In this document: piece after piece, positions 1 to 46,324 of the stretch
Layout: each line of letters starts with the position of its first letter
Position numbering within the stretch: position 1 is the first letter of the stretch
NCBI GenBank assembly: GCA_903829945.1
Contig: CAIKRV010000043.1
Span: forward strand, 1-46,324
Origin: an uncultured bacterium
Lineage (GTDB): Bacteria > Bacteroidota > Bacteroidia > CAILMK01
DNA length: 46,324 bases
Reading direction: 5' to 3'
Position numbers and translations under genes: made by a program
The notes under the pieces: model-generated
The model's database searches: none
What the model was told of the DNA's origin: nothing
What the model saw: the letters and a program-made list of their open reading frames with translations, nothing else

Positions 1-76
1 TAATTATTATAAATTATTATGCGATCGGCAACAAATTTACAAATTTTAGCTCAAATAATAATGCGTCTTTATCCTC

Positions 77-1030
77 TTATTTTATCAGCTTCCTTGTGGT
101 GTTTATTTTATCGCTTGATAGGTGTAGCAAATATATACCGCTTTTTAAATTTTCAGTTGGGATAGTAACTAAAGATTGGGAATTGCTTAATTCAGAATAT
201 AGCACACGTCCCTCCATATCCGTAATAATGATTAAAATATTTTGCGCCGATTCAGGAAGTAAAATTTTAATATGATCCGTAAATGGATTGGGATATGCGG
301 AAACACTTACTTCTTCATTTTTGATATTCACAATTCCAGTTATTGCCGTATAATAGACCGTATCGCAAGGCCAGCTTTTATCAAAATATTTTTGTCCATA
401 AATATCCTTTTCTTGTTTATAGCTTATTTGGGAATCCTCATAACAACGCAATAATCTCATTGGTCGACTTGAACCATCATCTGGTTGTGGAAGGAAATAT
501 TCCCAATTTCCTATCCGTTCGTAGGTATTTGAATAAAATGACCATATTTCAAATTTTGAATAAAACGTAAACTTTATAAATGACAACTTTAAACCACTAA
601 TTGTAATGGTGTCCTTTGAGTATATTGTTGAATATGCTGTTGTATCATTATGAATCGAAATATGGGTAGTATCATTTATGGAACCACCAAAATTATAAAA
701 TAAAGTAAATGGGCTATTATCTGCTGAAATATATACTTTACCCTTTGAAGTATCTGTAAAGGTATAAAAAGTGTCGCTCTTAAAATCAACTATGCTTTTA
801 AGAGAATCGTCCTTATGACGGACCAATAGATGACATCGTTTCCCTTTGAAAATAGTGTCTTTTACACTTTCAATAGTTTCGAATCCATGTCTTCCCCCAT
901 AAAATCGTCCATAAGAATAATTAGTCACTTCGTAGGTCCATTTGGCGCCGACAGGTCCAAAGTCTTTGTATTGCGCATAAGACTTTGACAAACCTGACAA
1001 TAAGAAAAGTAAAAATATTAACTTTTTCAT
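77..1030 (-). CDS. Secreted protein with T9SS type A sorting domain, function unknown
   Basis: 317 aa. The N-terminus is a clear Sec signal peptide (basic start, a Leu/Phe-rich core, likely cleavage after SYAQ near residue 20). The middle (about 25-235) is a beta-rich region that I do not recognise. From about residue 240 it carries a T9SS C-terminal sorting domain: an AYPNPF motif near 246, a GRVLYSEL-type strand, the GIYLLHL strand and a basic end (RKLIK). By family knowledge such proteins cross the outer membrane through the Por/T9SS machinery and are released or anchored on the surface. No enzymatic motif is visible. It is transcribed leftward as a single gene and ends 76 bases from the window edge. 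The nearest neighbours upstream are two much larger T9SS cargo genes, but a terminator (1254-1279) separates it from them. Confidence 0.85.
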   Translation of the reverse strand: MKKLIFLLFLLSGLSKSYAQYKDFGPVGAKWTYEVTNYSYGRFYGGRHGFETIESVKDTIFKGKRCHLLVRHKDDSLKSIVDFKSDTFYTFTDTSKGKVYISADNSPFTLFYNFGGSINDTTHISIHNDTTAYSTIYSKDTITISGLKLSFIKFTFYSKFEIWSFYSNTYERIGNWEYFLPQPDDGSSRPMRLLRCYEDSQISYKQEKDIYGQKYFDKSWPCDTVYYTAITGIVNIKNEEVSVSAYPNPFTDHIKILLPESAQNILIIITDMEGRVLYSELSNSQSLVTIPTENLKSGIYLLHLSSDKINTTRKLIK

Positions 1031-1253
1031 TTCAAACAGTTCCTTGAAACTGCAATATAAGAAATATTAAATGTTTCTAATGGATTAATTAAATTTAAGA
1101 ACAACATCATATTTTTTCTACCTAGTATCTTAAACTTCCAATTGAACCAAGTCTGTATTTATCGTTGGCTCCTCTCCAATTACAAATCTTCACTCCGGCA
1201 ATCGAAAGTATCAGGGCAGATGTCGCATCTTTCTTCTCCCTCCCCCAACAAAA

Positions 1254-1279
1254 AAGGGCTGCATTTGCATGCAGCCCTT
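1254..1279 (-). terminator. Rho-independent terminator of the 1991-aa beta-helix gene
   Basis: Perfect 11-bp inverted repeat, AAGGGCTGCAT (1254-1264) and ATGCAGCCCTT (1269-1279), with a 4-base loop. Read on the minus strand the stem is followed by a T run (complement of the A run at 1250-1255). It lies 21 bases past the stop codon of the gene at 1301-7276. Confidence 0.9.
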
Positions 1280-1300
1280 CATTTATTCAAATAATAATAA

Positions 1301-4300
1301 TTATTTGCTTAAGATAATTTGCTTAGTAAGCAATTGGTTACCTACCGTCATTTTGATGAAATAAATTCCTGCGGCACTCATATTGTACTCAGAAGGAATA
1401 AATGACAATGAATATTGACCGGAAGTTTGATAATGATTTACCAAGGTACCCATTCTTCTGCCTAAGGCATCATAAACTTCTAAGTTTACGTTAGCGGCTT
1501 TATCCAAAGTATAGAAAATAGTGCTATTTTCTTTTACCGGATTAGGATAAATTCCAAAGGAGAATTCAGCATTATAAACAGTAGCTATACCTGTAATGAT
1601 AACGGTATCCAAAGTGGACCAGCTATTTTTACAACCTGCAGTATTCATAACGGTAAGGGTAGTTTTATAAATATTATTTTTCATGAATTGGTGGGTTGGT
1701 GTAGTACCGGAACCCAAAGAGGAAGTATCCCCAAAATCCCATGAATAAGTATTTAAAGTATTATCATTAGCAGAGAAACTGGTAGTACCGTCTTTCGCTA
1801 CTTTTCTGGTGAAAGATGCATTTAAAGTATCAATGCTGAATGATTTGGTAGCAGTATTCGTACAACCATTGGAATTGGTAACGGTTAATGTTACGGTTAC
1901 AGCATAGTTTCCATTTGCATAATACGTATTTGGATTAGTAGCTGTGGAGGTAGATTTATTACCAAAACTCCAATTGTATGAACTGATGCTTCCTGAACCT
2001 GCAGTACTTGCATTGGTAAAGGTAGTAGTATCATTAGCACAAGCCTTGTTATAGGTAAATGATGCTACAGGATTTGCATTTACGGTGCATGCCATGGAAG
2101 TAGTATCAGTACATCCTGCCATAACGCTTTCAAATATTCTGTAGTTTCCTGCTGCCGGACTAAACATTGGATTAGCCGCAGTAGAAGAATCTACTTTCTT
2201 ACCTGTATTATCAATTAAATAATATTTGTAAGTAGTAGTTCCTGCAAAGCCGGTAACTGTACTTGCATCTTTAGCCTTAAAGGTATCCCCTACGCAAATG
2301 CTAGTTTTAGCTAAGCTAAATTTAGCAGCAGTAGTAGAGAAAGTGATGCTTTGAGTTGCGGTATCATTGCTATGGTCACCATCTGTGGAAAGAACGGTAT
2401 AAGCTGTGATATTATAAGTGCCGCCCGCACTAGTATTTAAAGCAGGAGAGAAACTTACATAAATAGTAGTATCATGCGGTGCAAAAGAACCACTGCCACG
2501 AAGTGTTTTAGTCATAGAAACGGTAACACTGGAGGTAGAAGCACCTTTCACTGCATTTACCACCACAGAATAAGAAGATTCATCATTGGTAGAGTAGTTA
2601 GCAATCTTAACACCGATGATGGTATTGCTGCTACCACAAGTACCTGTTGCAGGACTGGTAATCATTTTCACCCCGATGTCATCAGCGCTAAGAGGCGTTT
2701 CATCCGCACCCATATTAGGTTTCTTACCGCGTGCTTGGCCATCAATATCATTAGTAACTGATGTTAAAGAAAGTCCTTTGTGTAATACCACAGCAGGTGA
2801 AGTAGCAGTTAAGTGCAAATCACCGGTAGAAGGACTGTTATAAATCGGATCCGCAGAAGCAGAACTTGCATCCATACTATTGGCCGTTTGCAAGTCAGTT
2901 AATGCAGCACAAGAAGTACCATTCCAATAGCCTAAAGTACTACCGCTGGTATAATAATCATTATAATCAGACCATGATACATTTTGATGATAAATACAAG
3001 CACCGCCCGCATCATTCACTACGATGTTATTCACGAAATTCATAATGTAGCTACTCATATAGTTATATAAGTAAGTACAGTAATTATTTGAAGAGCAATT
3101 CATGCTATTATTGTACAAGTTCAATAATTGACAATTGTAAGCATAAACACCATATCCGTAGGAATAAGAAGTAGTAATAAAGTTATTCATGATAAATGAA
3201 CTGTCATTACCGCTACCGGTAGCCATAGCACCGTATAAGTAAATACCATAATAGCAATAATTAGCTAAAGTAATGGTGTTATTAGCGATAGTCATGCTAT
3301 CTTGATAATTGGTATAAATACCCATGTAGGAACCACTATCAATAGTATTTCCAACAAATTCATTACCGAATTCCACGCCGGTAGAACCCGTTCCTGAACC
3401 AGCTAAATAAACTACATATTCACCACCATTAATTTGGTTGTATAAGAATTTATTGTATTGTTCCAAAGAACCATATACGTCATTGATGGCATATCCCCAA
3501 GTACCGTAAGTAGCGGTATTCACGGAAATGACATTTCCTTGGAATATATTATTGCTGGCTGCATTTTGTAAAATAATAGCATCAGAATAATTATACATAG
3601 AAGCTACGTTGGTAATGGTCATATTTCTGAAGCGTACATTGCTTGCACCATTCATAGTAATTACAGAACCGTGACCGCTCCAAGAACCACCCCAAGCCGT
3701 ATCTAAAATAACGTCGGTATTAACACCTGATTTAGATTGGAAAGTAACGGTATCCGTTGCAGAAGAGCCCGGGATTGCATTTAAATAAACGGATTCGTTA
3801 TAATTACTGGCAGCCACATTAAATACTACAGCTCCGCAAACACCATTGGTATTTAAGGAAGTTACTGCAGCTCTGAAGCTGGTGTAATTAGCAGAAGCAC
3901 CTGTATTATCAATACTGAAGGTACCGGTAAGGCCTGCACCTACGGATCTGCTCACGGTATCATTATTAGGATTGCAATCCACCCCTGCGCCATTGGCATT
4001 ATTGGTGGAAGCAATGATTGTTTTAGTTGCGCCGGAGGCGAAAGTAACTGAACCAAGTTTAACATTGGTGGTTGCTCCGAAAGCTAAAGAACCGGTCCAA
4101 GTTACAGGAGTTTGAGCAGTACCATTTACTGTCCAGGAAAGTGTACAACTGGTCAGCGTGCTGGTACCCATATTTCTGAATTGCAAATAAACATTTTTAG
4201 TTCCTGAGCAAAAACCTACTGCAGGGCTATCAATAATATCGGTACTTGCATCAATGGTACAAAGTTTAGTTTCATCGGCACCCATACAAGGATAAGCAGT

Positions 4301-7276
4301 TCTGGACTGGCTATCAATATCTGTTCTATAACCAGGAATGGTAGTACCTGTATGCGCTACTGCTTTAGATTTGCTGGTTAAGTGTAGATCACCGGTAGAG
4401 AAATTATTCACCATCGGATCACCGGAAACACTATTTGCATCCATACTGCTGGCGGATTGCCAATCACTAAGAGCGGAACATGAAGTACCACCCCAATTAC
4501 CTAGCGTACTGCCGGTCGTATAAAAATCATTATAATTAGAATTGGTCATACCATTGGTATTTCCACTGATGGCAGGACCACCGTTTAGGTTAGCAAAGAT
4601 ATTATCTACTACATTGCCGGTGCTACCACTGGTCCAGTTATAAATATATCCGGCATAGTAGTAACTGCTATTCGATTGCGTAACTACAGTATTATAATAT
4701 ATATTAGCAAGATTAGCATAATATATCATCATACCATAAGCATATTGGCTGGACATAGCGATGAAGTTATTAACGATTTTTAATGTATCGGTACTACTTA
4801 CACCGTAGTTATATACATAAAGACCATTATACCCCCAAGTAGTGCTATTGGTATAAGCAATTACATTTCGGCTGATGGTAGCACTATCCACGTATTCGGC
4901 CATGATACCATAACCAAATCCACTATCAATAGTATTATTATAAATAACGATCCCTCTTTCAGAAGATGCGGTAGGATAACCGTAAGAACCTGAAACTTGG
5001 ATACCATAATAATTACCTGAAATTTGATTATTGGTAATGGTAATATAATTTTCAACAGAACCATAATAATCATTAATAACATAACCGTAAGTATAGCTTG
5101 CAGTATTACCGGTCAAAACGTTTTTATCAAGGGTAATATTGGAAGCGCCGCCATAAATATCAACTACATCAGAATAACTGGATGAAGTGCTATTAACAGC
5201 GGTAATATCGCGCCAAGTTACATACGTAGAACCATTCATAGCAATAACGTGGCCCGGAGCAGACCAAGAACCACCCCAAGTGGTATCAATAATTACATTG
5301 GAAGAACTTCTTGCTTTAGACTGGAATATAACAGTATTAGAAGCAGAAGAATTAGGAATGTTATTGATTTGAACAGATTCGTTATAAATACCATTAGCAA
5401 TATTAAATATTACTGCACCGCAAAGACCTTTTAAATTTAAGTCATTTACTGCCGCACGAATACTGGTATAATCAGGAGTACCTGCACCGCTATTATCAAT
5501 TAAATAAGTTCCGGAATTTAGACCGGCACGTATAGTGCGGTTGCCGGTAGATTTAGCGGTTGCCGTTACAGAAGTACCATTAGCAGAACTTACATAAGAA
5601 GAAACAGCATAGGTAGCAGTAGTGCTGCTAAATGCATAGCTGCCTACTTTTACGTCTACATATCCGGCAGAAGCTAAAGATCCAGTCCATGCAAAGGTAG
5701 TTTGCGCTGTACCATTTACAGACCATTCAATATTGGCACTAGTAATGGTAGTAGTACCGAAATTATAAAATCTAACATATACATCCTGAGTACCTGCACA
5801 GAATCCTGAATTCGGGCCAACAATGCCAGCAATAGCAGGGAATAATGCAGGAGGTGTAAATTCATCAGCTCCAATATCAGGAGTAGATGTATTACGAACG
5901 TCTCCGTCAATATCGGTAGTAATACCGGAATAAGGAGTAGCTGCAGCATTTAATGCCGGATTATTTACGTGTAAATCGGTGGCAGAAACAAATAAAGGAG
6001 TTGCGCTAACATCATTAGCACCAAAACCTAAACCGGAAGAAGTCCATGCACTCAGCGAAGTATAATTACTTCCGCTGTAATTCATTAAATTACCACCGCA
6101 ATCCAAATCATTATAATTTTCATCATTCCAATTATTACCATAAAGGGCATAAGAGGAAGAGGTAGTATTTTGATTGGAGAAAATATTATTATAAACATTT
6201 ACGGCAACCTTAGACCAATGGTAAATATATGCACCATAAGAATTGGAAGCAGCGCCGGATATATTTATGCTATTATAAACAATATCAGTTCTATCATTGT
6301 AATACATCATCATTCCCGCATCCGTAGAAGCAGATGCAGAGGAATTATTAAGAGCGATAAAATTATTTGCAATTAAATTATGATAATTACCCCCATAATA
6401 AGAGTAACCATAATAGTAGCAATAAATACCATAATTACCATAAGGCATGTAAATTTTATTGTTGGTAATCAAGATACTATCTTGCAAGTAAGTCATCATC
6501 CCATAATATTGGTTACTATCCAAGATATTATGATCAAAAACGTTTCCGCTTTCAGCACCACCGCTGGCAAATTTACCTAACCAATAAACGCCATAATATG
6601 AGTTTTTCATGTAGTTGTTACTAAATGAATCCCATTGGTCTTGAGAATAATTGTAGGTAGTGTAATTATAACCGGAATAAATACAAGAACCGTAATACGT
6701 TTTTCCGGAAACCCATGGTCCTAATAATTGACAATTTTTGATAGTATTACTATCAGAAACATTATCAACAATTACCACGTGGTCATAATAAGAATAACTA
6801 CTACTGCTACTGAATACCATTTGCATGGTTATTTCATTAAAGCGAATAAAGCTGGTGTTATTCAAATGGAGCACGTATCCCGGAGAGGAATAAGAACCGC
6901 CGGTAGTAGCTTGTAATACTACCTTGGAGCTATCTCCAGAATGACCATTGAATGTAATGGTGTTAGAAGCGGAGGTACCGGAAATATATGGAATTTCCAA
7001 AGATTCCAGATACAATCCGTCAGACACGTTGAATACTACAGCACCGGTAATGCCGGGGCCATTTGCAGATCCGCCACTAGCGCGAGCACCGTAAATTAAA
7101 TCGGAATCCGCATCGTTGAAGCTAGTGTAATTTGATGAAGAGGCAGCTTTGGTTTTATCTATCGTGTATTTCCCCTTTAATCCTGAGGCTGATAAGCCAA
7201 AGGACGAAAATAGTAGTACCGCTAAGAAAAGACTAAAGACGCCCTTTTGCTTAAAGGCAATGTTTAGTTTGTTCAT
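1301..7276 (-). CDS. Giant T9SS-secreted right-handed parallel beta-helix protein (paralog 1)
   Basis: 1991 aa. A signal peptide covers roughly residues 1-30. Three homologous units follow (about 35-475, 595-1005, 1125-1528). Each opens with a G-[KT]-Y/F-x-I-D strand and a 'VFN(V/I)..G.Y.ES' segment. Each continues through Asn/Tyr/Ser-rich beta-helix coils (repeated N..I..N.I) and closes with a DLH(V/L)...DIDG/S...GADE signature. A CARDB-like beta-sandwich with a WTGSLA motif follows each of the first two units, and a related domain follows the third. Then come PKD-like domains (about 1625-1890) with SWDFGD-type motifs and a T9SS type A tail (YPNP near 1907, ending IILSK). The fold suggests a surface adhesin or a carbohydrate-associated protein. 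I see no catalytic residues that would make it a clear lyase. It has its own promoter (7297-7326) and terminator. The adjacent 2312-aa gene is a paralog, probably from tandem duplication. Confidence 0.88.
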   Translation of the reverse strand: MNKLNIAFKQKGVFSLFLAVLLFSSFGLSASGLKGKYTIDKTKAASSSNYTSFNDADSDLIYGARASGGSANGPGITGAVVFNVSDGLYLESLEIPYISGTSASNTITFNGHSGDSSKVVLQATTGGSYSSPGYVLHLNNTSFIRFNEITMQMVFSSSSSYSYYDHVVIVDNVSDSNTIKNCQLLGPWVSGKTYYGSCIYSGYNYTTYNYSQDQWDSFSNNYMKNSYYGVYWLGKFASGGAESGNVFDHNILDSNQYYGMMTYLQDSILITNNKIYMPYGNYGIYCYYYGYSYYGGNYHNLIANNFIALNNSSASASTDAGMMMYYNDRTDIVYNSINISGAASNSYGAYIYHWSKVAVNVYNNIFSNQNTTSSSYALYGNNWNDENYNDLDCGGNLMNYSGSNYTSLSAWTSSGLGFGANDVSATPLFVSATDLHVNNPALNAAATPYSGITTDIDGDVRNTSTPDIGADEFTPPALFPAIAGIVGPNSGFCAGTQDVYVRFYNFGTTTITSANIEWSVNGTAQTTFAWTGSLASAGYVDVKVGSYAFSSTTATYAVSSYVSSANGTSVTATAKSTGNRTIRAGLNSGTYLIDNSGAGTPDYTSIRAAVNDLNLKGLCGAVIFNIANGIYNESVQINNIPNSSASNTVIFQSKARSSSNVIIDTTWGGSWSAPGHVIAMNGSTYVTWRDITAVNSTSSSYSDVVDIYGGASNITLDKNVLTGNTASYTYGYVINDYYGSVENYITITNNQISGNYYGIQVSGSYGYPTASSERGIVIYNNTIDSGFGYGIMAEYVDSATISRNVIAYTNSTTWGYNGLYVYNYGVSSTDTLKIVNNFIAMSSQYAYGMMIYYANLANIYYNTVVTQSNSSYYYAGYIYNWTSGSTGNVVDNIFANLNGGPAISGNTNGMTNSNYNDFYTTGSTLGNWGGTSCSALSDWQSASSMDANSVSGDPMVNNFSTGDLHLTSKSKAVAHTGTTIPGYRTDIDSQSRTAYPCMGADETKLCTIDASTDIIDSPAVGFCSGTKNVYLQFRNMGTSTLTSCTLSWTVNGTAQTPVTWTGSLAFGATTNVKLGSVTFASGATKTIIASTNNANGAGVDCNPNNDTVSRSVGAGLTGTFSIDNTGASANYTSFRAAVTSLNTNGVCGAVVFNVAASNYNESVYLNAIPGSSATDTVTFQSKSGVNTDVILDTAWGGSWSGHGSVITMNGASNVRFRNMTITNVASMYNYSDAIILQNAASNNIFQGNVISVNTATYGTWGYAINDVYGSLEQYNKFLYNQINGGEYVVYLAGSGTGSTGVEFGNEFVGNTIDSGSYMGIYTNYQDSMTIANNTITLANYCYYGIYLYGAMATGSGNDSSFIMNNFITTSYSYGYGVYAYNCQLLNLYNNSMNCSSNNYCTYLYNYMSSYIMNFVNNIVVNDAGGACIYHQNVSWSDYNDYYTSGSTLGYWNGTSCAALTDLQTANSMDASSASADPIYNSPSTGDLHLTATSPAVVLHKGLSLTSVTNDIDGQARGKKPNMGADETPLSADDIGVKMITSPATGTCGSSNTIIGVKIANYSTNDESSYSVVVNAVKGASTSSVTVSMTKTLRGSGSFAPHDTTIYVSFSPALNTSAGGTYNITAYTVLSTDGDHSNDTATQSITFSTTAAKFSLAKTSICVGDTFKAKDASTVTGFAGTTTYKYYLIDNTGKKVDSSTAANPMFSPAAGNYRIFESVMAGCTDTTSMACTVNANPVASFTYNKACANDTTTFTNASTAGSGSISSYNWSFGNKSTSTATNPNTYYANGNYAVTVTLTVTNSNGCTNTATKSFSIDTLNASFTRKVAKDGTTSFSANDNTLNTYSWDFGDTSSLGSGTTPTHQFMKNNIYKTTLTVMNTAGCKNSWSTLDTVIITGIATVYNAEFSFGIYPNPVKENSTIFYTLDKAANVNLEVYDALGRRMGTLVNHYQTSGQYSLSFIPSEYNMSAAGIYFIKMTVGNQLLTKQIILSK

Positions 7277-7296
7277 GTTTATATTGTTTATCCTTT

Positions 7297-7326
7297 CAAA
7301 ATTACGATTAATTACCCAAAAAACAA
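7297..7326 (-). promoter_or_regulatory. Promoter of the 1991-aa beta-helix gene
   Basis: On the minus strand a -7 box TAATTTTG (7297-7304, consensus TAnnTTTG) is preceded after 19 bp by a TTG -33 element (7324-7326). It lies 20 bases before the ATG. This is the Bacteroidota primary sigma promoter layout. Confidence 0.7.
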
Positions 7327-7377
7327 GATAAATTTAATTTTCATTTTCGACCAAACCTCTCTATTTTACGATAAAAA

Positions 7378-7409
7378 AAGGGGGTAAAAGCTGAAACTTT
7401 TACCCCCTT
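7378..7409 (-). terminator. Rho-independent terminator of the 2312-aa beta-helix gene
   Basis: Perfect 13-bp stem AAGGGGGTAAAAG (7378-7390) / CTTTTACCCCCTT (7397-7409) with a 6-base loop. On the minus strand it is followed by a run of seven Ts (complement of 7373-7379). It sits 19 bases past the stop of the gene at 7429-14367. Confidence 0.9.
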
Positions 7410-7428
7410 CATCAGTTAATAGAAATTA

Positions 7429-10400
7429 TTATTTTAAATAATTAATATATCGGGTTTCAACACGCTCTCCTACAGTTATTTTTAAAATATACATGCCAGA
7501 ACTTCTGTTATAATCATTTAAATTTAAATTCATTTGATAATTACCGGCATTTAGGTTATTATTAATAGGGACCGCTATACTTCTGCCCATTAAGTCCAAT
7601 ACTTCTAATTTCACCAATGCTGCTTTAGGAAGTGAATATGAAACTAAAGTAAAGTCTTTGAACGGATTAGGATAAACACTCCATGCAAATTCACCATCCT
7701 TAAGCATTTGATTAATAGCGGTTACGAAACCAAATGATTTAGTTTTGGAGCAACCTGCGGAATTAGTAACAGTCAGGCTTACATTATGATAACTCGCATA
7801 TTTGTATTGGTGCGAAATAGTAGCCCCTGTATCCACCCCTGAACTGGAGTCTCCGAAATCCCAAGTATGGGTATAATTCGGTTCCGTAGCTGTGAATGAA
7901 AAGGTTTGATTACTTCCAACCACATAGGTAAATGATGGATCAGGGTCCTTGGTCACGTTTATATTTAAATATTTCTTAGCACTGGAACAACCATAAGAGG
8001 AAGTAACTTGAAGCGAAATAATATATGCACCATACTTAGTATACTTTGTAGTCGGGTCCTTTATGTTGGATTTATTTGAATTTCCAAAATCCCATGACCA
8101 GGTGGATATAGTACCGCTATTCACAGTACTGGAATCACGCAATTGCGCAGTAGCACCCGCGCAACCGTTCAGAATTACGAAATTAACCTTTGGATTGTCA
8201 TATACTAATATACCAACAGAGGAGGTATCAGCACAAGCACCGGCAATGGATACATTTTGGACCACTCTGTAGCGACCTGCGTTAGCAATAGTAAAGCTTG
8301 GATTTTGTGCACTGGAAGTATCTACTAAATTACCGGAAGAATCATATAATTTATACATGTAGTTTCCGGTTTTACCGCTCGGTAAAATACTTGCATCTTT
8401 AAAGCTTACAATACCACCTTGACAAACATTACCGGTAGTACATGTAAATTTAGACGTAGATTTAGAATTAATCACTACTAAAACACTTGCAGTATCTTGA
8501 CATCCGCCTGTGTCTATTACCGTCATCCGTATACGGAAAGTTCCTACTTTGGTATAAGTATGTCCTGTAGTAGAATTGGTAGTAGCTACAGTAGCACTGG
8601 AATCGCCGAAATCATAAATATAAGATTTTAGTTTTCCCTTAATGGTGGAGGAATTGGTAACACTGGTCACTGTTCCTGCACAGGAAGGGCTTGCCGTAAA
8701 CTTAGCAGTAGGCTTAAATCCTCTGCCCACATTTACGGTTACCGCAACTGTATTTGGACATGAAGGCGGATAAGTAATCATCCAATCATAAAAATAATAA
8801 TAATATCCGGAACCTGCACTGGTGCCGGTTATTTTAACCGCAGGATTTAAGTAAGGGAACTTAGCACCTGATGGATTTCTATACAAAGCCGCCATGGTAT
8901 CTCCAAAACCAATGGTGTAAGTATTGGTACTGGCAGGAATTCTGAATCCGACGCCAATTCTTTCAGGACCTATGCCGGAAGAAGATTCACTTACTCTATA
9001 AAGTAAATTACCGGTGGCTGAATCACGTATAAAAATATTGAAATTAGCAGACGCATTGGAATAAATAGTCACTGAATCCAATATGAAAGTTTTCAATGCA
9101 TGAAAATACATTACATTGGTTCGCGCAGCATAATTGGCAGAGGAAGTAGGCCCTCCTATTAAATTATTTTTTGCACCAATGGCGGTATCTGTTTTAGAAC
9201 TTGATTCTTTAATATAATAAGTAGCGCTGGAACTTAAAGTAGGTGTTACATACTTAGGGCCGCTGGCTAAATAGTTGCCTGAAGCATCATACCAAATTAA
9301 AGTATCCCCTGCTATACCGGCATTTGCTGTAAGCGTAACTGAACCGGTACCGCAAACCGTTAAACCATTGGCTCTAGGTTTTCCGGAGCCCGGGTCAGGA
9401 CTAATTTTGGTGCCTACAATCGTATCATTAAAATGATTTAAATCCGTACTTAAAGTTGTTGCTACAATTATACTGTCAATTACTGCTCCTGAAAAAGAAT
9501 TAATTGAAAATGCCGAAGCCGGAACTGTAAATATTGAATCCTTTCCGGCAGCTAAACATGCTGCACCACTTAGGCTAAAGGTATAAGTACCTTTGGTAAT
9601 TTTTGCACCTTGTACCACTCTTAAATATACCGGAATAGTACATTCTGTGCTGGTACCCGGATTAAATATTCTAACACTAATGACGGAATTAGAATCACCG
9701 CAAGCAAAACTGGCAGGATTAATAATTGCTACTGCAGATAAATCATGCGCCAAAGGTGTAAATTCATCTGCACCGATATCAGGCGTTGAAGGATCACGTT
9801 TTTGACCGTCAATATCCACTGTTACGGAAGAGATAGGAATTGCAGCACCATTTAATTTTGCAGCAGTTACATGCAGGTTAGGCACCTTAATAAAATACGG
9901 ATTTGTAGAAATACTATTAGGATCAAAACCGGTAGTCGTTTGCCAATCGGACAATAAATTTAAAAATCCTCCTGAATAACCGATATTACTGTTTGGCGCA
10001 TATAAATCATTATAATTAGAGAAAGAAATTCCTTGGTTATTTGCAATAGCTACACTGGCATTCGCGCTATAAAAAATATTATTATATACCTGTAATACCG
10101 GTTTATTTAAACTATTATTTACTGCATAAAAAGAATAACCGCCGGATACAGAACTATTATTATAAACTGAATTGTAATACACATTAGTTTGAGTGGAGTA
10201 ATAACAATATATACCCCAACCGGAATCACCTTGCATAGAGACAAAATTATTGGCAATATAATTGGAATCCGTTGTTGAATTGGAAACACCATTATACAAT
10301 ACGATGCCTTGATTTCCTGCAAGCATATTTATTTTATTGGCCCAGATTTGCATACTATCCTCATACTGGCAAGCAATACCATAATAATGTTGCCCTTCAA

Positions 10401-13400
10401 TGGTATTTCCAATAATCGTAGTACCATAATCCGGAGCAGCAGTATTGTTTCCAATCATTAAAATACCTGCCCATCCTAATGAAATATAATTGCCTATAAT
10501 ACTAATATTTTGATCGGCATCTTGTAAGGAATTAATTCCTGAGGATAATACATAGCGGCCACCCACATTAATAATTTGATTGGAGGCTAAAGTAATATGA
10601 TCATTTCCGCCTGCAAAGCTGACGGTATTGTTATAACTTGCTTTACCCAATTGCTCTATGGTCATATGTGAGAAAGTAACGTAGCTAGCTTTATCAAACC
10701 CTAAAACATAATTAGGCAAAGTACTGGTACCCCCATTAGTATTGGCAGATAAGGTTACTTTGGTACTATCAGTAAGGTTCCCTTGGAAAGTAACGGTACT
10801 GCTTAAAGAAATTCCCGGTATTTTTCCTACAGTGATTCTTTCGTTATAAGTTCCATTCTTAGCAGTAATGGTTACGTTTCCGCAAATACCATTTAGCATT
10901 AATGAATCTACTGCAGCAGTAAAGTTTAAGAAATCTGCGGTAGCTCCGCCTAAAGTAAAGGAACCGCTGATACCCGGCCTCATAATTCTATAGGCAGTAT
11001 CATTTGTTTGATCTTCGTCTGTATTTCCATCAGGATTTTCTGCAACAACCATGAAAGAATAAACACTTCCCTTTGTAAAGCTAAAAGAATTTATTTTCAC
11101 AGAAATGGTATCACCGGTGTTTAAGGCCAGACCGGATACACTTACTTTTTTATTTAACGTACCTGCCACATATAAGGAAACATCGGCACTGGTTAATTTT
11201 TTAGAACCGGTATTTCTAATTAATGCATATACATCATAGGTACCGGAACAATATCCTACCGGCCTAGATACTGCTATGGCAGCTACATCATAGCCGGTCG
11301 GGGTAAATTCATCTGCACCCATATCCGGCGTAGCACCGCGCGTATCACCATCAATATCTACTTTTATTTTGGTTGGGTTACCGGTACCGTTTAAGGCAGG
11401 ATTTTTAACATGCAAATCAGAAACTGATTTGTAAATTGGATCCACGCTCACAGATTTATTATCAAAACCGCTACCGGTTCTCCAGGTACCTAAGCTAAAA
11501 TAATCCGTACCGCTCAGATCAGCTAATCTTTTACCGGTGGTATATAAATCATTGAAATTACAAATTGATGGTTTGTTCACCAAGAAAAGAGTGTATCCTG
11601 CGGAACCGTTTAAAATTACATTATTTAAAATATAATTAGATTGAATCGCCGAATACATATAAATGCCATAGGTATTGGAATCGGTATTTACAAAATTAAT
11701 ATTATTAAACATTAAAAATTGGAAACTGTCATTATAAGAATAAATACCAAAATTTCCGACCCTAGAATTAGCATGCACGCTAATAAAATTATTATAAACA
11801 ATGGAACTGTCTGTTTTCAAAGTACCACTATTAACACTTTCAATACCTACACCTCCTAAGTTCAAATCCATTTTATTAGCATTTATTCTAATTTTTCCAA
11901 AATTAGTATTAGAATAAATTCCTTCTATGCCGTACAAATCAGAACCCCATCCGGATAATTTATTTCCGGTAATTACAGGTGCATTATTAAATTCAACAAA
12001 AATTCCTGCATCCCCTTGGATGCTATCAATGGTATTATTTTCAATCAGGGTACCACTTTCCGCAAATCCGGAATAACTCACCGTACTTCCTGCCATGAAA
12101 ATAGGATAAAAACTATTATGAAAATAATTATTTGAAATGGTTGTATTATTATCATTATCCTTGGAAGAAGTTATACCGCCACTGTTTAAGTTTAATGGAC
12201 CGGGTCCTAATATTCTGCAATGCATGATGGAATTATTATCTGCACCGCCATCAATGACCATTACATGCGCTTGATTGCTGTAATTACCATTGGCACCTAA
12301 TAAACTGGAAGCGGAATGGTGACTGATAGTCATATGCTGGAAGGAAACATTATCCGCACCATTAAGATGTACCGTATAACTTTGCAATCCATTATTGTAC
12401 GACCAGGTAGTATCCAAAACAACTTTAGTACTATCTCCCATATTACCTATAAAACTTACGGTATTAGTATTGGAGCTGGAATAAAATTGATTTAAAACGA
12501 TTGATTCAAGATAAGTGCCGTCAGCGACTTTAAAAATAGTAGCGCCGCAATTACCGGTATTATTTAATTGGCTTGTTGCTGCATGGAAGCTTTTAAAGTT
12601 TCCTATTCCGCTTCCTGCCGGATCTATCGTATAAGTTCCTGACATGCCCGGATTGCTGCTTATACTTGTGGTATTAAGTACCGTTGAGGAAATAGAGGTA
12701 GTATTTCCCTTGCTTGGATAAGAAACAATAGTATATGTACCGGAGGTAAAATTATAAGTGCCAATTTTAACACTGGTTGTTGTAGCTGTTGCTAAGCTTC
12801 CAGTCCATGAATAAGCAGTTTGAGCAGTTCCATTCACCGACCATTCAATGGTGGCGCTGGTTAAAGTATTAACCCCGTAATTACCCATTGTAACATATAC
12901 ATCTACACTACCGGAACAATATCCGCTACCGGGATTGGTAATTGCTGTAATTTCAGGATTATCTGCAGCAGGAGAAATTTCATCCGCACCTATATCAGGC
13001 GTCGTAGTACTTCTCAAATCACCATCAATATCTGAAGTAATTGATGGAACAGGAATCCCCGCATTATTCAAGGCCGGATTTTTAATATGTAAATCCGTCT
13101 TAGAAAAATAAATTGGATCAACACTCATATCATTGGCACCAAAACCTAAACCGGAACTTGTCCAGGTAGATTGATTGGAAAAAGTAATGCTATTATAATA
13201 AACTGCATTGGTTCCTTTTGATAGAAAATTATTATAATTTTCGTCCAACCAGTATATACCATACATGGCATAATGCAGTTTACCGCTATTCAGATTAATA
13301 AAATTATTGTTATAAATATGTAAATTGGTGGTAGTGGTGGTAGGATAAACATAAGCTGTTACCCCTAATGCTTCATTACCATAAGAATTTATATTATTAT

Positions 13401-14367
13401 AGGCAACTATGGTAGAATCTACATCAATAACCACTAAACCAAAATTCCTACCGCCAATGGCGGGATTATCACCGGTGCTAATAAAATTATTGGCAATAAT
13501 ACTTACTCCGCTCGGAGAATACGCAGAAGTATTTACGGTTTGAAAATACACCCCGAATCCACCCCAAGGCATATTGACTTTATTATTTAAAAACTTTAAA
13601 TCTATTTGATTGGCACCATATACGCCATAGGTTCCAATACTATCAATAACATTATGATCAAAAGTATTACCATCACCCGGTGTAGCAACATTGCACCACC
13701 AATAAAAAGCGTAATCACTATTGGTTAATCTATTATTATAAAAAGTATTAAAACTATTTACATTGGAAGCATTGGAATAAACTAAAGCACCACTGGTGCC
13801 CAGATAAGCCGCATGATTATTATCCGACATAAATCTACAATTGGAAAAAATATTGCTGTCGGAGGCATTTTGCAATACCAAGACCATATCAAAACCACTT
13901 GCAGAATCTCTTTTAAAAGTCAATTGATTGAATTTTAAAAAGCTTGCATTATTTAATGCTAAAACATATCCTAGTCCTGTAGTTGCACTTCCGGGGAAAT
14001 TATTAGTGACAATTACTTTTGTACTATCATTCGAAGCAGATTGAAAGGTCACCATATTACCTGCAGATGCGCCGGCAATGGAAGAAAAAATAATTTGCTC
14101 ATGGTATATACCGTCCGCTACGCTAAAGGTAACCGCAGCACTTACGCCGGGACCATTAGCAGTACCACCACTAGCTCTGGCACCTAATGTAAGGTCAGAG
14201 TCAGCATCATTAAAGCTAATATAATTACTTGCAGAAGCGGGTTTCTTGGGATTAATGGTATAAGTCCCACTTAATCCTGCCGCACTAAGCGTAAGAATAT
14301 TTAAGAGCAAGAGAGGGATGGCAATAAAGGACTTTATATTAAATCCTTGTAAATGAAGTGTTTTCAT
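7429..14367 (-). CDS. Giant T9SS-secreted right-handed parallel beta-helix protein (paralog 2)
   Basis: 2312 aa, the longest gene in the window. A signal peptide covers about residues 1-30. Three beta-helix units (about 33-465, 582-1025, 1136-1538) share the start and end signatures of the neighbouring 1991-aa protein (G-x-Y-T-I-x-P at the start, DLH...DIDGD...GADE at the end). CARDB-like beta-sandwich domains stand between and after them. An Ig-like segment (about 1655-1730) and a segment with Tyr-rich strands (about 1735-1850) follow. Several PKD-like domains (about 1860-2215) with a YDFGDSS-type motif come next, then a T9SS type A tail (VYPNPF near 2240, ending INYLK). It is predicted to be exported and surface attached. 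The role is unknown: adhesion or glycan binding is inference from the fold. The extra C-terminal domains relative to the paralog point to divergence after duplication. Confidence 0.88.
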   Translation of the reverse strand: MKTLHLQGFNIKSFIAIPLLLLNILTLSAAGLSGTYTINPKKPASASNYISFNDADSDLTLGARASGGTANGPGVSAAVTFSVADGIYHEQIIFSSIAGASAGNMVTFQSASNDSTKVIVTNNFPGSATTGLGYVLALNNASFLKFNQLTFKRDSASGFDMVLVLQNASDSNIFSNCRFMSDNNHAAYLGTSGALVYSNASNVNSFNTFYNNRLTNSDYAFYWWCNVATPGDGNTFDHNVIDSIGTYGVYGANQIDLKFLNNKVNMPWGGFGVYFQTVNTSAYSPSGVSIIANNFISTGDNPAIGGRNFGLVVIDVDSTIVAYNNINSYGNEALGVTAYVYPTTTTTNLHIYNNNFINLNSGKLHYAMYGIYWLDENYNNFLSKGTNAVYYNSITFSNQSTWTSSGLGFGANDMSVDPIYFSKTDLHIKNPALNNAGIPVPSITSDIDGDLRSTTTPDIGADEISPAADNPEITAITNPGSGYCSGSVDVYVTMGNYGVNTLTSATIEWSVNGTAQTAYSWTGSLATATTTSVKIGTYNFTSGTYTIVSYPSKGNTTSISSTVLNTTSISSNPGMSGTYTIDPAGSGIGNFKSFHAATSQLNNTGNCGATIFKVADGTYLESIVLNQFYSSSNTNTVSFIGNMGDSTKVVLDTTWSYNNGLQSYTVHLNGADNVSFQHMTISHHSASSLLGANGNYSNQAHVMVIDGGADNNSIMHCRILGPGPLNLNSGGITSSKDNDNNTTISNNYFHNSFYPIFMAGSTVSYSGFAESGTLIENNTIDSIQGDAGIFVEFNNAPVITGNKLSGWGSDLYGIEGIYSNTNFGKIRINANKMDLNLGGVGIESVNSGTLKTDSSIVYNNFISVHANSRVGNFGIYSYNDSFQFLMFNNINFVNTDSNTYGIYMYSAIQSNYILNNVILNGSAGYTLFLVNKPSICNFNDLYTTGKRLADLSGTDYFSLGTWRTGSGFDNKSVSVDPIYKSVSDLHVKNPALNGTGNPTKIKVDIDGDTRGATPDMGADEFTPTGYDVAAIAVSRPVGYCSGTYDVYALIRNTGSKKLTSADVSLYVAGTLNKKVSVSGLALNTGDTISVKINSFSFTKGSVYSFMVVAENPDGNTDEDQTNDTAYRIMRPGISGSFTLGGATADFLNFTAAVDSLMLNGICGNVTITAKNGTYNERITVGKIPGISLSSTVTFQGNLTDSTKVTLSANTNGGTSTLPNYVLGFDKASYVTFSHMTIEQLGKASYNNTVSFAGGNDHITLASNQIINVGGRYVLSSGINSLQDADQNISIIGNYISLGWAGILMIGNNTAAPDYGTTIIGNTIEGQHYYGIACQYEDSMQIWANKINMLAGNQGIVLYNGVSNSTTDSNYIANNFVSMQGDSGWGIYCYYSTQTNVYYNSVYNNSSVSGGYSFYAVNNSLNKPVLQVYNNIFYSANASVAIANNQGISFSNYNDLYAPNSNIGYSGGFLNLLSDWQTTTGFDPNSISTNPYFIKVPNLHVTAAKLNGAAIPISSVTVDIDGQKRDPSTPDIGADEFTPLAHDLSAVAIINPASFACGDSNSVISVRIFNPGTSTECTIPVYLRVVQGAKITKGTYTFSLSGAACLAAGKDSIFTVPASAFSINSFSGAVIDSIIVATTLSTDLNHFNDTIVGTKISPDPGSGKPRANGLTVCGTGSVTLTANAGIAGDTLIWYDASGNYLASGPKYVTPTLSSSATYYIKESSSKTDTAIGAKNNLIGGPTSSANYAARTNVMYFHALKTFILDSVTIYSNASANFNIFIRDSATGNLLYRVSESSSGIGPERIGVGFRIPASTNTYTIGFGDTMAALYRNPSGAKFPYLNPAVKITGTSAGSGYYYYFYDWMITYPPSCPNTVAVTVNVGRGFKPTAKFTASPSCAGTVTSVTNSSTIKGKLKSYIYDFGDSSATVATTNSTTGHTYTKVGTFRIRMTVIDTGGCQDTASVLVVINSKSTSKFTCTTGNVCQGGIVSFKDASILPSGKTGNYMYKLYDSSGNLVDTSSAQNPSFTIANAGRYRVVQNVSIAGACADTSSVGILVYDNPKVNFVILNGCAGATAQLRDSSTVNSGTISTWSWDFGNSNKSNIKDPTTKYTKYGAYIISLQVTSSYGCSSAKKYLNINVTKDPDPSFTYVVGSNQTFSFTATEPNYTHTWDFGDSSSGVDTGATISHQYKYASYHNVSLTVTNSAGCSKTKSFGFVTAINQMLKDGEFAWSVYPNPFKDFTLVSYSLPKAALVKLEVLDLMGRSIAVPINNNLNAGNYQMNLNLNDYNRSSGMYILKITVGERVETRYINYLK

Positions 14368-14388
14368 GTTATTACAGTTTTGGATTTA

Positions 14389-14396
14389 CAAATATA
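14389..14396 (-). promoter_or_regulatory. -7 promoter box of the 2312-aa beta-helix gene
   Basis: TATATTTG on the minus strand matches TAnnTTTG and lies 21 bases before the ATG at 14367. I did not find a convincing -33 element at the expected distance. Confidence 0.55.
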
Positions 14397-14456
14397 GAAA
14401 AATAATGTTTGTTAAGTTAAAAAATAACAATAACAAATAATTTAAAAAACGAAAGC

Positions 14457-17400
14457 TTAAAAATCCAACCCTAAAGAAAAGGTATTTACCGGTGCATGAA
14501 CAATGCCTTGTTCCACCCCCCATGCATAATCCCAACGAATAAAATAGCCCAACAATGTAGTCCTCACTCCAAACCCATATCCATAAACAAACGGATCCCT
14601 ATTGGTAATGACTTTTATGGTAAGCGGTGAATTATAAATATAACGAGTGGCATAAGCATTATTATCACCGGTAGGCAATAATCCTAACCATGCACTGCCA
14701 ATATCAAAAAATGGAACAGCCTGCATGTTTTCTAAAATCTGCGAACGCAAAGCTCTATTTAATAAATATTTAAAAATAGGAATGCGCACTTCAGAATTGG
14801 CCAGCGCAAAACTATTGCCATTGCGGGTATTTTGATCAAAACCACGCAAACTGCCCGGTTGTAACATGTATGCGTAGTTTTGATTAGGATCCGGCGTATT
14901 ATCAGCACTGCGAGGCAAAAGCCAAGCATCAGGCCCTCCTAAAAAGTAAACTACTTTTGCTGCTCCAAACGAAGTAGCCAAAGAAAATCTATTGGCCCAA
15001 ATAATTTGACGATGAAGTTTAGTATAGGTTCGAAAATCCGCACCGGCAACCGCAAACGAAGTATTTTTTAAATTCAATGCATCGCTGTATTCTGTATAAA
15101 TTTTAAATCTTGTACCGTTTTTTAAATTTAGCCCTTTATCCATGGTATTATCAAATACCAATTCCATTTTAGAACCTCCCCAAAATTTTAAATCATCCGG
15201 CGTTTCTAAAGAAGTCTGATCAGTACTTAAATATATTTTTTTATCCTGACGACTAAAAATACTTGTACGCAAACTTAATATTTCACTAAATGGCCATCGA
15301 TACTCTATTCTCCCTTCCACGGAAGTCAATCTGCTGATTACATTTGCCGCCTCTTGATTGGTAACGCCTTTACGATAAAAAATAAATCTTTTATCCATGC
15401 GTTTCTTATTATTTTCAAAGGTTAAAAAATAATCGGCACCACTTAAATCAGGGCGAATGCTTACCCCACCTATCAATCTATAATCCTTAAATAAATCGCT
15501 AATGGCTAATTTAAATAAACCATTAATACTTGGATTGTAGGATAAGGGTGTCCCCGGACTATAGGGCAAATAAGGCGTGGTATTAATACTATTATCCGCC
15601 TGGATCACTAATAAATCAGGCGTAAATGTTAAAAAATAAAGTGCTTCTGCAGCAAACTTGTTTTTTCTTTTTTCTTTTTGCTTAAATAAAATAGCTTTAT
15701 TATTTTCATTTCTTGCATCCGTTGGATTGGCCTTATTACCGGTATCCAATACCAAAGGAAAATCCGTCTGAAAATAATCCTGTACTAATTGTGGAGCGGA
15801 CTTATTTTTCACCTGACTATCATTGGTAATTGGTACCGCATGACTTTCAGGTATTTTAACAACCCTCAGATTTGAATCAAGAATATTATTTCTAACAAAT
15901 GGTCTATTTCTAGGTTTAAAATTTAAGCTTGAATTTACCGGTGTAGGTGTTTTAAATAAATGGTAATTCTCTTCCATTTTAAATAATTCATAAACCGCAT
16001 GAATTCTAGGTAGCGCCCTATATGCAAGTATATTATCCGATCGGTCCGTTATAACATATGTTCTAACGGTATCCTGATAAATAAAATCCGTATCAATACG
16101 TAATAACATAGGATCATTTAATATGGCCGGATTAATTTTTATGACACGAGTATCATTCTTATAAAATTTTAAAGTATCATAAAAATGCAAGGTATCTTTA
16201 TATTGAGCTACGATACGAATGTATTTAAAGAAGGTATCAAAATGCGCTGCATTTCTATTTAAAATTCCATTTTCATCTGTTAAATAACTGAGGTAACTTG
16301 AATCATAATGATCGGGCTGATATTCATTCCAAGGAGTTTTCGTAATTCTTTTAAGGGTATGTGGCCGTGCAAGATAATCAGGAAAATAAAAAATATCGTA
16401 ATTAGAATTAAATTTATAATCACTTTCCGTAGTAGATTTATTGTTTTTTGCTTCCGGTCTATCAGAGCTAAAAACGATGCCCTTGGATTCATTTATAAAT
16501 CGTGGCTGTCTATCATCATAAATATCATCAGTAAGCGGTCTGAAAAATTGTGTTCTCGGATCAAAAATAAAAATATCTGATTGACCATTTTTCATTGCTG
16601 AAGCGACGATAAATCTACCGTCCTGAGAAAATGAAGCATCCAATATATAATCAATGCCTGATATGACTTGATCTTCCTCTTTTTTTGATGTGTTCGTATT
16701 GTAAGTAAAATAAAAAGGCATGGCCTGCTTTTCAAAAAAAACGGTCAGCACATCACGGGTAGGATTCCAGCATACTACAGGATAATTAAGGTCAATTTCT
16801 CCTATTCTGCGATACCCAAATTTATAAATACATTTAATTTTATGATTTGAAAAATCTTCAATCCAAACTTTTATTTTTCCTTGATCATTGCTTACAAATG
16901 CAGCCTTATTCCCCGAAGCACTCATTTCCCAACGGGTTATTTTCCCTCTGTTAAAAACCTTGCCTACTTTTATTTCCTCAAATGAAATGGGTTCATTTTT
17001 GGCCTGAGAAGTAAATCGTTTAAAATGGTAATCGTACCATTCATTATACAAATCAGAAAAACCTTTGCCTAAAACAAAATTGAAAGCACCTTCCATACCA
17101 TGCTCCAAATGCATATTGTAAATGGTTGAAGAAAATGCTGACTCGCCGTATTGATCATTAATATATTTCCACATACTAAAACCAACCAACTTACGCTCCT
17201 CCTCATTCAGCAATTTGAAATTTTTAAATTTCTCAGTAAGTATGCCTTCTTTTAATTCGTTGTCCAAAAAAGGATTCCAATCTTCACTCATTTGTCTGAT
17301 AATTCCATCCATGCACCATTGAGGAATATTTTGCAGTACTGAGCTCTGTACTCTTTGTGTAAGGTTACCGCCATTCATGAGCTCCGCCAAGGTCAGTCTG

Positions 17401-17822
17401 GCAAAACCAGCTCTGATTTGCCTGTCAAAATCCAAATGATTCCCGTTAAAATAAATAAAAACCTTATTGCCTTCTATAGGGGTTGTTCCTCCCAGATTAT
17501 ATAATTCCTGATTTAAGTGATAATTACTTTGACGAAAGTCAGAGTAACTATTATACACCATAAAGCTTACTTTTTCACCAATGGGATAATCGAGTTTCTT
17601 TTCCATCTCGCGCAAAAGTTTTTCCCCGCGCTCAACCAAATACCTGGCCGGTTCTCTTCCGCCATCATAAAAATAAACATCGAAAAATGGACTTTGATAA
17701 TAGGTCCAATCAAAGTCCTTAAATTGAATAACATTTTTACCGAACTCTGTCTGCGTATTTTGTCCGTAAGCCGACCCAAAGGCGACCAGTAACAAAGCCA
17801 AAAGAAGAATACGGATTTTCAC
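14457..17822 (-). CDS. TolB-like beta-propeller protein with C-terminal outer-membrane barrel
   Basis: 1121 aa. The signal peptide ends near SAYGQ (residue 21). Residues about 25-275 resemble the peptidase-MA-like/gluzincin N-domain of Bacteroidota 'TolB-like' proteins, but I find no HExxH zinc motif, so this part is probably not catalytic. Residues about 285-620 look like a TolB/WD40-type propeller (repeats such as 'DASFSQDGRFIVASA' and 'IVFSSDRPE'). After a low-complexity linker, about 745-1121 looks like an Omp85/D15-type barrel and ends in the aromatic-terminal strand FSLGLDF. The likely location is the outer membrane, with the propeller in the periplasm. The function is unknown; a role in envelope assembly or secretion is only inference. 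The start codon is GTG (17820-17822): an in-frame stop lies just upstream, and an overlapping ATG is out of frame and followed at once by TGA. Confidence 0.75.
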   Translation of the reverse strand: MKIRILLLALLLVAFGSAYGQNTQTEFGKNVIQFKDFDWTYYQSPFFDVYFYDGGREPARYLVERGEKLLREMEKKLDYPIGEKVSFMVYNSYSDFRQSNYHLNQELYNLGGTTPIEGNKVFIYFNGNHLDFDRQIRAGFARLTLAELMNGGNLTQRVQSSVLQNIPQWCMDGIIRQMSEDWNPFLDNELKEGILTEKFKNFKLLNEEERKLVGFSMWKYINDQYGESAFSSTIYNMHLEHGMEGAFNFVLGKGFSDLYNEWYDYHFKRFTSQAKNEPISFEEIKVGKVFNRGKITRWEMSASGNKAAFVSNDQGKIKVWIEDFSNHKIKCIYKFGYRRIGEIDLNYPVVCWNPTRDVLTVFFEKQAMPFYFTYNTNTSKKEEDQVISGIDYILDASFSQDGRFIVASAMKNGQSDIFIFDPRTQFFRPLTDDIYDDRQPRFINESKGIVFSSDRPEAKNNKSTTESDYKFNSNYDIFYFPDYLARPHTLKRITKTPWNEYQPDHYDSSYLSYLTDENGILNRNAAHFDTFFKYIRIVAQYKDTLHFYDTLKFYKNDTRVIKINPAILNDPMLLRIDTDFIYQDTVRTYVITDRSDNILAYRALPRIHAVYELFKMEENYHLFKTPTPVNSSLNFKPRNRPFVRNNILDSNLRVVKIPESHAVPITNDSQVKNKSAPQLVQDYFQTDFPLVLDTGNKANPTDARNENNKAILFKQKEKRKNKFAAEALYFLTFTPDLLVIQADNSINTTPYLPYSPGTPLSYNPSINGLFKLAISDLFKDYRLIGGVSIRPDLSGADYFLTFENNKKRMDKRFIFYRKGVTNQEAANVISRLTSVEGRIEYRWPFSEILSLRTSIFSRQDKKIYLSTDQTSLETPDDLKFWGGSKMELVFDNTMDKGLNLKNGTRFKIYTEYSDALNLKNTSFAVAGADFRTYTKLHRQIIWANRFSLATSFGAAKVVYFLGGPDAWLLPRSADNTPDPNQNYAYMLQPGSLRGFDQNTRNGNSFALANSEVRIPIFKYLLNRALRSQILENMQAVPFFDIGSAWLGLLPTGDNNAYATRYIYNSPLTIKVITNRDPFVYGYGFGVRTTLLGYFIRWDYAWGVEQGIVHAPVNTFSLGLDF

Positions 17823-17857
17823 ATTAAAGTTTTATGGCTGAAAGTTAAGATTTATTT

Positions 17858-17885
17858 CAAAAATAAGAATAAATATATTATACAA
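17858..17885 (-). promoter_or_regulatory. Promoter of the TolB-like/barrel gene
   Basis: Minus-strand -7 box TATTTTTG (17858-17865) with a TTG (17883-17885) 17 bp further upstream. It lies in the 85-bp gap after udk, so the gene can be transcribed independently of the alaS-udk run. Confidence 0.5.
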
Positions 17886-17907
17886 TAATCCAATCCAGTT
17901 AATACTA

Positions 17908-18522
17908 TTACGCCAGGTGCATATTAATAATGTTTAAAAGTACTTCCAAACCCGATTCGAAAGTATCAGGAGTAATAATTAAATCCGCATGATTCTTATA
18001 AGGCAATATATACCTCCTGTAGGATGGCAACACATGTTTATGCCACTGGTAATGGACCAAATCCTCGGGAATGGATCTTTCTACCCTATCACGTTCTAGA
18101 CGGCGGCTATACAATTCCTGCATATTAGCGTCCAAAAATACTTTGTAATCCAGCATTGATGCTATTTTAGGCTCATGAAATAAGAAAAGACCTTCGATAA
18201 TGATTACCGGAGCCGGCAAAAATGTTAATTCCCCCGGCTTAAGATCCGGATGGTTAAATAAATATTCTTCTTTAGTAATGCCTTCCCCTTGCAAAATTCT
18301 TTGCAAATTCTCTAAGAACAAATCTGTGTTAATAGCAGCAGGTACATCGAAATTTATATAGCCCAGGTCATCCAATATTTGATCCTCAGGCTTTTTATAA
18401 TAATGATCCTGTGATAATAGACAGACGGATGGCTCGGTAAATCGTGCGCTGATTTGATGTAATAAATATGTTTTACCGCTGGCACTTCCACCGCAAATAC
18501 CTATCACATATGCACCGGCCAT
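17908..18522 (-). CDS. udk: Uridine kinase
   Basis: 204 aa, the usual length for the family. It phosphorylates uridine (and cytidine) with ATP or GTP in pyrimidine salvage, in the cytosol. The Walker A loop GGSASGKT is at residues 11-18. Further family signatures are the SQDHYYK segment after strand 2, 'INFDVPAAI', the EGLFLF strand-turn (acidic residue for Mg2+/substrate) and the 'RRLERDRVERS' lid. It starts 2 bases after the stop of the redoxin lipoprotein gene, so the two are surely cotranscribed and perhaps translationally coupled. It ends the alaS-gatB-redoxin-udk run. Confidence 0.9.
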   Translation of the reverse strand: MAGAYVIGICGGSASGKTYLLHQISARFTEPSVCLLSQDHYYKKPEDQILDDLGYINFDVPAAINTDLFLENLQRILQGEGITKEEYLFNHPDLKPGELTFLPAPVIIIEGLFLFHEPKIASMLDYKVFLDANMQELYSRRLERDRVERSIPEDLVHYQWHKHVLPSYRRYILPYKNHADLIITPDTFESGLEVLLNIINMHLA

Positions 18523-18524
18523 AT

Positions 18525-19775
18525 TTAAAAACCAAAGACTTTAACCAATTGCTTTTGAAGCTCTTTTATTGTTTGTCGTTTGGAAATAATTCTACCTTCT
18601 TTATCCAATAAAAAAGTATAAGGGGTAGTAGATACCAGTAAGGTTTGTGCAGAGGTAGATTTAAATAAGCCGATATCATTAACTTGAATGCCCGGCAATT
18701 TCTTTTCGTCTATGGCATTCATCCAATCGCCCCTATCATTATCCAAGGATACTTGCACCAGTTCAAAACCTTTTGATTTATATTTATCATAAAGCTGCTT
18801 TAGCATGGGCAATTCATCATTGCAATCCTTGCAGTCAATATTCCAAAAATACAAAAGGACAATTTTACCGGGCATTTGTGAAGGTTTATATTCCTTTCCT
18901 TTCGCATCCGTAAGTAATATATCGGGTAAAATATGCCCGGGAGAAACCGGTGCAAAAATGGTTACTTTATTATGTAAATCCAGATAAAATGGAGAATACG
19001 GATATTTTTTTGCAAATATCTTTTCTCTCTTCTGCATAAATTCAAAATTTTCAGGATACTCGGCATCCAAACGCTCGGTAGCCATTAATGCACTGAAAGA
19101 GGTATCTACTTTCATCGCAAATTTTCGAAGATTTGCAGACTTTTCTTTCTGTATGCGCTCATAAAAATGAGGTAAAGTATCTGCCATTCTGGAAAGCTTG
19201 GCTTTATCAGTAATATTTTGCTGCAATTCTTCTACAGCATCTATTTTTTCATTGGTCTTTTCAATGGTATAATACATGTCTCTCAAATAAATCGGTTCTA
19301 CCGAACCGTTTACTTGAAAGTTTTCGGGATGGTTAATATCAAAAGTAAAATAAAGATCATCCCCAGGGAACATTGGAAAATGGATGACCTTGCTTTGATC
19401 CGAACTTACCCGCAATTCATATAAATCCGCCTGTCTTATTTTACCTGTAAACTTAAATTCACCTTCATCATTCAAAGTTTGGGATTCCAGTGGCTCTGTT
19501 TTACCTATTTCTAAACGATCTAATATTAAAACAAATCCTTTACCGCCAATCACCTTACCTTTAACTACAAAATCCTTTTCAGGTAATTTTAATACCTCCA
19601 ATTTTGCTTGTCGAAGTTGCTCTTCCTCATTATTTAATCCGGAAGTCATGTTTGGTGCCTTTGCGGAGCTATCAGAGGTTTTCGCAGTTTCGCTTTCAGT
19701 GGCCGTTTTGGTTCTTTGCTGGCAAGCACCTGAAACCACTAATAATAAACTTAACAGTAAAGTAATTTTTTTCAT
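18525..19775 (-). CDS. TlpA-like thiol-disulfide oxidoreductase, probable lipoprotein
   Basis: 416 aa. The N-terminus is a signal sequence with a Cys near residue 18 (SGAC), a loose Bacteroidota lipobox, so it is probably a periplasm-facing lipoprotein. A low-complexity Ser/Thr/Glu linker is followed by a DUF4369-like beta domain (about 60-160), a helical segment (about 165-270) and a C-terminal AhpC/TSA-TlpA thioredoxin fold (about 275-416). The redox motif is WNIDCKDC, with cysteines at 315 and 318 (CxxC). The cis-proline equivalent is in the 'STTPYTFLLD' segment. The role is reduction or isomerisation of disulfides in exported proteins; the substrate is unknown. The gene lies 21 bases after gatB and 2 bases before udk. 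Confidence 0.85.
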   Translation of the reverse strand: MKKITLLLSLLLVVSGACQQRTKTATESETAKTSDSSAKAPNMTSGLNNEEEQLRQAKLEVLKLPEKDFVVKGKVIGGKGFVLILDRLEIGKTEPLESQTLNDEGEFKFTGKIRQADLYELRVSSDQSKVIHFPMFPGDDLYFTFDINHPENFQVNGSVEPIYLRDMYYTIEKTNEKIDAVEELQQNITDKAKLSRMADTLPHFYERIQKEKSANLRKFAMKVDTSFSALMATERLDAEYPENFEFMQKREKIFAKKYPYSPFYLDLHNKVTIFAPVSPGHILPDILLTDAKGKEYKPSQMPGKIVLLYFWNIDCKDCNDELPMLKQLYDKYKSKGFELVQVSLDNDRGDWMNAIDEKKLPGIQVNDIGLFKSTSAQTLLVSTTPYTFLLDKEGRIISKRQTIKELQKQLVKVFGF

Positions 19776-19796
19776 CGTTTTGATTTTGGCGTAATC

Positions 19797-21254
19797 TTAT
19801 TTTTCAAGTTCCTCAGCAAGCAGACGATTTGTCTTCTTTGGATCAGCCTTGCCTCCTGATTTTTTCATTACTTCTCCCATAAATAAACCCAACAATCCTT
19901 TCTTTCCTGCTTTATATTCCAAAACTTTCTCAGGATAGGCAGCAATTGCTTCCTGAATATAGGTTAAAATAATGCTATCATCATCTTCCTGAATTAAGTT
20001 CAATTCTTTAACCAAATCCTGAATTCCGGTAGCACCTTTGCGCTTGACCAACTCCGGAAATAGTTTTTGTGAAGCTACAGAAAAACTCAGTTTATTTGCA
20101 TCCACTAATTTAATGATTTCTGCAATAAAATCAGCTTTTATTTCAAAATCATCAAAGCCTATGGCATTTTCATTTAAAAAAGAACGAACCGGACCATTTA
20201 ACCAATTGGCAGCAGCCTTGTAGTTTTGCGTCAGTTTAATTAGTTCTTGGTAGTAGTCCGCTGATTCTTTTTCTGCCACAATAACTGCAGCATCATAATC
20301 GGAAAGCCCAAATTCATTGACGAAACGATGATGCAAAGCGCGTGGTAATTCCGGCATCAAGACACGAACCTTTTGTATATCCTCCTCAGTAACCACCACC
20401 GGCGGGATATCCGGCTCCGGAAAATAGCGATAATCATTGACCAATTCCTTGGCACGCATTGCAAATGTTTCTCCTTTTACAGGGTCAAAGCCTCTGGTTT
20501 CACCGAGTACTCTTTCGCCTTTTTCCATCATATTGGTTTGACGAATGATTTCGTGAGCAATGGCACGCTGAACATTTCTAATAGAATTCAGATTTTTTAT
20601 TTCCACCTTAGTATTGAAAGCAGTGGTGCCTTTTAAACGAATGGAGACATTGGCATCACAACGCAAGCTACCTTCCTCCATATTGCCATCGCAAATACCC
20701 AAATAACGTACCGTCTTTCTAATTTCAATGAGGTATTGATAGGCTTCCTCCGGCAAATGCATATCAGGTTCCGAAACGATTTCTATCAAGGGAACGCCTG
20801 CTCTATTCAAATCAATCAAAGAGGAAAAAGGATCCAAATCATGGATACTCTTTCCTGAATCTTCTTCAAGAATTATTTTATCTAAACGAATGGATTTTGT
20901 ACCGCCGTCTGCAGTATTAATAATAATTGCCCCTTCGGTGCAAATTGGGTTGGTATATTGCGTAATTTGATAACCCTTGGGTAAATCCGCATAAAAATAA
21001 TTTTTGCGTGAATAATGGGTCCGTTTGTGAATTTTGCTATTACAAGCCAAGCCCATTTTTAATGCAAATTTCAATGCTTCAATATTGGGTTTAGGCAGGG
21101 TGCCCGGATGCCCCAAGCTTATCGGACTTACCTGCGTATTAGGAGCAGCTCCATACACATACGCATCACCACAAAATGCTTTTGTTTGTGTGTTTAATTG
21201 CGCATGGACTTCTAATCCTATTACCGCTTCATATTTATCGTTAGCTGTAGTCAT
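19797..21254 (-). CDS. gatB: Asp-tRNA(Asn)/Glu-tRNA(Gln) amidotransferase subunit B
   Basis: 485 aa, the normal length. It is the tRNA-binding and kinase subunit of the GatCAB amidotransferase, which converts misacylated Glu-tRNA(Gln) and/or Asp-tRNA(Asn) to the amidated forms using ammonia from GatA. Signature segments include 'IGLEVHAQLNTQTKAFCGD' at the start, 'PLIEIVSEPD', 'GSLRCDANVS' and 'EIKNLNS', followed by the helical GatB/YqeY tail (about 335-485) ending in a Lys/Glu-rich helix. gatA and gatC are not in the window. The start is 18 bases after the alaS stop, suggesting one transcript. Confidence 0.97.
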   Translation of the reverse strand: MTTANDKYEAVIGLEVHAQLNTQTKAFCGDAYVYGAAPNTQVSPISLGHPGTLPKPNIEALKFALKMGLACNSKIHKRTHYSRKNYFYADLPKGYQITQYTNPICTEGAIIINTADGGTKSIRLDKIILEEDSGKSIHDLDPFSSLIDLNRAGVPLIEIVSEPDMHLPEEAYQYLIEIRKTVRYLGICDGNMEEGSLRCDANVSIRLKGTTAFNTKVEIKNLNSIRNVQRAIAHEIIRQTNMMEKGERVLGETRGFDPVKGETFAMRAKELVNDYRYFPEPDIPPVVVTEEDIQKVRVLMPELPRALHHRFVNEFGLSDYDAAVIVAEKESADYYQELIKLTQNYKAAANWLNGPVRSFLNENAIGFDDFEIKADFIAEIIKLVDANKLSFSVASQKLFPELVKRKGATGIQDLVKELNLIQEDDDSIILTYIQEAIAAYPEKVLEYKAGKKGLLGLFMGEVMKKSGGKADPKKTNRLLAEELEK

Positions 21255-21272
21255 TTGTTACTTTAATCCGAA

Positions 21273-23921
21273 TTATTTATTTATTTTTTCAAGGATCAAT
21301 CGCTTACCTTCTGCCAAGGCTTGATCCAAATGTGCCGGTTTTTTACCTCCTGCCGATGCAAATAGAGCTTGTCCGCCGCCACCTCCATCAATTGCCTTAG
21401 ATATTTCGCGAATAATAGTACCGGCATTAATGTCGTATTTTTTTGAAATATGTTCAGGTACACTGAGCCATAAATTGGCTTTATCATTTTTTCCGGCACC
21501 TAAAAGCACGATGCCATTTTCGAGTTTGGCCTTCAAATCAAAAATTATATTCTTGCCGTCATCCGGACTTTCCAAGGATAAATTTTCCACCAATAAAGAA
21601 AGTGATCCATTCGCCAATAATATATTTTTTGACATCAATTCTTCACTCATTTGCTGTGCCAGTCCGGCTTTGAGTTTTTCAATATCGCCTTGTAAGGCTT
21701 TATTATTTTCTCTGAGTAAATCGATGGCACCTACCAAATCTTTAGGATTCTTCAAGGTTTCCTTCACTTCATTGAGCAAGTCCAATTGCGTTTCTATATA
21801 TTTTTCTGCGCCACTGCCCGTAACTGCTTCTATACGTCTAACCCCTGCGGCAACTGCACCCTCGGAAATAATTTTAAAATATCCTATTTGTCCGGTTGCC
21901 GGCACATGGATGCCCCCACACAATTCAATAGAATATTTAGGGTCGAATGTAATCATACGAACATGGTCGCCATATTTTTCTCCGAATAGCGCCATGGCCC
22001 CTTTGCTTACCGCTTCATTAAATGGAATGGAACGATCCTCATGCAGAACAATATTTTCTCTTATTTTTTCATTAACGATCATTTCAACTTTGCGAATTTC
22101 TTCTGCATTCATTTTAGCAAAATGTGAAAAGTCAAATCTTAAAGCGTCTGCATTTACCAGTGAGCCTTTTTGTGCCACATGAGTACCAAGCACCATGCGC
22201 AGGGCTGCATGCAATAAATGCGTTGCACTATGGTTATTCGCCGTATCTCTACGCAACTCTTTATTTACTTGCGCTTGCCAAATACCTTCCAATTGTTTCG
22301 GCAATTTTTCAGATACCTGAATAATTAAATCATTTTCTTTAAAAGTATTAATTATTAATATAGATTCTTGTCCACAAATAATACTTCCTTTATCACCAAC
22401 TTGTCCGCCGCCTTCCGGATAAAATGGGGTTTGATCAAAAACCAATTGAAATGTTTCTTTTGCTTTTTGAACTACTTTTCTATAGCGAATAATTTTTACC
22501 TCTGCGGCTAATAAATCATATCCCAAAAATTTAGTCGGTCCATGATCCGGATTAATTTGTACCCAATCACTTTCTTCTTTGGAAGCAGCTGCACGAGAGC
22601 GTTCTTTTTGTTTTTGTAATTCGATGGCAAATCCTTCTACATCTACTTCAAAACCTTGTTCCCTGGCCATTAATTGGGTTAAATCGAAAGGAAAACCGAA
22701 GGTATCATACAACTCAAATGCAAAAGTAGCAGCAATGCGTTTTCCTTGCAATGTGCTCACATATTTTTCAAATAATTTGGTTCCCGCAGCCAAGGTTCTT
22801 AAAAAAGAGGCTTCCTCTTCATGCACCACTTTTTTAATAAAATCTTCCTGTTTAATTACTTCAGGAAACACCTCTTTAAATTGCCGGGCCAATACAGTTA
22901 TTAATTGATAAATATAAGGTTCTTCCCTACCTAAAAAAGTATAGCCGTATCGCACTGCTCTTCTTAAAATTCTCCTGATAACATAGCCTGCTCCATTATT
23001 GGAAGGCAACTGTCCATCTGCAATCGTAAAAGTAATGGCGCGGATATGATCGGCAATAACTCTTAAAGCAATGTCAATTTTTTCATCTTTGCCGTAAGTT
23101 ATTTTAAAATCCAATTCCATTTTTTTAATTAATGGCTGGAAAATATCCGTATCATAATTGGAAGATTTACCTTGCAATGCTCTCACCAAACGCTCCAAGC
23201 CCATACCGGTATCGACATGCTGGGCAGGAAGTTTTTCCAAACTACCATCCGCTTTGCGATTAAATTCCATGAATACATTATTCCATATTTCAATCACCTG
23301 CGGATGGTCGTTATTGACCAAAGTTTTTCCTTCTATTTGTTTGCGTTCTTCATCATTTCGCAAATCAATATGAATTTCAGTACAAGGGCCACACGGACCG
23401 GTATCGCCCATTTCCCAAAAATTATCTTTTTTAGAACCATTAATAATTCTTGATTCCGGTATTAAAGCCTTCCATGCATCAAAAGCTTCCTGATCAAAGG
23501 GTAGATTTTCTTTTTCATATCCTTCAAAAACCGTAACGTATAATTTATCCTTAGGTATTTGATAAACATCCGTTAATAATTCCCAGGCCCAGGCAATGGC
23601 TTCCTTTTTAAAATAATCCCCAAAACTCCAATTCCCCAGCATTTCAAACATGGTATGATGGTAGGTATCAATACCAACCTCTTCCAAATCATTGTGCTTT
23701 CCGGAAACCCGCAAACATTTTTGAGTATCGGCAATGCGCTTATCAATTGCGGGTTTATTACCTAAAAAATAATCTTTAAATTGATTCATCCCTGCATTTG
23801 TAAACATCAATGTAGGGTCATCCTTCACCACTATAGGAGCGGAAGGAACGATTTTATGGCCTTTTTGCTTGAAAAATTCAAGAAAAAGGTTCCGTATTTC
23901 ATTTGCGGTCAAGTTAGACAT
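21273..23921 (-). CDS. alaS: Alanyl-tRNA synthetase
   Basis: 882 aa from the ATG at 23921. It charges tRNA(Ala) and edits Ser/Gly mischarging. The class II catalytic core occupies the first 450 residues or so ('PTLMFTNAGMNQFKDYFLG', 'GCGPCTEIH' equivalent GPCGPCTEIH). The editing domain has HSATHLLH and the CGGIH zinc-site motif. The C-Ala domain has a Gly-rich GGGGGQA segment. I prefer this start over the in-frame TTG at 23933 because that TTG is part of the -7 promoter box and the encoded protein would start before the transcript. It heads an alaS-gatB-redoxin-udk run. The leader is very short. Confidence 0.97.
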   Translation of the reverse strand: MSNLTANEIRNLFLEFFKQKGHKIVPSAPIVVKDDPTLMFTNAGMNQFKDYFLGNKPAIDKRIADTQKCLRVSGKHNDLEEVGIDTYHHTMFEMLGNWSFGDYFKKEAIAWAWELLTDVYQIPKDKLYVTVFEGYEKENLPFDQEAFDAWKALIPESRIINGSKKDNFWEMGDTGPCGPCTEIHIDLRNDEERKQIEGKTLVNNDHPQVIEIWNNVFMEFNRKADGSLEKLPAQHVDTGMGLERLVRALQGKSSNYDTDIFQPLIKKMELDFKITYGKDEKIDIALRVIADHIRAITFTIADGQLPSNNGAGYVIRRILRRAVRYGYTFLGREEPYIYQLITVLARQFKEVFPEVIKQEDFIKKVVHEEEASFLRTLAAGTKLFEKYVSTLQGKRIAATFAFELYDTFGFPFDLTQLMAREQGFEVDVEGFAIELQKQKERSRAAASKEESDWVQINPDHGPTKFLGYDLLAAEVKIIRYRKVVQKAKETFQLVFDQTPFYPEGGGQVGDKGSIICGQESILIINTFKENDLIIQVSEKLPKQLEGIWQAQVNKELRRDTANNHSATHLLHAALRMVLGTHVAQKGSLVNADALRFDFSHFAKMNAEEIRKVEMIVNEKIRENIVLHEDRSIPFNEAVSKGAMALFGEKYGDHVRMITFDPKYSIELCGGIHVPATGQIGYFKIISEGAVAAGVRRIEAVTGSGAEKYIETQLDLLNEVKETLKNPKDLVGAIDLLRENNKALQGDIEKLKAGLAQQMSEELMSKNILLANGSLSLLVENLSLESPDDGKNIIFDLKAKLENGIVLLGAGKNDKANLWLSVPEHISKKYDINAGTIIREISKAIDGGGGGQALFASAGGKKPAHLDQALAEGKRLILEKINK

Positions 23922-23930
23922 AGTATAGTG

Positions 23931-23938
23931 CAAATTTA
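23931..23938 (-). promoter_or_regulatory. -7 promoter box of alaS
   Basis: TAAATTTG on the minus strand matches TAnnTTTG. Only 9 bases separate it from the alaS ATG, so the mRNA leader should be a few bases at most. Confidence 0.65.
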
Positions 23939-23997
23939 GGAGAATTTAGGAAGTAAAAAGAATGCGAATAGAATTCCATTAAATTGAGCTATACAGT

Positions 23998-24059
23998 TTA
24001 TCAACAAGCTGTTAATAAAATTTAAGGATGTTTATATTATTGAAGACTCTTGTGGATAA
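23998..24059. promoter_or_regulatory. Cluster of DnaA-box-like sites upstream of alaS
   Basis: TTATCAACA (23998-24006) and TGTTAATAA (24010-24018) form an inverted pair around a 3-bp spacer. TGTGGATAA (24051-24059) is a perfect DnaA box (TTATCCACA) on the minus strand. All lie in the 209-bp gap between the fhs stop and the alaS start. Binding by DnaA is inferred from the consensus only. Confidence 0.4.
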
Positions 24060-24130
24060 GGCCTAAAAACAATGTTAATGCAATGTCTATAACTTCAAAA
24101 AGTATTATTCATTTAGGGGCAAAAACCTTA

Positions 24131-25801
24131 TTAACTTAAACCGCTAATATTGCCATGAATATCAATATCCATACCTTCTGCTGCAGGTACAGCAGGTAAG
24201 CCCGGCATACGCATCATATCTCCGGCAATTGGAACGATAAAGCCCGCTCCCGCCGCAATTTCAATTTCGCGGATCGCTAGTTTAAAGCCTTCCGGTTTCC
24301 CTAAAATGCTTGGATTATCCGTAAAAGAATATTGGGTTTTTGCAATGCAAACCGGCAAGGCATTTAATCCCAATTTATTGATTTTCTTAATATCTGCCTT
24401 TGCTTTTATGCTCAACTCAATACCATCTGCCCCATATATTTTCCGAGCAATGGTTTCAATTTTTTCTTCTATACTTAATTCCCAATTATAAAGTGGTTTA
24501 AAATTAGACTTGCCGTCTTCCACAGCTTTAATGACTTCCTCTGCTAAATGCAAAGCTCCTTTCCCCCCTTCCGCCCAATGGCGCGATACAGCCACTTGCA
24601 CCCCTAATTCCTTACATCGATGGATTACATGATCTATTTCAGTAGCAGTATCATAAATAAAATGGTTGATGGCCACCACCGGGGTAAGACCAAATTGTTG
24701 CGCATTTTCCAAATGTTTTTCCAAATTGTGGAAGCCACGTTCCAAGGCAGGAATATCCTCATTTTTTAAATCTTCCAAGGCAGCACCGCCATGGTATTTC
24801 AGGGCGCGTATCGTAGCCACTAAAACTACTGCTTTGGGTTTGATGCCGGCATAAGGACATTTTATATCCAGGAATTTTTCACCGCCCAAATCAAATCCAA
24901 ATCCTGCTTCCGTGATTACCCAGTTGCTTAAAGACATTCCCATTTTTGTAGCTACAATAGTATTGGTGCCTTGGGCAATATTTGCAAATGGTCCTCCATG
25001 AATAATGGCAGGATTTCCTTCCATCGTTTGCACTAAATTCGGACGAATAGCATCCTTTAATAATACAGCCATTGCGCCATGTGCATTCAGGTCCCTGGCA
25101 TAGATCGCTTGGCCATCAAAAGTTAGGCCTACAAAAATATTTCCTAAACGATTTTTTAAATCTTCCAAATTATTAGACAAGCACAAAATAGCCATGACCT
25201 CGGAAGCAGCCGTAATATCAAATCCTGCTTCACGCGGAACGCCATTTGCAGTCCCTCCCAACCCAATCACCATTTTTCTCAAGGCCCGATCATTCATATC
25301 CATTACTCTCTTCCAAGAAATGCTACGCGGGTCAAGATTTAAAGAACGTTTTTTGCTTTGCAAATTATTATCAATAAGTGCCGCCAGTAAATTATTGGCC
25401 TTTTCTATCGCAGAAAAATCACCCGTAAAATGCAAGTTAATATCCTCCATGGGAATGACTTGAGAATACCCTCCGCCTGTAGCGCCGCCCTTCATGCCAA
25501 AAACCGGACCTAATGATGGCTCTCTAAGTACGGCAATAGCCTTTTTCCCCAACAAATTTAAACCTTCCGTCAAGCCCACGGTGGTGGTGGTTTTCCCCTC
25601 ACCTGCAGGAGTTGGTGATATAGCTGAAACTAAAATTAAATTCGCTTCCTTTATTTTATTTTCATCAATTAATGATAATGGCAATTTTGCCTTATGCCGA
25701 CCATAATAATCCAATAAAACTTCCGGTATATTTATTGATTTTGCAATATCGGCAATAGGACGAATTTCAGAGGCTCTTGCAATTTCTAAATCTGTCTTCA
25801 T
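24131..25801 (-). CDS. fhs: Formate--tetrahydrofolate ligase
   Basis: 556 aa, the family's normal length. It makes 10-formyl-tetrahydrofolate from formate, THF and ATP, feeding purine synthesis and initiator tRNA formylation. The P-loop TPAGEGKTTT is near residues 63-72. The family signatures 'REPSLGPVFGMKGGATGGG' and 'HFTGDFSAI' follow directly, and 'GPFANIAQGTN' is conserved further on. The C-terminus keeps the usual 'GDMMRMPGLP' segment. It begins 33 bases after the acidic 151-aa gene and has no obvious promoter of its own, so both probably share the promoter at 26308-26315. Confidence 0.97.
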   Translation of the reverse strand: MKTDLEIARASEIRPIADIAKSINIPEVLLDYYGRHKAKLPLSLIDENKIKEANLILVSAISPTPAGEGKTTTTVGLTEGLNLLGKKAIAVLREPSLGPVFGMKGGATGGGYSQVIPMEDINLHFTGDFSAIEKANNLLAALIDNNLQSKKRSLNLDPRSISWKRVMDMNDRALRKMVIGLGGTANGVPREAGFDITAASEVMAILCLSNNLEDLKNRLGNIFVGLTFDGQAIYARDLNAHGAMAVLLKDAIRPNLVQTMEGNPAIIHGGPFANIAQGTNTIVATKMGMSLSNWVITEAGFGFDLGGEKFLDIKCPYAGIKPKAVVLVATIRALKYHGGAALEDLKNEDIPALERGFHNLEKHLENAQQFGLTPVVAINHFIYDTATEIDHVIHRCKELGVQVAVSRHWAEGGKGALHLAEEVIKAVEDGKSNFKPLYNWELSIEEKIETIARKIYGADGIELSIKAKADIKKINKLGLNALPVCIAKTQYSFTDNPSILGKPEGFKLAIREIEIAAGAGFIVPIAGDMMRMPGLPAVPAAEGMDIDIHGNISGLS

Positions 25802-25834
25802 TTTTAAATAAAACTTTAATTTATCGGATGTATA

Positions 25835-26290
25835 TTAAGATAAGGGTGGAATAATTTCAACTTCATCTACCAAAAAAGCATAAGCTACATATTCGCTATC
25901 ATCTGCTTCTTCTTCTTCCATTTCATCCTCCTCTTCTTCATCATCACTCAATTCATATAAAGTAGTATGCAAAACCACACTATTTACTTCCAATGTCATA
26001 TTATAAACATCTTCAACTTTAATGGTAATGGGTGCTTCGGAGGCTTCATTGGTTAATTTATCCGCGATGGCTGAAGCAATTGGACTGGCTGCAGTTTTAA
26101 TACTTCTGAGAATCGTGTTTAATTGGGAAAAAGTCATTCCAAAAGTAGCGAAATATTCTACCCCAAAATAAGGAACCCTGCAGTACAATGTAATATCATC
26201 GGTATCATCAAATAATATTTCATCGATGGCAAATATATCAAAACTAAAACTCCGTTCTCTTCCAAATTTGACGCCTAAATCTTCTTCCAT
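25835..26290 (-). CDS. Acidic protein of unknown function
   Basis: 151 aa, not recognised. There is no signal peptide or membrane segment. The first 110 residues look like an alternating beta/alpha domain with several Asp/Glu pairs. Residues about 115-133 are a nearly continuous Asp/Glu stretch, followed by a hydrophobic tail (about 134-151). The overall charge is strongly negative. The codon pattern and the upstream promoter box (TACCTTTG, 26308-26315) suggest a real gene. It sits 33 bases upstream of fhs in the same orientation, so the two are probably cotranscribed, but nothing links its function to C1 metabolism. Confidence 0.7.
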   Translation of the reverse strand: MEEDLGVKFGRERSFSFDIFAIDEILFDDTDDITLYCRVPYFGVEYFATFGMTFSQLNTILRSIKTAASPIASAIADKLTNEASEAPITIKVEDVYNMTLEVNSVVLHTTLYELSDDEEEEDEMEEEEADDSEYVAYAFLVDEVEIIPPLS

Positions 26291-26307
26291 TTTAATATTT
26301 ATTAGAG

Positions 26308-26315
26308 CAAAGGTA
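26308..26315 (-). promoter_or_regulatory. -7 promoter box of the acidic protein/fhs unit
   Basis: TACCTTTG on the minus strand matches TAnnTTTG exactly, 17 bases before the ATG at 26290. Confidence 0.6.
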
Positions 26316-26549
26316 ATAAAAGCAATGATAAGGATAATAAAATTTCATTTAGTTGATTTTCAATTATATATATGTTATTTTCCGTTAGGCTTCCTTAAAA
26401 ATCGAATGGTCTTAAGCCTTTCATTAAGGTAGTTCAGTCAACGAATTATTCCAATTATTATTGCCCATTAAAGAGGTGGCTTGCAAGCGAAAAAGGTAGA
26501 AAGCAACTCATTTTAAAAATAAATCGAAATATCGATTGTAATTTGCCGC

Positions 26550-26557
26550 TAAATTTG
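26550..26557 (+). promoter_or_regulatory. -7 promoter box of the RluA-family gene
   Basis: TAAATTTG matches TAnnTTTG and ends 10 bases before the ATG at 26568. A small palindrome (AATCGA/TCGATT, 26522-26537) lies just upstream, about where the -33 contact would be. Confidence 0.6.
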
Positions 26558-26567
26558 AGCCTTTAAG

Positions 26568-27311
26568 ATGAAGCTACCCCTAATAAAAGATATTATATTA
26601 TTTGAAGACGAACATTTATTAATACTGAATAAACCTCCACAATTAGTTTCAGATCAGGACAATGCAGAAGGGAAATTGAGTTTAAAGGATTTATTGCACC
26701 GGTATTACCCGAATGCCATGTTATGTCATCGATTAGATAAGGAAACGAGTGGTGCCATTATAGCGGCCAAGGATGAAGAAAGCTACCGAATGATTTCAAT
26801 TAAATTTCAAAAAAGAGAAATTGATAAAGAATATCATGCCTTGGTAAGAGGGGCTCATTCCTGGAAAGAGATTACCATTGATTTACCTATTCGAAAAGCG
26901 GGAGCTTTCAGGGCAGTTATTGATAAAAATGAAGGAAAACGAGCACAAACCCTCGTTTCCGCCGAAGAAACTTTTAAAGATTTCACTTTGGTCAGTGCGC
27001 GCCCATTCAGTGGAAGGTTTCACCAAGTGAGAATCCACTTGGCCTCCGTAGCCTGCCCTTTGGTAGGCGATACCCTGTATGGAGGTAAGCCCTTTTTCCT
27101 GTCGGAAATAAAACGGAAGTTCAGAACCTCTAAAAATGAAGAAGAATTACCCATGATGGATAGAGCCGCATTGCATGCCAGGGCCCTTCGCTTTGAATAT
27201 CCGGAAGGCAAAACATTGGAGGTGATAGCGCCATATCCGAAAGATTATGAAATTACCCTAAAAATGCTAAGAAAATTCAATGCCTTTCCGGGGCAAAAAA
27301 TTGAAAATTAA
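26568..27311 (+). CDS. RluA-family pseudouridine synthase
   Basis: 247 aa. It isomerises specific uridines to pseudouridine in rRNA or tRNA. The catalytic motif HRLDKETSG is present, with the nucleophilic Asp at residue 57. 'FSGRFHQVRIHLA' (about 146-158) is the family's conserved R-x-H-Q-(I/V)-R segment, and 'PLVGDTLYGG' follows. There is no N-terminal S4 domain, so it is the short form related to RluA/RluC/TruC; the target uridine cannot be told from the sequence. It is divergent from the acidic-protein/fhs unit across a 277-bp gap that holds both promoters. Confidence 0.9.
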   Translation: MKLPLIKDIILFEDEHLLILNKPPQLVSDQDNAEGKLSLKDLLHRYYPNAMLCHRLDKETSGAIIAAKDEESYRMISIKFQKREIDKEYHALVRGAHSWKEITIDLPIRKAGAFRAVIDKNEGKRAQTLVSAEETFKDFTLVSARPFSGRFHQVRIHLASVACPLVGDTLYGGKPFFLSEIKRKFRTSKNEEELPMMDRAALHARALRFEYPEGKTLEVIAPYPKDYEITLKMLRKFNAFPGQKIEN

Positions 27312-27410
27312 TAAAATTTGTTTTAACATACCGTTTAATTTTAACGGCGTCAAAGACTTTATTTATCCATGAAATAATAATATAATTTTATTGTTCTGTG
27401 GACTTATCCT

Positions 27411-27418
27411 TACCTTTG
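27411..27418 (+). promoter_or_regulatory. -7 promoter box of ndk
   Basis: TACCTTTG matches TAnnTTTG, 16 bases before the ndk ATG. A TTG at 27391-27393, 17 bp upstream, may be the -33 element. Confidence 0.6.
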
Positions 27419-27434
27419 CGGTAAATTTTATTTT

Positions 27435-27851
27435 ATGAGTAATATTACATTGACCATTATCAAACCGGATGCCGTAAAAGATGGACATACCGGCGCCATT
27501 CTTGACCAAATTATTAAAGCAGGCTTCAAAGTAAAAGCAATGAAGTTAAAACATTTGAGCGCTGCTGAAGCAGGAAAATTTTATGAAGTACATAAAGAAA
27601 GACCTTTTTATAATGACCTCGTAAAATATATGAGTTCAGGTCCTGTGGTTCCTGCCGTCCTTGAAAAAGATGATGCAGTTGCTAGTTTCCGTACCTTAAT
27701 TGGAGCCACCAATCCTGCCAATGCAGACGAAGGCACCATTCGTAAAAATTTCGGAAAATCATTGGAAAGCAATGCTATTCATGGTTCCGACAGCAATGAG
27801 AATGCCTTAATTGAAGCCGGCTTCTTTTTTGCAGGTACTGAAATATACTAA
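27435..27851 (+). CDS. ndk: Nucleoside-diphosphate kinase
   Basis: 138 aa, typical length. It transfers the gamma phosphate of NTPs to NDPs through a phospho-His intermediate and keeps the NTP/dNTP pools balanced. 'TIKPDAV' near the start and the catalytic-His motif NAIHGSDS near residue 115 are both present, together with the '[12 protein letters not shown]' segment and the C-terminal '[12 protein letters not shown]'. It is a stand-alone gene with its own promoter. Functionally it would supply the nucleotides used by the ribonucleotide reductase further along, though the two are not linked as an operon. Confidence 0.98.
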
Positions 27852-27923
27852 TTGATTAGAATAAAACGTTTATATTAATTATTATAGGTTTAATTCTATT
27901 AACACCTTTTAACTATTTGTATT

Positions 27924-28856
27924 ATGGAAAAACAAGAAGAAAAGAAAGATCGAAAAGGAGCCATACTTTGGTTACTTCTATTACTTTTACTTGGTTCCCT
28001 TGGCTTAAACATTTATTTATTTAGCGCTACTGAAAAGAAAGATCAGCTACTAAATAAAGAGATGGTGGATAGTGATCACCTGAGAACTGATTTCCAAAAA
28101 CAAATGGATAGCGCAAAAGCACAATTGCAACAGTACAAGGGAAAAACTGCTGAAATGGATGCTTTAATTAAGCAAAAAGAACAGGATTTGGAAGAAAAAG
28201 CCAAACGTATATCTGTACTTTTAAGAGATAATAGGGTTACCTACAACAAATTTGTAGATGCTAAAGATGAAATAGATAAATGGAAATACTATGCAGGAAA
28301 GTATTTGAAACAGGTAGATGAGCTTTCTGAAGAAAATAAGAGGCTTAGTGCTGAAAACAAAGGCTTGAATGAGGTGGTTCAAAAGAACAAAAAAGACATG
28401 GATAAGCTTATAGATGAGAATATTACCTATAAGAATAAAGTGTCTTTGGGCGAACAATTGAAAGCCACCAATATTAATATTACCGGGATTAAGATGCGTA
28501 GTAGTGGTAAAGAGCGTGAAACCAATAGGGCCGGACAAATTGAAAAAATTAAGATTTGTTTCGATATACCTGAAAATCACGTAGCTAATAATGGCAACCG
28601 AGATATTTATATCAAAGTAAATGACCCATCCGGCCAACCGGTAGTGATTCAAAGTTTGGGCTCAGGTACATTTTCCTATCAAGGTGCTGAATCCAGCTTT
28701 ACTACTAAGGAACAGATATTTTACGATAATGATCCTAAAAATTATTGTGTTTATTGGGGCTTTGCCAAAGATGCACACCTAAAAAGTGGCACCTATACCA
28801 TAGAACTTTATACGGAAGGATATCAGATGGGCGCGAAGAATTTTACAGTTAAATAA
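27924..28856 (+). CDS. Membrane-anchored coiled-coil protein, function unknown
   Basis: 310 aa. A short basic cytoplasmic N-terminus leads into one Leu-rich transmembrane segment (about residues 13-33). A long charged heptad-like region (about 36-165) is almost certainly a coiled coil. The C-terminal 140 residues look like a beta-sandwich (TNINITGIKM..., VNDPSGQPVV, ending YQMGAKNFTVK). The topology suggests an inner-membrane anchor holding a periplasmic rod and head. I do not recognise a named family. It ends at an 18-bp hairpin terminator and is followed by the PpiD-like foldase gene, but the terminator makes them separate units. Confidence 0.75.
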   Translation: MEKQEEKKDRKGAILWLLLLLLLGSLGLNIYLFSATEKKDQLLNKEMVDSDHLRTDFQKQMDSAKAQLQQYKGKTAEMDALIKQKEQDLEEKAKRISVLLRDNRVTYNKFVDAKDEIDKWKYYAGKYLKQVDELSEENKRLSAENKGLNEVVQKNKKDMDKLIDENITYKNKVSLGEQLKATNINITGIKMRSSGKERETNRAGQIEKIKICFDIPENHVANNGNRDIYIKVNDPSGQPVVIQSLGSGTFSYQGAESSFTTKEQIFYDNDPKNYCVYWGFAKDAHLKSGTYTIELYTEGYQMGAKNFTVK

Positions 28857-28904
28857 TTGAAATACATTTTTTTAGCTCTTTTTTTCGTCTAAATAATATC
28901 AAAT

Positions 28905-28948
28905 AAATGCAAGAAGCCCCGGTCATTAAACCGGGGCTTCTTGCATTT
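28905..28948 (+). terminator. Strong hairpin terminator after the coiled-coil gene
   Basis: Perfect 18-bp inverted repeat (28905-28922 with 28931-28948) around an 8-base loop, with a GC-rich core GAAGCCCCGG. A short T run follows on the plus strand. Confidence 0.85.
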
Positions 28949-29024
28949 TGAACCAATAAATTTGGAAAAGCACTACAATTTAAACTAAATTCGCGGTTTA
29001 TATTAACGAGAAACTATATTATAA

Positions 29025-31124
29025 ATGGCTACAATTAGCAAAATACGTAAGCATTCCGGATGGGTTATTGGTGCCATCGGTATCGCAATGCTGGGTTTTT
29101 TAATCAGCGATGTTTTCACCTCAGGCAGACTTAGCTTCCTCTCCCACGGCCCTAAAGGCATGGGTGCAGTGTATGGAGAAGAGATAGATGCCAAGGAATT
29201 TCAAAACAGGTATGAAAATACTTTGAGACAACAAAGAGCAAATATGCCTCCTGAACAAAGTTTAAGTCCTATGCAGGAATCTCAAATCAATGACCAGGTT
29301 TGGACGGATTACATCAATGAGCTCATCATGGAAAAGGAATGGAATAAATTAGGCATAGATGTAACCGGTGAAGAAATTGTGGACATGGTGGTCTATCATC
29401 CTCACAAAATTGCCCTTCAATTATTGAGTGATAGAAGTACCGGTAAATACGATAGAGACCAATTTTATAAAATTATAAAAAACATTGACCAACAACCTGA
29501 AAAACTTCAGGAAGAGTGGAGAAATGTGGAAACTATCCTAACCAAAGAAAGATGCAAGGAAAAATATGAAAACCTTGTTAAAAATGCGCTTTACGTAACT
29601 GATTTGGAAGCTAAGGATAATTTCATAGGTCAGAATAAAATATTTAATGCTGAGTATGTGCCTTTGTTCTTAAGCGCCGTAAATGATAAAGACATTGAAG
29701 TATCCGATAAAGAAATTGAAGATTATATTAATAAACACAAAGATCAATACAAACAAGAAGAAGCACGTAGTATTGAATATGTGAGTTTTGATATTTTGCC
29801 TTCCAAAGCAGATAGCGATGTTGCTAAAAAATGGATAGATGAACAAGCGGTAGCCCTCAGCGCTTCAAAAAATGATTCTAATTTTGCGTTTAGCAGAAGA
29901 GGAACTTATTCTCCGAAATGGATGCATCATGGAGATTTCCCGGCTGATTTGGAAGATCAAATTTTTACTTCTGACAGCAACAAAATCATTGGTCCAACTT
30001 ATGAAAACGGGAATTACAAACTTTTGAAAATTTCAAAAGTTAAAAATGATTCAGTAGTGTATTTCAAAGCCAGCCATATTCTAATAAACCCTACCGGGCC
30101 TAAAGAAGAAGATAGCATGGAAGCAGATAAGAAAGTAAGAGAAATTTATGACCAAATTAAAAAAGGCGCTGACTTTGCTAAAATTGCAACAGAAAAAAGC
30201 CAGGATCCGGGTTCCTCTGTAAAAGGTGGTGATTTAGGTTGGGCTTCTCCTGATAAATATGTTCCACAATTTGGAAATGCTTTAAAGAAATTAAAAATGG
30301 GTGAAATGGTAATCGTAAGAACACATTTCGGAACCCATTTAATTAAACTGACCGCTGCACCAAGTGCAAGAGCGGTAAAAGTAGTTGAAATCAACAAGCA
30401 AATACAAGCAGGCAATGAAACATATAATGCTGCCTATACAGCAGCTACTTCATTCCGCTCTAAAATACAAAAACCTGAAGATTTTGATCCTTTAGTAACC
30501 AAAAGCGGCCTTACCAAAAGATTAGCTAAGGACGTTAAACATAATGATAAAATTATTCCAGGATTGGATAATCCAAGAGAACTTACCCGCTGGATGTTTG
30601 AAAGCGAAAAAGGAAGTATCTCCTCTCCTATTGCTTTGAATAATAAGATTGTGGTAGCCTACTTAGGAAAAGTAAAATTGGAAGGCTTGCGTAGCGTAGA
30701 AGATGCCAAGGATGAATTAATGCCAATTGTAAGAAACGAAAAGAAGAGAGACAAGCTGATGGAAAAAATGAAAGAAGCTTGTGAAAAGAATACCACATTG
30801 GAGGCCATTGCCAAAGCGATTGGAAGCAATGTAAATGCGGCTGAAAACGTAAGTTTCTTAAATACTGCTATTCCGAATATTGCCAACGAACCGGCCCTTA
30901 TCGGATATATTTGCGGAACAAAAATTAATAAGATTTCAGCACCGATTAAAGGTAACAGTGCAGTGTATGTTGTAAATGTTAAATCCATCAATAACATTAA
31001 TATTCCCGCTACCTTCCCTGAAAGAATACAATTGACACGTCAGGAGCAAATGCGTGTGGCAGAAGTAAATAATGCCCTACATACCTCCGCTGATGTAAAA
31101 GATTACCGTTATTTATATTTCTAA
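29025..31124 (+). CDS. PpiD/SurA-like peptidyl-prolyl isomerase, inner-membrane anchored
   Basis: 699 aa. One transmembrane helix (about 11-31) anchors a large periplasmic part. A SurA_N-like helical chaperone region (about 40-260) is followed by a parvulin rotamase domain (about 345-450). The rotamase has the conserved 'ASHILI' start, 'GADFAKIATEKSQDPGS', 'GGDLGW' and 'THFGTHLIKL' segments. A second, weaker helical/rotamase-like part continues to the C-terminus. The architecture is that of PpiD, a foldase that receives proteins as they leave the Sec channel. In this organism it probably helps the many large T9SS and outer-membrane clients. A near-consensus -7 box (TAAATTCG, 28986-28993) precedes it. 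A terminator follows at 31146-31180. Confidence 0.88.
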   Translation: MATISKIRKHSGWVIGAIGIAMLGFLISDVFTSGRLSFLSHGPKGMGAVYGEEIDAKEFQNRYENTLRQQRANMPPEQSLSPMQESQINDQVWTDYINELIMEKEWNKLGIDVTGEEIVDMVVYHPHKIALQLLSDRSTGKYDRDQFYKIIKNIDQQPEKLQEEWRNVETILTKERCKEKYENLVKNALYVTDLEAKDNFIGQNKIFNAEYVPLFLSAVNDKDIEVSDKEIEDYINKHKDQYKQEEARSIEYVSFDILPSKADSDVAKKWIDEQAVALSASKNDSNFAFSRRGTYSPKWMHHGDFPADLEDQIFTSDSNKIIGPTYENGNYKLLKISKVKNDSVVYFKASHILINPTGPKEEDSMEADKKVREIYDQIKKGADFAKIATEKSQDPGSSVKGGDLGWASPDKYVPQFGNALKKLKMGEMVIVRTHFGTHLIKLTAAPSARAVKVVEINKQIQAGNETYNAAYTAATSFRSKIQKPEDFDPLVTKSGLTKRLAKDVKHNDKIIPGLDNPRELTRWMFESEKGSISSPIALNNKIVVAYLGKVKLEGLRSVEDAKDELMPIVRNEKKRDKLMEKMKEACEKNTTLEAIAKAIGSNVNAAENVSFLNTAIPNIANEPALIGYICGTKINKISAPIKGNSAVYVVNVKSINNINIPATFPERIQLTRQEQMRVAEVNNALHTSADVKDYRYLYF

Positions 31125-31145
31125 ACAGTAATAATAAAAATAATT

Positions 31146-31180
31146 AATGGCGGATGTGAATTTTTACATCCGCCATTTTG
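31146..31180 (+). terminator. Terminator of the PpiD-like gene
   Basis: 12-bp perfect stem AATGGCGGATGT (31146-31157) / ACATCCGCCATT (31166-31177) with an 8-base loop and trailing Ts, 21 bases past the stop. The DUF2480 start is only 10 bases further on. Confidence 0.85.
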
Positions 31181-31190
31181 TTTAAACGGC

Positions 31191-31709
31191 ATGAGTAATT
31201 CAGTGCTAAATAAAGTTGCCCAAAGCGGCATCATACAATTAGATCCCGAGGATTTTTTCCCGAAGGAAGAGATTGTATTGCTTGATATGAAATCTTGGCT
31301 TTATCATGAATTAATTTTAAGGGAAGCAGATTTTAGAGCACAGTTGGAAAGCTTTGATTGGAGTGTATATCAGGATAAAATTGTCTGTCTTATATGTAGT
31401 GCAGATGCTATTGTTCCTTTATGGGCCTATATGCTATTTGTAACCCGATTAAAACCGGTAGCTCATGATGTTTTTTATGGTGATAAAACAGAATACCTAA
31501 AAAATTATTACCGGGAAATAATCACCCATTTAGATACGAATATTTATCAGGATAAGCGCATTGTAATAAAGGGTTGCGGCGATAAGCCGGTTCCTCCTTC
31601 CGCCTATGTAGATTTAACAAATCACTTGATGCCATATGCTAAATCCATCATGTTCGGGGAACCTTGCAGTACGGTACCGGTATATAAAGCGCCTAAAATT
31701 ACCACGTAA
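31191..31709 (+). CDS. DUF2480 family protein
   Basis: 172 aa, cytosolic. It looks like the DUF2480 family, which I know only from Bacteroidota and which has no established function. Visible landmarks are the N-terminal 'GIIQLDPEDFFP' segment, a Trp-rich middle (FDWSVYQDKIV), a Cys/Ala pair before 'DAIVPLWAYML', and the 'IKGCGDKPVPPSAYVDLT' segment near residues 125-142. The family position of the Cys/Gly motif suggests a ligand or metal site, but that is inference. The ATG lies only 10 bases past the PpiD terminator, so some readthrough from ppiD or a promoter within that terminator region may drive it. I see no clean -7 box. Confidence 0.8.
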   Translation: MSNSVLNKVAQSGIIQLDPEDFFPKEEIVLLDMKSWLYHELILREADFRAQLESFDWSVYQDKIVCLICSADAIVPLWAYMLFVTRLKPVAHDVFYGDKTEYLKNYYREIITHLDTNIYQDKRIVIKGCGDKPVPPSAYVDLTNHLMPYAKSIMFGEPCSTVPVYKAPKITT

Positions 31710-31833
31710 GGTTAACACTTAATTTCAAAAGTATTTATTTCATCCTTCGTTTGCTATGCAATGATAGGTGTAATATAGCATGTCCATTTATTGAATACAT
31801 CCTTATTATCCTATTATAACTGTCTATAACGCT

Positions 31834-31857
31834 CAAGCCCCCTTGGAAGGGGGCTTG
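31834..31857. repeat. GC-rich perfect palindrome
   Basis: CAAGCCCCCTT (31834-31844) and AAGGGGGCTTG (31847-31857) separated by 2 bases. On the minus strand flanking CGC/GCG bases lengthen the stem. It resembles the short GC-rich palindromes scattered in intergenic DNA of many Bacteroidota. It could also end the candidate small RNA, though no T run follows. Confidence 0.6.
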
Positions 31858-31983
31858 GCGCAAAACAAACAAACTAAATAAGGCTATGAATATGTTAATC
31901 CATCCTTGAAGTAAGTGACCATTCTGGCGAGGTCAGCGATTAACTTCAATATACTTTATCATAGGCATGATGAATTAACGCTG
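31834..31983 (-). ncRNA. Candidate structured small RNA, leftward
   Basis: A near-consensus minus-strand promoter (31984-32015) would start transcription near 31982. The 5' end itself can pair: TTAACGCTG (31975-31983) with CAGCGATTAA (31934-31943, one bulge), enclosing a perfect hairpin ATCAT-loop-ATGAT (31958-31971). A TGACC/GGTCA hairpin (31916-31935) overlaps as an alternative. The stretch ends in an 11-bp GC-rich palindrome (31834-31857). Only 11- and 12-codon ORFs are present (31933-31968, 31884-31922). No match to SRP RNA, tmRNA or RNase P is visible. The 3' end is a guess, since no T run follows the palindrome. Confidence 0.4.
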
Positions 31984-32015
31984 CAAAGTTATGATGACAA
32001 AACATAGGAAACAAA
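31984..32015 (-). promoter_or_regulatory. Near-consensus leftward promoter without an assigned gene
   Basis: On the minus strand TTTG (32012-32015), then 20 bp, then TAACTTTG (31984-31991). Both elements and the spacing fit the Bacteroidota consensus TTTG-N19-21-TAnnTTTG, better than most gene promoters in the window. It points away from atpD into the candidate small RNA. Confidence 0.65.
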
Positions 32016-32381
32016 TTATTTTTTAAAAGTTTCCAAAGTTTTTAATGTTTATTTTTAAGTATATTGACTATCTATATGTTACAAATAATACTCAATTCCT
32101 TTGATTGATTTACATCAATAAAAAAGATTAAAAACGTAGCAACGTTACAAACTAATGAACCGAAAAATCCTCCTTTTTGATTAAAAACAAGTGCCTATAT
32201 TAAATAGTAAGCCCACCCAAAGTGATTTCAAGAAGACTCCTCCCCTATTTTTAAAAATTATATTTTTGATAATCAACAAGTAATTAAATTCAGAATTTCA
32301 AAACTTGCAGCAGTTGAAATCGATTTGATAAAATAATCACATTTCCTATAATAATAAAGGTAAATGATTCAGGAATTTTGA

Positions 32382-33947
<1,566 letters not shown>

Positions 33948-33988
33948 TTTGCTTAGACTTATTTTAAGAACTAACAAACAGAAAGCTT

Positions 33989-34222
33989 ATGCAATTAGAA
34001 ATATTAACACCGGAACAGATTTTATTCTCAGGAGAGGTGAGCTCTGTAAAATTTCCGGGCACAGCAGGCCAATTTGAAGTTTTGGAAAATCACGCTCCGA
34101 TTATTTCAACGATTGATGCCGGTAAAATACGTGTCAGGAATGCTAAAGGAGAAGACCAATATTTTGAGGTCAATTCCGGTTTTGTAGAAGTGTTTAAAAA
34201 TAAAATTACTGTGATGGTTTAA
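33989..34222 (+). CDS. atpC: F1Fo ATP synthase subunit epsilon (short form)
   Basis: 77 aa. It keeps only the N-terminal beta-sandwich domain: 'LEILTPEQILFSGEVSSVKFPG', 'GQFEVLENHAPIIS', 'VNSGFVEVFKNKITVMV'. The usual bacterial epsilon is about 130-140 aa with a two-helix C-terminal domain that inhibits ATP hydrolysis; that domain is missing. The stop is real in this sequence, and a terminator follows, so it is not a cut at the window edge. Short epsilons are known in Bacteroidota. It is cotranscribed with atpD, 41 bases upstream. Confidence 0.93.
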   Translation: MQLEILTPEQILFSGEVSSVKFPGTAGQFEVLENHAPIISTIDAGKIRVRNAKGEDQYFEVNSGFVEVFKNKITVMV

Positions 34223-34285
34223 TGGAAATGCTATTTTGCATTTCTAATACATTCAGTCGTTTTTCATAATATTTATTTTAGGGTG

Positions 34286-34319
34286 AAACAGGTGGGAAAT
34301 TATTCCACCTGTTTTTTTT
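34286..34319 (+). terminator. Terminator of atpD-atpC
   Basis: 10-bp stem AAACAGGTGG (34286-34295) / CCACCTGTTT (34305-34314) followed by a T run to 34319, 63 bases past the atpC stop. It also separates atpC from the convergent lipoprotein gene. Confidence 0.85.
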
Positions 34320-34380
34320 GGCCCTTATTTATAGCTTTTTATTTTAATGCCAATAGGCTTTTGCTCAGTTAAATTTATCC

Positions 34381-34875
34381 TTAATTGACTACATTTAAGC
34401 CGGGTACCAAAAACCAACGGTCAGCTACTTGCAATGCTGTACAATTGATAGTACTTACCTTGGAATTTGCGCTTATTAATAATCTGACTTGTGCCTGATG
34501 ATACCCTTCTTTGGTATCATTAACCTGATATTTATAATCCGTTAATTTTGCTTTATTCCAATCGGGAATCCGATCCTTTAAACTAGCTACCGTAGCGTCA
34601 AATTCCTTTTTTAATTGTGCGTTGGCTACTTTGGTTCTATTGGCTGCCTCCGCTTTACGTTCAGTAGGATCTTTAAATTTATTAAACTCATACAACTCCA
34701 AATAATTTGCCATGCTTTTATCGGAAGGCGCTGTTTTTAATAGGGCATTAAAATTGGAAGCCTTGAGCGCATTAAAAATACTTACACTCAATTCCGATAA
34801 ACTTTCAGCACCTTCTTTACAACTGTTACATACCAGTAAAAGTAGCATTAAAGGGAGTAGTTTTAATAATTTCAT
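34381..34875 (-). CDS. Small lipoprotein, function unknown
   Basis: 164 aa. A Leu-rich signal sequence ends in a lipobox-like VCNSC with Cys at residue 19, so it is probably a lipid-anchored periplasmic protein. The rest is a helical segment (about 24-105, Lys/Glu/Asn rich) followed by a beta-rich C-terminal part with 'GYHQAQVRLLI' and 'DRWFLVPGLNVVN', a layout seen in DUF4878-like/NTF2-like folds. I would not assign a function. It is convergent with atpC and lies downstream of the T9SS protein gene, both on the minus strand (73-bp gap). Confidence 0.7.
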   Translation of the reverse strand: MKLLKLLPLMLLLLVCNSCKEGAESLSELSVSIFNALKASNFNALLKTAPSDKSMANYLELYEFNKFKDPTERKAEAANRTKVANAQLKKEFDATVASLKDRIPDWNKAKLTDYKYQVNDTKEGYHQAQVRLLISANSKVSTINCTALQVADRWFLVPGLNVVN

Positions 34876-34948
34876 ATTTTATGTTTTTACAAATGTTATT
34901 AATAAATTTTACCTAGGTTAAACGGCCGTATTTATTTAAATATTTCCT

Positions 34949-36382
34949 TTAGTGCAAAATAATTTTACCGCTTTTTTCTTCATTTCCGCATTGTAAGGAA
35001 TACATATAAATTCCGCTTGGCAAGGTGTGGCAAGAAATCTTAAATGCTTGCGCATCCAAAGTACTGCTTAATTGCTTGCGCATAACTTCTTGTCCTAAGG
35101 AATTAATAAGTACAAAATTAATCATGCCCGTATGGCCTCCTTTATACTGAATACTAAATGATTCATTTGCCGGATTTGGATATATTTCAAAAGTATTATT
35201 TTTAGTGGCTTCATCAATGCCGCTGATGGTAGTGAAGGATAAATCATCCAATAACAAAATACTGCCAAGGGCAGCACCATGTTTGCCTTGAACATTACTG
35301 GAGCTGAAGGCAATATTAATGGTATCGGGAATTCCGGTACCGGGAATAGTTAATTCATATAAGGTATAAGTTGAAGCAGGCGGCAAAACACCTAAGGAAG
35401 AATCAACTGTTTTACCATTTTTTCGAAGCCATACGGCAACATTACCGGAATCTCCGCTTTTGCCCGGAGTATATTTATAATAAAAACTTAATTTATTAGG
35501 ATGTGTATTTGCAGCGAAACCGCCAAGCATACCTTTACCTGAAAAAGTCCCGGTCGTAATTAAAGCAAAAGTATCATTACCGCCTAGTCCCAAGGTATCG
35601 GATTGTAATTGTATAGCATAGGATCCGTTATGCGCATCCGTACTTTTACTTACCGTACGTGTCAAACCTTCCAAGGCTAAATATTTATTTAAACTAAACC
35701 ATCCATCTGCTTGATCCACCCCTGTACTATCCCAATTTTCAAAATTATTATTGGGTAATTGTTTGACTGTGCCGCTACCCGAAAATATCAAACTATCCAC
35801 TTGAATAAAAGTATTATTTTGAGGGTTACTATATATCACTGCAAAAACCATAGTTTCGGGTACTATTAAACTGGTTATATAATTTAATGTGACACTAGTA
35901 TCTATCCATGAAGTGTGACTACCTTTTAGTCCAAAACTTGCACCGCCCAATAAGCCTTTGGTCAGTTTTAAAAATGGACTGGAATAATTATAAAATGCAA
36001 TTAATACCTTAGCAGAATCACCGGCAGCAATATTCCCTTTATAACTAAAACTAAAGGTACTGGGCTGTGAAGTATAAGGCACCCCTTTAAAAGTCTTTAT
36101 TGAACCCTGAAAAACAGCACCCGGGAAAACATTGGTTCCGGCTTGTGCAGCAGAAATTTTAACGGAATACTTCCCTGAGCGTGCATCAGTGGACCTTTGT
36201 ACACAAGAGTTAGTACTTAATAAAGCACTGAAATTATTAGTAGTACCCCATTGAGAAGGTTGCGGATCCGTATAGGAGGTGGACCAATTTTCAAACCCAG
36301 CATTGGGAATTGTTTGAGCAAATATGCTGAAAGTTGATCCCAAGAAAATAAAGAAAGCGAAAGAAAGCTTTAATGATTTCAT
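34949..36382 (-). CDS. T9SS-secreted protein with two carbohydrate-binding-like repeats
   Basis: 477 aa from the ATG at 36382. The 23 residues upstream of that Met in the longest frame lack a signal-peptide character, while the chosen start gives a clean one (MKSLKLSFAFF..., cleavage after FAQ near residue 23). Two similar beta-sandwich domains begin with 'NAGFENW' (about 25-200) and 'NNNFENWDS' (about 205-380), a pattern typical of PCMD/galactose-binding-like domains. A T9SS type A tail covers about 395-477 (IYPNPANESF, GIYMYSL, ending GKIILH). It is predicted to be surface or extracellular. The ligand is unknown. It is divergent from the serine hydrolase gene at 36473 across a 90-bp gap. 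Confidence 0.83.
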   Translation of the reverse strand: MKSLKLSFAFFIFLGSTFSIFAQTIPNAGFENWSTSYTDPQPSQWGTTNNFSALLSTNSCVQRSTDARSGKYSVKISAAQAGTNVFPGAVFQGSIKTFKGVPYTSQPSTFSFSYKGNIAAGDSAKVLIAFYNYSSPFLKLTKGLLGGASFGLKGSHTSWIDTSVTLNYITSLIVPETMVFAVIYSNPQNNTFIQVDSLIFSGSGTVKQLPNNNFENWDSTGVDQADGWFSLNKYLALEGLTRTVSKSTDAHNGSYAIQLQSDTLGLGGNDTFALITTGTFSGKGMLGGFAANTHPNKLSFYYKYTPGKSGDSGNVAVWLRKNGKTVDSSLGVLPPASTYTLYELTIPGTGIPDTINIAFSSSNVQGKHGAALGSILLLDDLSFTTISGIDEATKNNTFEIYPNPANESFSIQYKGGHTGMINFVLINSLGQEVMRKQLSSTLDAQAFKISCHTLPSGIYMYSLQCGNEEKSGKIILH

Positions 36383-36460
36383 AAACCTATTAATTTTATT
36401 ATGCGAATTTAATAAAGTTCTTATCACTAAAATCATGTGAATGTGAAACATTTTTAAGCT

Positions 36461-36468
36461 TAATATTG
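36461..36468 (+). promoter_or_regulatory. Near-consensus -7 box of the serine hydrolase gene
   Basis: TAATATTG differs from TAnnTTTG by one base and ends 4 bases before the ATG at 36473. If functional, a later Met (36482 or 36494) may be the true start. Confidence 0.35.
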
Positions 36469-36472
36469 TCTT

Positions 36473-37549
36473 ATGAAAGCAATGCGCGGAATAATGCTGA
36501 AAAACTTCCTTGGTCTTTTCCTGCTAATGAGTACAAGCTTATGGGCGGGCTCAGGCAAGGGCAATCATAAAGTGGTGTATCCAACCAATGGTTGGAAAAG
36601 TGTTCGTCCGCTCAAGGAAAATATTGATAGTACATATTTAGTTCGTGCCGATTCTGAAATAATAAAAAATCAGCCTGCCGTACGAGGAATACTCTTAAGC
36701 AGACATGGAAAAATAGTTTTCGAAAAATATTATAGCTCATTTAATGCGGACTCACTCTATAATACCTGGTCAATTACAAAAAGTGTAATAAGTATGTTGG
36801 TCGGCATTGCCTTGCAAAGAAATGACGTAGACAGCCTACAAGAAAAAGCCTTTTTACACTTACCACCCTATCCCAATACGGCGATCAATGATAATTGCAA
36901 AGTAATCACTTTAGCACAATTAATGACCATGACATCCGGACTAAGCTGGTATAAACCCGGAACGAATATCGTTATGCGCAGGTATGATGAAATGGATCAA
37001 ATTTTTGCGAGTCCAACCAGTAATGCTCCCGGTGCTACGTTTAGATATGATGGTGCCAATGCACATGCAGTTGCCATCACCCTGCAGTATAGATTGGGGA
37101 AACCCTTGGAAGACTATGCCGCGGCACATCTATTCAAACCTTTAGGCATAGAAAAGTTTAGATGGGAAAAAGATCAGAGTGGCTATAATTTAGGTTCAGA
37201 AGGACTGTATCTAAATGCAAGAGATTTAGCTAAACTTGGGTATTTAATGCTCAGAAAAGGTAAATGGGAAGGAAAGCAATTAATTTCTCAGGAATATTAT
37301 TGCATGGCTACTACGCAGCAAAACCCGGGTGGCTTTCCCGGCTATGATGCTTATGGTTTATTTTGGTGGGTATCAAAAACAGCCAATTATGAAACCTTTT
37401 ATGCCTTAGGCTCCGGCGGATTAATCTTAGCGGTTACTCCTTCCTTGGGATTGGTGGCGGTCATTATTACTGACCCGAACCATCCGCAAGCAGATTTATA
37501 CAAACCGCGCCAATTATACTTAGATTATTTATTACCTGCAGCCAAATAA
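36473..37549 (+). CDS. Serine beta-lactamase-like hydrolase (class C/EstB family), exported
   Basis: 358 aa. The signal peptide has its core at residues about 9-22 and a likely cut after LWAG. The S-x-x-K motif SITK is at 100-103 (nucleophile Ser100, Lys103). A Tyr192 in 'FRYDGAN' fills the Y-x-N role, and 'GSGGL' late in the protein replaces the usual KTG/HTG. The family covers DD-peptidases, esterases and beta-lactamases; the substrate cannot be told from the sequence and resistance is not implied. Starts at Met4 or Met8 (36482, 36494) are equally plausible because the near-consensus -7 box is so close. Confidence 0.85.
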   Translation: MKAMRGIMLKNFLGLFLLMSTSLWAGSGKGNHKVVYPTNGWKSVRPLKENIDSTYLVRADSEIIKNQPAVRGILLSRHGKIVFEKYYSSFNADSLYNTWSITKSVISMLVGIALQRNDVDSLQEKAFLHLPPYPNTAINDNCKVITLAQLMTMTSGLSWYKPGTNIVMRRYDEMDQIFASPTSNAPGATFRYDGANAHAVAITLQYRLGKPLEDYAAAHLFKPLGIEKFRWEKDQSGYNLGSEGLYLNARDLAKLGYLMLRKGKWEGKQLISQEYYCMATTQQNPGGFPGYDAYGLFWWVSKTANYETFYALGSGGLILAVTPSLGLVAVIITDPNHPQADLYKPRQLYLDYLLPAAK

Positions 37550-37567
37550 TTTAATTCTTTTATACCC

Positions 37568-37599
37568 TTGGCAAAAACAAATGCTATTAACTATTTTTG
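37568..37599 (+). promoter_or_regulatory. Promoter of the OsmC-family gene
   Basis: TTG (37568-37570), 21 bp, then TATTTTTG (37592-37599), matching the Bacteroidota layout. The ATG follows 25 bases later, so the in-frame TTG at 37568 cannot be the start. Confidence 0.6.
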
Positions 37600-37624
37600 T
37601 TGTTCATTAATAAAATTTAATCTT

Positions 37625-38035
37625 ATGAAAAGAAACGCTTCAGCACATTGGGCCGGATCAGGAAAAGAAGGTAAAGGCTCCCTTACAACCCAGAGTACTA
37701 CATTAAATCAAACTCAATATTCTTATTCCAGTCGTTTTGAGGAAGGCATCGGCACCAATCCGGAAGAATTAATTGGTGCGGCTCATGCAGGTTGTTTTAG
37801 CATGAAATTAAGCTTTATTATCGGTGCTGCAGGATTTACCCCTGAAACAATTGATACAAAAGCTATTGTAAATTTAGAAAATGGAAGCATCGATAAAATT
37901 CATTTAGAAGTTTCCGCTAAAATACCGGGCGCCAATGCAGAACAATTTCAAACTTGGGCAGCAGATGCCAAGGCCAATTGTCCTGTATCAAAATTATTTA
38001 ATGCTGAAATCAGCATGGAAGCACATTTAATTTAA
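37625..38035 (+). CDS. OsmC/Ohr-family peroxidase
   Basis: 136 aa from the ATG at 37625. It detoxifies organic hydroperoxides with two cysteines, reduced by a lipoyl or thiol partner. The peroxidatic Cys57 is in 'AHAGCFSMKL' and the resolving Cys119 in 'AKANCPVSKLF', the classic two-cysteine arrangement. The early 'AHWAGSGKEGKG' and 'NPEELIGAA' segments match the OsmC subfamily better than Ohr. I chose this start because the longer frame begins upstream of the promoter. It stands alone, between the hydrolase and the dehydrogenase. Confidence 0.92.
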   Translation: MKRNASAHWAGSGKEGKGSLTTQSTTLNQTQYSYSSRFEEGIGTNPEELIGAAHAGCFSMKLSFIIGAAGFTPETIDTKAIVNLENGSIDKIHLEVSAKIPGANAEQFQTWAADAKANCPVSKLFNAEISMEAHLI

Positions 38036-38093
38036 TCCGAATAATTTTCAAGGCAAAAATCGGATTTCTTAATTCCTGTTTGGGATTAAATCT

Positions 38094-38101
38094 TAACTTT
38101 G
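38094..38101 (+). promoter_or_regulatory. -7 promoter box of the dehydrogenase gene
   Basis: TAACTTTG matches TAnnTTTG and ends 9 bases before the ATG at 38111. An in-frame TTG (38099-38101) is part of this box and is therefore not the start. Confidence 0.65.
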
Positions 38102-38110
38102 CGCCCTATT

Positions 38111-39337
38111 ATGAGGGATCTATTAAAAAAATTCGAACAACGCGAACCGGAAATTGTATTTGAATGGCATGATGAACCGACAGGTGCAGAAGGCTGGTTA
38201 GTGATCAATTCTTTGCGTGGCGGAGCTGCCGGAGGCGGTACCCGTATGAGAAAAGGACTTGATAAAAATGAAGTACTTTCCTTAGCCAAAACGATGGAAA
38301 TAAAATTCGCTGTTTGCGGTCCTGCCATTGGTGGTGGAAAAAGTGGAATTAATTTCGATCCGAATGACCCTCGTAAAAACGAAGTATTAGATAGATGGTA
38401 TAAAGCAGTAATGCCCATTTTAAAAACCTATTACGGTACCGGTGGCGATTTAAATATTGATGAAATAAAAGACGTTATTCCTATTACTGAAAAATATGGT
38501 CTCGGTCATCCTCAGGAAGGCGTATTGATGGGGCATTTTTCTCCAAATGCAGAAGATAAAAAGACCATTATTCATAATTTAGATGTAGGTGTTGGCAAAG
38601 TACTGGAGGATGAAAAGTATTCTCCCGATGTTCAACGCAAATATGTAGTAGCAGATATGATTACCGGCTGGGGCGTCAGCGAAGCAGTGCATCATTATTA
38701 TAAAATTTGGCATCAATCAGATTTAAAAGATAAACGTGCCATTATTCAAGGCTGGGGTAATGTTGCCTCCGCTGCTGCATTTTATTTAACGCAACAAGGT
38801 GTAAAAATTGTCGGCATTTTGGATAGAGACGGCGGCATCGTTAATGAAGCCGGTTTAGGTTTTGAGGCCATCAAAGATTTATTTAACGCAAAAAATTATA
38901 ATGCACTTGTATCAAAAGATATGATTCCGTTTGCAGATGCTTATAATTTAATTTGGGGCATGGAAGCAGATATTCTTATTCCCGGTGCTGCTTCCAGATT
39001 AATCAGCAAGGAAAATTTAGAAAGTTTAAAAGGAATAGAAGTAATCAGTTGCGGTGCAAATGTACCTTTCAAAGATCCTGAAATTTTTTATGGTCCTACG
39101 GGAGAATTTGCTGATAAACATTTTGCCGTAATACCTGATTTTATTGCTAATTGCGGCATGGCAAGGACTTTTGCTTATTTAATGCATAAAGAGGCCATAT
39201 TGGAAGATGAGGCCATATTCAGTGACGTTTCCAAAACCATTGAAGCTGCTATGAATGATATTTATCGGATTAATCCATTAAATACAGGATTAACAGAAGC
39301 TGCATTTGCACAGGTACTACAAAAAATAATGAATTGA
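38111..39337 (+). CDS. Glu/Leu/Phe/Val dehydrogenase
   Basis: 408 aa from the ATG at 38111. It is an NAD(P)-dependent oxidative deaminase of an amino acid, linking amino-acid breakdown to 2-oxo acids. The catalytic Lys segment 'PAIGGGKSGINFDP' is near residues 74-87. 'GTGGDLNIDE' carries the substrate Asp. The Rossmann fold begins at 'IIQGWGNVASAAAFYL' (about 214-229) and ends in an acidic 'ILDRDGG' that favours NAD+. The exact substrate (Glu or branched chain) cannot be assigned. It is convergent with the GGGP synthase gene, with 1 base between the stops and no terminator visible there. Confidence 0.9.
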   Translation: MRDLLKKFEQREPEIVFEWHDEPTGAEGWLVINSLRGGAAGGGTRMRKGLDKNEVLSLAKTMEIKFAVCGPAIGGGKSGINFDPNDPRKNEVLDRWYKAVMPILKTYYGTGGDLNIDEIKDVIPITEKYGLGHPQEGVLMGHFSPNAEDKKTIIHNLDVGVGKVLEDEKYSPDVQRKYVVADMITGWGVSEAVHHYYKIWHQSDLKDKRAIIQGWGNVASAAAFYLTQQGVKIVGILDRDGGIVNEAGLGFEAIKDLFNAKNYNALVSKDMIPFADAYNLIWGMEADILIPGAASRLISKENLESLKGIEVISCGANVPFKDPEIFYGPTGEFADKHFAVIPDFIANCGMARTFAYLMHKEAILEDEAIFSDVSKTIEAAMNDIYRINPLNTGLTEAAFAQVLQKIMN

Positions 39338-39338
39338 T

Positions 39339-40079
39339 TTAAGCAAGATTTTGAATTGCCTCTCCAAAACGAAGCAATAATTCAGGATCCTCTTCAATTA
39401 CATTTCCTACCACTATAATATCTGCACCGGCACGGCAAGCCATAGCCACTTGTTCATGCGTACGAATGCCCCCTCCTGCAATTAATGGGATGTCTATATT
39501 TTTCTTAACGGTACGTATCATTTCAGGCGATAAGGGCTTTTGAGCGCCGCTGCCACAATCCATATATATAAGTTTTAAACCGAGCAGTTCCCCTGCCATG
39601 GCAGTACAAGCAGCAATATCAGGCTTATCAGCAGGAATAGGAAAAGTATTACTAATATAAGATGCCGTGGTAGGTCTTCCTCCATCCACCAACATATATC
39701 CGGTAGGAATTATTTCAACAGTAGTATTTTTAAGTAAAGGCGCTATTTCTACATGGCGACCAATAAGTAAATCAGGATTTCTTCCGGAAATTAAGGAAAG
39801 AAAAAACATGGCATCAGCCTCCTCGCAGTACTGAAGCGTGCTTCCGGGGAATAAAATCACCGGTAATTCAGTATGTCCCTTTATAAAGCTCACACAGGAG
39901 CGCATGGTATTTTCAGTAAGTAAGCTTCCACCCACAAAAATATAATCTACTCCGGCCCGATTGGCAATGGCAATACAGGAGAGCAACTGCTCCGTTGAAT
40001 ATTTATCAGGATCAATAAGAAGACTGAATTGTTTTCTGCCTGCCCTGGATTGTTCGCTTATCTTGTCGTAAATCTTCAT
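39339..40079 (-). CDS. Geranylgeranylglyceryl/heptaprenylglyceryl phosphate synthase (GGGPS/PcrB family)
   Basis: 246 aa from the ATG at 40079. It joins a polyprenyl diphosphate to sn-glycerol-1-phosphate to form a prenyl ether lipid precursor. It is a TIM barrel: 'LLIDPDKY' (residues about 19-26) for the Mg2+/G1P site, 'FVGGSL', 'ILFPGS', 'YMDCGSGAQKPLSP', and a phosphate-binding end with 'IAGGGIRTHEQ' and 'ADIIVVGNVIEED'. Archaea need this enzyme for membrane lipids, and some Bacteroidota carry a group II form whose product is not well established. I moved the start because the in-frame TTG at 40124 lies in the -7 box. Confidence 0.9.
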   Translation of the reverse strand: MKIYDKISEQSRAGRKQFSLLIDPDKYSTEQLLSCIAIANRAGVDYIFVGGSLLTENTMRSCVSFIKGHTELPVILFPGSTLQYCEEADAMFFLSLISGRNPDLLIGRHVEIAPLLKNTTVEIIPTGYMLVDGGRPTTASYISNTFPIPADKPDIAACTAMAGELLGLKLIYMDCGSGAQKPLSPEMIRTVKKNIDIPLIAGGGIRTHEQVAMACRAGADIIVVGNVIEEDPELLLRFGEAIQNLA

Positions 40080-40121
40080 ACTTATTCCGCTATCGTGTAA
40101 GGGCAGTACTTTGGGTGTTGG

Positions 40122-40129
40122 CAAAGATA
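40122..40129 (-). promoter_or_regulatory. -7 promoter box of the GGGP synthase gene
   Basis: TATCTTTG on the minus strand matches TAnnTTTG, 42 bases before the chosen ATG at 40079. Confidence 0.55.
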
Positions 40130-40318
40130 ATAAATTCTAGTGCGATACGTATTACGAATATAGTAATATGAGGTATTGGCCTAAAATAGAAGCAATAAAA
40201 AATTAAAAATCAAAAACTAATGGCCGGACAAAAAAACATGGAAAGGTAATTTATAATTAATCAGCAGATTATGTAAAACACGGAATTTGCAGAAAAAAAA
40301 TAATTAAAAAAAAGAACC

Positions 40319-40361
40319 AAATGACAAATATTTTGTACTTTTGACAAAACATTTGTCATTT
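40319..40361. promoter_or_regulatory. Dual operator and promoter of the S24 repressor gene
   Basis: Two similar palindromes of form GACAAAnnnTTTGTC: site 1 at 40323-40337 (one mismatch in the right arm) and site 2 at 40343-40357 (perfect). Their centres are 20 bp apart, two helical turns. An outer 11-bp inverted repeat (AAATGACAAAT, 40319-40329, and its complement 40351-40361) spans both. The -7 box TACTTTTG (40336-40343) lies between the sites, so a bound dimer would block transcription of the repressor gene, which starts 7 bases later at 40368. Confidence 0.7.
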
Positions 40362-40367
40362 TAAGAT

Positions 40368-41081
40368 ATGAGTAACATCAAAGACAACTTAAAATACCTT
40401 CGTTCGCAGCGGGGGATAAATCAAAGTGAACTTGCTGAGGCTCTTGGCATTAAACGAACAGCTTTAAATGCTTGGGAAATTGGGAGGGCGAGTCCGCGCT
40501 ACGAAACTGCCAAAACCATTGCTAATTTCTTTGGCATTAGTCCTGAGGCGTTGCTTTATGGTAATGTAAAGGACCAACTCTTAGAAAATCCACCAATGGG
40601 TGGCGGAATGAAAGTTTTAGCCATCACGGTAGATAATGAAGAAAGGGAAAACATTGAATTTGTTCCTGTAAAAGCATTTGCCGGTTATGCATCGGGCTAT
40701 GGAGATCCGGAGTTTATCAAAGAATTACCAAAATTTCGATTACCGTTTTTAAGTACCGGAACGTATCGTGCCTTTGAAATAGACGGGGATTCCATGCTTC
40801 CGATTGCTTCCGGAAGTATTGTTATCGGGCAATATACCGAACAACTAAGTAGTGTTAAGTTAGGTGATACTTATATTTTCATTACCGAAAATAGCGGCAT
40901 ATTATTTAAACGTGTAGCCAAATTAGAAAAAGACAAGATTTATTTAAAATCTGACAATCCATTATATTATTCCTATAGTTTGCCTTTAAGTGAAATAAGA
41001 GAGGTTTGGAAAACGAAACTTTATATGAGTTATCAATTACCGGATCCGGGAAGTACAGGAATAAATATGGATGTAGCTTAA
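40368..41081 (+). CDS. HTH-XRE repressor with S24 (LexA/CI-type) peptidase domain
   Basis: 237 aa. The N-terminal HTH (residues about 5-55) has the XRE pattern 'NQSELAEALGIKRTALNAWE'. The C-terminal S24 domain has nucleophile Ser142 in 'FEIDGDSMLP' and general-base Lys181 in 'GILFKRVAK', spaced like LexA (39 residues here, 37 in E. coli). An Ala105-Gly106 bond in 'KAFAGYA' sits 37 residues before the Ser and may be the self-cleavage site. The family members are DNA-damage or phage repressors that cleave themselves when stimulated. Nothing phage-like lies around it. The tandem operators in front of it suggest autoregulation. The other targets are unknown. Confidence 0.88.
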   Translation: MSNIKDNLKYLRSQRGINQSELAEALGIKRTALNAWEIGRASPRYETAKTIANFFGISPEALLYGNVKDQLLENPPMGGGMKVLAITVDNEERENIEFVPVKAFAGYASGYGDPEFIKELPKFRLPFLSTGTYRAFEIDGDSMLPIASGSIVIGQYTEQLSSVKLGDTYIFITENSGILFKRVAKLEKDKIYLKSDNPLYYSYSLPLSEIREVWKTKLYMSYQLPDPGSTGINMDVA

Positions 41082-41184
41082 TGAGAAATATTAAGAATTT
41101 TATATTCTGAAGTTTAGTGATAAATGATCGGTTTCCATATTTAACCGGCGTGTTTTAGTAAAATAAATTACAAGCTCTTACTTC

Positions 41185-41214
41185 GTCATTGCGGGTGTAG
41201 AAGCCCGCAATGAC
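41185..41214. repeat. REP-like palindrome
   Basis: GTCATTGCGGG (41185-41195) and CCCGCAATGAC (41204-41214) around an 8-base loop. The CGTCATTGCG core is found in dispersed intergenic palindromes of many bacteria. It lies 103 bases past the repressor stop, and neither strand has a T run after it, so it is not a typical terminator. Only one copy is in the window. Confidence 0.65.
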
Positions 41215-41579
41215 AAAACACGTTTCATTAACGATTACCTTTTTCAGTTTTATTTTTCTCAATTTTATTTTTGACCGGCCCTTTTGAAGACTTTTTGTAA
41301 TTAACTGAATATAAGGCTTTTTAATTTTAATATCTTAATATACAATTACATAAATCAATATCCCTAATATCAGTGATTTGGTTTTTACGAATTCCGGTAG
41401 AATTAAGCGTTTTGACATAAATCAATGACTTGCAATTGTTTAAGTTTTTTAGCCTAACTTACCTGTGTACATCTATCCGCTTTTTTTACTAAGGTATTAA
41501 AGTAAGGTACTCCCCGCAACTCAGTTTATTTAACTGAACAATATAGTCAGGTATAAGCACTTAAATAAAGCAATTTTTG

Positions 41580-41600
41580 TTATCCACACGTTGTGGACAA
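41580..41600. promoter_or_regulatory. Head-to-head DnaA boxes upstream of nrdJ
   Basis: TTATCCACA (41580-41588), identical to the strong DnaA box, and TGTGGACAA (41592-41600; one mismatch on the opposite strand) face each other across a 3-bp spacer. They lie 40 bp upstream of the nrdJ -7 box, near the site where an activator or repressor would act. In E. coli DnaA binds upstream of nrdAB; here binding is inferred. Confidence 0.5.
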
Positions 41601-41639
41601 TTCTATGAGCAGAAACCCCATTAAAGACGTACAAATTTC

Positions 41640-41647
41640 TAATTTTG
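41640..41647 (+). promoter_or_regulatory. -7 promoter box of nrdJ
   Basis: TAATTTTG matches TAnnTTTG, 75 bases before the ATG at 41723. The in-frame TTG at 41645 overlaps it and is not a usable start. Confidence 0.55.
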
Positions 41648-41722
41648 ACGTCCTCGCTTTCGCCAAACAAAGCAAACTACAACGCACCAAAGTTTGCAAA
41701 CAGAGTAAAAAAATATAATAGC

Positions 41723-44700
41723 ATGACGCAGAAGAAACAAACCAAAAACGCCAACGAAGGCATGAAATTCGAAAGGCTCTTCACCATTGAAGGTACCAGC
41801 CCTTATGACCAATTCATTTATGAAAAGAGAAGCTCTGCAATACGCAATCCTTCAGGAGATGTAGTGTTTGAAATGAATGACGTTGAAGTTCCAAGAGAAT
41901 GGAGTCAGGTAGCCACAGATATCTTAGCCCAAAAATATTTCCGCAAAACGGGTGTTCCAAAAGCGGATGGCACCTTAGGTGGAGAAAACTCCATTAAACA
42001 AGTAGCCCATCGTATGGCTGATTGTTGGAGACAATGGGGTGAACAATATGGATACTTTGCAAGTCCAAAGGATGCACAAATATTTTATGATGAATTAGCA
42101 TTCATGATTACGGGTCAGTATGCTGCTCCTAATAGTCCGCAATGGTTCAATTCCGGTTTATATAGCTCTTATGGGATAACCGGTGATCCGCAAGGACATT
42201 ATTTTGTAAACCCGGAAACCAATGAATTGGAAAAATCCACCTCTGCTTATGAAAGACCTCAACCTCATGCATGTTTTATTCTCTCTGTTGATGATGATTT
42301 AGTTAATGAAGGCGGCATTATGGACCTTTGGGTTCGTGAAGCGCGTATTTTTAAATATGGCTCAGGTGTTGGAACAAATTTCTCCAAAATTCGCGGAGCC
42401 AATGAAAAATTAAGCGGTGGCGGTTATTCTTCCGGTTTGATGTCCTTTTTGAAAATTGGAGATCGTGCCGGTGGTGCAATCAAATCCGGTGGTACTACGC
42501 GTCGCGCTGCTAAAATGGTGGTGTTAGATATGGACCATCCTGAAATCGAAGATTTTATTAATTGGAAAGTAGAAGAAGAAAAGAAAGTTGCTGCCCTGAT
42601 TGCTGCAGGATATGATTCCGATTATGAAGGAGAAGCCTATCGCACCGTAAGCGGTCAAAACTCTAATAATAGTGTTCGTATACCAAATTCATTTATGAAA
42701 GCGGTAGAAGAAGATTCCGATTGGAATTTAATTGCACGCTCTACCGGTAAAGCCATCAAAACACTTTCTGCTCGTAAACTATGGGATGAAATAGCTTTTG
42801 CTGCATGGGCTTGCGCTGATCCGGGCGTACAATTTGATACTACCATTAATGAATGGCATACCTGCCCTGAAGGTGGACGTATTAATGCGTCTAATCCTTG
42901 TTCCGAGTATATGTTCTTGGATAATACAGCATGTAATCTTGCTTCCATGAACCTACGTAAATTCTTTGATGAAAAAACAAGCATTTTTGATGTTAAAGCA
43001 TTTGAACATGCTTCACGTTTATGGACCGTAGTGCTCGAAATATCCGTGCTTATGGCACAATTCCCTTCTAAGGAAGTAGCACGTTTAAGTTATGATTATC
43101 GTACGCTTGGATTGGGTTATGCTAATCTTGGTTCCTTATTAATGGTAAGCGGTATTCCTTATGATAGTGATGATGCATTAGCCATTGCAGGAGCCATTAC
43201 CGCTATTATGACAGGCACCTCCTATGCTACCTCTGCTGAAATGGCCAAATGTTTTGGTGCATTTAATGAGTATGAAAAAAACAAAGAGCATATGCTGCGT
43301 GTAATTCGTAACCATAGATATGCTGCCTATAATGCGACTGATGCCTATGAAGGCTTGGAAATAAAACCTCACGGTATTAACTCTCGTTATTGCCCGGATT
43401 ATCTTTTATCCGCAGCTTGTGATGCCTGGGATAAAGCATTACAAATGGGTGAAAAATATGGATACCGCAACGCACAAGCTACCGTTTTGGCGCCAACAGG
43501 TACTATCGGTTTAGTAATGGATTGTGATACTACCGGTGTAGAACCTGATTTTGCTTTGGTAAAATTCAAAAAACTTTCCGGTGGCGGTTATTTCAAAATA
43601 ATTAATCAAAGTGTGCCTGCTGCTTTGCGTAAGTTGGGATATTCCGAAAGCGAATTAGAAGCGATTGTTGATTATGCTAAAGGCAAGGGCACCTTGAATG
43701 GTGCACCGTCCATCAACTTTGATACCTTAAGAAATAAAGGTTTCAAACAAGATGATATTGAAAAAGTAGATAGAGCTGTTCATTCCGCATTTGATATTGA
43801 GTTTGCATTTAATGCGTATACTTTAGGTGAAGAATGTTTGCAACGCTTAGGCTTTAAAGCAGAGCAATACCGCGATCATTCTTTCAACTTATTAAAAGCA
43901 CTAGGCTTTACTAAAGATCAAATTGCACAAGCCAATCAATACGTTTGCGGAACCATGACCATAGAAGGAGCTCCGCTCTTAAAAGATGAGCACCTTCCTG
44001 TATTTGATTGCGCCAATCGTTGTGGCACCATCGGTACACGCTATATTCATGCATTCGGACATATACGTATGATGGCCGCAGCACAACCATTTATCTCCGG
44101 TGCTATTTCCAAAACCATTAATTTACCTAATGAAGCTACGGAAGCAGAAATTAAAGGTTGCTATGAATTGAGTTGGAAATATGCTTTAAAAGCAAATGCA
44201 CTTTATCGTGATGGTTGCAAACTTTCACAACCTTTGGCTAATAAAGTTAATAAGAAAGAAGACAAGGATGATATTATCAATGTAGTTGAAGATGCCATCG
44301 GTGAGAAAGCAAAAGTGAGTATCGAGGATTTAACACCTGAACAAGTATTGGAAGCAGCAAAATCCATTATTGCAAAAAGTAGTGATACTACCTTCAAGCG
44401 TCAATTATCCAGAGTGGTAGAACGCAAAAAATTACCACATCGCAGAAACGGCTTTACACAAAAAGCAACCGTTGGCGGTCAAACGATATTTGTTCGTACC
44501 GGTGAATACAGCGATGGTACTTTAGGAGAGATATTTATTGATATTCATAAAGAAGGTGCGGCATTCCGCTCCATTATGAACTGCTTTGCCATTGCAGTAT
44601 CCGTTGGATTGCAATATGGCGTTCCTTTAGAAGAATATGTAGATAAATTTACCTTTACTCGTTTCGAACCTAGCGGTATGGTAGATCATCCTAATATTAA

Positions 44701-45070
44701 GTCTGCAACTTCTATGCTTGACTATATATTCAGATTATTAGGATTTGAATACTTGAAGCGTAATGATTTGGTACAAGTACAACCTAAATCAGAAAACACA
44801 ACCGATCCTTCTGTATTGGAAGCTGCTGCTGAAGTACGCTCTTCCTCCAGTCCTTTAGAAACTAAAGAACTAATGTTTACAGAAATAAAAACCGGCACTA
44901 CACTAAATGCCGATGGTACAAAACATGCAGAAACAGAAGATGCTGCACAACATTTCCTCAGCGGATTGATGGGTGATGCTCCTGCCTGTGATATTTGTGG
45001 CCACATTACTATTCGTAACGGTACTTGCTACAAATGTTTAAATTGTGGCAATAGCTTAGGCTGTAGTTAA
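41723..45070 (+). CDS. nrdJ: Adenosylcobalamin-dependent (class II) ribonucleotide reductase
   Basis: 1115 aa from the ATG at 41723. It reduces ribonucleotides to deoxyribonucleotides using a thiyl radical made from adenosylcobalamin. The thiyl Cys393 and Glu395 are in 'NPCSE', and the redox-active pair is Cys184 ('HACFILSV') with Cys404 ('NTACNLAS'), 11 residues after Cys393. The phosphate-binding 'APTGTIGLVMD' is present. A TSCPD domain lies at about 915-1035, and a Cys-rich tail (about 1089-1115: CDICGH, CYKCLNCG) probably shuttles electrons. The start was moved because the upstream in-frame TTG overlaps the promoter box. A terminator follows at 45125. No other reductase gene is in the window. 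B12 supply is needed. Confidence 0.96.
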   Translation: MTQKKQTKNANEGMKFERLFTIEGTSPYDQFIYEKRSSAIRNPSGDVVFEMNDVEVPREWSQVATDILAQKYFRKTGVPKADGTLGGENSIKQVAHRMADCWRQWGEQYGYFASPKDAQIFYDELAFMITGQYAAPNSPQWFNSGLYSSYGITGDPQGHYFVNPETNELEKSTSAYERPQPHACFILSVDDDLVNEGGIMDLWVREARIFKYGSGVGTNFSKIRGANEKLSGGGYSSGLMSFLKIGDRAGGAIKSGGTTRRAAKMVVLDMDHPEIEDFINWKVEEEKKVAALIAAGYDSDYEGEAYRTVSGQNSNNSVRIPNSFMKAVEEDSDWNLIARSTGKAIKTLSARKLWDEIAFAAWACADPGVQFDTTINEWHTCPEGGRINASNPCSEYMFLDNTACNLASMNLRKFFDEKTSIFDVKAFEHASRLWTVVLEISVLMAQFPSKEVARLSYDYRTLGLGYANLGSLLMVSGIPYDSDDALAIAGAITAIMTGTSYATSAEMAKCFGAFNEYEKNKEHMLRVIRNHRYAAYNATDAYEGLEIKPHGINSRYCPDYLLSAACDAWDKALQMGEKYGYRNAQATVLAPTGTIGLVMDCDTTGVEPDFALVKFKKLSGGGYFKIINQSVPAALRKLGYSESELEAIVDYAKGKGTLNGAPSINFDTLRNKGFKQDDIEKVDRAVHSAFDIEFAFNAYTLGEECLQRLGFKAEQYRDHSFNLLKALGFTKDQIAQANQYVCGTMTIEGAPLLKDEHLPVFDCANRCGTIGTRYIHAFGHIRMMAAAQPFISGAISKTINLPNEATEAEIKGCYELSWKYALKANALYRDGCKLSQPLANKVNKKEDKDDIINVVEDAIGEKAKVSIEDLTPEQVLEAAKSIIAKSSDTTFKRQLSRVVERKKLPHRRNGFTQKATVGGQTIFVRTGEYSDGTLGEIFIDIHKEGAAFRSIMNCFAIAVSVGLQYGVPLEEYVDKFTFTRFEPSGMVDHPNIKSATSMLDYIFRLLGFEYLKRNDLVQVQPKSENTTDPSVLEAAAEVRSSSSPLETKELMFTEIKTGTTLNADGTKHAETEDAAQHFLSGLMGDAPACDICGHITIRNGTCYKCLNCGNSLGCS

Positions 45071-45124
45071 GATTTACACCGCCACTGCTATGGCGATGTC
45101 ATAAAGTTTTTTATTTAAGGAAGG

Positions 45125-45166
45125 CTGCCCTCGGTTTCATTGGAAACCGGGGGCAGTACTTTTTTA
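45125..45166 (+). terminator. Terminator of nrdJ
   Basis: 14-bp stem (45125-45138 with 45143-45156, one G-T wobble) of CTGCCC...GGGCAG form, followed by a run of Ts to 45166. A smaller hairpin (CGCCA/TGGCG near 45080-45095) precedes it. Confidence 0.85.
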
Positions 45167-45257
45167 TGTTCATTATTCTCTATTGTAAATTTAAAAATCT
45201 GACTGTGATTTAATTTAAAAAATGCTAAATATTAGCCCCTTGCTTTCATAAAATAAT

Positions 45258-45265
45258 TAAATTTG
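45258..45265 (+). promoter_or_regulatory. -7 promoter box of the last gene
   Basis: TAAATTTG matches TAnnTTTG, 11 bases before the ATG at 45277. Confidence 0.6.
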
Positions 45266-45276
45266 AAGAAAAAAAC

Positions 45277-46324
45277 ATGCGTACTATTCTTATTCTTTAT
45301 ATAATGATATTATCATCATTATATACCAATGCTGTAGTTATTAAACGTGGTGCGGGCCGAAAAGAAATTCGAACCAAACAATTAAAATATCAACATTACA
45401 GTAATATTTTTAATGATTACGGCTGGAGCTATCCCGATATAAAAAGCCTACCGGTAAATTTCAGCAACGAATCCTTTAATTTTAATTTTAAAGGCAGCAG
45501 CTTTGATTTACATCGCAACGCGGATGGTAGTATATCACTCACGAGTAATGGTGCCAACTTGGGTACCTCCAAAGAACAAACTTCCAACGGAGATATTTAT
45601 TTCGATAAACATATTTTAGGGAATAAAACAATTATGAGACAACGTTGGGTACCCTACACCCATTATGTCAGCAGAATGGTTCCTGTTACAAAATACAGAT
45701 CCGTTACCACTTATGTATATGACTACTCCACTAAATCATCGAGAGCACAAAGCAGTCAACAAATGTACACTTCCTACGAAATGCGATCCACGGCACAAAC
45801 GGATTATCGCTGGGAAGTTTATGCAGAATTAGTTATTGACGTGCCCAAATATCAATATTATGATTTTACACTTTCAGATAGTACCAATATTATTTTATAC
45901 CGAGTAGATAATAATTATTATTTACAGAATGTATCCTATATTTATGCAGAGGATAATGACGGTTTAAAATACATTCTTATCGATAATAATATGAATGGAT
46001 CTTATACTGATGTACAAGATCGAATTATGTTCAGTTCCTGGAATCCCTATTCCAAAAATTCAAGCTATCGGAAATCCTTATTTTTAGTATCTAATAAATG
46101 GTATGAAATAAATTATTTATCCACGGAATATTTTCTTGATTTCGCCACCACGGCAGATGTATTAACGATGGATTATAAGAATGATAAATATATATCAGGC
46201 TCCGATAAGGGGAAAATATTTTTTAAGAATTTACCTGAAAAAGCCACCTTTCAAATTAACGGGAAACGATATGCCCTCAATGATAGAGAACGCGGTTTTA
46301 AAAGTGAATATGGAATGTATAAAA
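45277..46324 (+). CDS. Exported protein of unknown function, 3' end outside the window
   Basis: The frame is open from the ATG at 45277 to the window end: 349 codons plus one base, no stop. The N-terminus is a signal peptide (MRTILILYIMILSSLYTNA). The rest is Tyr/Asn/Ser rich and beta-like, with a Tyr-rich stretch around residues 128-175 and the segment 'DNNMNGSYTDVQDRIMF' at about 245, which looks like a Ca-binding-type Asp/Asn loop found in 'EF-hand-like' secreted repeats; that reading is weak. No T9SS tail can be seen because the C-terminus is missing. The promoter box at 45258 supports this start. Confidence 0.75.
   Translation, partial: MRTILILYIMILSSLYTNAVVIKRGAGRKEIRTKQLKYQHYSNIFNDYGWSYPDIKSLPVNFSNESFNFNFKGSSFDLHRNADGSISLTSNGANLGTSKEQTSNGDIYFDKHILGNKTIMRQRWVPYTHYVSRMVPVTKYRSVTTYVYDYSTKSSRAQSSQQMYTSYEMRSTAQTDYRWEVYAELVIDVPKYQYYDFTLSDSTNIILYRVDNNYYLQNVSYIYAEDNDGLKYILIDNNMNGSYTDVQDRIMFSSWNPYSKNSSYRKSLFLVSNKWYEINYLSTEYFLDFATTADVLTMDYKNDKYISGSDKGKIFFKNLPEKATFQINGKRYALNDRERGFKSEYGMYK

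Follow-up and report, generated by a model that had tools for sequence, protein, structure and literature searches.

The locus at positions 40,319 to 41,081 of the window (the whole stretch of DNA that was analysed, 46,324 nucleotides) raises the question of what an S24-type repressor with phased operators around its own promoter does in a member of the Bacteroidota, and in particular whether it is the DNA-damage switch of its host and which genes besides its own it would govern. The features of the locus are as follows.

40323-40337, strand not given: operator 1, GACAAATATTTTGTA, with one mismatch to GACAAANNNTTTGTC and in the same phase as at dnaE2, at dinB and in relatives.
40336-40343, + strand: -7 promoter box, TACTTTTG, which fits the Bacteroidota TAnnTTTG and lies at the junction of operators 1 and 2.
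40343-40357, strand not given: operator 2, GACAAAACATTTGTC, a perfect palindrome.
40368-41081, + strand: 237-aa repressor, with an XRE/CI-type HTH (residues ~4-65), a linker and an S24 self-cleavage domain (~96-220).

The operators are 15-bp palindromic sites with a start-to-start distance of exactly 20 bp, and TACTTTTG overlaps the end of operator 1 and the first base of operator 2. The original prediction described two palindromes 20 bp apart with a -7 box between them; the spacing and the position of the box at the junction both hold, whereas the first copy is not perfect as was implied. Its mismatch changes TGTC to TGTA and thereby supplies the TA of the -7 box, which coincides with the final two bases of operator 1. 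TACTTTTG is called a promoter box on the basis of TAnnTTTG, which we take to be the Bacteroidota -7 consensus; no clear -33 element is seen upstream of it. When the 243-bp intergenic region was dinucleotide-shuffled 20,000 times, two sites (with one mismatch or fewer) at 20 bp never arose, and in a fairer test in which any palindrome with a second copy is accepted, 99 of 5,000 shuffles succeed (~2%). Judged within the window alone, the operator pair is only modestly unusual.

The protein matches HTH_3 (PF01381, E 7.7e-15) and Peptidase_S24 (PF00717, E 6e-8), and its cleavage residues, the Ala105-Gly106 bond, Ser142 and Lys181, are all present. Among 52 aligned homologues the Ser and Lys are invariant, with the Ala found in 45 and the Gly in 48, and the XRE domain, Ser/Lys pair and Ala-Gly bond originally proposed are thus borne out. 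An AlphaFold model (pLDDT 78) is disordered from residue 223; its predicted N-terminal domain resembles the P22 c2 repressor fold (TM 0.87-0.89 on the target) and its predicted C-terminal domain resembles LexA and lambda CI. The repressor ends shortly after the Trp213 motif, without the C-terminal helix of its family, as does its homologue in a genome of the same genus (G001); the extension is kept in a genome of the same family (G002) and in nearly all other family members. LexA_DNA_bind (PF01726) is absent from the repressor and from its entire genome (G000, 2.9 Mb) in a search that succeeds at its cut-off in nine control genomes. A second S24 protein, the only other one in the genome, reads AAAS in the equivalent stretch and, having no Ala-Gly bond, was rejected as a LexA. 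The expectation that Bacteroidota often lack canonical LexA is therefore upheld here, in agreement with Sanchez-Osuna et al. 2021 (PMC8565304).

Genome-wide, the phased double operator is found at three places only: before the repressor gene itself, before dnaE2 and before dinB. Single sites with one mismatch or fewer occur at 12 places vs 9 for a reversed control pattern, which is background level, and single-site counts were rejected as evidence; the seven single one-mismatch sites that remain fall within unrelated genes or at their edges. The signal above chance comes from two sites being paired in phase and from where such pairs stand, namely at SOS genes. With two mismatches or fewer, 0.013 pairs spaced by exactly 20 bp are expected and two clear ones are seen, in the window and at C8:9860/9880, and the rough chance of a site with at most one mismatch within 120 bp at both polymerase genes is ~2e-7.

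The C8 pair lies directly before dnaE2, with the inner operator abutting the ATG. The 1033-aa product is DnaE-type, with Pol III alpha domains confirmed by Pfam, and is a second DnaE, the main one being encoded separately on contig C11. At dinB the operator lies just upstream (C40:29090) and its partner 20 bp on is half-degenerate, with the left half lost; PF00817 is present once in the genome, and dinB is therefore its only Y-family polymerase gene. TAnnTTTG is at the same position in all three promoters and reads TACATTTG at dnaE2 and dinB. The concern that the motif might occur nowhere else is answered by these two operators. A sequence profile built from all seven promoters (R1), and thus including the dnaE2 and dinB sites, gives three strong matches in the genome and nothing else at E <0.1 except for the window site read in reverse. 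Because R1 contains the target sites, a hold-out profile (R2) was trained only on the repressor promoters of G000, G001 and G002. With R2, for which as for R1 the E-values are rough, dnaE2 is recovered at E 2.4e-7 and dinB at 0.0016, and the next match in the same genome is at 0.049; weak profile matches at C46, C37 (near frr) and C84 were treated as noise.

The arrangement is shared with relatives. The repressors of G001 and G002 are 81% and 56% identical, respectively, and each genome has the 20-bp pair at both the repressor gene and dnaE2 (R2 E 2.9e-7 at dnaE2 of G001). R2 also finds a new target, recA of G002 (E 0.002), where the operator pair is 70-110 bp upstream of the ATG and again in 20-bp phase. 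The repressor's own genome has no matching operator at recA, where the best match has 3 mismatches, and recA was rejected as a target there; a regulon without recA is unlike most SOS regulons and counts against the SOS reading. The proposed search at recA, dnaE and umuC-like genes thus yielded dnaE2, dinB and the recA of a related genus but not the genome's own recA. In a further genome of the same family (G003, 95% complete), neither a homologue of the repressor (E <= 0.001) nor a significant operator was found, which likewise speaks against the SOS reading.

Two other palindromic elements are noted. An operator-like pair in G002 (L106, C15:21760-21797; E 6.7e-5 with R1 and 0.014 with R2) lies ~85 bp upstream of a 233-aa gene that has no Pfam match and is possibly a further SOS gene. 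Some 160 bp upstream of recA in the repressor's own genome (L096, C78) is a perfect palindrome, CGCGACA-TTTTT-TGTCGCG, which could be the terminator of the upstream gene or the operator of another regulator; its GACA-N5-TGTC spacing differs from that of TGAC-N9-GTCA.

We consider it very probable that the gene, which encodes a protein of the non-canonical LexA family, supplies the cell with its SOS repressor, and that this repressor would control dnaE2, dinB and itself. This reading is drawn from the arrangement of the protein's domains, its intact cleavage residues, the phased operators that three promoters share, their conservation in relatives and the lack of another LexA candidate, and the original suggestion of a local DNA-damage switch gains support from the sequence, from the operators at dnaE2 and dinB, and from recA in the related genus. 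In an undamaged cell, one repressor dimer would occupy each palindrome, and the two operators, about two helical turns apart, would clamp the -7 box between them; because of this clamp, operator-bound dimers would keep RNA polymerase off the repressor, dnaE2 and dinB promoters. Upon DNA damage, RecA filaments would trigger cleavage of the Ala105-Gly106 bond by Ser142/Lys181, the cleaved repressor would fall off and both error-prone polymerases would be made, with fresh repressor made alongside them later resetting the switch. Binding, dimer cooperativity, RecA-stimulated cleavage and damage induction are the steps that we infer from sequence.

The alternative that survives best, although we regard it as unlikely, is that this repressor of error-prone polymerases answers another signal, such as a partner protein or a protease, and not RecA and DNA damage through self-cleavage. 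Protease-controlled XRE repressors exist, Deinococcus DdrO being one, and DdrO N-terminal domains are among the structural matches to the repressor model; moreover, cleavage is predicted from sequence and the genome's own recA is outside the regulon. However, the Ala-Gly bond, Ser and Lys are intact and conserved in the family, members of which are mitomycin-inducible by RT-qPCR (PMC8565304). Still less likely is that a leftover or active prophage or mobile element contributed a CI repressor that serves its own element, the dnaE2 and dinB matches being incidental. The HTH is CI-type, the best PHROG match is a transcriptional repressor, and a Mu-like Elizabethkingia phage has a 34% identical homologue beside MuA/MuB, but the neighbours here are housekeeping genes (PcrB/GGGPS upstream, a class II ribonucleotide reductase downstream), with no phage structural, integration or replication genes among them, as the original prediction had noted. 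The phased operator at both error-prone polymerase genes, conserved across genera and with the ~2e-7 chance given above, already largely refutes this explanation. Scarcely credible is that the main target is the ribonucleotide reductase gene nrdJ (41645-45070), raising dNTPs with the polymerases secondary: nrdJ is adjacent and on the same strand, and dNTP supply is SOS-linked in some bacteria, but it was rejected as a target since the 560-bp gap holds no operator (best match 3 mismatches, at 41212).

Two observations were made alongside. The homologue in the Elizabethkingia phage TCUEAP3 (OK632026.1; L163 2947-3768), next to the MuA/MuB transposases, has both the Ala-Gly bond and the C-terminal helix of the family. 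It is relevant to the phage origin proposed for these repressors, its placement in a quick tree with phage repressors being uncertain. Upstream of nrdJ, TGTTATCCACACGTTGTGGACAA (41578-41600) contains two inverted DnaA-box-like 9-mers, TTATCCACA and TTGTCCACA, and may mark an nrd promoter under DnaA control or belong to a replication origin.

Returning to the SOS repressor reading, regulators of this kind are already known, non-canonical LexA repressors having been shown in 2021 to run the SOS response in Bacteroidetes (PMC8565304). Like them, the window's repressor joins a CI-type XRE HTH to an S24 domain with Ala-Gly, Ser and Lys, has operators at its own promoter, dinB and dnaE2 (and recA in a relative), belongs to a phylum without canonical LexA and has homologues divergent from dinB. 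The earlier suggestion of a domesticated phage-type repressor also fits what has been published on the family, as well as the P22 c2-like N-terminal fold. The family has two boxes, CTAA-N5-TTAG and GGA-N5-TCC, with diverged boxes also allowed, and family relatives bind their box by EMSA. Neither box has a site in the repressor's own 130-bp upstream region, where TGAC-N9-GTCA is found instead; because diverged boxes are documented (PMC8565304), this difference marks a variant and not exclusion from the family. Unlike the published repressors, this one has the TGAC-N9-GTCA operator in a fixed 20-bp pair around the -7 box, a minimal regulon and, in its genus, no C-terminal helix. An extra C-terminal alpha-helix appears in the published models and was speculated to fix operator spacing; it is not a family criterion there. 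The one diverged box that was proved, TTAC-AAATT-GTAA of the E. anophelis SOS regulator (Fig. 8 of PMC8565304), is likewise a palindrome at the promoter of a member of the same family, with an error-prone polymerase gene opposite, but its half-site differs and phased pairs of it are absent from the main text of that paper.

Francisella FddR (PMC13148647) is similarly a co-opted phage S24 repressor, autoregulated via a palindrome and acting in a DNA-damage response that canonical LexA does not control, but it is from another lineage, uses the box GTG-N11-CAC and has divergent gene targets and not scattered dnaE2 and dinB. Canonical E. coli LexA shares the S24 C-terminal fold, the presumed RecA-stimulated self-cleavage and the SOS polymerase targets, and differs in its winged-HTH LexA_DNA_bind domain and its operator. 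The CI-type repressors of lambda, P22 and 434 have the same N-terminal fold and likewise use paired operators that overlap a promoter, whereas the window's repressor has no phage genes nearby and host polymerases as targets.

In a maximum-likelihood tree of 65 homologues, G000, G001 and G002 form their own well-supported branch (100/96) of a Bacteroidia-wide family that also contains CTAA-box members, recognised by their promoter box and not by the published reference proteins (WP_075324850.1 and WP_025606010.1). Homologues with CTAA-N5-TTAG promoters are 36-46% identical to the repressor. This box is present in 4/17 and 3/8 promoters of two other clades (0.08 and 0.07 expected), which serves as a positive control for the promoter-box method. 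In a 19-member clade, TGAC-N9-GTCA is present in 4 promoters vs 0.02 expected (0/100 shuffles), and TGAY-N9-GTCA pairs 23 bp apart precede dinB in G029 and G056, the latter on a contig separate from the repressor and with one half-site reading CGAC. Near 17 family members in other genomes there is a dinB gene, mostly divergently transcribed.

We think it likely that the Bacteroidota have a third SOS box that had gone unreported, TGAC-N9-GTCA (or TGAY-N9-RTCA in a looser form), and that at least two repressor clades use it in phased pairs, spaced by 20 bp here and by 23-24 or 29 bp in the other clade. In the window's family these pairs would be interleaved with the unusual TAnnTTTG -7 box, and in the window's genus they would keep their fixed spacing without the C-terminal helix proposed to impose it. 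Relative to the published account (PMC8565304), the new elements are a box distinct from both described boxes and enriched in a second clade too, operators paired at a fixed 20 bp and interleaved with the -7 box, a putative three-gene regulon of repressor, dnaE2 and dinB without recA, and the loss of the helix in one genus. Because the half-site and pair spacings are unchanged in that genus, the helix appears dispensable for operator spacing, which these data argue without proving; the missing helix is a natural test of the published idea of how these repressors measure operator spacing. In a phylum long thought to be without an SOS response, the SOS map is extended to a lineage with another box, a minimal and directly testable regulon (repressor, dnaE2, dinB) is named, and the overlap of operators and -7 box offers a concrete repression mechanism.

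Lastly, we note that where family members are transcribed divergently from dinB in G032 (L055) and G031 (L060), perfect TGATACAAATTGTATCA-type palindromes abut their start codons, which adds one more variant of the box, similar to the one published for E. anophelis.
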